NCBI RefSeq assembly: GCF_000153765.1
Contig: NZ_DS022294.1
Location: forward strand, 314,150 to 378,149
DNA from: Mariprofundus ferrooxydans PV-1
GTDB lineage: Bacteria; Pseudomonadota; Zetaproteobacteria; Mariprofundales; Mariprofundaceae
Direction: 5' to 3'
DNA length: 64,000 bases
Shown: in pieces, positions 1 to 64,000 of the stretch
How the letters are laid out: each line of letters opens with the position of its first letter
Numbering within the stretch: the first letter of the stretch is position 1
Position numbers and translations under genes: made by a program
The notes under the pieces: model-generated
The model's database searches: none
Told to the model about the DNA's origin: nothing
The model's input: only the letters and a program-made list of their open reading frames with translations

Positions 1-659
1 AGCTCATCAATCAAGGACTCGGAGATCTCACGCGCCTCATTGAGCAGGCCGAGATCCGTCGGAAAGCGGATCATCTGGTCGGCCACCGTCGCATCCATCA
101 GCAGCTTGCCATGGTGTGTCACGTCCTCTGCCTGCGCATCAACCGCATCAACCGGTGCCGGTCGATCCTGGTCGGACCCATCCCCGCAGGAAGAAGGAGG
201 TGACCCATCACCGCCGGACGTGCTGACCCGGGTTGGTTTCCGCTTCTTTTGGATATGCACCGCCCGATCCACTATCGCCTGCTCAAACGCATCAAACACT
301 TCCGCACCCATGCGCTTGCGTATCTCCACGAACAGGCTCGGAACAAACGGCGGTGCATCCACATATGCACCAAGGCCGCAAAAAAACTGGAGATAGGGGT
401 TCTCCTGGATCTGCAATACTGTCTCTTCATCGCTCAGGTTCAGCTTGTGCTTGATGATCAGCGCACCGATCACCAGACGCGCAGGCTTCGCAGGCCGACC
501 CTGCGTCGCGCTCATCACGGAATTGTAAGCCACGGCAAGATCATCCCAAGGCACAACCTCCGCCAGCTTCACCCAACGATTCTCAGAATTCAAATCACAT
601 CCAAATGGATGAATAAAGTCCTTCAACTGAAGTTGCCGGTCACTTGTCTCTCGTATCAT
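1..659 (-). CDS. IS5-superfamily transposase, N-terminal part (runs off left edge)
   Basis: Read on the minus strand, an open frame starts with ATG at 659 and continues to the window edge (about 219 codons). It begins MIRETSDRQLQLKDFI and contains the helical N-terminal domain typical of IS5-superfamily (DUF772-type) transposases, followed by a low-complexity Ser/Gly/Asp-rich linker. Near the edge the stretch HGKLLMDATVADQMIRFPTD carries the first acidic residue of the DDE catalytic triad. The rest of the catalytic domain lies outside the window, so activity cannot be judged. It sits about 105 bp inside the apparent end of its element, which truncates the type ISP gene fragment at 766-914. 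Confidence 0.8.
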   Translation of the reverse strand, partial: MIRETSDRQLQLKDFIHPFGCDLNSENRWVKLAEVVPWDDLAVAYNSVMSATQGRPAKPARLVIGALIIKHKLNLSDEETVLQIQENPYLQFFCGLGAYVDAPPFVPSLFVEIRKRMGAEVFDAFEQAIVDRAVHIQKKRKPTRVSTSGGDGSPPSSCGDGSDQDRPAPVDAVDAQAEDVTHHGKLLMDATVADQMIRFPTDLGLLNEAREISESLIDE

Positions 660-765
660 GTGCAAACCTTTTGCGCCAGATGCGCCCATTCCCTTGCACT
701 TCAGACTACCATGAACATCGCTTTGTCTCAATATATCAATGGGTTGTGACTTTTTGAGGGGAATC
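1..765 (-). mobile_element. Right-hand part of an IS5-like insertion sequence
   Basis: The transposase at 1-659 plus about 105 bp of upstream DNA form one end of an IS. The outer boundary is placed near 765 because type ISP coding sequence, readable on the minus strand, stops being recognisable at ...NTTPM and is replaced there by an in-frame stop. The opposite end is outside the window, so neither the terminal inverted repeat nor the target duplication could be checked, and the boundary may be off by a few bases. Confidence 0.6.
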
Positions 766-914
766 TACATAGGCGTTGTGTTCGGCAAGTGATTAAAAGG
801 GATGCTTTGAATGCTTTGATTGAACAGGAATTTATATTTTTTTGATCGTTCGCCATACAAATCAAAGTGATAAACACCTGCTAAACCCTCAGGCTTTTTC
901 TTGCCTGTTTTGAT
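766..914 (-). pseudogene. Second fragment of the type ISP restriction-modification gene
   Basis: Removing the IS4 element at 924-2202 and one copy of its 9-bp target duplication makes the minus-strand frame of the gene at 2203-4101 continue without a break into this stretch. It reads on as IKTGKKKPEGLAGVYHFDLY and ends NHLPNTTPM, which matches how type ISP methylases continue after their 'QGVSI' region. The coding sequence then stops at the IS5-like element, so the target-recognition C-terminus is missing from the window. The fragment shows that two insertions hit the same gene. Confidence 0.8.
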
Positions 915-923
915 AAGGAAATT
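915..923. repeat. Left target-site duplication of the IS4 element
   Basis: The 9-bp direct repeat AAGGAAATT lies immediately outside the left inverted repeat and recurs at 2203-2211 immediately outside the right one. This is the expected footprint of a single, still-bounded IS4-family insertion. Confidence 0.85.
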
Positions 924-2202
924 CACTGTTGTCCGGTTAAGCATTGATGAGGCACATTTGTCGCTGATTTATGGCGAATCGTCGCTTTGGCGGCGGTGGG
1001 GAATCAGCCAGCAATTCGAGCAAGTTTCGTCGCTGCATGAGGTTGACGGAAACGAGTCTCGCCAGTTGTTGCATGGATCGGCTTGCAGGCAGGATCCTTC
1101 TTGCCATGTGCAGCAGCAGATAGGCGATCATGGCAATGATAATCTGGATTTTGACAGCGTTCTCGGATGTGCCGATGAAGCGTTTGATCTTCAGGTTCTG
1201 TTTAATCCACCTGAAGAACAGTTCAATTTGCCAGCGCTGTTTGTACAGGGCTGCGATGGCTCCGGCGGAGCGCTTCAGGTCATTGGTGATAAAGACAAGC
1301 TTCTTGCCATCTTCCTCATGCACGAAGCAGATGCGGCGCAGGATGGTCGGACATTCCTTCCTGCCTTTGGCCGATGACAGACGGATATGCTGGTCTTCCA
1401 ATACACCGTCATCTGATACAGGGAGCGTTGCCACTACCTCGAATTCCGCGTTGCGCTTCATGCGGCTGACGAAGCGGATATCCCTTTGTGTCAGGTCATG
1501 GAACCATGCGTAATCGTTGTAGGCCCTGTCGAACACATAAGTGGCGCCGGGCAACAGGGGCATGTGCTCCGCAGCCTTCTTGTCATGCTTTTTGGCTGCG
1601 GTGATGGAAAAGAAGGTGGGAACCTGCGCATCAGGGTCATACACCGTATGCACCTTCACGCCCGATTTGCCGGTGCGGAAGCTCGCCCATTCAAACTGAT
1701 GCTTGCACAGGTCAATCGTCGTGGAGTCAATCAGCCGAACGGCATCCTTGCGGTGGATGCCCTTGCCGCGAAACTGATGCAAAAGCCAGTAAAACAGCTC
1801 CAGATACATGCCCGCAGAGCGCTTCACATTGGCATCAGCAAGCGTGGAACGCCTCACCGAGCCTGCTCCCAGGTGATAGTGCCTGCTGGCGTGACTTTCC
1901 CATGCCGAAACCACATCCCGCAGAGACTGCCGGGAGCAAAGCTGCGCATAGAGCATGACGCAAAACTGCGTCCAGCAGGACAAACTGCGGATACGCCTGT
2001 CACCATCATAACGCCTGACAACCTCCTCAAAACGGTGACGCGGAATCACTCTGAGCAATTGATGAAAAACCGTGTTAGCATGCTTCATGGTCTGAATTCT
2101 CCGGGGCGTAGATTTGCTGTCTCAATCACAATAAATCTACCATATCCCTTGGGAATTCAGACCTTTTTTTATCCCTCCGGATTCCTTAACCGGACAGCCG
2201 TG
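924..2202 (-). mobile_element. Complete IS4-family insertion sequence (1279 bp)
   Basis: Terminal inverted repeats of 18 bp with 16 identities bound the element: CACTGTTGTCCGGTTAAG at 924-941 and the complement of CACGGCTGTCCGGTTAAG at 2185-2202. It is flanked by the direct repeat AAGGAAATT and carries one intact transposase, so it looks structurally complete. The left inverted repeat overlaps the transposase stop codon. It is inserted between codons 633 and 634 of the type ISP gene, in the same orientation as that gene. Confidence 0.9.
937..2088 (-). CDS. IS4-family transposase
   Basis: This 383-residue transposase has an N-terminal DUF4372-like DNA-binding region (VFHQLLRVIPRHRFEEVVRR) and a DDE catalytic domain. 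The triad is visible: Asp in RLIDSTTIDL, Asp in YVFDRAYNDY, and Glu in YKQRWQIELFFRWIKQ, the last within the YREK-like signature of the IS4 family. Length is normal for the ISPepr1-like group and no internal stop is seen, so the protein is probably functional. It mobilises the element at 924-2202. No other complete copy was noticed in the window. Confidence 0.92.
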   Translation of the reverse strand: MKHANTVFHQLLRVIPRHRFEEVVRRYDGDRRIRSLSCWTQFCVMLYAQLCSRQSLRDVVSAWESHASRHYHLGAGSVRRSTLADANVKRSAGMYLELFYWLLHQFRGKGIHRKDAVRLIDSTTIDLCKHQFEWASFRTGKSGVKVHTVYDPDAQVPTFFSITAAKKHDKKAAEHMPLLPGATYVFDRAYNDYAWFHDLTQRDIRFVSRMKRNAEFEVVATLPVSDDGVLEDQHIRLSSAKGRKECPTILRRICFVHEEDGKKLVFITNDLKRSAGAIAALYKQRWQIELFFRWIKQNLKIKRFIGTSENAVKIQIIIAMIAYLLLHMARRILPASRSMQQLARLVSVNLMQRRNLLELLADSPPPPKRRFAINQRQMCLINA

Positions 2203-2211
2203 AAGGAAATT
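2203..2211. repeat. Right target-site duplication of the IS4 element
   Basis: AAGGAAATT directly abuts the right inverted repeat and is identical to 915-923. Confidence 0.85.
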
Positions 2212-4101
2212 AATTGAAACACCCTGTTGAATATCGAACACGTTCTCGTCTTTGCTGCCATCAGGCGAAACTTCTTTTTTCTTGCTGTTACCATGCAAAT
2301 CGATGGTATAAATCTTGTCGTAAGTCTTAAGCAAGTTCCAGCGCATGCCGCGAAAGGTCGGATTATCCAGAAAGCCATGTGGATTAATGAAAGCCAATAT
2401 GCCTTCGCCATTCTTTTCAATGAAGTGCTGGCCGTAGCGCATGAATTTCACATAATCATCATTAATCCATTTCGGATTGCGTTCTTTCAGTTTCTCTTTA
2501 CCACCGGGTTCCTTTTTATAATCCTCCATAAGCTTCATAATCCACTCACCCTTATTGGCGCTTTCACCACTGTACGGCGGATTACCCATCACTACCATCA
2601 CGGGGGTGTCGCGTTTGATATGATTGGCTTCATTGGCTTCGGTACTTAGCCATGAGGAAAAGAGCGTGCCTGTATCGGGATGATGCTCTTCCAGTGAATT
2701 GGTCAGATAAATGTTTAAGCGCTGTTCCTTATTGGCCACAAAGCCAGTATCACGCAGCAGCATATCCAGCTTTAGATGTGCCATGGCATAGGATGCCATC
2801 AACAGCTCAAAACCATTGAGGCGCGGAATCAGGTGTTCATCGACATAACTGCTCCATGCGCCTTGCATGGCTTTGAACTTGCCGTTGTATATGAATTTGA
2901 CCACTTCGGCCAAGAAGGTGCCCGTACCGGTGGCCGGATCAAGCACCTGAACCTTATGCACTTCTTTTTTCTGGATAAGCGGTTTGCCTTTGTTGCGCCC
3001 TTTGCTGATAGCCGCGCCTTGTACCTGTACTTCAATGGTGGTCTTGGAAGTATCCGCAAGTCCGTCTTTTAAGGCAAACTCGGTTTTCAGAATTTCATCG
3101 ACGCCGCGCACGATGAACGAAACTACCGGCTCCGGTGTGTACCAGACCCCCCTGGCTTTCCTTAGTTTTGGATCATATTCGGCCAGAAATGTCTCATAAA
3201 AATGGATGATCGGATCATGGGTTTGCGTGGCGCGTCCAAAATTCTTTAGCAGCGCCTTCACATCCGTGGCACGGAACACATCGGCAAGGTTGTCCACTGT
3301 GGTTTTGATACGCTCGTCAATATCGGCACCGGCTACATGATTGAACAGCTTGCGAAGAAAAGGATTGCTCTTGGGAATCAGCTCCGCTGCCTCCTGGCGG
3401 CTGAATGTATCCAGCGTATCATCATGCAGGCGGGCAGCGAACATGCCGTAGGCCAGTGTTTGCGCATAGATATCAGCGAATGCAGCAGGCTTTAGATCAT
3501 GGATCAGAACGTCCTTGAACGTTTTGAACTGCTGTTGCAGTGCCGTGTTATCCTGAGTCTGTTCATCGGAAGTAATTGCTTTTTCGAGGATGATTTGTAG
3601 CAGCCGAGCTTTGGCTGCCATCATGGAGGCCAGTTTTTTCGGTGAGCGAATCGTCTGACCGACAAATGTGCAGAAGTTCTGGAGCAGAGTGGTTAGTTCT
3701 ACAAAGTTGTCAGGAATCGGAATGACTCTGCCCTTTTCGATAGAGGCAATGCGAACTTCGTGTTCCAATTCCCCATTTTGAAAGAACTGAAAGCAGAGAT
3801 AATCCGTAATAATCAGGTTGTCCAGGGCCTTGCGATAACGATCAAATTGATCCTTGTAGGTTTTGCTGTTCAGGTCTTTTCCGATGTCTTTGGCTTCGAT
3901 AAAACCAACCGGAATATTTTTTCGGGTAATCACATAGTCCGGGTTGCCGCAGTCGGTTACCTGTGACGGTTCGTTGATGACTTCGATTTGAGGAACAAGT
4001 TCCCGTATCAGTGATTCAAGATCACCCCGGTAAGCATGTTCGCTGGCCATGCCAGAGATGTAGCGATTGTTAATCGTTTCAATGTACTGGCTCAGGCTCA
4101 T
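2203..4101 (-). pseudogene. Type ISP restriction-modification enzyme, N-terminal two thirds (IS-disrupted)
   Basis: The original frame starts at 4101 (MSLSQYIETINN) and gives 633 native residues. The ORF then runs about 21 codons into the IS4 element before a stop at 2137. An N-terminal Mrr-like nuclease region is seen around residues 50-75 (CGNPDYVITR, then GFIEAKD: D55 and E69-x-K71 of a PD-(D/E)xK site). The helical linker is followed by an adenine N6-methyltransferase domain with motif I DPATGTGTF at 388-396 and motif IV NPPY at 507-510. No helicase motifs are seen between nuclease and methylase, so the parent is a short ISP/type IIG-like enzyme. The target-recognition C-terminus is lost to two IS insertions. 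Residual methylation is unlikely without it. Confidence 0.85.
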
Positions 4102-4286
4102 GCATGTTCTCCTGAATGAAGTGTTTCGAGACTCTTAATATAAATTGGCGGCCTTCTCCCCGTAACCGCGACGCCATGGCTCAGATCCAGCACGGTCTCC
4201 AGCAGCCGGTACGGCACCCGTTGCGCAGCATTCACTGCATTATTCTTGTTCAGCCAGTTCAGAAGGGGCATGCAAGCACCCCGCAT
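4098..4286 (-). pseudogene. Start fragment of a type III-like DNA methyltransferase (mod)
   Basis: A 62-codon minus-strand ORF overlaps the type ISP start by 4 bp. Its MPLLNWLNKNNAVNAAQRVP (from about 4271) and following YRLLE resemble the opening of type III / beta-class adenine methylases, which normally reads MPxLNWIGK...VPYRLL and goes on to a GDNLxAL segment. Here similarity stops after about 25 residues and the tail (about residues 35-62) is unrelated, so the methylase body appears deleted. A new small functional protein cannot be ruled out. The family reading rests on a short match. Confidence 0.45.
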
Positions 4287-4449
4287 TCAGATTTCAACGA
4301 TCATCCCTCCACTCTTCACCCCCATACTGTGTCAGCAGAGTGGGTGCTTGCAAAGTATTTGCGCCATGATCCAGATGATTCAAGTTTTTTCCGGGTTGTC
4401 CGATAAAATGGACGAGCGCCTGTTTTGGCCCCTCTGGCCTGAAGAGCGC

Positions 4450-4500
4450 GCTTAGGCGTTTCTCTGCGAGAAACGGCGCGTAAGGGGCCAGCCCCTTAAC
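4450..4500 (+). other. oriT: Candidate oriT of the MobQ type
   Basis: An 8-bp perfect inverted repeat, CGTTTCTC (4457-4464) and GAGAAACG (4468-4475) with a 3-nt loop, is followed by GCGCGTAAGGGGCCAGCCCC. The layout closely resembles the RSF1010/R1162 oriT: a TTTCTC/GAGAAA hairpin, then a GTAA-G-rich stretch holding the nick site. It lies about 70 bp upstream of a relaxase of the matching MobA/MobL family in the same orientation. The nick position would fall near 4485-4492 by analogy; this is inference from the family. Confidence 0.7.
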
Positions 4501-4571
4501 CCCACCGCCTCACGGCGGCTTTTTATGACGTTATCTATTCAAAATTCTCCTGAAGGAGGAATGGATACGTC

Positions 4572-5912
4572 ATGGCCATATTTCACCTCTCGCTCAAAAT
4601 CGGAGCAAAGGGCAAGGCCGCCCCGCACTTCAACTACATCACCGCATCGGAAAAATATGCAGCCAGGCGCGGCGTGGTGCATCTCGAGCACGGCAATATG
4701 CCGCTATGGGCTGCCGCCAAGCCTGCTCTGTTCTGGCAGGCATCGGACGAGTTCGAGCGGGCCAATGGCACAGCCTATCGGGAGTTGGAGGTCTCTTTGC
4801 CCCGAGAGCTGCCGCTTGCGCAGCAGGTCGAGCTTGCCCGCCAGCTTGCAGAGGAAGCATGCGGTAACCAGCACGCCTTCAGCTTTGCCATTCACCATGC
4901 CAAAGCCAGCGATGGCGGCATGAATCCCCATGTGCACCTTCAGTTTTCCGAGCGTATTGACGATGGCATCGAGCGAGACCGGCAGCACTATTTCAAGCGT
5001 GCCAACAGGAAAGAGCCAGAGAAAGGCGGCTGTGCAAAGGACAGAAGCTGGCAGGCCAGTAAGCGCGGCAAGCAGAAGGTCGCCGAATCAAGCGAGCGCC
5101 TGCTGGACATTCGCAAAAACTGGGAAACGATGTGTAACAAGGCGCTGGCAGAATTCGGCAGTGATGCCCGCATCGACCACCGCAGCCATGAGGCGCGCGA
5201 GATAGAAACCGCTCCACAGCCCAAGGTGGGCGCGAAGTCGTGGCATCTGTTCCGGCGCACCGGTGAGAAGAACGAGCGCTATTGTCGCTGGGAACAGGTC
5301 ATCGCCAGCAACAACGCCATTATCACCAGCGCTGCCAGCAAGCCATCCGCGCAGGAGCGCTATCACGATGCCATGCAGGAACTGCAAACCGTGCAGCGCC
5401 AGCTTGCAGCCCTTCAGCCTGTTCGCAGACCGGACAAGTCAGCCATCCTCAGGCGCATTGCCGAGAATCAAAAGCGTGTCAGGCGACTGGATGATGAGAT
5501 ATGGCAGCTTGAGCATAACACCATCCACAAAGCCTATGACGCGATGGTGAATGCCCGATGCAGGCGCGATGCTGGCAGCAATTTCTTCATGCGAGCATGG
5601 AACCGCTTTTACTATGGCGGCGACTATGTCCGCCTCACTGATGCTTATGAGAAGGTGCTGAAGCGGAAGGCTGACAAGACCAGAGAGCGCAACAACCTGA
5701 TTGAACGTATTTGCCAAAACCCGAAGGCACAAGCCAAGGCTTCCGCCGATTACGCAAGGCAGGCAAAGGAGTATCAAGCCTATATCCGGCGCAAGGTCGA
5801 ACTGGAGCGGGATTTGCAGTCAGCGCAAAGACAGGTGCAAGCCTGCAAACGATTGTTGCCACAGGCGCAGACGCAGCGCCGGAATGACGCTGGCCTGCAT
5901 CTGACCATATAG
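4572..5912 (+). CDS. mobA: MobA/MobL-family relaxase
   Basis: This 446-residue protein would nick at oriT and pilot the strand during mobilization by a helper conjugation system. The N-terminal relaxase domain is recognisable: MAIFHLSLKIG strand, an early conserved Tyr in FNYITASEKYA, a histidine in AFSFAIHHAKASDGG, and the metal-binding NPHVHLQFSER (HxH). The C-terminal half is a long charged helical region (about residues 270-440) rich in Gln, Arg and Lys. It lacks the primase domain found in the IncQ fusion protein. An AAGGAGG lies 11 nt before the ATG. No mating-pair-formation genes are visible, so the element is mobilizable rather than self-transmissible as far as the window shows. Confidence 0.9.
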   Translation: MAIFHLSLKIGAKGKAAPHFNYITASEKYAARRGVVHLEHGNMPLWAAAKPALFWQASDEFERANGTAYRELEVSLPRELPLAQQVELARQLAEEACGNQHAFSFAIHHAKASDGGMNPHVHLQFSERIDDGIERDRQHYFKRANRKEPEKGGCAKDRSWQASKRGKQKVAESSERLLDIRKNWETMCNKALAEFGSDARIDHRSHEAREIETAPQPKVGAKSWHLFRRTGEKNERYCRWEQVIASNNAIITSAASKPSAQERYHDAMQELQTVQRQLAALQPVRRPDKSAILRRIAENQKRVRRLDDEIWQLEHNTIHKAYDAMVNARCRRDAGSNFFMRAWNRFYYGGDYVRLTDAYEKVLKRKADKTRERNNLIERICQNPKAQAKASADYARQAKEYQAYIRRKVELERDLQSAQRQVQACKRLLPQAQTQRRNDAGLHLTI

Positions 5913-5976
5913 CATCCGTTATGCTGCGAGCAGTGCCTGATTCCGCCCGTGATTCACCAAAACAAGCCGGTACAGA

Positions 5977-6231
5977 CTACAGAACACCGAACATGCACTG
6001 CACGTCCACCATGATGATGACGACCGACAGATATTCTCCAGCCTTTGCAGCATGCACAGTCCACGGCTGTTCGGGCTTTGCCTTGGGAGCAAGGCTTCTT
6101 CTGGCTTTTTCCACCAGAGCGCAAACGCACTGGCTGCGATTCATGCCTCTGCGGGCAGCCATTCGGTCTATCCAGTTGTACAGTTCAACGGGCATCCGGA
6201 TGCCGGATGATTTTGTGGGTGGTTTGGGCAT
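5977..6231 (-). CDS. Small ribbon-helix-helix protein
   Basis: This 84-residue protein has a ribbon-helix-helix pattern near its start: the strand SSGIRMPVELYNWIDRMA leads into two helices (ELYNWIDRMAARRGM, NRSQCVCALVEKARRS). Such proteins usually act as DNA-binding repressors or relaxosome accessory factors. An AGGAGAATCTT ribosome-binding context precedes the ATG. Lying between the relaxase and the recombinase, it may regulate transfer or excision. The C-terminal 35 residues match nothing recognised. Confidence 0.6.
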   Translation of the reverse strand: MPKPPTKSSGIRMPVELYNWIDRMAARRGMNRSQCVCALVEKARRSLAPKAKPEQPWTVHAAKAGEYLSVVIIMVDVQCMFGVL

Positions 6232-6332
6232 AAGATTCTCCTGTTACTTTCTCCAGCATATCGGCGCAAACAGGGGATAACTTGAGGCCATCCCCTGTGC
6301 ACGCCTTGTGCATCATAGAAAATCCGCCCGTC

Positions 6333-7958
6333 TCAACCAGAAGAAGCAGTGCTACATGTCAGCGCCTCTTTCAGCCCCTTCAGGCCGTGGTTTACCAGTT
6401 CCGCCCGGGCAAGCAGCGCTTCCGCCTCCCGGTTCGCTTCGGTGATAATCACACCGGCCTGACCGGTGGAGGCAACTTCATAGATAACCCCTTGCTCGAA
6501 GAAGTAGAGGCACAGCCCCGCATCACGAAAGGCGGCATTGATTCGGGCTCGCAGCTCATACAGTGCGGCATCCTGTTTCTTGCGGTAGCGCAAATCGAAG
6601 ATGGCCGCCGATAATCTGTCCACACGCTCCTGCACCGGCGAGAAGGTGCGCAGCTCTGCCTCTTTCGACTCAATGGCAAGCCGCAGTTCATCGGCTGCCT
6701 GCATGGCCTTCATATACCGGTTCCGCGCATCGGTCAGCATCGCACCATCGGCCATGCTGAACAGTTCGGCAAAGCGTTCGACCTGTTTCTCCGTATCGGC
6801 CAGCCTGCCGCGCAGGATGGACAGTTCCGATTCCAGCGCCTGCCGGTTGTTGGTGTGACCGCCAAGGGCTGAGAACCAGTCCACCTTGTTACTCAAAGCC
6901 ACCAGTGCGGCGGCCTCTACTTCCCTGTAGCGCCAGCGCTTGTCACACGCGCACCCGTTCGACATATAGTTGCTGTTGCAGCGGAACATATGCAAGCGAC
7001 CGTTCCTTATCAGGCGGTAGGTGGTACCGCATGCCCAGCACTTGCACATGCCGGTAAACAGGTTGGTGAACTTCAGCCCCTTTCGCCCAGCCGATGCCGG
7101 GTTTTGCCGACTGACCCGCGCGGACTGCGCCTTGTAAAACAACTCCTCGCTGACAACGGCAGGATAATAGTCGGCAATCGCCTCGCCAATCGGCTCTCCC
7201 TTCTGCTTCGGCTGATATTCACCAATGACCGATTTGCTGCGGATAATCTTGGCAATATAGGAGGAATGCCACATGTCGCCACCGTTGAAGGTGGGCACGC
7301 CGCGCTCGTTCAGGTTTGCGGCAATCTTGCGTTGGCCGGTTCCGGCGATGCTCTGCCGAAAAATATCGCGGATAATCTCGGCGCGTTCCTCAATCACCTC
7401 GAAGCGGGCTTTGTCATCAGACAGGCGTAGCCACCGTGGGCATTGGCCGGTCATCGGGCGTTTACCCTCAATTGCCAACTTACGCCGGTTCTCCCAACTG
7501 GCGGCAAGGCGTTTGGACTTCACCGCTGATTCCTCATGGCTGCGGCTCATGGAAATCAGGCTGAACATGAGCTGGCCGACATCGTTGATGCTCTCGGCGG
7601 TGTAGTGCTGGTTATCCGCCAGCGTCACAATCTCGATACCAGCGGACAGGATAGAAGAAAACAGCCCCAGCGCGGTGAACACCTGCTGGCGTGATAGTCT
7701 GTCCAGACTCTCCAGAATCAGCACCGAACCTTTCTCGATGCGACCGGCTTCGACCAGCTCGATGAACTTCTTCAATGCGCCTTCGGTGGCGTTCTTCCCC
7801 TTGAATGCACTGACGCCAATATCGCGCAGGGAATCATCCAGAATCATGTTGTGCGCTTCGGCATAGGCGCGGCTGGCCTCAAGCTGGCGGCGCAGGCTGT
7901 CACCCTTCAACTGCTGCGGGCTGGAAAATCGAATGTAGGAATAGGCTTTCTTTTGCAT
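6333..7958 (-). CDS. Large serine recombinase (site-specific integrase)
   Basis: This 541-residue protein has the three parts of a large serine integrase. The resolvase catalytic domain shows YIRFSSPQQ (nucleophile Ser12) and ESLDRLSRQQ with the catalytic arginines. The recombinase domain follows (GQRKIAANLNERGVPTFNGG). A zinc-ribbon region contains CKCWACGTTY and a later CNSN/CACD pair, then a coiled coil at about 370-450. A strong AAGGAGCC site precedes the ATG. The gene starts about 70 bp from the point where host kinase sequence breaks, the usual position for an integrase next to its att site. It probably inserted, and could excise, the whole element. Confidence 0.88.
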   Translation of the reverse strand: MQKKAYSYIRFSSPQQLKGDSLRRQLEASRAYAEAHNMILDDSLRDIGVSAFKGKNATEGALKKFIELVEAGRIEKGSVLILESLDRLSRQQVFTALGLFSSILSAGIEIVTLADNQHYTAESINDVGQLMFSLISMSRSHEESAVKSKRLAASWENRRKLAIEGKRPMTGQCPRWLRLSDDKARFEVIEERAEIIRDIFRQSIAGTGQRKIAANLNERGVPTFNGGDMWHSSYIAKIIRSKSVIGEYQPKQKGEPIGEAIADYYPAVVSEELFYKAQSARVSRQNPASAGRKGLKFTNLFTGMCKCWACGTTYRLIRNGRLHMFRCNSNYMSNGCACDKRWRYREVEAAALVALSNKVDWFSALGGHTNNRQALESELSILRGRLADTEKQVERFAELFSMADGAMLTDARNRYMKAMQAADELRLAIESKEAELRTFSPVQERVDRLSAAIFDLRYRKKQDAALYELRARINAAFRDAGLCLYFFEQGVIYEVASTGQAGVIITEANREAEALLARAELVNHGLKGLKEALTCSTASSG

Positions 7959-7991
7959 ATCATCGGCTCCTTCTTTGGCGAGCCTTACCGT

Positions 7992-9872
7992 TTATCGGCA
8001 GAAACTCGCGCTAATGTAGCCGAAGTATTTGAAATCGTGCGCAATGCCGCCAACCAGCGTACCGACCGCCTCCATTTTCTGGGCCTGCAGAAACTGATCC
8101 TCCAGCCTCTTGTATTCGCTCATGTCCTGCTGCAGCGAGACATAATGCGTCACCTCGCCGACATCATCATGAATCGGAGCCACACTCATCATGGCCGGAT
8201 AGAAGGTGCCGTCCTTGCGCCGGTCAACCAGCGTACCGTGCCAGACATGCCCCTCACTGATCGTGCGCCATAACTCCGTATAAAACTGCGGGTCCTGGGC
8301 CTCACTCTTGAGCATAGAGGGCGTATTGCCGATGGCCTCCTCCTCACTGTATCCGGTGATTGAGGTAAAGGCCGGATTCACATATTCAATCACCGCATTA
8401 CGATCGGTAATCACTACCGCCTCATCGGTTTCTGTAATTGCCTTGAGCAATTTCCTCTGTATCTCCTGAGCCTTTACCTGCTCTGACAAGTCGCGGATCA
8501 TGACCGTCATGACGACTTCATCTCCGATGACCTGCTTGGATATCGATGACTCCATGGGGAACTCTTCGCCGTCATAACGCCGTCCGACCATACCGGCCCT
8601 GCGGTGAATCAGCGGCTGGTCACTCCTGACCATGAAGCGCTCAACCAGTGCACGATGGCTGACATGAAAACGTTCGGGGATGAGCATTTCGACATGCTCG
8701 CCCACGATATCAGCGGCAGTGATGCCAAACATCTCCTCGGCAGCCTTGTTGAACAAAATCACCTGCTGCGCTGCATTGATCGAGACAATTGCATCGTCAG
8801 CCATTTCGACGATGCCCGAGAAGCGCATCCGGCTCTCCAATAGTTCATTTTCAGCTTTCTTATGCTCCGTAATATTCTCGGCAATACCCACAATACGCAC
8901 AACATCGCCATCTTCATTTGATACCCTGAAAGCACGGGCATATATCCACCGCTCTGACCCGTCCGGCAGCTGAATCCTGTATTCCGGAAACCGTATTTTC
9001 TCCACACCGCTGTTGATACAATCGTCGATGGCTTCGAGTACCTGAGCCTTATCTTCATCGACTATTGAATCGATCCACTGCATCGGATTGGCATACAGAC
9101 TTTCACAGGAGCGTCCCCAGAGCTTTTCATAATTCGGGCTGATATAGTGAATTTCACTCCAGTCCGGAGAGCCAACCCAGAACACTTCATCGATATTTTC
9201 TACCAGTTCCCGAAAACGTTCGCGGCTCTCTAGCAGGTCATCTTCCGCCCGCTTGCGTTCGCTAATGTTTTCAAAAATCACACCAACCGATTGCTCGGGT
9301 AACGCAAATGCCCGAATCGAGAAGATAGATTGCTTAATCCTTTTATCGCCATATGTTATCTCATCAATAGTGAACGACTTGCCCGTGCGAACCACGTCAG
9401 CATATTTACGGGGCAGATCAAGCGCACGAATATCGGGAAAAGCCTGATCAATAGTCAGGCCAACGAGCTTGCCGATATTCGCGCTGGTAAATTCCGATGC
9501 TGCCGGATTTGCTCTTTTCAGTCGCAATGTCCGGTCATCATCGATCTTCTCCAGCTGGTAAACAACCAGAGCAACCTGCATATTATTGATAATATCATGG
9601 ATATAAGCGTCAGATTTCTGCGCCAGATCACTCGCGCGCTCCGCCTCCCGCCAACGGCGGTAAGCGAACCAGGCAGCGGCCAGCGACATGAACAGCAGTA
9701 CAGCAAGCAGTTCATCATCCCCCCACCGAACAGAGGAGTTGGCGGCATCATGCAAATAGGCGAACAGCTTAAAATAAACCCCGGCCCCCCACATTGAAAC
9801 AACCGTGACGACGGCAATCATCAAATCGCTGCGATAACGACTCTGACGCCTTTTCTTCTCTGGTTCAGTCAT
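7992..9872 (-). pseudogene. Multi-PAS histidine kinase, truncated at the H-box by element insertion
   Basis: About 615 native residues remain, starting from ATG at 9872. Two N-terminal membrane helices (about 18-40 and 55-72) are followed by four PAS domains, with recognisable linkers such as VGVIFENISERKRAEDD, GIAENITEHKKAENEL and YVSLQQDMSEYKRLEDQF. The start of the HisKA helix (QKMEAVGTLVGGIAHDF) keeps the phosphoacceptor His, but the frame ends 12 codons later in foreign sequence. The dimerisation helix remainder and the ATPase domain are absent. It was probably a membrane sensor kinase. The missing 3' part is expected left of the window, beyond the mobile element. Confidence 0.85.
8026..8036. 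other. Element-chromosome junction (attR side) in the kinase H-box
   Basis: Kinase codons read normally through GTLVGGIAHDF and then switch to an unrelated frame (KYFGYISASFCR stop), where this kinase class continues with NNLL. The switch lies at about 8028-8031. Directly outside is the serine recombinase gene. The shared crossover bases should be within GATTTCAA as read on the minus strand, but the exact core needs the other end, which is outside the window. Confidence 0.65.
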
Positions 9873-10054
9873 CAATACAACTGCTCATTCCGCATAATAC
9901 AACCCCTGCCCGGACTGCCTGTTTTCAGCGCCTCTGAACTTGAGCAATATCAGTGCCAATAAAAACGTTATACGGGCTGATGTCTACTCCCCCTATCCTG
10001 CACGGGGGGACGAAAAAGAAAAAGGGCACTGTTTACTCGCAATGATGAAGCCGG

Positions 10055-11020
<966 letters not shown>

Positions 11021-11057
11021 CTAGCCGGATGAACGGCGAATGAGAACCGCAGAATCG

Positions 11058-11939
11058 TTAATCCCTGTATCTTAATGTCAGCTCATCATACATATCGATG
11101 CGCCGGTCACGCAGGAAAGGCCACATACGGCGCACCGCCTCGCTGCGTCTCAGGTCGACATCGACCACCATCACACTCTGCTCATCAGCTGCTGCAACAC
11201 TGAGCATTTCACCCTGCGGCCCAACCACAAAGCTGCCGCCCCAGAACTCCAGACCGCTCTCCTCATACGGATGCGCTTCAAAACCGGTACGATTGGCACA
11301 GATCACCGGCAGGCCATTCGCCACGGCATGTCCGCGCATACTGATCTCCCAGGCATCGCGCTGACGCAGCTGTTCATCCTCAGGCTCCGAGGGAGCCCAG
11401 CCGATGGCAGTCGGATAGATCAGCATATCGGCTCCGGCCATGGCCATTAACCGGGCGGCCTCCGGGTACCACTGATCCCAGCAGACCAGTACGCCGAGGC
11501 GGCCCACCGATGTATCAATCGGCTCAAAGCCGATATCGCCGGGGGTAAAATAGAACTTCTCGTAATAGGCCGGATCATCCGGGATATGCATCTTGCGATA
11601 GATGCCGGCAATGCTGCCATCCGCCTCCAGCACCACAGCCGTATTGTGATAGAGCCCTGCAGCCCGCCGCTCGAACAGCGAGGCAACAATCACCACCCCG
11701 AGCTCGGCCGCTACCGCGCCCAGAATATCGCTGGACGGCCCCGGTATCGGTTCGGCCAGATCAAAATAGCCCGGATCTTCAACCTGACAAAAATAGGGCG
11801 TGCCATGCAGCTCCTGCAACACAACCAGCCTTGCTCCCATGGCTGCCGCCTCACGTATACCCTCGATACTGGCGGCCAGATTGGCCGCCTTATCCTCGCT
11901 ACAGCGCTGCTGCACTACACCCGTTCGTAATACACTCAT
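11058..11939 (-). CDS. aguB: N-carbamoylputrescine amidase
   Basis: This 293-residue nitrilase-superfamily hydrolase converts N-carbamoylputrescine to putrescine, CO2 and ammonia. The Glu-Lys-Cys triad is visible in VVLQELHG, IYRKMHIP and VLVCWDQWYPE, and the C-terminal GSFVVGPQGE and DLRRSEAVRRMWPFLRDRR segments are typical of AguB. It overlaps the aguA stop by 4 bp, so the two are translationally coupled and together convert agmatine to putrescine. The order aguA then aguB is common in proteobacteria. Confidence 0.95.
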   Translation of the reverse strand: MSVLRTGVVQQRCSEDKAANLAASIEGIREAAAMGARLVVLQELHGTPYFCQVEDPGYFDLAEPIPGPSSDILGAVAAELGVVIVASLFERRAAGLYHNTAVVLEADGSIAGIYRKMHIPDDPAYYEKFYFTPGDIGFEPIDTSVGRLGVLVCWDQWYPEAARLMAMAGADMLIYPTAIGWAPSEPEDEQLRQRDAWEISMRGHAVANGLPVICANRTGFEAHPYEESGLEFWGGSFVVGPQGEMLSVAAADEQSVMVVDVDLRRSEAVRRMWPFLRDRRIDMYDELTLRYRD

Positions 11940-12964
11940 GGTAACACCCCCTGTGGAAACTGCATGGTCATGCAGTGCAGGCTACCGCCCTGCTCGATCA
12001 ATACTGTCGAATCGATGCCGATCACCTCACGCCCCGGAAAACACGTCGCAATCAGGTTGAGCGCTCTGGCATCGGCCGCGTCGTTGTAGGTAGGTACCAG
12101 CACGGCGCCGTTGATAATCAGGAAGTTGGCATAGGAGGGGGCCGCCGGCTCACCCTCGCTGTTCAACTTCGGCTTCGGCCAGGGCAGCGCTACCAGCCGG
12201 TAGGGCTCGCCACTGAGCTGGCGAAGCGCCTGCAATTCGGTCTGCATGGCGGCAAATTCAGCATAGTGCTCATCATCCGGATCATCGCAGTGCATATGGA
12301 TAATTGTGTCGGGTGCGGCAAAACGGGCCAGAATATCAATATGACTGTCGGTGTCGTCTCCGGCCAGATGACCATGGTGTAACCACAGCAATCTCTCCGC
12401 GCCAAACAATCCGCACAGCTGCTGCTCGATCTCCGCCTGTGACAGGTGCGCATTGCGATTATAAGAGAGCAGGCAATCGGCAGTGGTCAGAATGGTGCCT
12501 GCCCCGTCGCTGTCGATCGAACCACCTTCCAGAATCAGCGGGAGTGACGTCATCGGGCTGCTACCGAGCACGCCTGCGGCATGCAAACGGGCGCTCGCCT
12601 GATTATCCAGATTGGCTGCGAATTTCAGCCCCCAGCCATTGAAGTTGAAATCCAGCAGGCGAAATCCAGCGCCTTCTTCCACAGTGATTGCACCAAAGTC
12701 ACGTACCCAGGTATCGTTGGTCGGCAACTCAATCATGCGTACCCGCTCAGCCTCTGCTCCTGCTGCAAGCAGGAGCAGCCTGACCCGCTCGCTATCATCA
12801 ACCACCAATATGACTTCCTCGAAGCGACTGATAGCAGCCACAATGGCCGCCACACACGGCTCAACCTTTGCCAGCATATCAACCCAATCACTGCCTGCAT
12901 GCGGCCATGCCAGCATCACCCCGCTCTGCGCTTCCCATTCGGCCGGCAATCTGCGTCTGCTCAT
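11936..12964 (-). CDS. aguA: Agmatine deiminase
   Basis: The protein (342 residues from the chosen start) hydrolyses agmatine to N-carbamoylputrescine and ammonia. Family motifs are MSRRRLPAEWEAQSGVMLAW, NDTWVRDFGAI, LILEGGSIDSDG and the catalytic cysteine in GGSLHCMTM near the C-terminus. The frame stays open to 13048, but the ATG at 12964 is preferred: AGGAG lies just upstream, it begins exactly where family proteins begin, and longer starts would run into mgtE. It forms a two-gene operon with aguB (ATGA overlap). Being upstream of a second step with no arginine decarboxylase in view, it may use imported or elsewhere-made agmatine. Confidence 0.95.
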   Translation of the reverse strand: MSRRRLPAEWEAQSGVMLAWPHAGSDWVDMLAKVEPCVAAIVAAISRFEEVILVVDDSERVRLLLLAAGAEAERVRMIELPTNDTWVRDFGAITVEEGAGFRLLDFNFNGWGLKFAANLDNQASARLHAAGVLGSSPMTSLPLILEGGSIDSDGAGTILTTADCLLSYNRNAHLSQAEIEQQLCGLFGAERLLWLHHGHLAGDDTDSHIDILARFAAPDTIIHMHCDDPDDEHYAEFAAMQTELQALRQLSGEPYRLVALPWPKPKLNSEGEPAAPSYANFLIINGAVLVPTYNDAADARALNLIATCFPGREVIGIDSTVLIEQGGSLHCMTMQFPQGVLP

Positions 12965-12995
12965 CTCTGCTCCTGACATGCTTGCCATGATCAAC

Positions 12996-14402
12996 TCAAA
13001 TAAGGAAAAGTGTAGCCAGGCCGAGAAACGCAAAGAAGCCGACCACATCGGTCACCGTGGTCAGAATGGTACCGGAGGCCAGTGCCGGATCGATATTCAG
13101 GCGCTTGAGCGTCAGCGGAATCAGTGCGCCGGCAAGTCCGGCGGCAAACAGGTTGAGCATCATCGCCGCGGCAATCACAGCTCCAAGACGCACCCCCAGG
13201 TCCGGGAACCATAACGATGCGATCGTACCGATAACAAGGGCAAAAACCAGACCGGAAACCAGACCGACAGACACCTCCTTGATCAACGTACGTCGCGCAT
13301 TGGCAAAGGTAACACGACCGAGCGCAATGCCGCGCACGATCACCGTCAGCGTCTGCGTACCGGCTATGCCGCCCATGCTGGCCACAATCGGCATCAGCAC
13401 GGCCAGCGCCACGATCTGCGCAATCGTCGCCTCGAACTGGGCAATGACCAGTGAAGCGGCAATGGCGGTGATCAGGTTAACCATCAGCCAGACGCCGCGT
13501 CTGCCTGCCGTGATGGTAACCGGCTCAGCCAGATCGTCCTGATCGGACAGTGCGGCCAGGCGGTACATATCCTCGGTAGCCTCTTCATGAATCACATCGA
13601 TCACGTCATCAGCGGTAATACGGCCGATCAACTCACCCAGATCATTCACCACCGGCAGTGCCAATACATCGAATTTTTCAAAGATACGAGCCACATCTTC
13701 CTGATCCTGTCCGGCCAGTACACGCGGAAAATCACGATCTGCCAGATCGGTGACCATGACGTCCGGCTCGGCAAACAGCAGTGTATGCAGCGAAAGCACG
13801 CCCTCCAGCAGATCCTCATCATTGACCACATACACGTAATTGAGGTTTTCAATCTCCCTGCCGAAACGGCGCAACACCTGCAACACCTTCTCGACCGACC
13901 AGCCTGTACGCACCTTGAACAGCTCGGCCTGCATCAGGCCGCCGGCAGTCTCCTCGTCATGACTCATCAGCTGTTCGATTTCACGGCGATCCGATGGCTC
14001 CAGCCGCTCCATCACCTCATCGGCAACACCCTTGTCCACAGCCTGCAGGAAGTCGGCCGCATCATCGGAATCGAGATGCTCAACCACCTCCTCAACTTCA
14101 TCGGCATCAAAATCGGTGAGCAGGTCTTCCTGCATACCTTCCGGCAGCTCAAGCATCGCCTCACCGAGCAGTTCATCCGGAATCGATTCAATCAGCCTGC
14201 TGCGCTCTTCATCCTTGCGACAAGAGAGCAGCAGCTCGGCAAGTTCGGAGGCGTGCATCTCGCCCAACAACTCGCGCAGACGCGTTTCATCCCACTTCGC
14301 CAGCTGCAGTGCTTCATCGCTGCTCAGCAGCGAACTAATTTCAGGGACATCTGACAAGCGCGCCTCCTCCGGGTATCTGATCGGCAGATTTGCACCGCTC
14401 AT
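12996..14402 (-). CDS. mgtE: Magnesium transporter MgtE
   Basis: This 468-residue protein has the full MgtE layout. A helical N domain comes first (residues 20-150, with the repeated acidic LLSxxxEExxxxIESIPDE pattern). Two CBS domains follow (about 160-290, ending GELIGRITADDVIDVIHEE), then a long linker helix and five membrane helices (about 310-468). The pore motif is present (AVLMPIVASMGGIAGTQTL). MgtE channels import Mg2+ and are gated shut when Mg2+ binds the cytosolic domains. The gene sits 31 bp upstream of aguA on the same strand and may share a transcript with it, although the functions are unrelated. Confidence 0.95.
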   Translation of the reverse strand: MSGANLPIRYPEEARLSDVPEISSLLSSDEALQLAKWDETRLRELLGEMHASELAELLLSCRKDEERSRLIESIPDELLGEAMLELPEGMQEDLLTDFDADEVEEVVEHLDSDDAADFLQAVDKGVADEVMERLEPSDRREIEQLMSHDEETAGGLMQAELFKVRTGWSVEKVLQVLRRFGREIENLNYVYVVNDEDLLEGVLSLHTLLFAEPDVMVTDLADRDFPRVLAGQDQEDVARIFEKFDVLALPVVNDLGELIGRITADDVIDVIHEEATEDMYRLAALSDQDDLAEPVTITAGRRGVWLMVNLITAIAASLVIAQFEATIAQIVALAVLMPIVASMGGIAGTQTLTVIVRGIALGRVTFANARRTLIKEVSVGLVSGLVFALVIGTIASLWFPDLGVRLGAVIAAAMMLNLFAAGLAGALIPLTLKRLNIDPALASGTILTTVTDVVGFFAFLGLATLFLI

Positions 14403-14510
14403 CTACCGGGCGGCAAGGCTACACCAGTGGTCGTAAGCGTGAAATGGCAACTTCCATCATGGCTCGACTACTGTTACAGTTTTAGGCTCTCAATCGCTGG
14501 AGATATCACC

Positions 14511-15197
14511 ATGACTGAAAAAGCACATATTCTGATCGTCGATGATGAAGAGATCATCCGCAGCATCCTGAAGAAACTGCTGCTGACGATGGGACATGAG
14601 GTCACCACCGCCTCCGGTAGCGAGGAGGCCATCGCGCTGATTGAACAACAACGGCCGGATATCATCCTGCTCGATATTGTACTGCCCGGCGACAACAGTA
14701 TGAACATCGTACAGACCGTTCGTCAGCCTCACAAACATCATACGGCAATTGTCATGATTTCCGGCCACGACAATCTGGATACCATGGCCAAATATATTCA
14801 GGCCGGAGCAGACGATTTCCTGCTCAAACCATTCAACGCCACGTTGTTCAGGGCCAGGGTCGGTCGGATACTGACGGAGATCAACGCCCGCAAAACCATC
14901 CGGCAACTGCAAAGCCGCCTGGCCGAATCCGAGCTCAAGCTGCACATGGCCGAACAGGCGCAGGAAACGTTTTGCAGCAAGCTTTCTCATGACCTGAACA
15001 ACTCCCTGACCGGCATCATGATGAGTGCGGAAATGGCACTGATGGAAGAACTGCCCGAAACCACGGTGCACGCCATCAACGAAATCATCCAGTCCAGTGA
15101 CGAAATCAATGCCATCATCAAATCTCATCGCGCCACCATCGGCAGCAACTCCGATCAACAATCCGATGACCCGGATGAGATGCTAGCCGGTAGCTGA
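14511..15197 (+). CDS. Response regulator with orphan HisKA-like helix
   Basis: The protein has 228 residues from ATG 14511; an in-frame upstream extension lacks a plausible start context, while GGAG lies 9 nt before this ATG. The N-terminal receiver domain is intact: acidic pair DDEE, phosphoacceptor Asp in IILLDIVLPG, switch Ser in VMISGHDN, Lys in FLLKPF. A coiled-coil linker leads to a dimerisation-helix motif, CSKLSHDLNNSLTGIM, with the His of a kinase H-box, but no ATPase domain follows and the protein ends in an acidic Ser/Asp tail. It could be a phosphotransfer or dimerising regulator. No cognate kinase is adjacent. It is divergent from mgtE and upstream of mfd. Confidence 0.75.
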   Translation: MTEKAHILIVDDEEIIRSILKKLLLTMGHEVTTASGSEEAIALIEQQRPDIILLDIVLPGDNSMNIVQTVRQPHKHHTAIVMISGHDNLDTMAKYIQAGADDFLLKPFNATLFRARVGRILTEINARKTIRQLQSRLAESELKLHMAEQAQETFCSKLSHDLNNSLTGIMMSAEMALMEELPETTVHAINEIIQSSDEINAIIKSHRATIGSNSDQQSDDPDEMLAGS

Positions 15198-15230
15198 GGC
15201 TTAAGCTTTGCGGCAGCATGCCGCGCCAGC

Positions 15231-18200
15231 ATGCAACCGACCATAAACACCCCCGACCCATCATCCCCGCCCGGGCTGGCCTGGCAGCTGGCGCAGCTGG
15301 CCACAACAGATCGCTTTACAGTATGGATCTGTCCGGATTTGCGCAGCTACCGACAACTGGCCGAGGAAGTGGCATTTTTCCTGCGCGATCAGCCGCAATG
15401 CCTGTGGCGCATGCCTGCATGGGAGGTGCTGCCCTATGATCGCGTATCACCGCACCACGGCATCGTCGGCGAGCGCTTTGCCACGCTGGCCCGGCTGCTC
15501 AATACGCCTGCACCACAAGGACTACTACTGACAGCGCTGCCTGCATGGTTGCAACGTATTGCGCCGCCCGAGGTGGTCGCAGCTCACGTATGGCAAATCA
15601 AACCCGGCGACATGCTCGATATCGCCGCACTGAAATCCCGCCTGGCTGAAGCCGGCATGTCGCCGGCGGATCGGGTTCTGGCTCAGGGGGAGTTTGCCGC
15701 CAGAGGCGGCCTGTTCGATGTGTGGCCTGCGACCGAAGAGACGCCGTTGCGCATTGATATGTTCGGCGACGACATCGAATCGATTCGCCGTTTTGACCCG
15801 GAAAGCCAGCGCTCGGGAGAGTCCCTGTCGGCGTTCACCTCGGTACCTGTGCGTGAAGTGATTCTCGATCAGCGCGGCCGGGAATGCTTTGCCGCCGCCT
15901 TTCGCACTCGCTTCCCCCACCTGCGCAAGCACCCGATGCTCTCATCGGTTCAGGCAGGACGTCCTCACCCCGGCATTGAAGCACTGCTGCCGCTGGCCTA
16001 TGACAATACGGCACGACTATCCGATTACCTGCCTGATGGAGCTGTCATTTACAGTGTCCGCGATATCGATGTACGACGGAGTGCATTCGCCGAACAGGTG
16101 CGCGGACAATTTGAAATGGTGCGTTCAAGCACCGAGCCGAGTATCAGTCCGCAGGAGCTCTATGCTGTCGATACAGCAATCAGGGCAGAATCGTTATCGG
16201 CTGCACGTCCCGCTATCCGGATTGAGCCTGCGCCTTCACTGATCGATTACGCTGATAAAAAACAGCCTCTGCATGCCCTGCGCGATGCACTGACAAAACA
16301 GCTCAACCATGGCTGGAAAATCGAACTGATTGCGCACGGTCTGGGGCAGCAGGAGCGCATGCTGGAAGCCTGCGCGGAGCTGAGCGATACCTTTGCCGGC
16401 GCCATCAGCAGCTGTATCGGCTATCTGGATACCGGCTTTGCCCTGCCGCAGCAGAAGCGACTGTTACTTACCGGTCGCGAACTGCTCGGCCAGCGCCTGC
16501 CACGCAAACGCAGGTCCGGGCCTGCCATCCTGCATGCCGATATTTTCAGCTCTCTGGCCGAGCTGAAGCCGGGCGATCCGGTCGTCCATGAGGATCACGG
16601 TGTCGGTCGCTATCACGGACTGGAGACGATTGATGAGGATGGTGACCTCGCCGACTTCATCAAGATCGAGTATGCCGACAAGGCGCATGTATTTGTGCCG
16701 GTCGAGGAGCTGGCACGCCTGCATCGCTATACGGGCGAAGATGCCCCCGCACTCAACAAGCTGGGCTCGGAGAAATGGAAGCGCACGCGCGAACGGGTCA
16801 AACGCGACCTGCTGGCAATGGCCCATGAACTGATCGATATCGAGGCTGCACGCACCAGCGCATCACGCCCGCCATGTCTGCTGCAGGGCCCACTGCTGGA
16901 TGCATACGAAGAGTTTGCCGCCCGCTTCCCGTTTGAAGAGACCGATGATCAGGCTCAGGCCATTGATGCCGTACTGACCGATCTCGCACTCGACAAACCG
17001 ATGGATCGGGTGATCTGCGGCGATGTCGGTTTCGGTAAAACAGAAGTGGCCATGCGGGCGGCCTTCGTGGTTGCCGAATCAGGTCGCCAGGTAGCAGTCC
17101 TCGCCCCGACGACGGTGTTGGCCAACCAGCACTATGCCAGTTTTGCCGAACGCTTTATCGGCACCGACCTGAAGGTGGCGATGATCTCACGCCTGCAGGG
17201 CAAGAAAGAGGTTGAGCAGATCTGTCGCGGGCTCGCCGGCGGCGATATTCGCATTATTGTCGGCACCCACCGTCTGCTCTCGGATACCTTCGAGTTCGCC
17301 GATCTGGGCATGGTCATCGTCGATGAAGAACAGCGCTTCGGGGTCAAGCACAAGCAGAAACTGAAATCGCTGCATGCCAGCGTGGATCTGCTGACGCTGA
17401 CCGCCACGCCAATTCCCCGCACGCTGCACCAGACCATGAGCGGCCTGCGCAGTGTATCGATCATCAGCACGCCGCCGGCCGAGCGGGAGGCGATTCGCAC
17501 TATGGTCTCCAGTTTCGATCCGCATATCGCCCGTGAAGCTATCCGGCGTGAGCTCTACCGTGGCGGGCAGGTCTATTATCTGCATAATCATGTGCAGAGC
17601 ATCGAACGCATTACCGCGCGACTCAGGGAAGATGTACCCGAGGCCGAAATCGGCATCGCCCACGGTCAGATGACGCCGGCTGAGCTGGATCGACAGATGC
17701 TGGCCTTTTATGAGGGACGGCTGCATATCCTGGTCTGCACAACCATTATCGAATCGGGGCTTGATGTCGCCAATGCCAATACGCTGATTGTCGAACGCGC
17801 CGATCTGCTGGGGCTCTCACAACTGCATCAGATTCGCGGACGCGTTGGCCGTAGCCATCGTCAGGCCTATGCCTATCTGTTCACCCCCGATGCCCGCGCC
17901 ATGACAGCCGATGCCCGCGAGCGTCTGCAGGCGATCGCCGAGCACTCGGAGCTGGGGGCGGGTTTTCTGCTGGCCCGGCAGGACATGGAAATTCGCGGCG
18001 CCGGCAACCTGCTCGGAGCCGAACAGAGTGGCCGAATTGATGAAATCGGGCTGGATATGTATCTGGATATGCTTTCCGATGCCGTTGCTGAAGCGCGTGG
18101 CAAGATGCCAAAACCGAAACAGCCGCTGGATATGCATCTGGGCGTTAATGCCATCCTGCCACCGGATTATATGCCGCAGGCGGGCGAGCGGCTGAACCTC

Positions 18201-18560
18201 TACCGGCGCATTGCACGGGCTGACGATGACAGCCAAATCACGCTGCTGTTTGAAGAGATGACCGATCGTTTCGGGCATATGCCCGATGAAGCCAAATACT
18301 GCCTGGAGAATGCACGCATCCGCTGGCGAGCACAGGCACTTCACCTCTCCGGCATCAGGGCGGGCTCTCTGGGTTTACGCCTGAGCTTCACTGCCAGCTC
18401 CCCGATTGAACCGACATCGCTGTTCATGCGAGTACAGAAAGAGCCGCAACGCTTCCGCCTTACCCCGGATGGTAACCTGACACTGCTGCACAGCAGTGAA
18501 AATCAGCGCGAACGCCTGAAAGAGTGCATCGCCTTTCTCGACGAACTGCTGACTCCCTGA
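15231..18560 (+). CDS. mfd: Transcription-repair coupling factor
   Basis: This 1109-residue ATPase removes stalled RNA polymerase and recruits UvrA. In order it shows the UvrB-like N-terminal module (AWEVLPYDRVSPHHGIVGER), the RNA-polymerase-interacting CarD-like domain (KPGDPVVHEDHGVGRYHGLE near 445), and the RecG-like translocase. The translocase has Walker A GDVGFGKTEVAMR, Walker B VDEEQRFGVKHKQ, motif III TATPIPRTL and motif VI QIRGRVGRS. The C-terminal TRCF domain follows (GERLNLYRRIARADDD). Length is close to that of other Mfd proteins. No strong ribosome-binding site is seen 5' of the ATG, 33 bp after the response regulator stop. Confidence 0.97.
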   Translation: MQPTINTPDPSSPPGLAWQLAQLATTDRFTVWICPDLRSYRQLAEEVAFFLRDQPQCLWRMPAWEVLPYDRVSPHHGIVGERFATLARLLNTPAPQGLLLTALPAWLQRIAPPEVVAAHVWQIKPGDMLDIAALKSRLAEAGMSPADRVLAQGEFAARGGLFDVWPATEETPLRIDMFGDDIESIRRFDPESQRSGESLSAFTSVPVREVILDQRGRECFAAAFRTRFPHLRKHPMLSSVQAGRPHPGIEALLPLAYDNTARLSDYLPDGAVIYSVRDIDVRRSAFAEQVRGQFEMVRSSTEPSISPQELYAVDTAIRAESLSAARPAIRIEPAPSLIDYADKKQPLHALRDALTKQLNHGWKIELIAHGLGQQERMLEACAELSDTFAGAISSCIGYLDTGFALPQQKRLLLTGRELLGQRLPRKRRSGPAILHADIFSSLAELKPGDPVVHEDHGVGRYHGLETIDEDGDLADFIKIEYADKAHVFVPVEELARLHRYTGEDAPALNKLGSEKWKRTRERVKRDLLAMAHELIDIEAARTSASRPPCLLQGPLLDAYEEFAARFPFEETDDQAQAIDAVLTDLALDKPMDRVICGDVGFGKTEVAMRAAFVVAESGRQVAVLAPTTVLANQHYASFAERFIGTDLKVAMISRLQGKKEVEQICRGLAGGDIRIIVGTHRLLSDTFEFADLGMVIVDEEQRFGVKHKQKLKSLHASVDLLTLTATPIPRTLHQTMSGLRSVSIISTPPAEREAIRTMVSSFDPHIAREAIRRELYRGGQVYYLHNHVQSIERITARLREDVPEAEIGIAHGQMTPAELDRQMLAFYEGRLHILVCTTIIESGLDVANANTLIVERADLLGLSQLHQIRGRVGRSHRQAYAYLFTPDARAMTADARERLQAIAEHSELGAGFLLARQDMEIRGAGNLLGAEQSGRIDEIGLDMYLDMLSDAVAEARGKMPKPKQPLDMHLGVNAILPPDYMPQAGERLNLYRRIARADDDSQITLLFEEMTDRFGHMPDEAKYCLENARIRWRAQALHLSGIRAGSLGLRLSFTASSPIEPTSLFMRVQKEPQRFRLTPDGNLTLLHSSENQRERLKECIAFLDELLTP

Positions 18561-18636
18561 GCTGATATTGCCTTAGCTTGCGTCCTCTGTGATGAAGGAC
18601 GCTGGAAATCACGCTAAAGCTTGGCAGCATAAGGCC

Positions 18637-19296
18637 ATGACATATCAACGCCCCACCCTCACCCAACCTGGTCTGCTATTTATGGATATGGACTCCACAC
18701 TGATTCAGTGTGAATGTATCGATGAAATTGGCGCATTTCTCGGCCTCAAGGCACAAATCGCTGAAATCACCGAGCGCGCTATGCGCGGTGAACTGGATTT
18801 TGCCGCCTCGCTGACCCAACGCACCCAACTGCTGGCGGGGCTGGATGCCGGCATTCTGGAGCGGGTCTATGACGAGTGCATTGAGCTGACCGACGGCGCA
18901 GAACTGCTGATTTCAACCCTCCATCAACATGGCTGGAAGGTCGGACTGGTTTCCGGCGGATTTACCTATTTCACCGACAAGCTGGCGCAGCGCCTGCAGC
19001 TGGACTTCAGCCGCGCCAACGTACTGGAAATCCATCACAACAAGCTGACCGGCGGCGTCATCGGCGATATTGTCGATGCCCAAACCAAGCGCCGCTGTCT
19101 GCTGGAACAGGCCGATATTTTCGGCATCCCGCTTGCCCAGACGGTCGCCATCGGCGATGGCGCAAATGACCTGCCGATGATTCACGCTGCCGGCCTCGGC
19201 ATCGCCTTTCATGCCAAACCGAAAGTCGTCGCCGAAGCACCCTTTGCGATCAATACAGGCGGCCTCGACCAGGTGCTGACACTGCTGGACGGGTAA
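18637..19296 (+). CDS. serB: Phosphoserine phosphatase
   Basis: This 219-residue HAD-superfamily phosphatase catalyses the last step of serine synthesis from phosphoserine. Motif I is FMDMDSTLIQCECIDEIG, motif II is VSGGFTYFTDKLA, and motif III is AIGDGANDLPMIHAAGLGIA. It lacks the N-terminal ACT-like extension found in longer SerB forms. The open frame begins at 18589, but the ATG at 18637 is preferred: AAGG precedes it and the first 16 residues of the longer form look non-homologous. It lies 76 bp after mfd. Downstream begins the AT-rich insert with the Argonaute gene. Confidence 0.95.
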   Translation: MTYQRPTLTQPGLLFMDMDSTLIQCECIDEIGAFLGLKAQIAEITERAMRGELDFAASLTQRTQLLAGLDAGILERVYDECIELTDGAELLISTLHQHGWKVGLVSGGFTYFTDKLAQRLQLDFSRANVLEIHHNKLTGGVIGDIVDAQTKRRCLLEQADIFGIPLAQTVAIGDGANDLPMIHAAGLGIAFHAKPKVVAEAPFAINTGGLDQVLTLLDG

Positions 19297-19495
19297 GCGT
19301 TGGCTCAGATCAGCTGTGAGAGTGTATCTCTCTCGTCATAGCTATCGCACAGAGCCTTCGCTATGAATACGCTCCGTGGTCTCAGCTCTCCCTCGTGGCA
19401 AAAATCGAGAACGTTACATCCGCCATTCAAGGCCTAGAGCCCCCCGCCCACTTTTAATGAATAGCCCACCTAGAATTAAACCAAAGGAAAATAAT

Positions 19496-22400
19496 CTATA
19501 TCAATAATCTATAATCGTATGGAGCAGCACCAAATCCGCTGAGATATGTTCCAACACGTGCAATTGCACTAGCTGAAGTAAGAGTCACAGGAAGTTGTGA
19601 ATAGTAATCGAAATTGTTCCAGTCCATTTTTGATAAGCCTAAAATCTCTGAAGCCACTTGCTCCAAGTCAGACTGCCCTAAATGTCTACGAATCAATAAC
19701 GGCGAAGGAATTCGACGCTTACCTTGATAATACTTCCAGTTTGGATTTAGTACGTTTGGAGCCGCACCGTGCACCCAAAGCAATGCAGAATGTTTATCCA
19801 AAACAATGGAAGTACCCCTTGGGACAGGAAACGAGTCAATTCCCAACCTCCCACTAATCAACTTGGAAGACAGATATTTTAAAGATGGCTCAATATTTAT
19901 TTCTATGAGCTCAATATTGCTTATGCCTTCTAACCCTTGCGTTAATCCTCGTTTTTCTTCTTGAGTGAAATATGTCTTTTTGTGAATAACAACTCGATCA
20001 GGCAATCTCATTTTTGCATCAAAGAATAGTTGCCGAATAGTTTCTCCTGTCCTGCGAGCATCATCTTCAGACATAAATGGATTCTTACCCCTGTATATAG
20101 GGTTTTCTATACGCCCAAGCCTGAACTGTAGACCTTCTCCTCTTGCGCTATAGAGATGACTGCACCCAAGAAGGACATGATTTCCAATAGATGCTTCTTG
20201 GTCGATGCTATATCCAATTCCAACATATGCTGTTTGGTCGTCTATACAATCTAATCTCCATGGTGACCTTAGAGCTTTTACGTACAGAGCAAGGGACAGC
20301 CACCAATATATGCGACACTTCTGACCGCCAGCCATGGTTTCTTCCCTGATAAATTGTGTACTAAGTCCCATCCGAGCAGCAAATGCTTTTATGTAATCAT
20401 GAAGGTTAAAGTGTTCAATATCAGTACGAACAATATTTAGTTCTCGCCAACGCGATGGGACGAATATGACTACAACTGACCCTGGGTTCAGGCTTCGAAT
20501 CACATTTAGTTCGTTGCATATTCGTCGGCCAAGAGTTTTAGCCGCTTCAAGAGAGTTACTTGGAAGAGAAGAGTCATCCAAATTCATCCAAGTTGGATCT
20601 GAATGGCTTGGTATTGATAATGGTGTTCCAAAAGCATTAGCAAATCCAGGATATTCTAATAGATAATCTTGTTCCGTTCTTGATGGCTTGAATCGCGCAT
20701 GAAGACTCGAAAGAAAAGAAGAAAAGCGCTGAGTGTCTTGCCTTGGACATAGGACTGATACTTCCACATTAGGGGACAGGCCTTCAGTAGTTAGGCTGTA
20801 ATCCCATGGTCGGTTGTACAATAAGCCTTTGAGAGGGTTGGCATCTCGGCACTCAGAACCACCATCTTTAGAAGCAAACACAAGCGGAACATCTGGCAAA
20901 ATAAACCCATGCTGTTTAGCAACACGACGATATTCTAGTGTTAAAGGCGGTTTGTTTTTCTCAATTAAGCCAGCATACCAAGAGGCTTTGGTAATTCGAA
21001 AAACTCCATGACTCCAAGCCTGAATATCGATATTGGTCAGCTTGTCCGTAAAGTGCCTAAGGTCATCATCAAACTCTTTGTTGTGCTGATAACCGTACAC
21101 TTCATTTTTAATAACTTTGCTGGATTCAAAATCTGCTATGGAGCCTTCATTGTTTGTTATAATCACTTCTGGTGTTAAGACAGAGACAATTTTCCCTTGC
21201 AAGTTAATTAACTTAATTGAAACGGCTTTATGGATCTGAAATCGCTTTCCCTGATATAGTTTCCTATCATAAGGGAGTGGTTCCCATAAGCGATTTGTTA
21301 AGTTAGAAGAAAACCCTAATTGCTTCGCAACGGCACATACCAGAGCACGCTGCATGAGTGACCTTATTCGGCCATCACGAGAGAGTTCATATATTGATAA
21401 CTCTACCGATTTAATTTTACCTTTTACTGCAGAGCCTAGAGCATCGATTATCTCTTCAGCATTTCCCAATACTAAAGCTCCATCATTTCCGAAGACGACC
21501 CCACTAACATTTATTGGATCTAGCTTCTCATTAAGCCAATCCCTCGGTTTCGCTCCATCTGGATACTTCAAGTTAATTTTCAGTGCACTTAGAGGCAAAG
21601 ACACTGGATAAGCATTACTTTTGAACAGGGAACTAGGAGGGCTAGCGGGGACAACAAATGGTTTTGTTACAGTTTGCTCGCTACCTAAAACTTGTAGGAG
21701 TGCTTTTGCATTATTGAGCAAGTCTCCTTCGAGATACCGCAAGGATAGCCTAGAAATCATATCATCAAAGCCATCTGTGTTTACATAAAGCGCTTCACGC
21801 CCCGAGGCCTTTATCTCTTGAAGGAAGCTAACTACCTTTTCAGATGGAGATTCGCCATATCCACACCAATATATTCGTGAAGATGATTTATTATTTGTGA
21901 ATGCATGCCGAAGTACAGCCATAAGCGATTCATCTCGACCACTATAACCAGCTACAATGAGGCTGCAGTTTTCCAGTTCTCTTTCTAAAGCTTGCTCTAG
22001 GTTCGACTCTTGCTTTTTTAGTTCGTCCTCTGTGTTTTTCAACTCATCATAGCGAAAGTCCCCATGAAGTGAGACAGTCCGTAATTCCCCCTGAACGTAT
22101 GGTTGAATAGCGCGCTGGCTACAGTCGACCCCAACCTCTACAGTCACCACATCTGAAGCTGCACATGATCTAGCTACCAATCCATCAAAATTTGTAGTCC
22201 AAACGGAACGAATAAGGCCGCCTTTTACTAATAGCGGAAAGAGCTGATACCCTATGTGCGGTTTTGCTTGCCGAACGAATGAAGCAAAAAATTGACGCCT
22301 GTCTTGATGGGTCGGGTAACATGCTTGAGCATAATAAGAATACTCATTATCACTATTTATTGGCGGATAATCCCCCCGCATATCCAACCAGTCCTGAATT

Positions 22401-22639
22401 CGAGTTCTTGTGCCTGGAAGTGAGAGTTCTCCGACTGATTCACTGAGAGAAGGATTATTTGTTACAAATATTTCCCGTTTCCATTCCCAAACACACCTTT
22501 CGGCGCTTGGCATCCCTGAGGAAATTGAAGCTCCAGCGCCAAGAAGGAAGCAATAAGGAGTTCCCTTATTTATTGCTATTGATCGAACAAATGTATCGAT
22601 TGCCAAAGATGCGACTTTACTATTGTTCTGAGTATTCAA
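19496..22639 (-). CDS. Sir2-APAZ-Argonaute fusion (predicted NADase defence protein)
   Basis: One 1047-residue chain. The Sir2 domain (residues 15-340) keeps the NAD site: GAGAS 34-38, TTNFD 148-152, LHGD with His192, GYSGRD 231-236. Residues about 350-650 are APAZ-like. The MID domain (about 690-830) includes VVIFVPSRWRELN and a HDYIKAFAARMGLSTQFIRE basic 5'-phosphate pocket. A PIWI domain ends at FGAAPYDYRLLI. PIWI catalytic acids look lost (YVGIGYSID, RVVIHKKTYFT), as in short Argonautes. By analogy with GsSir2/Ago, guide-directed recognition of invader nucleic acid would trigger NAD+ depletion. The start is TTG at 22639: an in-frame stop lies 24 bp upstream and no ATG/GTG intervenes. Codon use is far more AT-rich than the neighbours, suggesting transfer. 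No partner gene is adjacent. Confidence 0.85.
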   Translation of the reverse strand: MNTQNNSKVASLAIDTFVRSIAINKGTPYCFLLGAGASISSGMPSAERCVWEWKREIFVTNNPSLSESVGELSLPGTRTRIQDWLDMRGDYPPINSDNEYSYYAQACYPTHQDRRQFFASFVRQAKPHIGYQLFPLLVKGGLIRSVWTTNFDGLVARSCAASDVVTVEVGVDCSQRAIQPYVQGELRTVSLHGDFRYDELKNTEDELKKQESNLEQALERELENCSLIVAGYSGRDESLMAVLRHAFTNNKSSSRIYWCGYGESPSEKVVSFLQEIKASGREALYVNTDGFDDMISRLSLRYLEGDLLNNAKALLQVLGSEQTVTKPFVVPASPPSSLFKSNAYPVSLPLSALKINLKYPDGAKPRDWLNEKLDPINVSGVVFGNDGALVLGNAEEIIDALGSAVKGKIKSVELSIYELSRDGRIRSLMQRALVCAVAKQLGFSSNLTNRLWEPLPYDRKLYQGKRFQIHKAVSIKLINLQGKIVSVLTPEVIITNNEGSIADFESSKVIKNEVYGYQHNKEFDDDLRHFTDKLTNIDIQAWSHGVFRITKASWYAGLIEKNKPPLTLEYRRVAKQHGFILPDVPLVFASKDGGSECRDANPLKGLLYNRPWDYSLTTEGLSPNVEVSVLCPRQDTQRFSSFLSSLHARFKPSRTEQDYLLEYPGFANAFGTPLSIPSHSDPTWMNLDDSSLPSNSLEAAKTLGRRICNELNVIRSLNPGSVVVIFVPSRWRELNIVRTDIEHFNLHDYIKAFAARMGLSTQFIREETMAGGQKCRIYWWLSLALYVKALRSPWRLDCIDDQTAYVGIGYSIDQEASIGNHVLLGCSHLYSARGEGLQFRLGRIENPIYRGKNPFMSEDDARRTGETIRQLFFDAKMRLPDRVVIHKKTYFTQEEKRGLTQGLEGISNIELIEINIEPSLKYLSSKLISGRLGIDSFPVPRGTSIVLDKHSALLWVHGAAPNVLNPNWKYYQGKRRIPSPLLIRRHLGQSDLEQVASEILGLSKMDWNNFDYYSQLPVTLTSASAIARVGTYLSGFGAAPYDYRLLI

Positions 22640-22790
22640 TGAAGTTCCGAATTTTAGAACCGCTGTTTAAAGTCATTCCCTCGCCCCCCGAAGAATCAAT
22701 ACAACGATAGACGCTTTCGCACCGAAAGGCAATTTCCATCAAACGGAAACAAAAAAGACACTGCAATGTGGTGGCTAGTTATAGGCGCTA

Positions 22791-23582
22791 TCACTTCAGC
22801 AGATCCATTTCTCTCTGACTAAAACCCGCCTGCTCACGCGCGCTCATATTGTAGGGACCCTTCACGCCTTGCGGAAGGTGTATGGCCAATAACTCGGTAA
22901 ATGTCGTCAGCGGGTCAATCTGTCGCTGCTCGCAGCAATAGCGGAACCAGCGGTTGCCGATGGCGACATGCCCTATTTCATCACGCAGGATAATATCCAG
23001 CAGACTAACGGCATGATGATCACCGGCCTGTGTCAGCTTCTGCTGAATGCCCGGCGTCACATCCAGCCCGCGAGCCTCCAGCACCCGCGGCACCAGCGCC
23101 ATACGCGCCAATACATCGCCGGCTGTTCTTTCACACATCTCCCACAAACCGCCATGCGCATCAAAATCACCGTATTCAGCCCCCAGATGACGCAAGTGCG
23201 CCCGTATCAGCTCAAAGTGATAGGCCTCCTCCTCGGCCACCGTCAACCAGTCGTCATAAAAGCCTTCGGGCATCCCGGCAAAGCGCTGCACAGCATCCAG
23301 TGCCAGATTGATCGCATTGAATTCGATATGTGCCACGGCATGCATCAGGATCGCCCTGCCCCGGACACTGACAAACCCCCGCCTGGCCACCTGCGTCGCC
23401 TGCACCAGATGCGGCTTCTCAGGTCGTCCCGGCTCGCAGTTGCTGATACAGGGAGAAGCGCAATCCGGCTTCAACGTCCCCTCCCGCCGCATGCGGGCAA
23501 GCCTGCGAACCTGTAACAGCTTTGCATCGACATCCGAACACAACAAAGCCGTTGCCGCTGCCTTACGTAATTCATTCGCCAC
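22791..23582 (-). CDS. DUF455 ferritin-like protein
   Basis: This 263-residue protein has the DUF455 pattern of a four-helix, probably di-metal, ferritin-like fold. Candidate ligands are the Glu/His in MHAVAHIEFNAINLALD, in VAEEEAYHFELIRAHLRHLG, and in LRDEIGHVAIGNRWF. Family members have no settled function, although an oxygenase or RNA-modification role has been considered by fold. The start is GTG at 23582 with GGAGGG upstream; no ATG is available before the conserved region. It is divergent from hflD with only 35 bp between the starts. Confidence 0.8.
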   Translation of the reverse strand: MANELRKAAATALLCSDVDAKLLQVRRLARMRREGTLKPDCASPCISNCEPGRPEKPHLVQATQVARRGFVSVRGRAILMHAVAHIEFNAINLALDAVQRFAGMPEGFYDDWLTVAEEEAYHFELIRAHLRHLGAEYGDFDAHGGLWEMCERTAGDVLARMALVPRVLEARGLDVTPGIQQKLTQAGDHHAVSLLDIILRDEIGHVAIGNRWFRYCCEQRQIDPLTTFTELLAIHLPQGVKGPYNMSAREQAGFSQREMDLLK

Positions 23583-23617
23583 TTGAGCATCCCTCCCTCT
23601 GGCTCCAGCATAGCCCC

Positions 23618-24268
23618 ATGTCGCAACTATCCCACAACAGCATGATCCGCCAGCGTGCTATAGCACTGGCCGCTATAACGCAGGCAGTCTATCTGGTCGA
23701 CAGCATTGCCCGCAAAGGTCTGGCTGATGCGGAGGACTGTCGCACGCTGATGAACAGCCTGTTTGCCGATACTGCCCGGGCCGAACATGATGTTGCACAA
23801 CTGTATGATGGCATCACCAATCTGCAGACAGGCTTACGCATCTGTAGCAGCATACTCAAAGGCGACACCTTGCCACAGCACAAAACTATCATGAGCTATA
23901 GTGCCGGCCTGATGGCGCTGGAGAGCAAACTGACCAAGGAGAACAACGTCCGCCAGACGTTGGCAAGCGGCATGCAACGCATCGCAGGCCAGCAAAAATA
24001 TTTTGGCGACGCCATGCATCCGAATATTATCGCAGCCGTAGCTGACCTGTATGGTGAAACCATCAGCACGATGAAACCACGTATTATCGTACGCGGAAAA
24101 TCCGAGCACCTGAGCCAGCAGGCCAATACCAGACGCGTGCGCGCCCTGCTGATGGCAGGCCTGCGTGCAGCACATCTGTGGCACAGGCAGGGCGGTGGTC
24201 ATATGAACTTGCTGTTCAGACGCAATGCCCTGGCAAAAGAGATGGATGCGTTGCTGCATATAGCCTGA
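23618..24268 (+). CDS. hflD: High-frequency-lysogenization protein HflD homologue
   Basis: The 216-residue protein matches HflD in length and opening (SMIRQRAIALAAITQAVYLVDSIARKG) and in its all-helical pattern (YSAGLMALESKLTK, NIIAAVADLYGETISTMKPR). In E. coli, HflD is a membrane-associated protein that binds phage lambda CII; its native role is unclear. It usually follows mnmA, but here it stands alone. The frame is open from 23522, but the ATG at 23618 is where family proteins begin. Confidence 0.88.
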   Translation: MSQLSHNSMIRQRAIALAAITQAVYLVDSIARKGLADAEDCRTLMNSLFADTARAEHDVAQLYDGITNLQTGLRICSSILKGDTLPQHKTIMSYSAGLMALESKLTKENNVRQTLASGMQRIAGQQKYFGDAMHPNIIAAVADLYGETISTMKPRIIVRGKSEHLSQQANTRRVRALLMAGLRAAHLWHRQGGGHMNLLFRRNALAKEMDALLHIA

Positions 24269-24292
24269 GCAACATCATACTTCTCCTGTTTT

Positions 24293-24321
24293 TTGCTATT
24301 TAACAGTTCGCTGTCTATAAT
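24293..24321 (+). promoter_or_regulatory. Sigma70-like promoter for the small-protein/OmpA operon
   Basis: TTGCTA (24293-24298), a 17-bp spacer and a perfect TATAAT (24316-24321) precede an AGGAGGAGGGG ribosome-binding site and the ATG at 24353. Transcription would start near 24328. Confidence 0.6.
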
Positions 24322-24352
24322 TTTGCGACTATTTACAGGAGGAGGGGACATT

Positions 24353-24607
24353 ATGCGCATTTTATTTATGCTCACTGCACTGCTGGCGTTTGCACTGCCT
24401 GCACAGGCGAAATTATTCACCAGTATCGAAGAGCGCAGCGACGCTATTACGGCGGAATTACAGGGAAATAACAATTACCACGCCAATCTGGCTCGTGAAC
24501 TGGCATCTATCGCCAGTGAAGAAAAAGGTCAGCATGATCTGGGTGCAGCCAGAGTTTTTATCAAAATGGCTGAAGAAGAAGCGGCCAAGGCCGGAGGTGC
24601 AAAATGA
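24353..24607 (+). CDS. Small exported protein upstream of OmpA-like lipoprotein
   Basis: This 84-residue protein has a clear signal peptide (MRILFMLTALLAFALPAQA, cleavage before K20) and a mature helical, charged domain (SIEERSDAITAELQGNN; ASEEKGQHDLGAARVF). A very strong AGGAGGAGGGG ribosome-binding site precedes the ATG at 24353; an in-frame upstream start lacks one. It overlaps the next gene by 4 bp, so the two products are probably made together and may form a periplasmic pair. The family was not recognised. Confidence 0.75.
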   Translation: MRILFMLTALLAFALPAQAKLFTSIEERSDAITAELQGNNNYHANLARELASIASEEKGQHDLGAARVFIKMAEEEAAKAGGAK

Positions 24608-25242
24608 TAAAACATATCGTTATAGCTGCTGCGGCAGCCCTCTCCCTGTCGGCCTGTGCACCATACATGAACTTAGGCAGCAGTGAGCTCGACAATGCCC
24701 GCAAGGCCGTTGCCGATGCAAAAGCCGCCGGCGCCGAGAAATGCGCCCCCAAACTGCAGGCGGAAGCCGTTGCCTCTCTCTACTGGGCTGCCCATGAGGT
24801 TACCGAGCGCGGTGTCCATCCGGATGAAAATGCCGAGTTGATCGCCACCGCGATTGCCAAGGCCAATGCAGCACGCGCGAAAGCCATTAAGGGTTGCACA
24901 CCGGAAATCATCAAGCTTGAAGGCGTGTATTTCGATAACGACAGTGCTAAACTCAGACCGGCTTCCGTGGCCACACTGGACAAGGCTGTGGCAACACTGA
25001 ACCGTCGCGCCACAATCAAGGTTGAAGTTGCCGCACATACCGACAGCAGCGGCAGTGATGCCTATAATCTGTCACTGTCCGAACGCCGGGCTGCCAGCGT
25101 CAGGGATTATCTGGTTGCCCACGGCATTGACGCCGCCCGTCTGACCTCGAAGGGCTATGGCGAAACCCAGCCTATTGCCAGCAACGCAACGAAAGAAGGA
25201 CGTGCCAAGAATCGTCGTGTTGAACTACGAGTGATGAACTAA
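24604..25242 (+). CDS. OmpA/Pal-family lipoprotein
   Basis: The 212-residue protein has a lipoprotein signal (LSLSACAPY, lipid-modified Cys19). An alanine-rich helical region (about 25-100), likely coiled coil, is followed by a C-terminal OmpA-like peptidoglycan-binding domain (about 105-212): GVYFDNDSAKLRPASVATLD, VEVAAHTDSSGSDAYNLSLS, ERRAASVRDYLVAHGI and EGRAKNRRVEL. It probably tethers the outer membrane to the cell wall. It is translationally coupled to the exported protein before it and followed by a terminator, so it is the last gene of a two-gene operon. Confidence 0.88.
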   Translation: MIKHIVIAAAAALSLSACAPYMNLGSSELDNARKAVADAKAAGAEKCAPKLQAEAVASLYWAAHEVTERGVHPDENAELIATAIAKANAARAKAIKGCTPEIIKLEGVYFDNDSAKLRPASVATLDKAVATLNRRATIKVEVAAHTDSSGSDAYNLSLSERRAASVRDYLVAHGIDAARLTSKGYGETQPIASNATKEGRAKNRRVELRVMN

Positions 25243-25265
25243 GCTACATTTGCATTCCACCCCCC

Positions 25266-25299
25266 GTACGGGCTGCCTTTGGGCGGCCCGTATTTTTTT
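25266..25299 (+). terminator. Rho-independent terminator
   Basis: TACGGGCTGCC pairs, with one or two imperfections, with GGGCGGCCCGTA across a TTT loop and runs straight into seven Ts. It lies 24 bp after the OmpA-like gene. Confidence 0.85.
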
Positions 25300-25371
25300 G
25301 CGGCCAGGCAACCTTGCACTCACCACACCTGTCCATAGAGTTTCACACCGTTTGATTGATCAGGAGTCTCC

Positions 25372-26902
25372 ATGTTTCAGCTCTACTACGACCATGCCGC
25401 AAAAGCCAAGGATGACGTCCTTTCCGGACTGACTGTTGCCTTCGCACTGGTGCCGGAGGCGGTCGCCTTTGCGTTTGTTGCCGGCGTCAATCCGCTGGTC
25501 GGCCTGTATGGCGCCTTCCTGATGGGGCTACTGACATCACTGGTCGGCGGTCGTCCGGGCATGATTTCCGGCGCGACCGGTTCCATGGCCGTGGTTATGG
25601 TCGCACTGGTTTCACAGCACGGCGTGGAGTATCTCTTTGCCTGTATTATCCTGACCGGTCTGCTGCAGGTGGCCTTCGGCGGCCTGAAATTCGGCAAATA
25701 TATCCGCATGGTGCCCTACCCGGTCATGCTCGGTTTCGTGAACGGGCTGGCGATCGTCATTTTCCTGGCCCAGATGCAGCAGTTTAAGGTCAAGGGCGCT
25801 GACGGTGTCATGCACTGGCTCTCCGGCACACCGCTCTTCAGCATGCTGGCTCTGGTGGCATTAACCATGGCAATTATGTTTTTTCTACCCAAAATCACAC
25901 GCGCCATCCCGGCCGGCCTTGCTGCGATTATCACCATCAGCATGATCGTTATCTTCGGTGGCGTTGATACCAAATCGGTCGGCGACATCGCTGATATCAG
26001 CGGTGGTTTTCCCGGCATTTCATCTGCCTGCCGTACCCTTCACCCTCGAAACGCTCTGGATTATCCTGCCCTATGCCGTGATTCTCGCCGGTGTCGGCCT
26101 GATTGAGTCACTGCTGACGATGAGTGTAGTGGATGAGATGACCGGCACACGCGGTCAGGGCAACCGCGTCTCCATCGGTCAGGGGCTGGCCAACACCGTT
26201 AACGGCTTCTTCGGCGGCATGGGCGGCTGCGCCATGATCGGCCAGACAATGATCAATGTTACTTCCGGCGGCCTGCGCAACCTCTCCGGCATCGCTGCAG
26301 CACTATTTCTGCTGGTATTCATTATGTTCGCCTCCGGACTCATTGCCATGGTGCCTGTGGCGGCACTGGTCGGCCTGATGTTCATGGTCGTGATCGGCAC
26401 TTTTGAGTGGGGCAGCTTTAACCTGCTGAACAAGGTACCACGTGAAGATTCCTTTGTCGGCATCCTGGTGGCTGTTGTCACCGTATTCACCGATCTGGCC
26501 ACGGCCGTCATTATCGGCGTGATTGCAACAGCACTGATCTTCTCATGGAAGCAGGCACGTCATATCTACACCATCCGCGAAGATCAGGCAGACGGCTCCC
26601 GTATCTACCGGATGCACGGGCCGCTCTTCTTTGCCTCCGTACATCGCTTCAGCGACCTGTTTGATCCGGAAAATGATCCGGAAAATGTCTATATTGATTG
26701 CGCCATGTCGCGCATTGCCGATCACTCCGCCATCGAAGCGATCGACAACCTGGCCGAGCGCTATAAAAAAGCAGGCAAGCATCTGCACCTGACCCACCTG
26801 AGTCCGGAGTGTATCAAGTTGCTGACCACTGCCGCCGATCTGGTGGAAGTGAATATGCAGGAAGATCCGAACTACCACGTCGCCGACGACAAGCTGGCTT
26901 AA
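25372..26902 (+). pseudogene. SulP-family anion transporter with STAS domain, frameshifted
   Basis: Two overlapping frames (25372-26106 and 25958-26902) form one SulP transporter. The first gives the N-terminal half ([36 protein letters not shown]). The second gives the rest (GQGLANTVNGFFGGMGGCAM; EDSFVGILVAVVTVFTDLA) and a C-terminal STAS domain (about 26560-26880). They join at CCC 26011-26013: deleting one C gives ...[19 protein letters not shown] in one 509-residue frame. SulP proteins carry sulfate, bicarbonate or similar anions; the substrate cannot be told here. Because the rest is well conserved, this is either a very recent mutation or a base-calling error. Confidence 0.8.
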
Positions 26903-26955
26903 AGACACCAATTGGATAGCTGTATCTATTACTGTTAAGGAGGTTAACCTCGCCA

Positions 26956-27306
26956 ATGAATAAAGAGCACGCTCACGCATTTGCCCAGGAGTGGATTTCA
27001 GCCTGGAACTCGCACAATCTGGAAAAAATTCTTTCGCATTACGACGATGATTTCGAAATGTCATCGCCCGCGATTACAAAACTCACGGGAGAACCAAGCG
27101 GCGTACTTCGCGGAAAGAAGGCGGTCGGCGAATATTGGTCCGGTGCTCTCAAAAAATTTCCAGATCTGAAATTTAAACTGCTTCACACCCTCATAGGCGC
27201 AAATAGTGTTGTACTGATATACGAAGGTGTGCTGGGTCTATCAACCGAGGTGTTCCATTTCGGCCCTGACGGCAAAGTTATTAAGGCATTTGCACACTAC
27301 ACATAA
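26956..27306 (+). CDS. SnoaL-like / NTF2-fold protein
   Basis: This 116-residue protein begins with a helix and conserved pattern of the SnoaL-like fold (FAQEWISAWNSHNLEKILSHYDDDFEMSSP) and ends with paired beta strands (VFHFGPDGKVIKAFAHY). Such small cone-shaped proteins act as isomerases, hydrolases or ligand binders; no function follows from the family alone. AGGAGG precedes the ATG. It lies between the SulP gene and a PilZ gene without an obvious functional link. Confidence 0.7.
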   Translation: MNKEHAHAFAQEWISAWNSHNLEKILSHYDDDFEMSSPAITKLTGEPSGVLRGKKAVGEYWSGALKKFPDLKFKLLHTLIGANSVVLIYEGVLGLSTEVFHFGPDGKVIKAFAHYT

Positions 27307-27467
27307 TATCCAGACATCTTTTTGCGCTGCATGTTAGGCGCCTGTGGCGGTGTTATGATGCATCCTATCCGTCACCGGTAACTATTTATGTCAAAGCAGA
27401 TGAGTCTATCACCTGCTAATGCATCTTCTCTTACAGCAGCCTGCACAAACTTAGCCATGCAGGATGG

Positions 27468-27498
27468 TTTACCCCAAATCTTCTTTTTCCGCTATAAT
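27468..27498 (+). promoter_or_regulatory. Possible promoter of the PilZ gene
   Basis: TATAAT at 27493-27498 is perfect, but the best -35 (TTTACC, 27468-27473) is weak and spaced 19 bp away. It stands 38 bp before the PilZ start. Confidence 0.35.
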
Positions 27499-27535
27499 AA
27501 GACGCGATCCGGCACAGCGAAGGAGGGAGGGGGTG

Positions 27536-28009
27536 ATGGGTTTTCTGGACAAACTGGAGTCTCTGCCGGGCAGACTGATCAACTATTTGCTGCCAAGCAT
27601 CAGAAGAGATGAAGAAAAAATTGTGGTCAGCCACGGCGGTGATACGGACGAGCTCTATTCAGGTACGGACAGGCGAAAACATGTCCGTTTTCCGGTTAAC
27701 CTGGCCGTTCAGCATGGCAATCAAATGCCTCTGCAATATCAGGACTTTATACTCAATGCAGGAGAAGGCGGGGTATTTATCCAGTGCGATAACCCCTTAC
27801 CGACAGGAACCCCTCTCATACTCCACTTTTACATCCCCCCGGAGGAGATGTTGCTCGCCGAATTCAAAGGTGAAGTCATCAATATCAGCAGATGCGCAAA
27901 ATACGGAAGCGGCATGCATGTAAAATTCACCCATTACCACAAGGAAGATATGGAACATTTCCTCTCCTACCTGGAAGAGAAGCGCCACTTGCTGGATGTT
28001 AAGGCCTGA
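27536..28009 (+). CDS. PilZ-domain protein
   Basis: The 157-residue protein starts at the ATG at 27536 behind AGGAGGGAGG. After a 35-residue helical lead (FLDKLESLPGRLINYLLPSI) it has a PilZ domain: the RxxxR c-di-GMP-binding arm in DRRKHVRFPVNL and the second motif region ILNAGEGGVFI. The usual (D/N)xSxxG reads N-A-G-E-G-G, with Gly in place of Ser, so cyclic-di-GMP affinity may be altered. The C-terminal GSGMHVKFTHYHKEDMEHFL is a typical PilZ end. It probably relays c-di-GMP to a motility or surface function. Confidence 0.8.
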   Translation: MGFLDKLESLPGRLINYLLPSIRRDEEKIVVSHGGDTDELYSGTDRRKHVRFPVNLAVQHGNQMPLQYQDFILNAGEGGVFIQCDNPLPTGTPLILHFYIPPEEMLLAEFKGEVINISRCAKYGSGMHVKFTHYHKEDMEHFLSYLEEKRHLLDVKA

Positions 28010-28036
28010 GTGATACCGGTTCTGACCGGACAGTCG

Positions 28037-29983
28037 CTACCCTGCAGGGACGATTTCACCCTTGCGAATAGTAAAGATATCCAGCTGTTTCTGGCCTACA
28101 CCCGCGTCATCAAAGCGCACATGCCCGGTCACTGCTGGAAAGCCTTCCGGGTCCCGCAGACCGCGAAGAATCGCCTGATCGCTCAAACCCAACCTGCTGG
28201 TCAGCATCGTGGCAATACGCATGCTGTCATAGGCCAACAGCAACAAATCGGAAGTCGCATCACTACCCCAGGCCTCGCGCAACATAAAGTGAATGCGGTT
28301 GAGTAACGGATCATCATTTTCCCCGGCCGCTTCCTTGCCGGAGGCGACGAAGCGGGCACTGGAGAGGTAACGTCCCCGATCATCCAGCAGGTGCCCATCC
28401 TGCCAGCGGCTGCTGCCATAGAGGGCAACATCGCGAATATCTGCATAGGCCAGCTGGCCTGCCAACAACGCGACCTGACGCCCAGGCAAAGCCAGATAGA
28501 TCGCATCAAAGTTGACAGGCATATGAATTTCGACGTCCATTTCCGGCAAGAACACGGAGAGGTCTTCATCCAGTGCAGCCAGTGTCTCTTCATCATCGGT
28601 ATCAAAGCGCAATTGCCGCAACTGATCGCGGTAGTCCAGACCCTCTTTGTCCAGCTTCACGGTCTTCACCAGCTCGCCACCCAGCGCTTCAAATGATGCG
28701 ACAAACGTATCGGCTTCCGCCTGATTTTCATCCGCATCGGTAATCACGACCATACGCTTGGCGTCATGCTGCCATGCATAGTTGGCCATAGCCGATACCT
28801 GAGCCAGCGGCGAGAGCGTGTGAATAAACAGAGACGGCGAACGATGCGCAAGCTCGGTGTCACCTGTCAGACTGATTACCGGCAACCCCGGCCTCAGATA
28901 GGGCAGAATTGCTTTGGTTGTTTCCGCCAGCAACGGGCCGATAATCATATTGACCGATTCGTTACTCAACTGTCGATAGGCTTCAATCGCCTGCGTCTTA
29001 TCTGAAGCCGTATCCTCTACACGCAACGTGATATAGGCATCAGATTCCAGGCTCGCCAGCGCAACACGTATGCCCTGCAGCGCCTCACGTCCGTAGCGGG
29101 CATACTGCCCCGTCAGCGGCAACATCACGCCGATCGTTGCCGCCCTCATCTCGCCCGACGCCCATGCCTGCAGCTGTTGCAGTTGCGGTGCCCGCGGCAT
29201 GGATGCAGCCAGGAGAACAGCGATGCGTTGTACGGCGGCAATATCACCGGTCATCAACCGTGACTGGCCGCTGTAGAGTGCAAACGCAGGCAGCAACTCC
29301 CGCTGTACCGTCGGGTCGGCAAATACGCGCTCAACCGTGTCCAGCGAACTGCGGCGGGCGGCCATGCGCAACCAGGTGTCACGACTGGCTACATCAATAT
29401 AGGCGGCCGCAAGAAACCAGCGGACAGCTTCCATCTCGGATGCGACACGGGCAGTTGCAGGACCAATCTCGAGAATTCGGTCGGCCAACTCGCGCGTCAG
29501 GCGCGGATGCAGCAATGCCGTACGCATGTCTGCCAGTGCCCGATCAGACTCCCCCTGCTTAAGCCACCATTCAGCACGCCATACATAGGCATACGGTACC
29601 AGTGCATGCTGCGGATAACGTGCCAGCGCGGCGGCAACAGCCTGCTCGGCTCCGGGCAGATCATACTCCAGCATCACTTCGGCCTTGCGGAACAGCGCTT
29701 CCTCCCGCATCGGACCTGCTGCACCGGCAATCATCGTATCAAATTGTGCGAGGATTTGATTCATATCGCCGCCGGCGGCCGCCTGAATCATCAACGACCG
29801 TATCTCGGTCGCCGTTTCAGGCGCTGTGGCCAGTTGACGGGAGACCGTTTTTTGTCCGGCGACACTGGCGCTCGGAGGCGTCTTCGGCTGACAGCCGGCA
29901 AGCAAAAGCATGGCTGCCATAGCAGCGATAACGATAGCCGGCATTGCAGATAAGCGGCCGGACGGATAATGTTTCCAGAGCAT
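28037..29983 (-). CDS. lpoA: LpoA-like penicillin-binding-protein activator lipoprotein
   Basis: The 648-residue outer-membrane lipoprotein has a lipobox LLLAGCQPK. A TPR-like N-terminal domain of helical repeats covers about 45-260 and a periplasmic-binding-protein-like C-terminal domain about 270-648 (GVMLPLTGQYARYGREALQG, SVNMIIGPLLAETTKAILPY). LpoA activates penicillin-binding protein 1A during wall growth. The gene is divergent from rsmI and the two ATG codons overlap by 2 bp (CATG at 29981-29984). A start at codon 14 is possible but would remove the basic residues of the signal peptide. Confidence 0.9.
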   Translation of the reverse strand: MLWKHYPSGRLSAMPAIVIAAMAAMLLLAGCQPKTPPSASVAGQKTVSRQLATAPETATEIRSLMIQAAAGGDMNQILAQFDTMIAGAAGPMREEALFRKAEVMLEYDLPGAEQAVAAALARYPQHALVPYAYVWRAEWWLKQGESDRALADMRTALLHPRLTRELADRILEIGPATARVASEMEAVRWFLAAAYIDVASRDTWLRMAARRSSLDTVERVFADPTVQRELLPAFALYSGQSRLMTGDIAAVQRIAVLLAASMPRAPQLQQLQAWASGEMRAATIGVMLPLTGQYARYGREALQGIRVALASLESDAYITLRVEDTASDKTQAIEAYRQLSNESVNMIIGPLLAETTKAILPYLRPGLPVISLTGDTELAHRSPSLFIHTLSPLAQVSAMANYAWQHDAKRMVVITDADENQAEADTFVASFEALGGELVKTVKLDKEGLDYRDQLRQLRFDTDDEETLAALDEDLSVFLPEMDVEIHMPVNFDAIYLALPGRQVALLAGQLAYADIRDVALYGSSRWQDGHLLDDRGRYLSSARFVASGKEAAGENDDPLLNRIHFMLREAWGSDATSDLLLLAYDSMRIATMLTSRLGLSDQAILRGLRDPEGFPAVTGHVRFDDAGVGQKQLDIFTIRKGEIVPAG

Positions 29984-30836
29984 GGAATCGCAACCTAATC
30001 ATCCACAGGCCATTGGCCAACTATTCGTCGTCGCCACACCCATCGGCAACCTCGCTGACATCACCTATCGGGCTGTCGAAACACTGAAGAGTGTTGATAT
30101 TATTGCCGCCGAAGATACCCGCACCAGCTTGAAACTGTTGCGTCATTACGGCATTGATACGCCAATGCTGGCGCTGCATGAGCACAACGAATCGGCCATG
30201 CTCGAGAAATTACAGGCCCGGCTGGAAAACGGCGAGTCCATCGCGCTGATATCAGACGCCGGTACCCCACTTGTTTCAGACCCGGGTTATCGACTTGTAC
30301 GTCACCTGCGTCAGGCGGGCATCAGGGTCACACCGCTGCCAGGAGCCAGCAGCGTGATGGCGGCGCTCTGTGCCGCCGGCCTTGCAACCGACCACTTCCG
30401 TTTTGCCGGTTTTCTGCCACGCGGCGGTAAAGCCCGTCTGCAAGCAATCAGACGTACGGCCAGCAGTGATGAAACCAGTATCCTGCTGGAATCACCCCGC
30501 CGCCTGCTGGCAACACTGCAGGATCTGCAGGCCGAGCTGGATGCGGCGCGCGAACTGGTGGTCGCCCGCGAGCTGACCAAGCTGCATGAGGAGTTCGTTT
30601 CCGGCACGGCTGCCGAGTTGATTGATCACTTTAATCAGCATGCGCCACGCGGGGAAATTGTACTGCTGGTCGCTGCCGCCCATGACGATGCGGTTGCTCT
30701 TAGTGACCGGCAAATTATCGAGTGTCTGGCCAGTGCCGCAATGCAGGCCTTGCCACCCTCGGCCCGGGCCAAAGCCGTTGCCAACACGCTCGATATCCCG
30801 CGCGCCAGAGTCTATGCACTGATCAGCGCAGAATAA
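29982..30836 (+). CDS. rsmI: 16S rRNA (cytidine1402-2'-O)-methyltransferase
   Basis: The 284-residue tetrapyrrole-methylase-fold protein methylates C1402 of 16S rRNA using S-adenosylmethionine. Conserved segments are FVVATPIGNLADITYRA, IIAAEDTRTSLKLLRHYGI, ALISDAGTPLVSDPGYRLV, VTPLPGASSVMAALCAAGL and ARELTKLHEEFVSGT. It is the first gene of the rsmI-yraN-gmhA run, the gammaproteobacterial yra order, and faces lpoA. No strong ribosome-binding site is visible because the upstream bases lie inside lpoA. Confidence 0.96.
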   Translation: MESQPNHPQAIGQLFVVATPIGNLADITYRAVETLKSVDIIAAEDTRTSLKLLRHYGIDTPMLALHEHNESAMLEKLQARLENGESIALISDAGTPLVSDPGYRLVRHLRQAGIRVTPLPGASSVMAALCAAGLATDHFRFAGFLPRGGKARLQAIRRTASSDETSILLESPRRLLATLQDLQAELDAARELVVARELTKLHEEFVSGTAAELIDHFNQHAPRGEIVLLVAAAHDDAVALSDRQIIECLASAAMQALPPSARAKAVANTLDIPRARVYALISAE

Positions 30837-30850
30837 AAGGCAAGGGCCGG

Positions 30851-31213
30851 ATGAGCACCCGCGACGGCAACATCGGAGAATCAGAGGCCAGCCGCTACCT
30901 GCAACATCACGGCTATCGCATTCTTGATCGCAACGCGCGTCTGGGCCGGGGAGAGCTGGATATCGTCGCACTCAGCGGAGAGATCGTGGTATTCGTCGAG
31001 GTCAAAGCCCACCACAATCGCGAATCGGCGCTGCTGGCTGTGCATGAGGATAAGTGCGCCCGACTGAAATCGGCAGCACAGATGTGGCTCGCCCTGCACC
31101 CACGCTACGCCAGCCTGCAGTGCCGCTTTGATTTAATCATTATCACCCCTAGAGTCGGCTTGACTGCATGGCTGGGATCGTGCATTGAACATATGGAGGA
31201 CATTATCCGGTGA
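30851..31213 (+). CDS. yraN: YraN family endonuclease-like protein (UPF0102)
   Basis: This 120-residue protein has the UPF0102 restriction-endonuclease-like fold: GESEASRYLQHHGYRILDRN, then GELDIVALSGEIVVFVEVKA with the D...ExK residues. The biological role is unproven. The frame is open from 30722 in rsmI, but the ATG at 30851 after GGGCCGG fits family length. It overlaps the next gene by 4 bp. Confidence 0.9.
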   Translation: MSTRDGNIGESEASRYLQHHGYRILDRNARLGRGELDIVALSGEIVVFVEVKAHHNRESALLAVHEDKCARLKSAAQMWLALHPRYASLQCRFDLIIITPRVGLTAWLGSCIEHMEDIIR

Positions 31214-31815
31214 GTTGGGATTCCACGAACGGGCGCGCTATCATCAATCGGGCCATGCACGATGGCATTGAACTGCGCAGACAATGCATAGATACGCTGA
31301 GCGAGCCTCTGTTGAAGGCAAGCGAGATGATGGTGGCATGCCTGCAAAAAGGCGGCAAGGTACTGGCCTGCGGCAATGGCGGATCAGCGGCCGATGCCCA
31401 ACATTTTGCCGCCGAACTGGTCAACCGTTTTGAAATGAACCGGCGAGGACTGGCTGCCGTAGCCATGACCCATGATGCCTCCGTCATCACCAGTATCGCC
31501 AATGACTTCTCCTTCGACCGTATCTTCTCCCGTCAGGTTGAGGCGCTGGGTCGCCCGGAAGATCTGCTGCTGGCCATCTCAACCAGTGGGAATTCGGAAA
31601 ATGTTGTGGCTGCTGCCAAAGCCGCCGCTGCCATTGGTATGCAAACCATCGCCCTCACAGGCAAGGATGGCGGCCTGCTCGGCCAGGTGGAGACAGTGCA
31701 GGTGCTGCTGAATATCGACCACCCGTCCACACCACGCATTCAGGAGATGCATATCACCTGCCTGCATATCCTCTGTTCGCTGGTGGATGAAACCATGTTT
31801 GGAGATGACGCATGA
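31210..31815 (+). CDS. gmhA: Phosphoheptose isomerase / DiaA-like SIS-domain protein
   Basis: This 201-residue SIS-domain protein starts at GTG 31210, overlapping yraN by 4 bp. The motif KVLACGNGGSAADAQHFAAEL, the ISTSGNSENVV phosphosugar loop and IQEMHITCLHILC with catalytic-type Glu and His match GmhA, which converts sedoheptulose 7-phosphate to heptose 7-phosphate for lipopolysaccharide. In E. coli this locus holds the paralogue diaA, a DnaA regulator. A stand-alone ADP-heptose cytidylyltransferase three genes downstream supports the heptose role. Confidence 0.85.
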   Translation: MSWDSTNGRAIINRAMHDGIELRRQCIDTLSEPLLKASEMMVACLQKGGKVLACGNGGSAADAQHFAAELVNRFEMNRRGLAAVAMTHDASVITSIANDFSFDRIFSRQVEALGRPEDLLLAISTSGNSENVVAAAKAAAAIGMQTIALTGKDGGLLGQVETVQVLLNIDHPSTPRIQEMHITCLHILCSLVDETMFGDDA

Positions 31816-32765
31816 GCATCAAACCTCTTTCGTTGAAAGGTCTGACCACCGTGCCACTATCCAGCCGCACGATCGATAGCGACAGCAAGGATTTCGGCGC
31901 ACCCTATCAGGCAGGTAGCGGCTTCGATCATTTCCTGTGCAGCCTGCCTAACCTCGGCTGTGCCGGAGATCTGTTTCGCCTGCGTGATGCCATTATTACT
32001 GCCCACCGGCACGGCTATGCGATCATTCTCGCCTGCGGCGGGCATGTACTGGATTCAGGGCTAGGACCGCTGATTTGTCGTTTAATCGAGCAAAAGCTCG
32101 TCAGCGGCATTGTGCTCACCGGCGCTGCACTGCAACAGGATGTGGAAATTGCCATGGTCGGCAATACCACCACCTCGGACGAATACGAACTCCAGGATGG
32201 CAGTTACTGCCTGACCGATGAGACAGGCACTCTGATCAATGATGCCATCAATTTCGGGGCACTGGAAAACAGTGGCATCGGCCAGAGCGTCGGTCAGCGG
32301 CTGCTGGAATCGGAGCTACCTCATCTGGATCACTCTGTTGTTGCCACAGCTTGCCGCTATGGCGTACCGGTTTCCGTACAGCCTGCCATGGGCGCAGATG
32401 CATTCTGTATCCATCCCGCATCGCATGGTGAGTCTCTGGGCGCCGCCAGCATGAATGATTTCAGGTTGCTCGCCGGTATGATGTCCGCCGCCAGCAATGG
32501 CGTAGTCATCAATATCGCCTCCAGTGCCATCATGCCGCGCGTACTGCTGCAAGCCGTGGATGCCGCCCGCAATGTTGGTGAAAACATAGGAAACATGACG
32601 ACCGCAGTGATCGATTCGGCTGCCAGCACTTCGGCCATCCATAATGTGGTAGACTGTCTGTCTCAACCGGACGGTCAGGGCTTCTGGCTCTCAGGCCCCG
32701 ATGAAATACTTCTTCCCCTGCTCTTTGCCTCAGTCGTTGAAGCACTGGGCGATGATATTCAATAG
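31812..32765 (+). CDS. Deoxyhypusine-synthase-like protein
   Basis: The 317-residue protein overlaps gmhA by 4 bp. Segments GYAIILACGGHVLDSGLGPL and GIVLTGAALQQDVEIAMVG resemble the NAD-binding core of the deoxyhypusine-synthase fold. Bacterial homologues of this fold are known with other amine-transfer or undefined roles, and bacteria lack eIF5A. Placement between gmhA and the envelope genes suggests a link to lipopolysaccharide or envelope metabolism, but that is inference. The family assignment rests on short motifs and should be tested by profile search. Confidence 0.55.
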   Translation: MSIKPLSLKGLTTVPLSSRTIDSDSKDFGAPYQAGSGFDHFLCSLPNLGCAGDLFRLRDAIITAHRHGYAIILACGGHVLDSGLGPLICRLIEQKLVSGIVLTGAALQQDVEIAMVGNTTTSDEYELQDGSYCLTDETGTLINDAINFGALENSGIGQSVGQRLLESELPHLDHSVVATACRYGVPVSVQPAMGADAFCIHPASHGESLGAASMNDFRLLAGMMSAASNGVVINIASSAIMPRVLLQAVDAARNVGENIGNMTTAVIDSAASTSAIHNVVDCLSQPDGQGFWLSGPDEILLPLLFASVVEALGDDIQ

Positions 32766-32797
32766 ATGAAACTCATACTCAACACACCGGAGACACC

Positions 32798-33373
32798 ATG
32801 TTCAAATTTCGTTTAATGACCGCACTGATCATCTGTTTCAGTCTGCCAGGCTGTCTGGCAACTGCCATCGTGGGCACTGCTACAGGGGCCGCAACAATGT
32901 CCCATGACGAACGATCGCTGGGAAGGCAGTTCGACGATGCCGCCACGGCCTCCAAAATCGATGCACGTTTGATTGCCGAGAAGAATATGCCCTCGCGCTG
33001 GATCAGTATTGATGTCGTCAACGGCGAGGTTACGCTGACCGGCTCCCTGCCCACACAGAACCAAATTGACCGGGCCATCTATATCACCAAGTCCATTCAC
33101 GGCGTACGTTCGGTCGACTCAAAACTGACGGTAGGCGCACCAAAAATGCGCTCTCTGCTCTCGGATTCATGGATCACAACCCGTGTCAAAACGCGCCTGT
33201 TGAATGACAAGGTGGTTTCCGGCCTGAAAATCCATGTGGAAACAGTCAATGGCAAGGTCTACCTGCAGGGCGAGGTTAAACAGGCCAGCGAACGGGCCAG
33301 GGCAAAAGAGATTGCCCATTCGGTTGCAGGCGTCACCGCAGTCGTCGATTTGATGCAATCCGCCGGCTCATGA
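32798..33373 (+). CDS. dolP: DolP (YraP)-like BON-domain lipoprotein
   Basis: The 191-residue lipoprotein has a signal with lipobox LPGC (Cys19) and two BON domains: about 45-110 (ASKIDARLIAEKNMP, VNGEVTLTGSLPTQNQIDRA) and about 120-190 (TTRVKTRLLNDKVVSGL, VNGKVYLQGEVKQASERARA). DolP supports outer-membrane integrity at the division site in E. coli, where it also lies beside gmhA-type diaA. It overlaps the next start by 4 bp. Confidence 0.9.
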   Translation: MFKFRLMTALIICFSLPGCLATAIVGTATGAATMSHDERSLGRQFDDAATASKIDARLIAEKNMPSRWISIDVVNGEVTLTGSLPTQNQIDRAIYITKSIHGVRSVDSKLTVGAPKMRSLLSDSWITTRVKTRLLNDKVVSGLKIHVETVNGKVYLQGEVKQASERARAKEIAHSVAGVTAVVDLMQSAGS

Positions 33374-33849
33374 AGGGGGCAAGCGACCTGCCGGATGCCC
33401 TGTTACAGATCAACAACTGGCGCGAGCAAGGCAAGCGCATCGTTTTCACCAATGGTTGTTTCGACCTGCTGCATCCGGGTCACATCGATTATCTGGAGCG
33501 CGCAAAGGCACTTGGAGATGCACTTGTTATCGGCCTCAACGATGATGACTCCATTCGCCGCCTGAAAGGAGCGTCACGGCCGGTGAATCCGCTTGCCGAT
33601 CGGGCCATTATGCTGGCTGCACTGCGCTGCGTGGATATGGTCATACCTTTTTGTGAAGATACACCGTTCAATCTGATCAGCGCGCTAAAACCGGATATTC
33701 TGGTCAAGGGTGGCGACTACAAACCGGATGACATTATCGGTGCAGATATTGTGCGTGACACAGGCGGAGAGGTCGTTGTTATGCCGTTTCTGGACGGCCA
33801 CTCATCCACCGGTCTGATTACCCGAATTCATGCGCAACAGCCATCATGA
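33370..33849 (+). CDS. rfaE2: D-glycero-beta-manno-heptose 1-phosphate adenylyltransferase
   Basis: The 159-residue nucleotidyltransferase corresponds to the C-terminal domain of HldE as a separate protein. It has the signature RIVFTNGCFDLLHPGHIDYL (HxGH), GLNDDDSIRRLKG, KPDILVKGGDY and VMPFLDGHSSTGLI. It makes ADP-heptose for the lipopolysaccharide core. The kinase half (HldA-like) is not in the window. It is coupled by 4-bp overlaps to dolP and pdxB. Confidence 0.92.
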   Translation: MKGASDLPDALLQINNWREQGKRIVFTNGCFDLLHPGHIDYLERAKALGDALVIGLNDDDSIRRLKGASRPVNPLADRAIMLAALRCVDMVIPFCEDTPFNLISALKPDILVKGGDYKPDDIIGADIVRDTGGEVVVMPFLDGHSSTGLITRIHAQQPS

Positions 33850-35009
33850 GCAATCGGCTGAATATCGTTGCCGATGCCCATATCTGGGGCGTGGAATCAG
33901 CCTTCGCTGATTTACCCGGATTTGATGTCCGTCTGCAACTACTGGAGAGTAGCGAGATCAACCGGCAAGCATTGAAGAGTGCCGACATCCTGCTCACCCG
34001 CTCAGCCACGAAAGTAAACGAATCATTGCTTGCCGGCACACCGGTACGCTTTGCCGCCACGGCAACCATCGGCGATGACCATTACGACACGGCATGGCTG
34101 GATGCCAATCGCATCGTCTGGGCCAATGCCGCCGGTTCATCCACCGGATCGGTTATAGAGTATATGCTGGCACTGCTGATTGATCTGCATCTGCGCGGCC
34201 AAATCAGCATCCCGGACACCACCATCGGCATCATCGGCGTCGGACGCATCGGTAGCGCGCTGGCAGAGATATGCAGGCAGCTTGGCATGCAGGTACTGCT
34301 CAACGATCCACCGAGAGCACGCGCAGAGGGAGAAGAGGGCTTCAGCTCATTAGAAGACCTGCTGAACCGGGCAGATCTGATCACACTGCATACGCCATTG
34401 ATACGGGACGGTGAGGACCGCACATTTCATCTGCTGGGTAGCGAACGCCTTGCCGCCTTCAGGGGCACAGGCATTATCAATGCCGGGCGTGGGAGCTGTG
34501 CAGACAACAGCGCGCTGATCGACTGGCTGAACGGCGACGCATCCCGCTTTGCCGCACTCGACTGCTGGGAGCATGAACCATCTCCGCTGCGCGCGCTGTT
34601 CAACCATCCGCAGCTGCTGATCGCCACGCCCCATATTGCCGGTCACTCGCTGGATGGCAAAGCGGCCAACACCCTGTTTGCCTACCATGCACTGTGTCGG
34701 TTTCTGAATATAGAGCCGCAATGGCGGATGGCACTGCCACCTCCACCGAGGGCTACAACAGTGACAACCACCATGAACCCCTGGGCCAATCTGCATGCTG
34801 CCGTGAGCAGCCTCTACCCGCTGTGCGAAGACAGCGATTCTATGAAATCCTGGGCCGATTTAACTGATCCGGAGCTGTCCCATGCCTTTACCGGCTATCG
34901 CCGTCACTATCCGGTACGTCGCGCCTGGCAACACTGTCCGATCCATTTCACCACGGCCGATATAGAGACCCGTCGACTGGCAGATGCCATCGGTTTGAAA
35001 CTCGTATAG
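33846..35009 (+). CDS. pdxB: 4-phosphoerythronate dehydrogenase
   Basis: The 387-residue D-2-hydroxyacid dehydrogenase oxidises 4-phosphoerythronate in pyridoxal-phosphate synthesis. Visible are the NAD motif TIGIIGVGRIGSALAEICRQ, LITLHTPLIRDGED, the catalytic Arg in GIINAGRGSCADNSAL, and His in ATPHIAGHSLDGKAANT. A C-terminal PdxB-specific dimerisation region covers about 290-387 and sets it apart from generic family members. It overlaps rfaE2 by 4 bp and is followed 9 bp later by orn. Confidence 0.93.
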   Translation: MSNRLNIVADAHIWGVESAFADLPGFDVRLQLLESSEINRQALKSADILLTRSATKVNESLLAGTPVRFAATATIGDDHYDTAWLDANRIVWANAAGSSTGSVIEYMLALLIDLHLRGQISIPDTTIGIIGVGRIGSALAEICRQLGMQVLLNDPPRARAEGEEGFSSLEDLLNRADLITLHTPLIRDGEDRTFHLLGSERLAAFRGTGIINAGRGSCADNSALIDWLNGDASRFAALDCWEHEPSPLRALFNHPQLLIATPHIAGHSLDGKAANTLFAYHALCRFLNIEPQWRMALPPPPRATTVTTTMNPWANLHAAVSSLYPLCEDSDSMKSWADLTDPELSHAFTGYRRHYPVRRAWQHCPIHFTTADIETRRLADAIGLKLV

Positions 35010-35018
35010 CCTGCCCCA

Positions 35019-35570
35019 ATGATTGCCTCGCCCAATAACCTCGTATGGATGGATCTGGAAATGACCGGGCTGGAACCCGATCATGATACCATTATCGAAA
35101 TCGCCACGATTATCACCGATGGCGAATTAAACATCCTTGCCGAAGGGCCGAATATTGTCATTCATCAACCGGATGAAGCACTCGACGCGATGGATGAGTG
35201 GAACACCACACATCACGGCGAATCGGGCCTGACAGCCAGAGTCAGGGCATCGCGGACCTCCATGGCGGTAGCCGAGCAGAAGACGCTGGATTTTATCCGT
35301 AAGTATGTACCGGAAGGCAGTTCTCCGCTGTGCGGCAACTCCATTCATCAGGACCGTCGCTTTCTCGTCCGCTATATGCCGAAACTCGAATCCTATGTGC
35401 ACTATCGCAATATTGATGTCAGCACGATCAAGGAGCTGGCCAAACGCTGGTATCCCGATGATAAAGCCCCGATCAAACAGGCTGAACATCAGGCTCTCTC
35501 CGATATCCGCGAATCAATCAATGAGCTGATCTGGTACCGCCAGCATATCTTTCGTCAGCGACGGGCTTAA
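35019..35570 (+). CDS. orn: Oligoribonuclease
   Basis: The 183-residue DEDDh 3'-5' exoribonuclease degrades dinucleotides such as pGpG to mononucleotides. Catalytic motifs are [20 protein letters not shown] (DxE), [17 protein letters not shown] (D), and [15 protein letters not shown] with the essential His and Asp. Length is standard. By clearing pGpG it would link to c-di-GMP signalling, which the PilZ gene shows is present. It is the last gene of the rsmI-to-orn run. Confidence 0.97.
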
Positions 35571-35656
35571 GCCACCCGGATTGCATCTGCAGCAATCCAG
35601 CCGACACGCAGCCGACACACCATCATTGCCCCCCTCCTCTCATAACTACACAGCTC

Positions 35657-35686
35657 TGGACAGAGCGACATCCGACAGCCTATAAT
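35657..35686 (+). promoter_or_regulatory. Strong sigma70-like promoter for the 70-residue protein gene
   Basis: TGGACA (35657-35662, one mismatch to consensus), an 18-bp spacer and perfect TATAAT (35681-35686) precede GAGGAGG and the ATG at 35731. Confidence 0.6.
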
Positions 35687-35730
35687 CAAATGGACAAGCT
35701 TGTTTGTAAGTGCGACAGAGGAGGTTTGAG

Positions 35731-35943
35731 ATGTATCTAAGAAATGCTGAAACAGGTGATCTTGCACATGTGGTCAAGCTATCCGAACTGACCGACCCTA
35801 ATCTGGCTACCGTGATGGTTCGTTATCACGCGGGCGAAGAGGCGGGCGAGCCGATGAGTGAGAAAAAATCAGCCATGGCCTTCCCTTCCGGTGAACCACT
35901 GCCCAAATGCTGGCAGGATCCCCACTATCGAGTCGATTTCTAA
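35731..35943 (+). CDS. Hypothetical 70-residue protein
   Basis: A short unrecognised ORF has a near-consensus promoter and an AGGAGG site 8 nt before ATG. The sequence starts MYLRNAETGDLAHVVKLSEL, has no signal peptide or membrane helix, and ends with an unusual KCWQDPHYRVDF tail containing Trp, Cys and aromatic residues. The signals argue that it is a real, well-expressed small protein. It is followed by a hairpin shared with the convergent cysH gene. Confidence 0.65.
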   Translation: MYLRNAETGDLAHVVKLSELTDPNLATVMVRYHAGEEAGEPMSEKKSAMAFPSGEPLPKCWQDPHYRVDF

Positions 35944-35973
35944 ATCGCGATGCTGCAGCCTTAAGTCTGCACG

Positions 35974-36004
35974 GTAAAAGCTGGGTTCATTCCTCAGCTT
36001 TTAC
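35974..36004. terminator. Inverted repeat between convergent genes (possible bidirectional terminator)
   Basis: GTAAAAGCTG (35974-35983) and CAGCTTTTAC (35995-36004) form a perfect 10-bp stem with an 11-nt loop; the right arm contains the cysH stop codon region. Neither side has a long T-run, so terminator strength is uncertain. Confidence 0.5.
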
Positions 36005-36692
36005 GCTTGATGGGACTGGCATGCAGGCCGCATTCAGCCACACCCTCTTCCTGTTCCCACCACCAGCGACCGGCTCTGGGATCTTCTCCCACAGCAATCG
36101 CACGCGTACATGGCGCACAGCCAATAGACGGATAATGCTCGTCGTGCAGGGCATTATACGGCACATCATTCTCGCGGATATAGGCCCAGATATCGGCCTG
36201 ACTCCATTCAATCAACGGATTGAACTTTTTAATACCGAAGGCGACATCATCCTCGATCGCCGCCATCTGCTGACGCGAATCAGCCTGCTCACGACGCACA
36301 CCCGTCACCCATGCTTTTCTGCCGGCCAGGGCACGACGCAACGGGTGTATTTTACGGATTTCACAACAGCGTTTACGCTTCTCGACCGAATCCCGAAACA
36401 GATTCATGCCATGCTCGCGCACCATCGCCTCAACTTCTGCTGCATCCGGGCAGTAGACTTCAACCGGTAGCCCGTAGCGGGTACGGCAGGCATCCATTAC
36501 ATCATAGGTCTGCTGGGGCAAACGCCCTGTATCCAACGTTACGATGGTAATCGCGCGGGCAGAGCGACTGATCAGATCCAGCATCACCACATCTTCCGCG
36601 CCGAAGCTGCAGGCAAAGACGATATCCGGCGCAAATTCTGCCTCCGCCTGCTGCAACAGGGCCATACTCGCATCTACTTTAGAGTGATCCAT
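35994..36692 (-). CDS. cysH: Adenylyl-sulfate (APS) reductase, assimilatory
   Basis: The 232-residue protein reduces activated sulfate to sulfite using thioredoxin. The PP-loop-like core is FACSFGAEDVVMLDLI and TLDTGRLPQQTYDVMD. The four iron-sulfur cysteines KRCCEIRKIHPLRRAL and SIGCAPCTRAI mark the APS-using [4Fe-4S] type rather than the PAPS type, and the C-terminal catalytic Cys is in ECGLH. The ATG at 36692 with GGTGGAG upstream is chosen over an in-frame GTG at 36704, which would overlap that ribosome-binding site. Confidence 0.93.
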   Translation of the reverse strand: MDHSKVDASMALLQQAEAEFAPDIVFACSFGAEDVVMLDLISRSARAITIVTLDTGRLPQQTYDVMDACRTRYGLPVEVYCPDAAEVEAMVREHGMNLFRDSVEKRKRCCEIRKIHPLRRALAGRKAWVTGVRREQADSRQQMAAIEDDVAFGIKKFNPLIEWSQADIWAYIRENDVPYNALHDEHYPSIGCAPCTRAIAVGEDPRAGRWWWEQEEGVAECGLHASPIKRKS

Positions 36693-36738
36693 GCTTTTCT
36701 CCACCTGTTCAAACTACCCGTTCAACCTGCTTCCTGCG

Positions 36739-38118
36739 TCAGTTCTTTTTCCACGTTGTGCCGCTGGCGCTGTCTTCCAGTACAATGCCCTGTGCACTCA
36801 GTTCATTACGAATGGCATCGGCACGAGCAAAGTCACGGTTTTTTCTGGCCTGCAATCGCTCTTCGATCAGCGCCTCTATGGCAGCAGCATCGACATCGCC
36901 GCTCTGAAACCAGATAGCAGTATCCTGTTGAACAATGCCCAGCAGCGCGCTCATGGCCGTAAATTGCCCTGCCAGCGCTGTAACGTCCTGAGCCTCGTTC
37001 AAGCCTTTATTCAATGCGCGGCTGGTATCAAACAGTACGGCCAGCGCTTCAGGCGTATTAAAGTCATCATCCATGGCTGTAGTGAAGTGATGAGGAAGCA
37101 GTGCTTGCCCTCCTGCACCGGTAACACCCGACTCCTGACAACGCTTTGCGGTTTTATACAGGCGATCCAGCCCCGATTTGGCCACGTCCAGCGCCGCATC
37201 GGAAAAATCCAGCGGTGAGCGGTAGTGCGTGCCGAGCATAAACATGCGCAAGACTTCCGGGTGATAGCGCTCGGTTACTTCACGAATGGTAAAGAAATTA
37301 CCCAGCGACTTGGACATTTTTTCGGCATTAATATTCACAAAACCGTTATGCAACCAGTAGCGGGCAAAGCCACCGCCATTGGCAGCTCGCGCCTGGGCAA
37401 TCTCGTTCTCATGATGCGGAAACTTCAGATCCATGCCGCCACCATGAATATCAAACGTATCACCCAAATGGCCGCAACTCATCGCTGAGCATTCAATATG
37501 CCAGCCGGGGCGACCCTGCCCCCAGGGCGAAGCCCAGGCCGGCTCATCCGCCTTGGCCATTTTCCACAGCACAAAATCCAGCGGGTCGCGCTTGCTCTGA
37601 TCCACATCCACGCGCGAGCCTGACTCCAGCTCATCAATCTTCTTGCCCGATAATTGTCCGTAATCGGAAAATCCGCGCACGGCATACAGTACATCCCCGG
37701 ATTCGGAGACATAGGCCATATCTTTCTCCATCAATGCCTGAATCATGCTTATCATCGCATCCATGTGCGCGGTGGCACGGGGTTCGTGCGTCGGACGCAG
37801 ACAGCCCAGTGCATCGGCATCGGCGTGAAAAGCATCAATCATCTCATTGGTCAGCGCATCAATGGCAATGCCCCGCTCTGCGGCACGTTTGATGATCTTG
37901 TCATCCACATCGGTGAAGTTGCGTACATAATCGACGTCGAAACCGGAGTGCATCAGCCAGCGGTAGATCACATCGAATACAATCATTACACGTGCATGGC
38001 CGACATGGCAGTAGTCATACACCGTCACACCGCAGACATACATGCCGATATGCCCCGGCCTGATCGGCACAAAGGCCTCTTTTTCACGCTTGATTGTATT
38101 GTATAACATCAAACTCAT
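36739..38118 (-). CDS. cysS: Cysteinyl-tRNA synthetase
   Basis: The 459-residue class I synthetase charges tRNA-Cys. The signature [20 protein letters not shown] contains the HxGH motif; zinc ligands follow in the [19 protein letters not shown] region; [12 protein letters not shown] gives the second nucleotide-binding motif. Length and C-terminal DALR-type region are normal. It starts 4 bp after gltX on the same strand, and cysH follows, so charging and sulfur assimilation genes are adjacent. Confidence 0.97.
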
Positions 38119-38122
38119 CGTT

Positions 38123-39550
38123 TTATACCCCGTCAGGCCTTATCTGGCAGGCTTGCTGCAGTCGCGCCATCACTCCATCCGGGCCGAGAAACTCGATAAT
38201 AGCCGACATCTCCGGCCCGTGCAGCGCGCCACTGAGCGCCACCCTGAGAGGCATAAACAACCCCTTCCCCTTACAACCACTCTTTGCCTTCACATCATTC
38301 AGCCACGCCTTCCAGTCATCGCCATCATGCGTCTGCCAAGCCTCCGCAGCTGTAACAAAAAACGCCGGTCCGGCTGCTTTCAATATGGCTGCAGGCTCAT
38401 CACCCGGCACTGCTTCGGCATCCAGCAGGCGCGCGAAAGCGGAAGCATCCTCTACCCGTTCAATATTACCGCCAATCAGTACAGCCATCCGGAGCAGGCG
38501 CTCAGCATCCACATCCGGCAGGTATGGTTTAATCAGCGGCGCCAACTGAGCGGCATCAAGGCCATGCAACAGCCGCGTATGCCAACGCCACATCTCATCA
38601 TCCGACCAGCGAACAGCTGTGGTTGAAATGTGATCTGCTTCAAAGTGGGCCAGCAGACTTGCGGCATCCAGCGCATCTTCCGGCATATTCGGGTGGCCAA
38701 GGCGGGCCATCGCCTGCACCAGTGCAGCCGGCAGCAGACCGTCCTCCCTCAGCTCCACCACACTGTGAGAACCACTGCGTTTGGAGAGTTTGGCACCATC
38801 GGCGCCCAGTAGCAGTCCATGATGCAGATATACCGGCGGTTTATAAGACAAGCGCTCCAGCAACCAGACCTGATAGGCGGAGTTGGTCAGGTGATCATCA
38901 CCACGCAGCGCATGCGTTACGCCATCGAGCGCATCATCGACTGCATTGGGCAGCAGGAAGGTAAAACTGCCGTCTGAGCGTACAACCACAGGATCATCGA
39001 GATCACGCAGGGCAAACAGCACCTCGCCACGCAACGCATCCTGAACCCGCACATCACCCTGCTCTGTATGCACCGCCATACGCCACACGAACGGTTCAGA
39101 TTCTGCTCTGCCGACTGACTCATCAGCAGAGAGGCCACGACAGCGTCCGCTATAACGAGGCGGCAGCCCGCGCGAAGTTGCCAGCTTGCGATCCAGCGAG
39201 AGTTGATGTTCAGAACAAAAGCAGCGGTAGGCCTGACCCTGTCTGGCCAACATGGAGAGCGCATCACTATGGCGCCCAGCATGCGCCGACTGAAACAGCA
39301 CATCGCCGTCCCACTTAAGTCCCAGCCAGTGCAGGTCTGCCTTGATAGCCTCGATATATGCCTGTTCGGAACGATCCTGATCGGTATCTTCAAAGCGAAG
39401 CAGGAAACGACCGCCATGCTTTCTGGCATAGAGCCAGTTCAGCAGCGCTGTTCGTACATTACCCAGATGCAGTAACCCTGTCGGTGATGGAGCAAACCGG
39501 GTCACTACCTCTGATGGCTGAGGGGTGAGAGGTGATGTGTCATGCATCAT
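38123..39550 (-). CDS. gltX: Glutamyl-tRNA synthetase
   Basis: The 475-residue class I synthetase attaches glutamate to tRNA-Glu. RFAPSPTGLLHLGNVRTALL is the HIGH-type motif, RFEDTDQDRSEQAYIEAI follows, and LSKRSGSHSV is the KMSKS-type motif. A full anticodon-binding region is present, so this is not the shortened GluQ form. ATG 39550 is preferred, with GAGG 7 nt upstream, over an in-frame TTG at 39556. About 110 bp without a recognised feature separates it from ftsB. Confidence 0.95.
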   Translation of the reverse strand: MMHDTSPLTPQPSEVVTRFAPSPTGLLHLGNVRTALLNWLYARKHGGRFLLRFEDTDQDRSEQAYIEAIKADLHWLGLKWDGDVLFQSAHAGRHSDALSMLARQGQAYRCFCSEHQLSLDRKLATSRGLPPRYSGRCRGLSADESVGRAESEPFVWRMAVHTEQGDVRVQDALRGEVLFALRDLDDPVVVRSDGSFTFLLPNAVDDALDGVTHALRGDDHLTNSAYQVWLLERLSYKPPVYLHHGLLLGADGAKLSKRSGSHSVVELREDGLLPAALVQAMARLGHPNMPEDALDAASLLAHFEADHISTTAVRWSDDEMWRWHTRLLHGLDAAQLAPLIKPYLPDVDAERLLRMAVLIGGNIERVEDASAFARLLDAEAVPGDEPAAILKAAGPAFFVTAAEAWQTHDGDDWKAWLNDVKAKSGCKGKGLFMPLRVALSGALHGPEMSAIIEFLGPDGVMARLQQACQIRPDGV

Positions 39551-39660
39551 GCACAACCTCGTCTTTGCAGAGAGTGAAGCAATCTGCCGGGCAGGCTAAA
39601 TAACGTATCCAACTGATTACTCACCTCTTCGAATATAATCAAGGCTAAAGGGAAAATGCT

Positions 39661-40014
39661 TCACTCCCCTCCCCTCACGCCTTTCTTCTCACGCCCGTCA
39701 CCCGCAATGTCTGCCCCACCATCTGCCTTCTTCGGCATAATCAACATAAACTCATCGGGGTAGACATACCCCAGATCACGGTGAACCAGCTTCTCCAGCG
39801 CATCCGGATCGTTACGCAGATGCAGAATCTCCTTCGCCAACGCTTCACGTTGCTGCTTCAGCCGGGCAACTTCCGCGCGCAACTGCTGCAGCTGCTGCGC
39901 CTCATTCCGGTATACCAGATAACCATGATCAGAGAACACCAGTGTCCAGCTCATATAGGCAACAGCCATAAGCCCGGCACTCCACAGCAGCCAGCGAATG
40001 ACAATCCGTCCCAT
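39661..40014 (-). CDS. ftsB: Cell-division protein FtsB (DivIC-like)
   Basis: The 117-residue bitopic protein has one N-terminal membrane helix (about 7-27), then a coiled coil (NEAQQLQQLRAEVARLKQQR) and the conserved NDPDALEKLVHRDLGYVYPD end of the FtsB/DivIC family. It stabilises FtsL and FtsQ at the septum. It starts 8 bp after eno, a common gene pair. The C-terminal tail after residue 95 is charged and Gly-rich. Confidence 0.88.
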   Translation of the reverse strand: MGRIVIRWLLWSAGLMAVAYMSWTLVFSDHGYLVYRNEAQQLQQLRAEVARLKQQREALAKEILHLRNDPDALEKLVHRDLGYVYPDEFMLIMPKKADGGADIAGDGREKKGVRGGE

Positions 40015-40022
40015 ACTGATAT

Positions 40023-41303
<1,281 letters not shown>

Positions 41304-41448
41304 TTACTCCTTGTCGGCCCCATGCCAACTTCTTCGTTTGATAATCATTTAATTTTGCCGAAAGGTACGTAGGAGGAGATTACTCGTCTATTAAATAAGG
41401 GAATAGCGTCACACTCCTCAGTGCGATCCACGCCGGCAGGTCGTTTAG

Positions 41449-43958
<2,510 letters not shown>

Positions 43959-43967
43959 TCAGCACCC

Positions 43968-46900
43968 TCAACCCAACCATACACGTGCATTGCGGAACAT
44001 GCGCATCCACGGACCATCTTCGCTCCACTCTGCCGGATGCCAGGAGTGCTGCACGGTACGGAACAATCGCTCCGGATGCGGCATCATGATGGTGAAGCGA
44101 CCATCGGCTGTGGTAAAGCCGGTCAAGCCATCGGGAGAACCGTTCGGATTATGCGGATATGTGACAGCCGGGTTCCCGTCAGGCCCCAGAAAACGCATCG
44201 CAGCGATGGCATCCTGTTGCTGCTGCACAGTATCAAAACTGGCACGCCCCTCACCATGCGCCACCACCAGTGGCATTCGGGACCCGGCCATGCCGGAAAG
44301 GAAAATTGATGGAGACTCCAACACCTCCACCTGCAACAGACGAGCCTCAAACTGTTCGGAGCGATTGCGCTCAAAGCGAGGCCAGTGCTCTGCACCCGGA
44401 ATGATCGACTTCAGAGAACTCATCATCTGGCAACCGTTGCATACGCCCAGTGCGAAGGTGTCGGAACGATGGAAAAAAGCGTTGAACTCATCACTGGCGC
44501 GCGCGTTAAACAGCACGGAGCTGGACCAGCCGCGACCTGCACCCAACACGTCGCCGAAAGAGAAACCACCGCAGGCAACCAGGCCATTGAACCCGGCCAG
44601 CGACACACGCCCCTCAATGACATCGGACATATGCACATCAGCACAGTCAAAACCGGCACGGTCGAAGGCCGCAGCCATCTCCACCTGCCCGTTGACGCCC
44701 TGCTCCCTGAGAATCGCCATGCGCGGACGCGCACTGTGCACAAACGGTGCGCAAATATCTTCAACCGGGTCAAAACTCAGCTCAGCATGCAGCCCTCGCG
44801 CATCGCGATCTGCAATGACATCAAAGGCCTCTTTGGCACAGGCCGGATTATCACGCAGTGCCTGCATCCGATAACTTGTTTCAGCCCATGCCTGGTGCAG
44901 CTTTTGTACATGCTGATCGACCACGGTGCGCTCATGGCAGGCCATATAGACGATGCCGTCCTTGCGCGGATGACCGATGATATGCGCGATATGGGCCAGA
45001 CCGGCATCAGCCAGCATGGAGAGCACCGCTTCACGCTGGTCACGGCGAATCTGGATGACCGCGCCCAACTCCTCGGAGAAGAGCAGGCGCAGCTCATTTC
45101 CACCGCGATCGCCGCTGAGTGTTTCCAGATGAATCGTCATGCCGGCACGGGCGGCGAAGGCCATCTCGCACAACGTGACAAACAGGCCGCCGTCGGAACG
45201 ATCATGGTAAGCCAAAATCAGGCCGGCTCGATTGAGCGCCTGCACCGCCTCGAAAAAACCTTTCAACAGTGCCGCATCATCAACATCGGGCACAGCCTCA
45301 CCGGTCACACCGTATACCTGTGCAAGCGCCGAGCCACCGAGCCGATGTTGCCCGCAACCCATATCCAGCAATAGCAGGTCGGTATCACCCTGATCCATCT
45401 GCAACTCAGGCGTCAGTGTCTTGCGGATATCACTGACCGGAGCAAAAGCCGAAATAATCAGCGACAGAGGTGAAGTCATCTCCCGCCTGTTCTCCTGCTG
45501 CTGCCAGACCGACTTCATCGACAGCGAATCCTTACCCACCGGAATCGAGATACCGAGTGCAGGACACAGTTCCATACCGACAGCCTTCACCGTGTCATAC
45601 AGGCGGGCATCTTCTCCTTTGTGACCGCAGGCCGCCATCCAGTTGGCCGAGAGCTTGATGTCGCCGATCGCGGCAATAGAGGCTGCAGCAATATTGGTCA
45701 GCGCCTCACCGATAGCCATGCGCCCGGATGCAGGCGCGTTCAGCACGGCAAGCGGCGTACGCTCACCCATGCACATCGCTTCACCGGTGTATTGTGTGTA
45801 ATCGGATGCTGTGACCGCCACGTCTGCGACCGGCACCTGCCACGGACCGACCATCTGATCGCGCGCCACCATACCGGTAATCGAACGATCACCAATGGTG
45901 ATCAGAAACTCCTTACTCGCCACAGCCGGCAGACGCAGCACGCGCCCCACCGCCTCCTGCAGATCAATCGAGGCCAGATCCAGCGGCACGGCGGCTTCTG
46001 GCTGATGCGTGACATCGCGCGTCATCTTCGGTGCCTTGCCCAGCAATATATCCAGCGACAGGTTAACCGGCTGATTGTCGAATTCCGGATCATTGACCAC
46101 CAGGTCGCGTTTTTCCGTTGCTTCGCCCAGTACAGCAAACAGGCAGCGCTCACGCTCACAGATTTCGGTGAACAACGCGCGCGAATCCGGCGCAATGGCC
46201 AGCATATAGCGCTCCTGCGCCTCATTACACCAGATCTGCATCGGGCTCATACCCGGCTCCATATTATGTACCGCGCGCAGGTCTACCCATCCCCCGCGGG
46301 AAGCATCATCAATCAGCTCGGGTACGGCGTTGGAGAGACCTCCGGCACCGATATCGTGGATAAACAGAATCGGATTGGCATCACCCATCTGCCAGCAGCG
46401 ATCAAGCACCTCCTGACAACGGCGTTCCATCTCCGGGTTACCGCGCTGTACCGAATCGAAATCCAGTGATTCGGCATTGGCGCCGGTATCCATGCTTGAA
46501 GCAGCGCCGCCGCCCAGGCCGATCAGCATCGCAGGGCCACCCAGCTGGATGATCAGACTACCTGCCGGCACCTCTTTTTTATGCACATGGCGGGCGTCGA
46601 TATTGCCCACTCCGCCGGCAATCATGATCGGCTTGTGGTAGCCGCGCAGATCACTCATATCCTGAGCAACCGATACATCCTGCTCATAAGTGCGGAAATA
46701 ACCGGCCAGATTCGGGCGTCCGAATTCGTTGTTAAAGGCGGCGGCACCGATCGGACCATCGATCATGATATCAAGTGCGGAGACAATACGGTCAGGTCTG
46801 CCGTAATCGACCTCCCACGGCTGTTCAAAACCGGGGATACGCAAATTGGACACGGAGAAACCGCACAGACCAGCCTTGGGTTTGGAACCGATACCGGTAG

Positions 46901-47876
46901 CACCCTCATCGCGAATCTCACCACCGGAGCCGGTAGCGGCACCGGCAAACGGAGAGATCGCTGTCGGATGATTATGTGTCTCCACCTTCATCAAGATATG
47001 GGTCTCATCCGCATGCGTGCGGTAGTGCTTGTCCGCATCAGGGTAAAAGCGCTTGGTCTGCCCACCCTCAATCACCGATGAGTTATCACTGTAAGCCACC
47101 AGCGTACCGGCCGGATTCAGCTGGTGTGTGTTGCGGATCATGGCAAACAACGACTTTGCCTGCTCTTCCCCGTCAATCACCCAGTCGGCATTAAAAATCT
47201 TGTGCCGGCAATGTTCGGAGTTGGCCTGCGCAAACATCATCAGCTCGGCATCGGAAGGGTTACGCTCCAGGCGGGTAAAATTCTCCAGCAGGTAATCAAT
47301 CTCATCGTCGGCCAGAGCCAGCCCCATCTCCCGATTGGCCGCCACCAGCGCATCGCGCCCTCCGGTCAGCACATCAACAGTCAACAGCGGCGCCGGTGCA
47401 TGATGGGCAAACAGCTGCGCCAGATCATTCACATCAGCCAGCACCGTCTCGGTCATGCGATCATGCAGCAGAGCTGCCGCAGCCTGATGCTGCTCATGAC
47501 TGAGCCCGTCAATCTCATAGACAATACCCCGCTCCAGCCGCGACAATCCACTCATCCCACACAAGCCGGCGATATCGGTTGCTTTGGATGACCATGGACT
47601 GACCGTACCAATACGAGGTACAACAACAAATTGAGTATCAGATGCATGGCCCGTGAAGACCTCCGGCGCATGCCCCAACAGTCGAGCCAGCAGGTCGGTT
47701 TCCGCCTGCGACCATGACTCGGCCACCTCGGCAACATGAATATAGCTGGCGCGAACATCGGTGGGCCGCATCCCCTGGCCGCGCATGGCATCAAGCAGCT
47801 TGTCTCGTCGGAAGTCGGACAAGGCACCTTGTCCTTTGAGTGACAGAATTCGGAATTGGATGGATGGAGAGCTCAT
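43968..47876 (-). CDS. purL: Phosphoribosylformylglycinamidine synthase (large single-chain form)
   Basis: The 1302-residue enzyme makes FGAM in purine synthesis. It is the single-chain proteobacterial form: an N-terminal PurS-like part, two AIRS-like halves ([40 protein letters not shown]) and a C-terminal glutaminase with Cys in [13 protein letters not shown] and His/Glu in [10 protein letters not shown]. No truncation is seen. It is separated from pyrG by 63 bp and preceded by a dyad at 47910. Confidence 0.98.
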
Positions 47877-47909
47877 GCTCGCATCCTAGCCTGCATCATT
47901 AACAAATAA

Positions 47910-47927
47910 AGCTGCACACGTGCAGCT
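47910..47927. promoter_or_regulatory. Dyad upstream of purL (possible operator)
   Basis: AGCTGCAC and GTGCAGCT are perfect 8-bp arms separated by 2 bp, 34 bp before the purL start. The size and symmetry fit a repressor operator, and a LacI-type purine regulator would make sense, but the sequence is not the known PurR consensus. Confidence 0.35.
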
Positions 47928-47946
47928 GGCATACTCCCGGCAACAC

Positions 47947-48687
47947 TCAGCTGCCCGGCAACCTGATCTCCTTGTACCAGCTCAGTGGAAAACCACAGAT
48001 CGGGCATTTCTCCGAGGGCAGCACAGTCAGCGTCGAACCACAGTTCTGGCAAACAAAATAACGTGTTTTCGTTGAACGGAATCGGGCAGCCAGCATCCCG
48101 AAAAACATACCGGTACCGGACTGGATATCCTTGATCAACTCACGATGCTGCTGCTCGGCTTCCCATGCATAAGTAATACGCTTGACGGCACTACTGTTGT
48201 TCTCCGGCTTGATCCGCTGCAGATATTCAGGGTAACGGACATCTATCTCGGCCAGCTCCACATCGGTAGCATAGCGCAAGTTCTCTTTGGTGCTGGCCGT
48301 GGTAATATGCAGTTGTCCGGCCAAAGCTTCAGGCGAATCCGGCTGCACCCCCAGCTTGACCAACAGCCCACTGAAGTGATCTGCATGTACCGCCTCGGAT
48401 GCGGCTATAGCCGCAAACATATGAGCAATATTGACATGTCCTTCTTTGAGTGCCCGCGCTTCAAATGCCTTATAACGGAGGTTTGCCTCGATTTCGCCGC
48501 GATAGAGCATCTGTAAAACGGCAATCGTCTCCTTGTAGGCGGACGCGGGATCTTCGACAGACCACAACGGGCGAGGCAGAGCCAATGCCGCCAGAGCGGC
48601 ACCAACCCAGCCTAAAAACAGCCGGCGCGATACAGCTACCGCGTTTACAGCCGGGGGATCGGAATATTCAGCAGGCTCACTCATCAT
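47947..48687 (-). CDS. Tat-exported rubrerythrin-like protein
   Basis: About 246 residues from the chosen ATG (48687; the frame is open to 48732). The N-terminus carries a twin-arginine-like signal, SRRLFLGWVGAALAALAL. A four-helix di-iron domain follows, with Glu/His ligands in YRGEIEANLRYKAFEARA, AAIAASEAVHADHFSGL, DVELAEIDVRYPEYLQR and WEAEQQHRELIKDIQSG. A C-terminal rubredoxin-like metal site has paired cysteines (CQNCGST, CPICGFP). Rubrerythrins reduce peroxide; most are cytoplasmic, so a folded-export signal implies a periplasmic or membrane-anchored role. The start codon lacks a clear ribosome-binding site. Confidence 0.82.
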   Translation of the reverse strand: MMSEPAEYSDPPAVNAVAVSRRLFLGWVGAALAALALPRPLWSVEDPASAYKETIAVLQMLYRGEIEANLRYKAFEARALKEGHVNIAHMFAAIAASEAVHADHFSGLLVKLGVQPDSPEALAGQLHITTASTKENLRYATDVELAEIDVRYPEYLQRIKPENNSSAVKRITYAWEAEQQHRELIKDIQSGTGMFFGMLAARFRSTKTRYFVCQNCGSTLTVLPSEKCPICGFPLSWYKEIRLPGS

Positions 48688-48743
48688 GGGACATCCATAT
48701 GCATACATCTGTATATATGCAGCAGATATCATAGCACAGCCAT

Positions 48744-48773
48744 AAAAAAAAGGGGAGGCCGAAGCCTCCCCTG
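48744..48773 (-). terminator. Rho-independent terminator of the rpsP-rplS operon
   Basis: On the minus strand a perfect CAGGGGAGGC/GCCTCCCCT-type stem with a TTCG-containing loop runs into eight Ts, 26 bp after the rplS stop. Confidence 0.93.
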
Positions 48774-48798
48774 GTCAAACATTACATGAAGAAAGAAC

Positions 48799-49167
48799 CT
48801 AGAAGCGACGCTCGCGGATACGTGCAGCCTTACCGCGCAGTTCGCGCAGATAGTACAGCTTGGCGCGACGTACGCGACCATGACGCACCACCACGATGCT
48901 TTCCAGCATTGGTGAATGCAGCGGAAATACACGCTCCACACCGAAATTGCCGGACATCTTGCGAACGGTAAAGGAGCTGGAGATACCCTTGTTATGACGG
49001 GCAATAACAATACCCTCATAAGCCTGAATACGCTCACGCTTCTCCACACCCTTCTTGGTCTCTTTAAAATCTACCACGCGCACATTCACACGGACGGTAT
49101 CGCCCTCGCGGAATGCCGGGATATCATCACGCAACTGATCCTTGGTTACATCATCCAGTGCACGCAT
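48799..49167 (-). CDS. rplS: Ribosomal protein L19
   Basis: The 122-residue 50S protein matches L19: [60 protein letters not shown] and [19 protein letters not shown]. It closes the rpsP-rimM-trmD operon and is followed by a strong terminator. Confidence 0.98.
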
Positions 49168-49193
49168 TGTTTAAGCCTCCAAAACTAACCCTG

Positions 49194-49727
49194 TCAGTCC
49201 TTTAATTGCAGACGATCCAGATAGATCGCCAGAGCACCCCTGACAGAAAGGTGGCGCACTTTACCTACACCTTCTATCGGTGACAACCATCCATTTGCAT
49301 GTGGCATGTTTTTCGCGTCCAATCCCCAGCCGGTTCCGAACACAATCAGGTGCTTTCCGTCCATCTTTGGCAGCGCTGATGGCTCAGTACATGCCGCCCC
49401 CGGAGGGGCTGCAGACGTGTACCACAAACGATAATCACCCTCGGCCTGTGCCTCTTCCAATGATTTTACCATGCGCACAGCACTGAGCACTTCACTACGA
49501 GCCGGGTTGCGTTTGCCTCCTGCACCCGAGCGGTAATAGTCGAGCATATCATGCACCATTGCGTGCATGCCCGGTGCCGGATGCACGATATAAACAGGCC
49601 CGACGCCATAAAAAGCACAGCTGCGAGCAAAGTCATGCACATCAATCGGCGTGATCGCAGTTGACCCCGTGCCCCCGCTCCGGTTCAGTATCGGGTGGTG
49701 TACCAGCGCTACAGCAACATCAGCCAT
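49194..49727 (-). CDS. Putative SPOUT-type RNA methyltransferase (PF09936-like)
   Basis: The 177-residue protein starts MADVAVALVHHPILNRSGGT and has TAITPIDVHDFARSCAFYGV, VHDMLDYYRSGAGGKRNP, an SAM-pocket-like LIVFGTGWGLD and a C-terminal LSVRGALAIYLDRL. This matches the small putative RNA methyltransferase family of the SPOUT superfamily. The long open frame back to 49844 lies inside the rhomboid gene, and the overlap with its stop is 8 bp. Position between trmD and rplS suggests a ribosome or tRNA modification role; the target is unknown. Confidence 0.8.
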   Translation of the reverse strand: MADVAVALVHHPILNRSGGTGSTAITPIDVHDFARSCAFYGVGPVYIVHPAPGMHAMVHDMLDYYRSGAGGKRNPARSEVLSAVRMVKSLEEAQAEGDYRLWYTSAAPPGAACTEPSALPKMDGKHLIVFGTGWGLDAKNMPHANGWLSPIEGVGKVRHLSVRGALAIYLDRLQLKD

Positions 49728-50370
49728 GCGGAGGAGTCCTGCCGGATGAGTGTGGCCGGCGCGGTGGCGGCGTATCACCCCAATACTGCGGGTTATTGCC
49801 CGCTCTGGTAATTTTCCCCTGATGCAGGGCATTAAAAAAAGCAAGACCGGTCAGGGTTCCATATATCTCCACCATCCATGCCACGCCTGCAGTCGCCCTG
49901 GATGACTGCGATATACTCAGAACAGCCAAACCATCCAGGCCCACCTTGGCCACAAACAGCAGCAGAAACAGGCAACCAAGCCAATAACCCAGAGAAAAGC
50001 GTTTATTTTCAAGAATCAGAAACCAACAGGCAATCATCGTGGTCATCGCAGCAATACCAAATGCTCCACGATATAAAAGTGTATGCGGCGAGGTGATCAG
50101 CAGCAGCCCGGTAATGATTGGCATCGCCACTGCAAAGCTGAGTATCTCCTGCCATAATCGCGTAAAGCGCACGCTCAGCAGACCAAACAGAAAGAGCATA
50201 CCGCTATTAATCAACAGGTCGCGATAACGCAGGTGCACCAGGTGCGCCGTCCATAAACGCCACCATTCGCCAGACACAATAGCATCATGATCATAGGCCA
50301 GCATTGCCACATGATGTGGAGACATATACCAGACCCCCCAGCAGGCGACGGCGAAAAACATCCCTGTCAT
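49720..50370 (-). CDS. Rhomboid-fold membrane protein lacking catalytic residues
   Basis: The 216-residue multi-helix protein has a rhomboid-like opening: SGEWWRLWTAHLVHLRYRDL followed by LLINSGMLFLFGLLSV, as in rhomboid and rhombosortase proteins. Where the active site is normally GxSG, this one reads YRGAFGIAAM, with Phe in place of Ser. Where a catalytic His should sit before the final helix it reads VEIYGTLTGLAF. It therefore looks like a pseudo-protease that may bind rather than cut membrane proteins. The C-terminal 30 residues are Pro/Arg-rich. It lies in the trmD operon and overlaps the next gene. Confidence 0.6.
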   Translation of the reverse strand: MTGMFFAVACWGVWYMSPHHVAMLAYDHDAIVSGEWWRLWTAHLVHLRYRDLLINSGMLFLFGLLSVRFTRLWQEILSFAVAMPIITGLLLITSPHTLLYRGAFGIAAMTTMIACWFLILENKRFSLGYWLGCLFLLLFVAKVGLDGLAVLSISQSSRATAGVAWMVEIYGTLTGLAFFNALHQGKITRAGNNPQYWGDTPPPRRPHSSGRTPPHG

Positions 50371-50446
50371 GGCCGAAGATGCACACCGGCGTGACTGATA
50401 TCAGGCGCCTTGTCGGCCAACGCCTCCGACAGCGCTGCAATGCATA

Positions 50447-51112
50447 TCATTGACCCGAGCGCCGACTGCGCTGCTGCGCCTGCTCCCTGCGCCAACGTTC
50501 AATATTGGCATGGTTACCGGAGAGCAGCACCGGCGGCACCGCTTTTCCTTCAAATACTTCGGGGCGGGTATAGTGCGGCCAGTCGAGAATCCCCTCCTCG
50601 GTGAATGAGTCGAGCACGGCCGATTCAGCACTGCCCAGCACGTCAGGCAGCAAACGAATCACACTGTCCAGCACGCACATGGCTGCAGGCTCGCCACCGG
50701 AGAGCACATAATCACCCAGCGAAAGCTGTTCATCGACATAATCACAGATACGCTCATCAAAACCTTCATAGCGACCACACAACAGGGTAACAGAGGTTTT
50801 TTCGGTATATTCGAGTGCCTTGGCCTGAGTAAAACGTGTACCGGACGGAGTCAGCATCACCACATGCGTATCAGGCTGCCTCTCTCTGGCCGCCCGAATG
50901 GATGCAACCACCGGATCCGGCTTCATCAGCATACCCGGACCACCGCCGTAAGGGGTGTCGTCTACCGTGTGATGTTTATCTGTAGCAAAATCGCGAATCT
51001 GGATGCAATCCACTGCCACAAGACCGGTGGCAATCGCACGCTTGGGAATCGAACAGGAGAGCGGCGAATCAAAGAACTCCGGAAACAGCGTCAGGATCTG
51101 GGCGTGAAACAT
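50447..51112 (-). CDS. trmD: tRNA (guanine37-N1)-methyltransferase
   Basis: The 221-residue SPOUT enzyme methylates G37 next to the anticodon. MFHAQILTLFPEFFDSPLSC, the substrate segment RDFATDKHHTVDDTPYGGGPGM, LLCGRYEGFDERICDYVD, LGDYVLSGGEPAAMCVLDS and the C-terminal LLSGNHANIERWRREQA are all characteristic. The frame extends to 51202, but ATG 51112 fits the family and overlaps rimM by 22 bp, as expected for coupled genes. It is slightly shorter at the C-terminus than E. coli TrmD. Confidence 0.97.
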   Translation of the reverse strand: MFHAQILTLFPEFFDSPLSCSIPKRAIATGLVAVDCIQIRDFATDKHHTVDDTPYGGGPGMLMKPDPVVASIRAARERQPDTHVVMLTPSGTRFTQAKALEYTEKTSVTLLCGRYEGFDERICDYVDEQLSLGDYVLSGGEPAAMCVLDSVIRLLPDVLGSAESAVLDSFTEEGILDWPHYTRPEVFEGKAVPPVLLSGNHANIERWRREQAQQRSRRSGQ

Positions 51113-51642
51113 ACGTCCATTCCCTCTGGCAGATCCACAGTGATCACGCAGTCGTCCAGATTTACATCCGTCACCACATCTTCGATAAATGGAATCAGCC
51201 ACTCGCCCGGCTCTGCCGCATCATCCGGCGTCTGCACCAGCAGATTGTCCTGTGCGCCATACTCTTCCAGCGCGGTCACCGTACCGAGGGGCTCAAGCGT
51301 ACCCTCTTTGATAACCCGACAACCGATCAGCTCTTCCCACAGGTATTCATCATCGTCTGTTTCAACGACATCAATGGGAACCCATACTTTAAGCTTTTTG
51401 AATAGTGCGGCCTGATCACAGTCGCTAACGCCTTCAAGCTCAGCCAGCATACGCTTGCCATGCTGCCAGCAGCGCCTGACCGGATAGGCCTTCGCCGTTG
51501 CGGCCGTTTTGCCAATCCACCAACAAGAATACCCGGCGATTGCTTGCGCAGGCCGGGTATGCGAGAAAACTATCAACGCACCCTTGAGGCCATGCGCCCC
51601 AAGGATATCGCCAATATGTAATAATGATTCAGCAGTCATCAA
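51091..51642 (-). CDS. rimM: Ribosome maturation factor RimM
   Basis: The 183-residue 30S maturation factor has an N-terminal RimM barrel (HIGDILGAHGLKGALIVFSH) and a C-terminal PRC-type barrel (DEYLWEELIGCRVI...GEWLIPFIEDVVTDVNLDD). It follows rpsP by 39 bp and overlaps trmD, in the usual rpsP-rimM-trmD-rplS order. Confidence 0.95.
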   Translation of the reverse strand: MMTAESLLHIGDILGAHGLKGALIVFSHTRPAQAIAGYSCWWIGKTAATAKAYPVRRCWQHGKRMLAELEGVSDCDQAALFKKLKVWVPIDVVETDDDEYLWEELIGCRVIKEGTLEPLGTVTALEEYGAQDNLLVQTPDDAAEPGEWLIPFIEDVVTDVNLDDCVITVDLPEGMDVCFTPRS

Positions 51643-51681
51643 ACAAAGCCTGATGCAGGCTTCATTGATCAGTCAAGCTGA

Positions 51682-51921
51682 TTACGCGGATGCCTTGGCG
51701 ATCAGGCTAGCCACGCGATCGGATACCTGGGCACCCTGATCGGTCCATGCTTTCACACGCTCAAGGTCCAGCTGGATCACTTCAGGATCTTTGCACGGAT
51801 CAAAATAACCGAGCTTCTCGATAAATGCGCCATCACGACGCTTGCGGCCGTCCATGACGACTACAGAATAAAAAGGACGCTTCTTGCGTCCACCACGGCT
51901 CAGGCGAATCACAGTTGCCAT
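51682..51921 (-). CDS. rpsP: Ribosomal protein S16
   Basis: The 79-residue 30S protein starts [20 protein letters not shown] and includes [20 protein letters not shown]. The ATG at 51921 has GGAGG 9 nt upstream; the ORF open to 52044 is not homologous further up. It leads the operon toward rplS and is divergent from the carbonic anhydrase gene, with about 150 bp between them that should hold both promoters. Confidence 0.97.
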
Positions 51922-52070
51922 ATTTGTTACCTCCGAAAAATCAGGCGGCGCACTATAGTAGGGGAAGACGCAAGGGGCAAGGTATAGGTGAAAGGAGGCA
52001 CACAGAGGTCCTCCGGAGAAACAATGAAACGTGAAGACAAACATGGAAAACCTCTGCTAGCATCCGCTTC

Positions 52071-52691
52071 ATGCCAACTATCAAGGAAATGCTAGCCGCT
52101 AACGAACAGTGGGCCAATGACATCAAAGAGGCGGATCCGCAGTATTTTATCCGGGCGGCTAAAGAGCAGAAGCCGGAACTGCTATGGGTAGGCTGTGCGG
52201 ATTCCCGCGTAGGCCCGGACCAGTTGATCGGCCTGCCAATGGGTTCGATCTTCGTACATCGTAATATCGGCAACATCTTCGCCACCAATGACCTGAACTG
52301 TCTGGCCGTACTGGAATACGCCATTGATGAGTTGCGGGTGCCGCATATCATCGTTTGCGGCCATTATCGCTGCGGAGGCGTCCAGGCTGCCATGACGCAT
52401 AGCGGTATCCAGCCTGTGGACCTGTGGCTGGACCAGATCCGCTTCATCTATCAGCGACACAAAGACGAACTGGGCGAGCTCGACAAAATGGCGCGCTGGA
52501 ACCGGCTGGCTGAACTGAATGTGGAGGCTCAGGTACACAACATCTGTCGCAACACCGTAGTACGTGAGGCATGGAAACGCGGTCAGGAGGTTAATGTGTT
52601 GGGGCTCATTTACGACATCCATGACGGACGACTCAAACAGCTCGGTCTTGAGTTCCGCTCACAGGCTGAGTGGGAGGCGCACTACAGCTAA
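52071..52691 (+). CDS. can: Beta-class carbonic anhydrase
   Basis: The 206-residue zinc enzyme interconverts CO2 and bicarbonate. The zinc ligands and catalytic dyad are visible: LLWVGCADSRVGPDQLI (Cys with Asp-x-Arg) and IIVCGHYRCGGVQAAM (His and Cys). IFVHRNIGNIFATNDLNCLA and LEYAIDELRVPHII are characteristic of clade B. No leader is seen, so it is cytoplasmic. It is divergent from rpsP and has no ribosome-binding site that stands out. Confidence 0.96.
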   Translation: MPTIKEMLAANEQWANDIKEADPQYFIRAAKEQKPELLWVGCADSRVGPDQLIGLPMGSIFVHRNIGNIFATNDLNCLAVLEYAIDELRVPHIIVCGHYRCGGVQAAMTHSGIQPVDLWLDQIRFIYQRHKDELGELDKMARWNRLAELNVEAQVHNICRNTVVREAWKRGQEVNVLGLIYDIHDGRLKQLGLEFRSQAEWEAHYS

Positions 52692-52760
52692 TAAAGAGAC
52701 ACCGACTTGTTATCGTCATGCCAATGCAAGTCAGTGAATAACGCTGTGCTTACGACAGCA

Positions 52761-54464
52761 TTACCCGGGCTGTCTCTCCTCCTCCAGCGACTCTGTTTCC
52801 AGAGCAAAATTTAACGCTTCCTTATGATAGAGCGCTGCGCGCCATGCCGTGGTTCGATGGCCGCAAAACAGTAGCTTCATACCCACCTGCAGTGGCTGGG
52901 AGCCTCCGGGCAACATCCAGCGGGAATCATCCTGCCTGGCAAACAGCGCAATATACGGCTGGGTCTTCTCCGGGTGCCACGGATCCCGAAGCAGATCGGC
53001 AATCCGGATTTCACGCCCCTTCTCCAGCAACTCGGTAATGGCCGGCGCCTCATAATCGTTGATTTCCAGCTGCCATGTTTCAAATTCATCCACCGGAACT
53101 CTGGCTTCAATGCGCTTCAGGATGGATTCCGCGACCGCATCGGAAACAATCGAAAGGTCGCTTGAGAAGTCCTGCAGCAACGGCATGGAAAGCCACGCAT
53201 GCGCCTTGCGCACAACCACGTAATTGGGCTGCATGATCATATCCAGACCACACGCCCCGAACAGCGCGTCGTCGGTGCGCGTCTCCTGTCTGGCGACCAG
53301 AAATACCCGATCGTTCAGTTGCTTAGCTGCCATCATAATGGAGAGGTTATCGGCATCATCGCTTGTCGCCGCGATAATACCTCCTGCGGACATAATACCT
53401 GCCTGTATTAACGTCTCTTTCTGCGTTCCGCGCGCTATGATGGAGCCATCAGGCAATGCGCTCTTGTCGGGGAATGCATCTATGACCACAACCTTCACAC
53501 CCACAGCGGTCAGCGATTTATGAATGGCCTGCCCCAACCGGCCGAAACCGCACAGAATCCACTGTGAATCGCGCAGCGATGATGCGCGAGCGGCGAGATC
53601 GACGGGGTCCAGCCGCTCGGCAAGCAGACTCTGAAAGCGGAAATGCGCCGGACGCACCAACAGGTTTGCCATGTCTTCGGCAAAAGCTTCGAATGGGTCA
53701 ATCACATGGTGAGTGCCAAAGGCATGCATACTGGCCGTGACATCGCGATGTTCGGAACGGGCAACGACAATGAGATCCGGATGCAACAGGCGGGAGGTGA
53801 TGGCGATCTTGAGGTTCACCTGGTCATTGTCGGTAATCGCCGCAATCGCCCGACACATCGGATGTTTCAGCCCTGCCCTGACAAGATGTTCGGATTCGGA
53901 AGCATCCGCACTCAAGCCCGGCACAAACAAGTGCAAATCATCAATGGCCAGCTCGCTGATAAATTGTTCATTCACATCAATAACAACGCACTGCCGGTTT
54001 TCATGGGTCAGGCGATGGACCAGCAGCCGCCCGGATGTACCATAACCGCAAACAAGATAGAACGGTTCGCGGATATTACGTACATATCGCGCATAAATGG
54101 TGTGGTAGAGTGTCTGACGAAAGGCTTTATCCTGCATCAGCGTCAGAATCGAACCGAACGTATAAAGCCATGCGATCACGGTCGGGTAGATGCAAAGAGC
54201 AACCCAGAAACGCTGCCCCACGGTAAAGGCGTACGGAATTTCGCCAAAACCAATCGTCGTGGACATAAAGCTGACGAAATAAAAGGCCTCAAAAAACGTC
54301 ATGTGATAGGGGTGACCCGACGCATCTACACCCGGGATCAGCACCATCCCCAGAATAGAAATAGAACTCACGCTGATCATAATAATCAGCGGCATTCTCA
54401 TGCGCCTCAGGACAAGGAAAACAATACTTCCCCGATTAGTCGGGTCGGGCTGATAATGCTTCAT
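52761..54464 (-). CDS. Two-helix potassium channel with tandem RCK domains
   Basis: The protein has 567 residues from ATG 54464; the open frame begins with a TTG at 54500. Two membrane helices (about 22-45 and 90-112) flank a pore loop FMSTTIGFGEIPYAF, a variant of TVGYG. Two TrkA-N/RCK domains follow, with Rossmann motifs YLVCGYGTSGRLLVHRL (about 135) and WILCGFGRLGQAIHKSL (about 310), then a C-terminal TrkA-C-like end (about 490-560). The design matches ligand-gated K+ channels. The 54475-54855 gene, 10 bp upstream, encodes a small membrane partner. Confidence 0.82.
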   Translation of the reverse strand: MKHYQPDPTNRGSIVFLVLRRMRMPLIIMISVSSISILGMVLIPGVDASGHPYHMTFFEAFYFVSFMSTTIGFGEIPYAFTVGQRFWVALCIYPTVIAWLYTFGSILTLMQDKAFRQTLYHTIYARYVRNIREPFYLVCGYGTSGRLLVHRLTHENRQCVVIDVNEQFISELAIDDLHLFVPGLSADASESEHLVRAGLKHPMCRAIAAITDNDQVNLKIAITSRLLHPDLIVVARSEHRDVTASMHAFGTHHVIDPFEAFAEDMANLLVRPAHFRFQSLLAERLDPVDLAARASSLRDSQWILCGFGRLGQAIHKSLTAVGVKVVVIDAFPDKSALPDGSIIARGTQKETLIQAGIMSAGGIIAATSDDADNLSIMMAAKQLNDRVFLVARQETRTDDALFGACGLDMIMQPNYVVVRKAHAWLSMPLLQDFSSDLSIVSDAVAESILKRIEARVPVDEFETWQLEINDYEAPAITELLEKGREIRIADLLRDPWHPEKTQPYIALFARQDDSRWMLPGGSQPLQVGMKLLFCGHRTTAWRAALYHKEALNFALETESLEEERQPG

Positions 54465-54474
54465 GCGGATGTCG

Positions 54475-54855
54475 CTAGCGACGCAGCGTGGCTGCTTCAA
54501 TAACCATTAATGTCACGGATACGATATTGGCAACAAGCGCCCCTCCGGAAAGCGACACAGCCACGGCCACAAACTCCGGTGTTACATTGCCGGAGACGTG
54601 ATTGGCATACCCGAGCACCATGGCTGCAGCCAGCAACCCCGCATCGGCAACCAGACTGCTGGCAAGCATCAACGAGCCGAAGTGAGATCGCTCTCCGAGC
54701 TTGAGAATGGTCGCAATCAGGTTGATGACTATCGCTCCAAACAGCTCATAGAGATTATGGTGAATGGCATTGTCGATCTGTCCGTAAAAAAAACCGAAAT
54801 TCATTGATAGCGCCAGCAATACAAAAAACGCAAAGAAAACGCGTTGTAAACTCAT
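54475..54855 (-). CDS. DUF6394-like small membrane protein
   Basis: The 126-residue protein has about four membrane helices and opens MSLQRVFFAFFVLLALSMNF, then GQIDNAIHHNLYELFGAIVI and NLIATILKLGERSHFG. These resemble the DUF6394 family, often encoded beside RCK potassium channels. It ends 10 bp before the channel start on the same strand, so the two are probably one operon and may act together. Function is unknown. Confidence 0.6.
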   Translation of the reverse strand: MSLQRVFFAFFVLLALSMNFGFFYGQIDNAIHHNLYELFGAIVINLIATILKLGERSHFGSLMLASSLVADAGLLAAAMVLGYANHVSGNVTPEFVAVAVSLSGGALVANIVSVTLMVIEAATLRR

Positions 54856-55171
54856 ACTCCCCTCCGTCCGATGATCAGAACCTAGCCCCTCACATGGGCT
54901 TGTCCAGCCGCCACCAACACGTCAGGGGCCAAGCTCGACTTTTCCTGTAGACTGTCGTGATTCGAGCCATGACGCACCAACAATGCAAATCCCGACAGAC
55001 ATGTTTGCAACACATAAGTAGCAGCAATATTCATGAACAATATTGTGTCAGCCCTCGCGCACAGATTTTGCTTACAACCCCCGCGATAAGGCAGCGTCGC
55101 ATACAAAGCTTTTTGCCCCTGACGCTAACGGGGAGTGGATGAATTTCCGGTGTGCTAATATTCATCATAAA

Positions 55172-55270
55172 TTAAAGCATGCCGGCGATACTGCCAATGA
55201 TGATCAGCCCGAGCATTACAACAAAACACACTGTCATCACGGGACTCCCACTGATGATACCGGCTGACAT
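55172..55270 (-). CDS. Possible 32-residue single-helix membrane peptide
   Basis: A minus-strand ORF, ATG 55270 to TAA 55172, encodes MSAGIISGSPVMTVCFVVML and continues GLIIIGSIAGML: one hydrophobic helix with almost no soluble part. A weak AGG lies 4 nt before the ATG. The rest of the 460-bp gap between DUF6394 (ends 54855) and the gene at 55317 shows no other gene. It may be a real small membrane peptide or chance. Confidence 0.35.
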   Translation of the reverse strand: MSAGIISGSPVMTVCFVVMLGLIIIGSIAGML

Positions 55271-55316
55271 GACCTGCACTTAAAATCACACACAACCCCG
55301 GCAAGGAGGCACAACC

Positions 55317-55853
55317 ATGACCAAACAACCGGAAAACTTTATTGGCGCCGTATTCGCCAATCCCGATGACGCCCATACCATTGTCGAAGACATGGTACGA
55401 CACGGATTCATGATGGATCAGGTATCCATACTGCACAAGGCGGGTGGTCAGGGCGATGACTTTCTCGGCATCGCCTATACCAATGAAAAGGAGCGATTCA
55501 GGATCTGGGGCACCCAGGGAGCGCTGTGGGGATCTGTGGGCGGCCTGCTCGCCGGCGCCGCCGGACTGGTTCTGATCCCGGCTATCGGACCTGTGTTCAT
55601 TGCCGGCCCGCTGGTAGAGATCATCGCCGGCGCAACCGTTGGCGCAGGTATCATGGCTACCGGTGCCGCCGCTTCCCACTTAACCATAGCCATGCGCCGT
55701 ATGGGCCTGCCCGAAGAGAAGCTGGATACGCTTCATCAGGCCATCATGGATGGAAAAACTGTCGTCATCATGCACTGCGGCTACGACGATCCGGACACAT
55801 GGCGTCAACGCCTGAGCTGGAATGGCGCTGACCCTGTACTTGTTATGCCGTAA
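55317..55853 (+). CDS. Glycine-zipper membrane protein (general-stress-like)
   Basis: The 178-residue protein begins with a small alpha/beta part (FIGAVFANPDDAHTIVEDMV) like that of general stress protein 17M-type domains. A long Gly/Ala-rich hydrophobic stretch follows (about 68-120: GALWGSVGGLLAGAAGLVL, GAGIMATGAAASHL) that could form one or two membrane hairpins, then another alpha/beta element (KTVVIMHCGYDD). AAGGAGG precedes the ATG. No precise function is known; such proteins are often induced by stress. Confidence 0.65.
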   Translation: MTKQPENFIGAVFANPDDAHTIVEDMVRHGFMMDQVSILHKAGGQGDDFLGIAYTNEKERFRIWGTQGALWGSVGGLLAGAAGLVLIPAIGPVFIAGPLVEIIAGATVGAGIMATGAAASHLTIAMRRMGLPEEKLDTLHQAIMDGKTVVIMHCGYDDPDTWRQRLSWNGADPVLVMP

Positions 55854-55874
55854 ATTAATAAAGGGAGAACACCA

Positions 55875-56546
55875 ATGAAGCGACAATCCATCATTACCAG
55901 AAAACGACTATTGTGCGCATGCGCCCCTCTTCTGGCACTCTCCTTCAGTATGCCGGTCGCCGCCACAGCCTCGCCAAAGCCCGGCAACTACTGTCCTGAT
56001 ACGGTTGCCACATTGCACGCCGTGGCAAATGACCTTTCAGCCGGTCTTGATTTGACCATGCGCTCCAGATCGGCGCAAATCAATGGCAATCCGGCGACGG
56101 CAGTCACTGACCTGAACTCCGTCGGAAGCACATTAAGCCTGGCAGCAAGTCATGGTACGGCAGCACGCACAAGTCTGTTGATTGATGCCATCATACAGGC
56201 GAAACCGGCCGCGGACTATGCCCGGCTGCTTACATGGTTTCCCCTGCTACATGCATCATTGCAACCGCTCGGGGATGACGCCGCGGCAAGAGCTGCCGAT
56301 GATTTAATCAGCCGGGCCGAAGATATCATGCAGGGCGATCAGGAAGGCGACCCGCTGCAACTGCTCAATGAGGCGCGTCATATGTTGGCCTGTGACGGGC
56401 TGGACATCCCCCTACAGGAAGCAATACAGGCGCGGGATAAGCTGATCAGCAGCTTCAGTGAGCACACAAAAGCCAACGCCTACGATCCCCTGCTGAAAGC
56501 ACTACACAGCGCACTGGCTTATACGCTGAAGAGCAATGAACCATGA
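55875..56546 (+). CDS. Exported helical protein of unknown function
   Basis: The 223-residue protein starts with a signal peptide (RKRLLCACAPLLALSFSMPVAATA) and continues as an alanine-rich helical protein with no catalytic motif noticed. It contains two cysteines (NYCPDTV; MLACDGL) that could pair in the periplasm. It is 21 bp after the glycine-zipper gene on the same strand, with AGGGAG before the ATG, so it is probably co-transcribed. Confidence 0.6.
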   Translation: MKRQSIITRKRLLCACAPLLALSFSMPVAATASPKPGNYCPDTVATLHAVANDLSAGLDLTMRSRSAQINGNPATAVTDLNSVGSTLSLAASHGTAARTSLLIDAIIQAKPAADYARLLTWFPLLHASLQPLGDDAAARAADDLISRAEDIMQGDQEGDPLQLLNEARHMLACDGLDIPLQEAIQARDKLISSFSEHTKANAYDPLLKALHSALAYTLKSNEP

Positions 56547-56708
56547 TCTTCACACCTGTTACATCCGAAGCACACAATATATTCATCTAACAGTCATGAA
56601 CGACCCACAGCAGTTTCATATTTCACGGCCTACATTTCCGCCCGGTCGGATGCAGCGCCACGGATGCTGAGCTGACCGGATTAAAACTGGAAAACAGGAG
56701 CGTATGTG

Positions 56709-57674
56709 ATGAAAAACAGAAGCATAAATAGTCGTATCAACACGATGGTAAGTGCCGCAGCCATTTGCGCTACAACACTTGCTTTCGGCATCAATGCACA
56801 AGCCGGAGAACACCATGCCATAACCAGCTCGACCACTGTCACACCTGTCAACACGCTGACCAACCAGGAGAATCAGTCACTCTCCCTGGCTGCTTCCCGG
56901 GTCCTTTATCACGCGGAGACAGCTCAACTGGCTCTCGCCGACAAAAAAAAGGACGATGCACTAACACAGATTGATCAGGGGCTGAAGCTGATCAAAATCA
57001 TCAAAGCCTCTGTCCCGAAATATAAAATCACAACATCCATCAAGGCGCCCGGGGAAAGCTACAAGAGCTCTGAACAGGTTCCCCAGCGCTATGTAACCGT
57101 GCTTAGTGATGCTTATCTTGAAGATATCATCGCGCCTGTCCTTCAGAGCAGAAAGAGTAAAGGCGGGCACCACAAGGCTACGTCAAACCCGGAAGAGGAT
57201 TTTTCCATGCAAGGCCGGGTCATCATCTCATTGGATACGATTCTTGCAGAGCACATGCTTAATCAGGCGAAGTCCGACCTGAAAGCCAACAAACTCTCCG
57301 ATGCCGACAACGCGTTAACGACGATAAAAAACGAAGGCGTTGTTTTTGAATCCGTATCCGTACCGCAGCCGTTAGCCGAAGCGGCAGATAATCTCTATCT
57401 GGCAAAAACTGAAATGTTCAATGGTCGTTATCACAACGCCTATGTGACGCTCAAGGAGGCGTCAAAGGATTTGAAGGCCTATGAATCGATCAGCGGCAAT
57501 GTTCGTGGCAGGGATGCACGCGGACTTCGCATGAAAATCGATACATTAACGGCGAAAATTGACGCCCTTAAAGACAAAAATGAAACCAGAAAAATCATAA
57601 ACGACGCCAAAGACGATATTGTCTCATGGGGTCACGAAGTGAGAAGCTGGTTCGGCAAACAGTTGAACCGCTGA
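56709..57674 (+). CDS. YfdX-family periplasmic protein
   Basis: The 321-residue protein begins with a signal peptide (about 1-32, ending INAQAGE). The mature part is helical and includes ASRVLYHAETAQLALADKKK and LLNQAKSDLKANKLSDADNAL-like repeated helices, matching the YfdX family of periplasmic acid- or stress-linked proteins. AGGAG lies 8 nt before the ATG at 56709; a GTG directly before it is less likely. It is followed by a perfect hairpin at 57683. Function is not established for the family. Confidence 0.6.
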   Translation: MKNRSINSRINTMVSAAAICATTLAFGINAQAGEHHAITSSTTVTPVNTLTNQENQSLSLAASRVLYHAETAQLALADKKKDDALTQIDQGLKLIKIIKASVPKYKITTSIKAPGESYKSSEQVPQRYVTVLSDAYLEDIIAPVLQSRKSKGGHHKATSNPEEDFSMQGRVIISLDTILAEHMLNQAKSDLKANKLSDADNALTTIKNEGVVFESVSVPQPLAEAADNLYLAKTEMFNGRYHNAYVTLKEASKDLKAYESISGNVRGRDARGLRMKIDTLTAKIDALKDKNETRKIINDAKDDIVSWGHEVRSWFGKQLNR

Positions 57675-57682
57675 TATGTGTG

Positions 57683-57716
57683 GTAAGCCGGCACTAACGG
57701 ATTAGTGCCGGCTTAC
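57683..57716 (+). terminator. Perfect 15-bp hairpin after the YfdX gene
   Basis: GTAAGCCGGCACTAA (57683-57697) and its exact complement TTAGTGCCGGCTTAC (57702-57716) flank a CGGA loop, 9 bp after the stop. There is no T-run, so it may block exonucleases or act as a Rho-aided end rather than a classical terminator. Confidence 0.6.
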
Positions 57717-57872
57717 ACTTCGATACTGGCGCACAATCAATATTGTATGCTTTGAACATCAGTCGGGACACCCTCCACAGGATCTCTCCCTGTCATACTA
57801 CTGGTTGTGCGCAAAGGGACACCTTGCTCCCTGTCAGCTTGCGAGAAATGGTTCTCTAACAAGGAGAAGTAC

Positions 57873-57995
57873 ATGAACAGCAACCACCCGACCATCAGCC
57901 TGAGATCAAAAATACCTTTACCGGTCAGTGAAGACTATACCACCGCGGGAGCAATGCCTGACCCGCTTCCACTTGCTCTGGCAGCCACGGCATGA
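57873..57995 (+). CDS. Upstream 40-codon ORF (translational coupler or leader)
   Basis: AAGGAG precedes an ATG at 57873 that opens MNSNHPTISLRSKIPLPVSE. It ends LPLALAATA with a stop overlapping the glucoamylase start by 4 bp, so it could couple translation to the larger gene. The peptide has no recognised family. Confidence 0.5.
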   Translation: MNSNHPTISLRSKIPLPVSEDYTTAGAMPDPLPLALAATA

Positions 57996-60325
57996 AGGCC
58001 CCGCAGGCAGCCTCACCGCACCCTACATGGGCTTATGCCGGTAAGGATATCGTGGGCACCGGTCTCGGCTCTTCACGTCTGTGGTTTACTGTCGCACGGG
58101 GTATCGTCACGGAAGTGTACTATCCGCGCATTGATATCCCGCAAATCAGGGACCTCGGTTTCATTATTGCTGACGATCAGGGGTTCTGGGTCGAACTGAG
58201 CCGACTGGGCTGCTACGAAGTAAGCCTGCCCGCTCCGGGAGTACCCGCCGTTACAATCATTCACCGGCATCCGCGTTTTACCTTCACGCTACAAATCTGC
58301 CCTTCACAACAGCGCGATACGCTGCTGCTGCGTTACAGACTCGAAGGCGACAAAAACCTGCGACCCTACGCTCTTCTGGCTGCCCGTCTGGGCGGGGATG
58401 CGGAAAACAACCGGGCATTCGTCGGCAAACACAACGGACGCACCACCCTATGGGCTGAGCAGGGACCTTTCGGCCTGGCACTGGTGGCGGCGAATGAAAC
58501 AGGCGCCTCCGACGCCTGGGGACGCTGCTCCGCAGGCTGTCTCGAAGCCAGCGACGGATGGCAGGATTTTAACAGGAACGGGCGCATGACGTGGCAGCAC
58601 GACAGCGCAGGACCTGGCGCAGTCTGCCTTTTGGGCGAACTGCCGGCGCATCAGACCACCCTCGCCCTCGGTCTGGGAACCAGTAAGGAGTCGGCGGCGA
58701 CGCTGGCCGTGGCAAGTCTGATGGAAGATTTTTCAACGACATGGGACAAACAATGCCGAGCATGGAAAGAGTGGATGAAAGGGTGCCAATTTCCCGATTT
58801 ACCCGCCCCTCTGCGCGAGATACTGGCGCTCTCCGGCATGGTGCTCAAAACACATCAGGATCGCACCTATGCCGGCGCTACGGTGGCAAGCCTCGCTATC
58901 CCCTGGGGCGAATCCAGCCAGAGTCGTGGCGGTTATCATCTGGTGTGGTGTCGCGATCTGGTGGAGACCGCCGGCGCGATGGTGGCGATGGGGGCGCTCG
59001 AGGATGCCCGCGACGTACTGCGTTATCTGATTGCCACGCAGCAGGAGGACGGGCACTGGTTACAGAACCAGTGGCTGGGAGGCACCCCGTTCTGGCAGGG
59101 CATCCAGCTTGATGAGGCGGCATTCCCTGTGCTGCTGGCATCCGCTTTGCGTGAGCAGGGTGCACTGGACGGCATTCCGATTACCGACATGGTGCGAAGG
59201 GCGCTTACCTTCATTGCCCGCGAGGGCCCTGCCACCGGCCAGGACCGATGGGAGGAGGACCCCGGCGTCAACACCTTCACCGTCGCCATCGCTATTGCGG
59301 CGCTGGTGGAGGGCAGTACATTTCTCGATGGCGAGGCGCGGCAATTTGCACTCCTGCTTGCCGACAACTGGAATGCCAGACTCGATGACTGGACGGTAGT
59401 AACGGACACACCTCTGGCGCGACGTCTCGGGGTCTCGGGCTATTATATCCGGACAGCGCCAGCAGATGTGCTGGTACATGACGGTGCCAAGTCGGAGCAT
59501 ATTCTGATCAAGAACCGTGCTATTGACCCGGATTTACCCGCCAATGAACAGATTGGAACGGACTTCCTGCAACTGGTGCGCTACGGATTGAGACAACCTG
59601 ACGACCCGGTCATTGTCGACAGCCTGAAAGTCGTCGATCAATTACTCAAAACAGAAACACCCAACGGCCCCGTCTGGCACCGCTACAACGGTGATGGCTA
59701 CGGTGAACACAATGACGGCAGCGCTTTCGACGGCAGCGGTCGCGGTCGTGGCTGGCCGCTATTGAGCGGCGAGCGCGGTCATTATGCTCTGCTGGCAGGA
59801 GAAGACCCCCTGCCCTATCTCAAATCCATGGCAGCCATGACCGGTTCTGCAGGTTTGTTGCCGGAACAGGTATGGGACTGGGTAGCGATGCCCGAGCATC
59901 ATCTGGAAACGGGCAAACCCAGCGGTTCCGCTATGCCGCTGGTTTGGGCGCACGCCGAATTTATCAAGCTGTGCTACAGTCGTGCGACGGGCTACCCTGT
60001 GGATCGGCCTGTTGCCACATGGAACCGTTATCAGGGAAGGCGGCCGGAAATTTCTCATACAATCTGGGGTCCGCGCTATCGCCCCCGCCGTATAGAGGCG
60101 GGTAGTCAATTCACCATTGCACTCAGGGCGCCAGCTCGTGTGCACTGGGGCACGAACGGCTGGCAACATATTCAGGACATTGATACACGGGATACCGGGA
60201 TTGGCGTGCATGTGGTGGATCTTCCTCTCACCGAACTCGACGCCGGGGAGAGCGTTCAATTCACCTTCTACTGGCCGGACCGGAAAGAGTGGGAAGGCCG
60301 GGATTACACAATGCAGATTATCTGA
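57992..60325 (+). CDS. GH15 glucoamylase-like glucan 1,4-alpha-glucosidase
   Basis: The 777-residue protein has an N-terminal beta-sandwich (about 1-260: RLWFTVARGIVTEVYYPRID, DLGFIIADDQGFWVEL) and an alpha/alpha barrel (about 270-680). The latter shows GYHLVWCRDLVETAGAMVAM, FWQGIQLDEAAFPVLLAS and LLPEQVWD, the last with the catalytic base Glu. A C-terminal beta domain follows. It splits terminal alpha-1,4 glucose from glucans. No signal peptide is visible, so it may act on cytoplasmic glycogen. It is coupled to the 40-codon ORF and followed 24 bp later by an SDR gene. Confidence 0.9.
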   Translation: MKAPQAASPHPTWAYAGKDIVGTGLGSSRLWFTVARGIVTEVYYPRIDIPQIRDLGFIIADDQGFWVELSRLGCYEVSLPAPGVPAVTIIHRHPRFTFTLQICPSQQRDTLLLRYRLEGDKNLRPYALLAARLGGDAENNRAFVGKHNGRTTLWAEQGPFGLALVAANETGASDAWGRCSAGCLEASDGWQDFNRNGRMTWQHDSAGPGAVCLLGELPAHQTTLALGLGTSKESAATLAVASLMEDFSTTWDKQCRAWKEWMKGCQFPDLPAPLREILALSGMVLKTHQDRTYAGATVASLAIPWGESSQSRGGYHLVWCRDLVETAGAMVAMGALEDARDVLRYLIATQQEDGHWLQNQWLGGTPFWQGIQLDEAAFPVLLASALREQGALDGIPITDMVRRALTFIAREGPATGQDRWEEDPGVNTFTVAIAIAALVEGSTFLDGEARQFALLLADNWNARLDDWTVVTDTPLARRLGVSGYYIRTAPADVLVHDGAKSEHILIKNRAIDPDLPANEQIGTDFLQLVRYGLRQPDDPVIVDSLKVVDQLLKTETPNGPVWHRYNGDGYGEHNDGSAFDGSGRGRGWPLLSGERGHYALLAGEDPLPYLKSMAAMTGSAGLLPEQVWDWVAMPEHHLETGKPSGSAMPLVWAHAEFIKLCYSRATGYPVDRPVATWNRYQGRRPEISHTIWGPRYRPRRIEAGSQFTIALRAPARVHWGTNGWQHIQDIDTRDTGIGVHVVDLPLTELDAGESVQFTFYWPDRKEWEGRDYTMQII

Positions 60326-60349
60326 AACCGGGACAAACAGGAGAGCAAT

Positions 60350-61141
60350 GTGATTGCAATCGAACTCAATGGCCGCAAGGCACTGATAACCGGCGGGGAT
60401 TCGGGGCTGGGCGCGGCGACGGCAAAATCTCTTGCCCAGGCTGGCGCCGATGTCGCCATCACCTATCGCTACCAATCCGCCGCCGCAGAAAAAGTGGCTG
60501 CTCAAGCGGAATCATTCGGCGTTAAGGCCCACACGTTTCAACTGGATAACATTGCAAGCAAGGAGGATGTAGACGCACTCTTCCGACAAGTGGATGAAAA
60601 GCTCGGCGGCCTGGATATTCTCGTCAATAATGCCGGCACGGACGGCCCGCGTGCGCTTTGCGCCGACAGCGACATTGAGGCCTGGCGTCAAGTCGTCGAG
60701 ATCGACCTCTTCGGCCCCTACTACTGCGCCCGCAAGGCTGTGCAACTGATGCGTAGTAAACAGGATCGCGGGGTGATTATTAATACCAGCTCCGTCCACG
60801 AGTATATCCCCTGGGCCGGGTACAGTGCATACACCAGCGCCAAGGCCGGATTGAGCATGTTCAGCAAGACACTGGCGCAAGAAGTGGCACCTGTTGGTAT
60901 CCGGGTTATTGCGATCGCCCCCGGCGCGATAAAAACCCCGATCAATGCCAACGTCTGGCAAGACCCCAAAGGGCTGGCGGACCTCGATGATAAAATACCG
61001 ATGGGCCGGGTAGGCGAGCCCGACGAGATCGGTCATGCGATTGCTTTCCTGTGCAGTGATCTCGCCAGCTACATCACCGGAGTCACGATTCCGGTCGATG
61101 GCGGCATGTTACTTTATCCGGATTTCCGTCAGGGCGGCTGA
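60350..61141 (+). CDS. SDR oxidoreductase (glucose-1-dehydrogenase-like)
   Basis: The 263-residue short-chain dehydrogenase has a GTG start behind AGGAG. The cofactor motif ALITGGDSGLGAATAKSLAQ, the NNAG loop (DILVNNAGTDGP), the Ser-Tyr-Lys site (NTSSVHEYIPWAGYSAYTSAKAG) and VGEPDEIGHAIAFL are intact. The sequence resembles glucose 1-dehydrogenases, and its position 24 bp after a glucose-releasing enzyme supports glucose oxidation, but substrate specificity cannot be read from these motifs. Confidence 0.82.
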   Translation: MIAIELNGRKALITGGDSGLGAATAKSLAQAGADVAITYRYQSAAAEKVAAQAESFGVKAHTFQLDNIASKEDVDALFRQVDEKLGGLDILVNNAGTDGPRALCADSDIEAWRQVVEIDLFGPYYCARKAVQLMRSKQDRGVIINTSSVHEYIPWAGYSAYTSAKAGLSMFSKTLAQEVAPVGIRVIAIAPGAIKTPINANVWQDPKGLADLDDKIPMGRVGEPDEIGHAIAFLCSDLASYITGVTIPVDGGMLLYPDFRQGG

Positions 61142-61254
61142 TTCATCATGCAGCCTATCCATGCTATGTTGCTACCGCAGCCTTTGACGCCATGCCCATG
61201 GCATCAAAGTATTTGCTCCTGCCCGCTACAGTCACCCAAAGTCCGACTAGGCTT

Positions 61255-62220
61255 CTAGGAGCCGGACAGCTTCTTGCCGCAATGCGGACAATGGCTGCTC
61301 TCCAGCTCACACATCAACGCAAATTCTGCACGGGTGACGGCCTGCGCATCTTCAGGGTCAAGACCAAGGCGCTTACGCATATCTTCCAGATGTTTCTGCT
61401 CCTCAGGTGTGATAAACCCGTCCTCCAGCGCTTCACGCACGCTGTTCTGGAACATGTCCCGCCGTTTTTGCAGCTCACGTGTGAAACCCGAGGCGATAAT
61501 ACCCGCAGGCATGGCGGCCATGCCAACACCGAGAATAGTGATGGCAACAGCAAACATTTTGCCGGCAACCGTAATCGGGATGGTATCGCCGTAGCCGACC
61601 GTGGTCAGCGTAACAGCCGCCCACCACATGGCGTGGGGAATGCTCCCGAATGCTTCCGGCTGGACATCGTGCTCAACCACGTACATGCCGCCTGCAGCCA
61701 GCACAATCAGCACCATTAAAATAAACATGGCGGAAGCCAGCACCGGGCCCTCCTGGCGAATAACCTGAATCAGCACTTCCAGCGAACGAAAGTGCCGCGT
61801 CAGCTTGAATACCCGCAGCAAGCGCAGCACGCGCAAGAAACGCGTATCCAGCGCCGTAAACATGGACAGATAAAAGGGCAGAATTGCAGCGAGATCCACA
61901 ACAGCCATAAAACTGACCATGTAGCGCAGACGACCGCGCACAGGCCGATAATAGCGCGTTTCCTCGACGCACACCCACAAACGCAGCAGGTATTCCAGCG
62001 TGAACACCAATACTGAAAAGGTTTCAAATCTATCGAAAAACAGGCGGTGGGCGGCATACACAGATTCAACCGACTCCAGAACAATGGCAATGACATTACC
62101 GACAATCAGCAGAAGAATAAAACCGTTGAATATTCTCCCCGACAGCGAGTGTTCGCCCTCCACCAATGTGTAGACCTGCTGACGCAGGTTATGCAGTACA
62201 GGTGAGGTCATATGTGCCAT
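61255..62220 (-). CDS. Six-helix voltage-gated potassium channel
   Basis: The 321-residue protein has six membrane helices. The voltage-sensor S4 reads DTRFLRVLRLLRVFKLTRHF with regularly spaced Arg/Lys. The pore has the filter TLTTVGYGDTIPIT. Residues after about 250 form a cytoplasmic coil ending in a zinc-knuckle-like CPHCGKKL. It is a Kv-type K+ channel and a second, distinct channel from the RCK protein 7 kb away. Confidence 0.92.
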   Translation of the reverse strand: MAHMTSPVLHNLRQQVYTLVEGEHSLSGRIFNGFILLLIVGNVIAIVLESVESVYAAHRLFFDRFETFSVLVFTLEYLLRLWVCVEETRYYRPVRGRLRYMVSFMAVVDLAAILPFYLSMFTALDTRFLRVLRLLRVFKLTRHFRSLEVLIQVIRQEGPVLASAMFILMVLIVLAAGGMYVVEHDVQPEAFGSIPHAMWWAAVTLTTVGYGDTIPITVAGKMFAVAITILGVGMAAMPAGIIASGFTRELQKRRDMFQNSVREALEDGFITPEEQKHLEDMRKRLGLDPEDAQAVTRAEFALMCELESSHCPHCGKKLSGS

Positions 62221-62367
62221 ATATCAACCCTATGTGCGTCCGTATTCATTGCAAGAGGAGCCCTGTGCAAGCATCTCATCGCCCTGCGGCCACCCTGCAG
62301 GTAAGAATACACCCTCAGCTGCTTGCCATTATTTTCAAGGCAGGCAGCTTTGTTAGCGATGGGTCAT

Positions 62368-63063
62368 ATGGCGAATAATCCTGCGACATACTTGGTTGCC
62401 CACCGCGGCGATCGGGCTGGCGGCGTGGAGAACACGCTTGCCGCTTTCGTCCATGCCGCTCGTGCCGGAGCGCGCTTTGCCGAATGTGATATTCAGTTCA
62501 CCTGCGAACTGATACCTGTCGTGCTGCATGACAACACTCTCGGACGCCTGTGCGACCGGGAAGATCTGTGTGTCGGCGACACCGATCTCTCCGCATTGAC
62601 GGTGGCATGCAGCCCCCGCTTTGAATTACTCACACTAAAAGCCTTGCTACAGTGGCTGCGCAAGCAGCCGCAGCTGACGCTGTTTGTCGAAGTCAAACCG
62701 GACATTCTTCACAGGCTCAGCCCCACCGTCGTGGCCGACCTGTTGGCCGAAGCCCTCCCGGCAGATCAGCTGCAGCAGCTGGTAGTGATCAGCGAATCCG
62801 GTCCCATCATTGATGCCTGCAAAACGCAGCTTGGCTGCCGCACCGGCTGGGTATCGGAAACGGCTCATCAGCCTGAGAGTGTCATCGATTACGTGTTCAT
62901 GCCGTACAGCCGCACAGCCGAAATAGAGGCATGGCATGCAAGAGGCGTCAAAGTCGGCCTGTATACGATCAACAGCCCGGATCTGGCCAGCGCGCTGTTG
63001 GCACAGCACGCCGACCTGGTTGAAACCGACCATTTTACGCACATGTCGGCTTTACTTGCCTGA
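62368..63063 (+). CDS. Glycerophosphodiester phosphodiesterase
   Basis: The 231-residue TIM-barrel enzyme has the GDPD signature LVAHRGDRAGGVENTLAAFV with the catalytic His-Arg-Gly, the pair FAECDIQF and VVLHDNTLGRLCD, and VEVKPD. It hydrolyses glycerophosphodiesters to glycerol 3-phosphate and an alcohol. No signal peptide is visible, suggesting cytoplasmic action. The frame is open from a TTG at 62323; ATG 62368 is chosen because family similarity begins there, and ATG 62359 is an alternative. Confidence 0.88.
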   Translation: MANNPATYLVAHRGDRAGGVENTLAAFVHAARAGARFAECDIQFTCELIPVVLHDNTLGRLCDREDLCVGDTDLSALTVACSPRFELLTLKALLQWLRKQPQLTLFVEVKPDILHRLSPTVVADLLAEALPADQLQQLVVISESGPIIDACKTQLGCRTGWVSETAHQPESVIDYVFMPYSRTAEIEAWHARGVKVGLYTINSPDLASALLAQHADLVETDHFTHMSALLA

Positions 63064-63066
63064 TGA

Positions 63067-63201
63067 AGCACAGGCGAAGGCAAGCTCACCACTGACCGGA
63101 AAGAGGCAGAGAAGGTGCTGCAGCTGACCGGCAAAACGATACCGCCACCGCACAAGGCCGATACCAGCCGGATCGCATTAACCCCTGCCGCCAAAGCCTG
63201 A
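63067..63201 (+). pseudogene. Possible C-terminal remnant of an unknown protein
   Basis: After the GDPD stop, another frame reads 44 codons without a start, KLTTDRKEAEKVLQLTGKTI, then a Pro/Lys-rich end and a stop. The composition looks like real protein, with charged helical and Pro-Pro-Pro segments. No family was recognised. Confidence 0.25.
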
Positions 63202-63249
63202 TTTAATCATAAGCCGCTTGTACGACCAACCAAACCCAATCAGTCAGGT

Positions 63250-64000
63250 TTATTGGGTAGCGTATTGTTTGTCTCGTTTTAAATCTTCAACCCAAATAAC
63301 GTCTGCTGGCCCAATCACGCCATCGTACAACCATTTCTTCTTGTGCTCTTTCATATCATAGGCATACAAAGAGCCACCATAACCAAATGAGGTGCGGTTT
63401 TTTCTCACAAACAGGACATCCGTTTCTGGAGCATAAAATACTGGGACCTCACATACCGCCCCATCCATTTTTAATATGCTCATCGTTCCACAGACTTTGA
63501 TGCTTGCCATCAAGGCTAGTCAGGACATACGGGTTCTCAGACTTTCGAACAGTAAAGAAAATATAATTATTGTATTTCCCTCTCCAGCACAACAACTCTT
63601 TTCGAGAAACGAACCACATTCGCGGAATACATTCACCAATCGGAGATGGCTTATACTCAAGGGTATTCAAATCAATCTCGTAGGTTTCATTTTCATACCC
63701 TTCCGGACCTGCAGCAACGACCCTGTCTTTTGAAACCGGAACGGGAAGGAAAGTTCCATTGTGGGCTCTGACAGATCGTTCAAGCACCTTCGTTACGGAT
63801 ATACAGGATGCACATCCAAATTCGCGATGCATAAAAACTCACGTGAATCCTTATCTGGTTTGGAAACAAAGAGCAATTTATTTTGCCCCCTAGAGCTATA
63901 GGGTATGTTCCCTGCACAAGTCTTGTTGCTTTCCAACTTGTTATGCTTCAAAGCTTCCAGAGACGCCTTCGCAGCTAGGGGATATAATCGCTGGGGCGAT
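63250..64000 (-). pseudogene. Frameshifted AT-rich gene running off the right edge
   Basis: Three minus-strand frames in a row read like one protein. From the edge to about 63790 one frame gives NKLLFVSKPDKDSREFLCIA and a stop. A second (63832-63449) gives RSVRAHNGTFLPVPVSKDRV and later KHQSLWNDEHIK. The third (63513-63250) continues as MDGAVCEVPVFYAPETDVLF and ends KQYATQ. The second shift lies in an A5 run near 63470-63476. Beta-rich composition hints at a propeller-like repeat protein, but no family was recognised. Base errors at homopolymers could produce part of this. Confidence 0.6.

Follow-up and report, generated by a model that had tools for sequence, protein, structure and literature searches.

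We analysed a 64,000-nt stretch (the window, G000:C4:314150-378149) of the genome of Mariprofundus ferrooxydans PV-1, from a group of marine iron-oxidising bacteria. It very probably holds one end of an integrative mobilizable element whose serine integrase uses H-box codons of PAS-type histidine kinases as the attB partner of its attP. Such insertions are recurrent. We identified at least 11 of them in eight Mariprofundaceae genomes, all between GGIAHDF and NN in the H-box; the count comprises ten distinct kinase-element junctions next to the integrase clade and an extra right end in genome G025. Hence, the initial annotation of the window, which proposed that conserved H-box codons make a reliable attB, was right on this point, and the finding is larger than it stated: the mobilizable elements form a family that is specialised for the codons of a catalytic motif shared by paralogous genes.

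An element inside the H-box of a histidine kinase gene

The kinase ORF (window 7992-9875, minus strand) is native up to ...TLVGGIAHDF and then reads KYFGYISASFCR*, i.e. 12 codons of element DNA that show no codon-position bias. Before the break, the minus-strand frame reads ...QAQKMEAVGTLVGGIAHDF. Positions 7992-8040 correspond to the element-encoded tail, the core and the final codons of GGIAHDF, whose full set of codons is at 8031-8051. In the 5' part of the kinase, the Pfam scan revealed PAS domains and no HATPase. The ATG of the integrase gene lies 71 bp beyond the crossover core. The features of this region are listed in table 1.

Table 1. Features of the window at the end of element 1 (window positions).
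Feature	Position	Strand	Basis or remark
Multi-PAS hybrid histidine kinase, 5' part, native through GGIAHDF	8031..9875	-	ORF, Pfam, codon position, alignment to uninterrupted relatives
attL: kinase CACGATTTC, core AA (8029-8030), element arm ATACTTCGGCTACATTAG	8011..8039	-	
Tail of the interrupted kinase frame, encoded by the element (KYFGYISASFCR*)	7992..8028	-	All forward elements have a similar tail
Hairpin predicted over the ribosome-binding site of the integrase gene	7965..7984	-	Without covariation support
Large serine integrase, 541 aa; Resolvase, Recombinase and Zn-ribbon domains	6333..7958	-	Pfam and relatives
Small 84-aa protein, conserved beside the integrase (also in E2 and G010), without Pfam match	5977..6231	-	
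MobA/MobL (MOBQ-type) relaxase	4572..5912	+	
N6-adenine DNA methylase-like protein, cargo; end abuts transposase gene	2137..4101	-	
DDE transposase (DUF4372 type), IS within element 1	937..2088	-	
Element 1, portion inside the window; continues left to G000:C4:290601	1..8030	.	

The missing half of the kinase (NNMLA..., HATPase, receiver) is located 23.5 kb left of the window. A genome-wide HATPase search retrieved a short frame in the region around 290.6 kb (C4:289949-290317, minus strand), which reads D*PMWPNMNNMLAALQGNVYLAKSR..., i.e. the remainder of the kinase after GGIAHDF, including NN, the HATPase and the receiver. This 3' half has the orientation of the 5' half and directly adjoins GACCAATGTGGCCCAATATG, the other end of the element (element 1, E1). 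From core to core, element 1 spans C4:290601-322179 (31.58 kb). It includes two stretches of N (C4:295188-312336, 17 kb, and 314030-314149), and its continuity across the 17 kb of N rests on the assembly. The joined flanks give back the exact reading frame of the kinase, and the rejoined protein aligns in one piece to uninterrupted kinases of the genus (56% over 985 positions for L130, 61% over 840 for L125), which are the nearest by sequence rather than synteny-defined orthologs. The uninterrupted relatives in which the H-box was read run through GGIAHDFNN and lack the foreign tail. The two ends and these relatives bear out what had been proposed from the window sequence: a serine-integrase element within the H-box, a kinase that is native to GGIAHDF and foreign right after (a junction that recurs in other genomes), a large serine recombinase about 70 bp from the break, and another kinase half beyond the left edge.

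A hairpin is predicted at the integrase ribosome-binding site in all eight forward elements and in neither of the two reverse ones (see below). We considered that translation of the integrase might be coupled to the broken kinase frame, and dropped this idea because the hairpin pairs covary no more than shuffles. It is further weakened by the lack of codon-position bias in the tail and by a similar arrangement in a relative located outside H-boxes.

The same codon is hit in different kinases and genomes

A junction of AHDF with DNA whose end is TTCGGCTACATTAG is found beside integrase relatives in other genomes and for a second time in PV-1. The latter case, element 2 (E2; C4:623929-635190, 11.3 kb), encodes an integrase protein 70% identical to that of element 1 and disrupts another kinase at the codon that element 1 occupies in its own target. 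The two target kinases have 32% identity over 166 aa, and outside the H-box peptide the targets are down to 27-32% identical (often about 30%). The H-box sequence is common to at least 17 PV-1 genes, of which 15 have an intact GCNCAYGAYTTYAAYAAY site (one of them inside element 2) and two are occupied. As a consequence, the genome offers many equivalent landing sites. Element 2 also encodes a complete histidine kinase (G000:C4:631673-634309; L015:17674 into L016), with an intact GGIAHDFNN and adjoining a PstS-like gene. It breaks one kinase yet brings another, together with a potential attB.

Beyond PV-1, GGIAHDF is followed by the K of the element at loci L039 (Mariprofundus sp. EBB-1, G010:C26), L040 (G025:C48), L041 (G208), L042 (G019:C10), L043 (G263) and L073 (G014:C79). 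Two further elements, L060 (G019:C41) and L061 (G011:C1), are in reverse, their integrase side being joined to the kinase 3' half. In G025, the same element end is found on two different kinase 3' halves, so this genome has at least two copies. The elements with both ends read vary in size: 31.6 kb (E1), 11.3 kb (E2), 8.6 kb (L042), 26.4 kb (G010:C26) and 17.6 kb (G011, reverse). Some loci show signs of decay or of later insertions. The G014:C79 locus (L073:7827 onward) is a remnant whose left end, in the H-box of a kinase, is intact but is followed by no full-length integrase frame. The target kinase of the G010 element, already split, is additionally broken by about 550 bp of unrelated sequence (L081:4110-4660, G010:C26) that resemble a small IS200-type insertion. 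We found close relatives of the integrase in Mariprofundaceae only; among 398 sampled Pseudomonadota genomes, the best match outside this family (G286) has no kinase H-box nearby.

Attachment sites and orientation

With both ends of element 1 combined, the rebuilt attP reads GACCAATGTGGCCCAATATG-AA-ATACTTCGGCTACATTAGC, with imperfectly inverted arms around AA, and this 2-bp core is common to attP and attB. We made such reconstructions with core AA for E1, E2, L042, G010 and the G025 pairings, the latter combining the attL and attRs of separate contigs, and with core TT for G011. Over all of them, 11-15 of 24 arm positions are symmetric, which was equalled by 0 to 49 of 2000 shuffles. In G011, the only one of the two known reverse elements for which both ends were read, the arms are in the same register around the TT core. 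Published work on engineered sites shows that orientation is set by the core alone (PMC3556126; PMC3783163). Following this rule, TT would cause reverse insertion at the same attB, and the AA/TT contrast between forward and reverse elements is a natural counterpart of it. Wherever an insertion is forward, the far attP arm puts an in-frame ATG just before NN, such that the kinase 3' half could be translated alone. This ATG may also simply reflect a binding preference of the integrase.

The integrase and the gene content of the elements

The integrase of element 1 matches PF00239, PF07508 and PF13408, the latter just under the cut-off, and no match to DUF4368 was found in the Pfam scan. It has the domains of large serine integrases, along with the Ser of Y-x-R-x-S and the long C-terminus; the catalytic motif is YIRFS, with R10 and S12 invariant across 15 sequences. 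The reverse pair of integrases clusters with that of element 1 (100/99). The tree is compatible with a single origin of H-box targeting. The corresponding branch is weakly supported, and the H-box-using integrases may not form one clean group. Integrases of the same genera with at most 65% identity are in a transporter-like gene or in intergenic positions. Two more distant integrases from two genomes, with 49-54% identity (L064, G019:C54; L065, G011:C1 2.31 Mb), share one position in a membrane-transporter-like gene, a second shared target site.

Among the five elements with both ends known, four (E1, E2, L042 and G011) encode a MobA/MobL relaxase, and in these the integrase and the relaxase lie within one unit of defined ends. 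They are therefore integrative mobilizable elements. We found no relaxase among the annotated frames of the G010 element, part of which were scanned. Conjugation (T4SS) genes were absent from the scanned frames of E2 and L042; element 1 holds 17 kb of N. The cargo differs between elements. Element 1 encodes an N6 methylase, AlbA_2 and Abi_alpha proteins. The methylase-like gene directly adjoins, with its 3' end, the DUF4372/DDE transposase gene, and may have been truncated by this IS. Besides the kinase and the PstS-like protein, element 2 encodes an AAA protein and two phosphatase-like proteins. The L042 element carries an MmeI-type enzyme, the one in G010 a polysaccharide cluster with a kinase and regulators, and the one in G011 kinases and receiver-type proteins.

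Proposed mechanism and alternative explanations

In the scenario that we favour, the circular form of the element would enter the cell by conjugation using helper machinery. The element's integrase, the putative catalyst, would then exchange strands at the AA core, directly after the Phe codon that precedes NN. Integration would split the kinase, the sensor part retaining the phospho-acceptor His while the HATPase and the receiver stay behind the far end of the element. Since the acceptor His and the ATPase would be on separate products, the split kinase should not autophosphorylate, and we infer a loss of kinase function with effects on signalling. Excision would restore the kinase gene exactly, and the core region of the excised circle is predicted to read ...CCAATGTGGCCCAATATG-AA-ATACTTCGGCTACATTAG... 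A more speculative extension is that the elements, which have a multi-copy attB in a regulatory family, rewire two-component signalling of the host by landing in different kinases and bringing kinases and response regulators of their own (E2, G010, G011), and that the severed HATPase-receiver half may still be produced. We regard this as rather unlikely.

The exact frame obtained by joining the flanks would also be expected from a programmed intervening element, of the sigK or comK type, whose regulated excision restores the kinase when the host needs it. This is improbable, because different kinases are hit in different genomes, and hence there is no conserved switch gene. Moreover, some copies are decayed (in G014 the frame beside attL is no longer an intact integrase), the target kinase in G010 is broken by the insertion of about 550 bp, and the element-encoded tail lacks codon-position bias. 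Even less probable is a prophage or a phage satellite with a serine integrase directed at the H-box. Such integrases are common in phages, where distant relatives of this one are found, but IMG/VR has no relatives of it, the matches in plasmids and phages concern the integrase only and are all under 60% identity (far under in phages), and the rebuilt attP region had zero matches in the plasmid search. Phage structural genes are absent among the annotated frames of E2 and of the L042 element, and relaxase genes are carried instead. Finally, a natural end or decay of the kinase by truncation or rearrangement, with the integrase as a chance neighbour, is permitted only by the single junction of the window taken alone, and it is refuted by the far kinase half beside the other arm, the uninterrupted relatives and the repetition of the junction in many kinases, such that we give it practically no credit.

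Comparison with known systems

Most site-specific integrases use one site per genome. The integrative mobilizable elements described here have a strict integrase with many equivalent sites because the target codes for a catalytic motif that a kinase can scarcely alter and still function. H-box targeting explains the presence of several copies per genome and predicts which genes get hit. It also connects the spreading of a mobile element with the loss of individual signalling proteins. The association of a site-specific serine integrase with a relaxase is of a known kind. What appears to be new is the target: the codons of a catalytic motif, common to a family of paralogous genes, that serve as a multi-copy attB. 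Literature searches of the main text of open papers retrieved no report of integration in H-boxes. Histidine kinases are unmentioned in a review of integrative mobilizable elements (PMC5704250), as are kinases in the main text of a survey of large serine recombinases (PMC10083194), and the one actinobacterial ICE paper that matched the search words has the kinase in a figure legend only.

A close parallel is with the streptococcal elements integrated in rumA, which also have one serine integrase, a relaxase and very short terminal direct repeats, and disrupt a dispensable gene (PMC5704250). In their case each genome has a single site in a single gene, whereas the Mariprofundus elements use a motif of many paralogous kinases and reach at least two copies per genome. 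Multiple targets are also known for the Tn4451/TndX-like recombinases, where related integrases hit more than three unrelated clusters of target genes (PMC10083194, PMC5704250). That clade shows relaxed specificity and DUF4368, the latter in 63% of its members (PMC10083194), while the kinase-targeting integrase has neither: all junctions of the clade are at one codon of one motif, and the multiplicity of H-box sites comes from the repetition of the motif in the genome. The integrase of the Vibrio cholerae PLE is also a large serine recombinase with a repeated host sequence, the VCR, as attB (PMC6002521). VCRs are non-coding integron repeats, whereas the repeat in Mariprofundus is a coding catalytic motif, and insertion breaks the gene. 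Lastly, the pseudo-palindromic attP, the 2-bp core and the orientation decided by this core are shared with the integrases of Bxb1, phiC31 and A118 (PMC3783163, PMC3556126). In these the change of polarity was made in the laboratory, whereas a Mariprofundus lineage appears to have been reversed naturally, with TT in place of AA.

What the first reader, a model, noticed from the sequence alone, without database searches (positions are those of the whole stretch)
19496..22639. Single-chain Sir2-APAZ-Argonaute defence gene with TTG start
Well-studied Sir2/short-Argonaute systems (GsSir2/Ago type) often use two proteins. Here an intact Sir2 NADase site (GAGAS, TTNFD, LHGD, GYSGRD), an APAZ-like linker region, and a MID-PIWI half lie in one 1047-residue frame. 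The PIWI acids look lost, implying sensing rather than cutting. The gene stands alone in an AT-rich insert between serB and a DUF455 gene. Sir2-fused short Argonautes are known as a class, so novelty lies in the lineage and sequence, not necessarily in the architecture.
Basis: partly seen in the sequence, partly recalled or inferred. Interest (0 to 1): 0.85.

Follow-up and report, generated by a model that had tools for sequence, protein, structure and literature searches.

The report
One-piece Sir2-APAZ-Argonaute defence protein
This gene encodes a single-chain bacterial immune protein that probably uses a small RNA guide to detect invading DNA and then destroys the cell's NAD+; it is a good new example of a class (S1A short Argonautes) already described, so it is essentially ordinary.

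Summary
It is a fused SIR2-APAZ-MID-PIWI protein. A full-length PADLOC pAgo model matches residues 10-1047 at 1333 bits; the halves match the two separate chains of the solved GsSir2/Ago (SPARSA) complex. The SIR2 residues shown to be essential in GsSir2 are kept (N150, H192, F151, D152, Y232, F291), the MID 5'-phosphate residues are kept (H747, K751, Q762), and all four TtAgo catalytic tetrad positions are replaced (G809, P854, K888, S1024). In trees of both halves, fused proteins form one clade (100/99), sister to the split two-gene SPARSA, with the window gene next to Gallionella and Acinetobacter relatives. It has 42% GC against 52-60% around it, sits where six congeners have serB directly beside the DUF455 gene, and no other congener searched has it: a horizontally acquired single-gene cargo. 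The architecture has been known since 2009 and is named clade S1A. Best reading: RNA-guided DNA sensing that unleashes SIR2 NADase for abortive defence; function inferred, not tested. New member of a known kind; low interest.

The parts
19496..22639 (-). Whole gene: fused SIR2-APAZ-MID-PIWI short Argonaute, 1047 aa, TTG start at 22639, stop at 19496
21734..22606 (-). SIR2 NADase domain, residues about 12-302; Asn150 codon 22190-22192, His192 codon 22064-22066
   Evidence: PF13289 8.5e-11; GsSir2 PDB chains 3.4e-27; residue mapping
21620..21733 (-). Linker, residues about 303-340 (low-confidence stretch 319-340 in the model)
20906..21619 (-). APAZ (N-L1-L2-like) region, residues about 341-578
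   Evidence: hhalign against split SIR2-APAZ C-terminal halves, prob 97.8, E 6.8e-13 over 223 columns, reversed control 0.1; PDB profile alignment
20243..20905 (-). MID domain, residues about 579-799; His747, Lys751, Gln762 match 5'-phosphate-pocket residues of GsAgo
19499..20242 (-). PIWI domain, residues about 800-1047, catalytic tetrad replaced (Gly809, Pro854, Lys888, Ser1024)
   Evidence: alignment to TtAgo D478/E512/D546/D660
22640..22790 (-). Upstream intergenic stretch after the DUF455 gene; weak GGA ribosome-site match six bases before TTG; no sigma-70-like promoter hit
19297..22790 (.). Inserted low-GC segment between serB and DUF455; the two genes are adjacent in six congeneric genomes

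Best explanation
The gene is a horizontally acquired single-chain SPARSA-type immune protein (short pAgo clade S1A). The MID pocket holds the 5'-phosphorylated end of a small RNA guide; the APAZ and PIWI regions cradle the guide-target duplex; the PIWI active site is dead, so target DNA is sensed and not cut. Pairing with invader DNA (plasmid or phage) moves the PIWI sensor loop and releases the SIR2 domain, which hydrolyses NAD+ and stops the cell before the invader spreads. Shown here: domain make-up, retained NADase and 5'-phosphate residues, lost tetrad, clade membership, acquisition by this lineage. Inferred by homology to GsSir2/Ago: RNA guide, DNA target, NAD+ loss, abortive outcome.
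For: Full-length fused-pAgo model PDLC02384, 1333 bits over 10-1047, matched by all nine fused members. GsSir2/GsAgo chains are the best PDB hits by sequence and fold. Residues essential in GsSir2 (N142, H186, F143, D144, Y226, F287; PMC10781750) map to N150, H192, F151, D152, Y232, F291. GsAgo H166/K170/Q181 map to H747/K751/Q762. Tetrad lost in all fused members. APAZ homology. Fused clade sister to split SPARSA in both trees, 100/99. Fused relatives lie next to a TmtA-like defence protein, type I restriction and a PDC-S28 helicase. GC and synteny show acquisition.
Against: No functional test exists for this protein. Base-reading MID residues of GsAgo (D164, N184, R190, N195) are not kept (N745, R765, G771, R776), so guide preference may differ. 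No promoter-like site was seen upstream. The AlphaFold model is only moderate (mean pLDDT 71, pTM 0.39), so domain packing is not shown.
Confidence: 0.85

Rival explanations
1. Same protein class, but the activating chemistry differs from GsSir2/Ago, for example a different guide 5' end, RNA targets, or activation without tetramer formation because the chains are covalently joined. (A different guide 5' rule alone is compatible with the best explanation; this rival covers the larger departures.)
For: Four GsAgo residues that read the first guide bases are changed in the window protein.
Against: The 5'-phosphate pocket, SIR2 pocket and overall order of domains are kept; a fused version of a split pAgo (AfAgo) behaved like the split one (PMC10954474).
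Confidence: 0.15
2. The gene is intact but silent or poorly expressed cargo: an acquisition with a TTG start, weak ribosome site and no recognisable promoter.
For: TTG start, no promoter-like hit; low GC.
Against: Full-length frame without lesions, 57-58% identity to its nearest relative along the whole length; sigma-70 scans miss many real promoters.
Confidence: 0.1
3. The SIR2 domain is a nuclease or deacetylase and not an NADase, as was once predicted for pAgo-linked SIR2 domains (PMC2743648, PMC6299218).
For: Early predictions only.
Against: GsSir2/Ago shows NAD+ hydrolysis with the same Asn-His pair and pocket residues, all kept here.
Confidence: 0.03

Closest known systems
Short pAgo clade S1A (SIR2-APAZ-pAgo fusions; PMC12205087, PMC11156904; 102 of 106 APAZ-carrying short pAgos in PMC6299218)
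   Same: Same four-part order in one chain of about 1050 aa, inactive PIWI, intact SIR2; full-length PADLOC model match; falls in the fused clade
   Different: Sequence only: best relative found is 58% identical (Candidatus Gallionella acididurans)
SPARSA, GsSir2/Ago of Geobacter sulfurreducens (clade S1B; PDB 8in8, 8jkz, 8jl0, 8y80)
   Same: Homologous SIR2, APAZ, MID and PIWI, same catalytic and phosphate-binding residues
   Different: Two genes against one; about 20-25% identity in the structural alignments; guide base-reading residues differ
SPARTA (TIR-APAZ/short pAgo) and SPARDA (nuclease-APAZ/short pAgo)
   Same: Homologous MID-PIWI and APAZ plan
   Different: TIR or nuclease effector in place of SIR2; other short pAgos fall on a different tree branch

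Membership tests
Short pAgo clade S1A | SIR2, APAZ and MID-PIWI in one polypeptide | tested here: met
Short pAgo clade S1A | Groups with other fused proteins and apart from split SPARSA in phylogeny | tested here: met
   MID-PIWI tree and SIR2 tree, 100/99 support each
Short pAgo clade S1A | PIWI catalytic DEDX tetrad lost | tested here: met
   TtAgo D478/E512/D546/D660 align with G809/P854/K888/S1024; the E position is the least sure
SPARSA-type mechanism | SIR2 Asn-His pair and NAD+ pocket residues | tested here: met
   N150, H192, F151, D152, Y232, F291
SPARSA-type mechanism | MID pocket for guide 5'-phosphate | tested here: met
   H747, K751, Q762, invariant in the fused set
SPARSA-type mechanism | Same guide base-reading residues as GsAgo (5'-AU bias); a property of GsAgo, not a defining feature of the class | tested here: not met
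   D164, N184, R190, N195 become N745, R765, G771, R776
SPARSA-type mechanism | RNA-guided, DNA-triggered NAD+ hydrolysis and abortive defence | not testable with these tools
   needs biochemistry
SPARSA S1B (split) | Two adjacent genes, SIR2-APAZ and pAgo | tested here: not met
   one continuous frame; no second match in the genome

The most novel reading that the evidence does not exclude
The fused clade, including this member, selects guides by a different 5' rule from GsAgo and is activated with different assembly, because the MID base-reading residues differ and the chains are covalently linked.
Probability: 0.25. Interest if true: 0.35.

Novelty: new member of a known kind. Interest (0 to 1): 0.2.

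Why it matters
It adds a well-placed, intact single-chain member with a clear acquisition site (adjacent genes in congeners as the empty state) and a split SPARSA in another species of the same genus, which would make a fair fused-against-split comparison. No solved structure of a fused SIR2-APAZ-pAgo turned up in the PDB searches, so such proteins remain less studied than split ones. It changes no concept.

Tried and rejected
Plus-strand reading of the coordinates: stops throughout. Pfam alone finds only SIR2_2, and NCBIfam nothing; PADLOC, PDB profiles and hhalign were needed. Pfam Piwi (PF02171) does not find the window protein, so it was not used as evidence. Long pAgos found in related genomes and in Clostridia (L080-L082) themselves appear inactive and could not serve as tetrad reference; TtAgo from plasmid pTT27 was used. 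A specific defence hotspot at serB-DUF455 was considered: other congeners carry unrelated genes there or nothing, so it is a variable junction and not shown to be a defence hotspot. No flanking repeats or tRNA explain the insertion. Koopal 2022 is not held in the library.

Full report
Observation. The stretch 19496-22639 is an uninterrupted 1047-codon frame on the minus strand; on the plus strand it is full of stops. At its base composition a frame of this length has a chance probability of about 4e-30. The named SIR2 motifs are present at residues 34-38, 148-152, 191-194 and 231-236. The only usable starts are TTG at codon 1 and TTG at codon 12; no ATG or GTG lies in the open frame upstream or between them.

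Identity. PADLOC's full-length pAgo model PDLC02384 covers residues 10-1047 at 1333 bits, and a second fused model covers 12-1047 at 655 bits. In the PDB the best matches are the two separate chains of the Geobacter GsSir2/Ago complex: GsAgo with residues 598-1045 (5.5e-47) and GsSir2-APAZ with residues 30-302 (3.4e-27). A profile of nine fused proteins extends this to 586-1048 (3e-84) and 20-431 plus 454-539 in profile positions. The APAZ region was tested alone: hhalign against the C-terminal parts of eight split SIR2-APAZ proteins gives probability 97.8 and E 6.8e-13 over 223 columns; the reversed control gives 0.1 and the MID control 1.3. AlphaFold gave a moderate model (pLDDT 71.3, pTM 0.39) whose best PDB matches are again the SPARSA chains, followed by SPARDA and SPARTA.

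Active sites. Published mutants of GsSir2 show that N142, H186, F143, D144, Y226 and F287 are needed for NADase activity (PMC10781750). They map to N150, H192, F151, D152, Y232 and F291. The 5'-phosphate residues H166 and Q181 map to H747 and Q762; the lysine printed as K70 in that text is E70 in the chain, and the conserved lysine K170 maps to K751, so K170 is probably meant. Base-reading residues D164, N184, R190 and N195 are N745, R765, G771 and R776, so the 5'-AU guide bias need not apply. The TtAgo tetrad D478, E512, D546, D660 aligns with G809, P854, K888 and S1024, and no fused member keeps a tetrad acid there. The E position is the least secure column. TtAgo residue numbers are from general knowledge and were checked against the sequence (D, E, D, D at those positions).

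Relatives and phylogeny. Full-length fused relatives were found in a Candidatus Gallionella MAG (58%), Acinetobacter (about 50%), Acidobacteria (42%), Longimonas (40%), two Clostridia, Nitrospira and one IMG/VR contig. They are rare: the window genome has one; of 398 genomes drawn from the phylum none but the window's has a full-length fused match, while several carry split pairs. A second species of the same genus carries a split SPARSA pair. In maximum-likelihood trees of MID-PIWI and of SIR2 regions, the fused proteins form one clade (100/99 in each) beside the split SPARSA, and the window protein sits with Gallionella and Acinetobacter. A clade spread over Pseudomonadota, Acidobacteriota, Rhodothermota, Bacillota and Nitrospirota, with rare scattered members, points to horizontal transfer.

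Setting. The gene has GC 0.42 and GC3 0.33; neighbours have GC 0.52-0.60, and those measured have GC3 0.62-0.66. In six congeners serB and the DUF455 gene are adjacent, with gaps of at most about 160 bases, and others hold unrelated genes between them. The window gene is therefore an insertion at a variable junction. No partner gene, tRNA or flanking repeat was found. Relatives sit next to known defence genes: TmtA (L006), type I restriction (L008) and a PDC-S28 helicase (L004).

Mechanism. By homology to GsSir2/Ago the protein should bind a 5'-phosphorylated RNA guide, recognise invader DNA without cutting it, and free its SIR2 domain to hydrolyse NAD+ (PMC10474274, PMC10781750). Whether target binding also drives tetramer formation is reported differently in the literature: one study saw no higher-order assembly (PMC10474274), whereas a later paper (PMC12205087) and PDB entry 8y80 describe a tetramer. 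This whole paragraph is inferred and not tested here.

Novelty. Fusions of this kind were noted in 2009 (PMC2743648), counted in 2018 (102 of 106 APAZ-carrying short pAgos have SIR2; PMC6299218) and named clade S1A (PMC12205087, PMC11156904). From memory, one fused member (Paraburkholderia graminis) was included in the 2022 functional study of short pAgos; that paper was not available here to check. The finding is a sound new member of a known kind.

Noticed in passing
window 25372-26902 (+): A SulP-family transporter is split over two overlapping frames (PF00916 positions 3-232 in one, 228-376 plus STAS in the other), so it carries a frameshift or a sequencing error.
   Followed up: partly
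window 937-4101 (-): A type IIG restriction-methyltransferase (2137-4101, whose best stretch matches positions 2-499 of 1096 in PDLC03610) appears cut short beside an ORF (937-2088) that looks like an IS4-type transposase by eye; perhaps an insertion-broken defence gene.
   Followed up: partly
L073 7504-11813: A congener (G012) carries a split SPARSA pair with a weakly SIR2-like protein gene directly upstream (10737-11813), perhaps part of the same defence locus.
   Followed up: partly
L079 436-5107: The fused relative on an IMG/VR contig lies beside a filamentous-phage-type replication protein (PF05144), suggesting carriage by an inovirus-like element.
   Followed up: partly
L010 4033-5129 and L038 1450-1794: Two broken fused genes: in a Lachnospiraceae contig the frame stops after 139 codons next to a transposase-like ORF, and in G265 only about the first 114 residues remain.
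   Followed up: no
window 4572-5912 (+): An ORF whose first 221 residues match PADLOC DpdH at 9e-57, without other Dpd genes seen nearby; probably a general helicase-type match.
   Followed up: no
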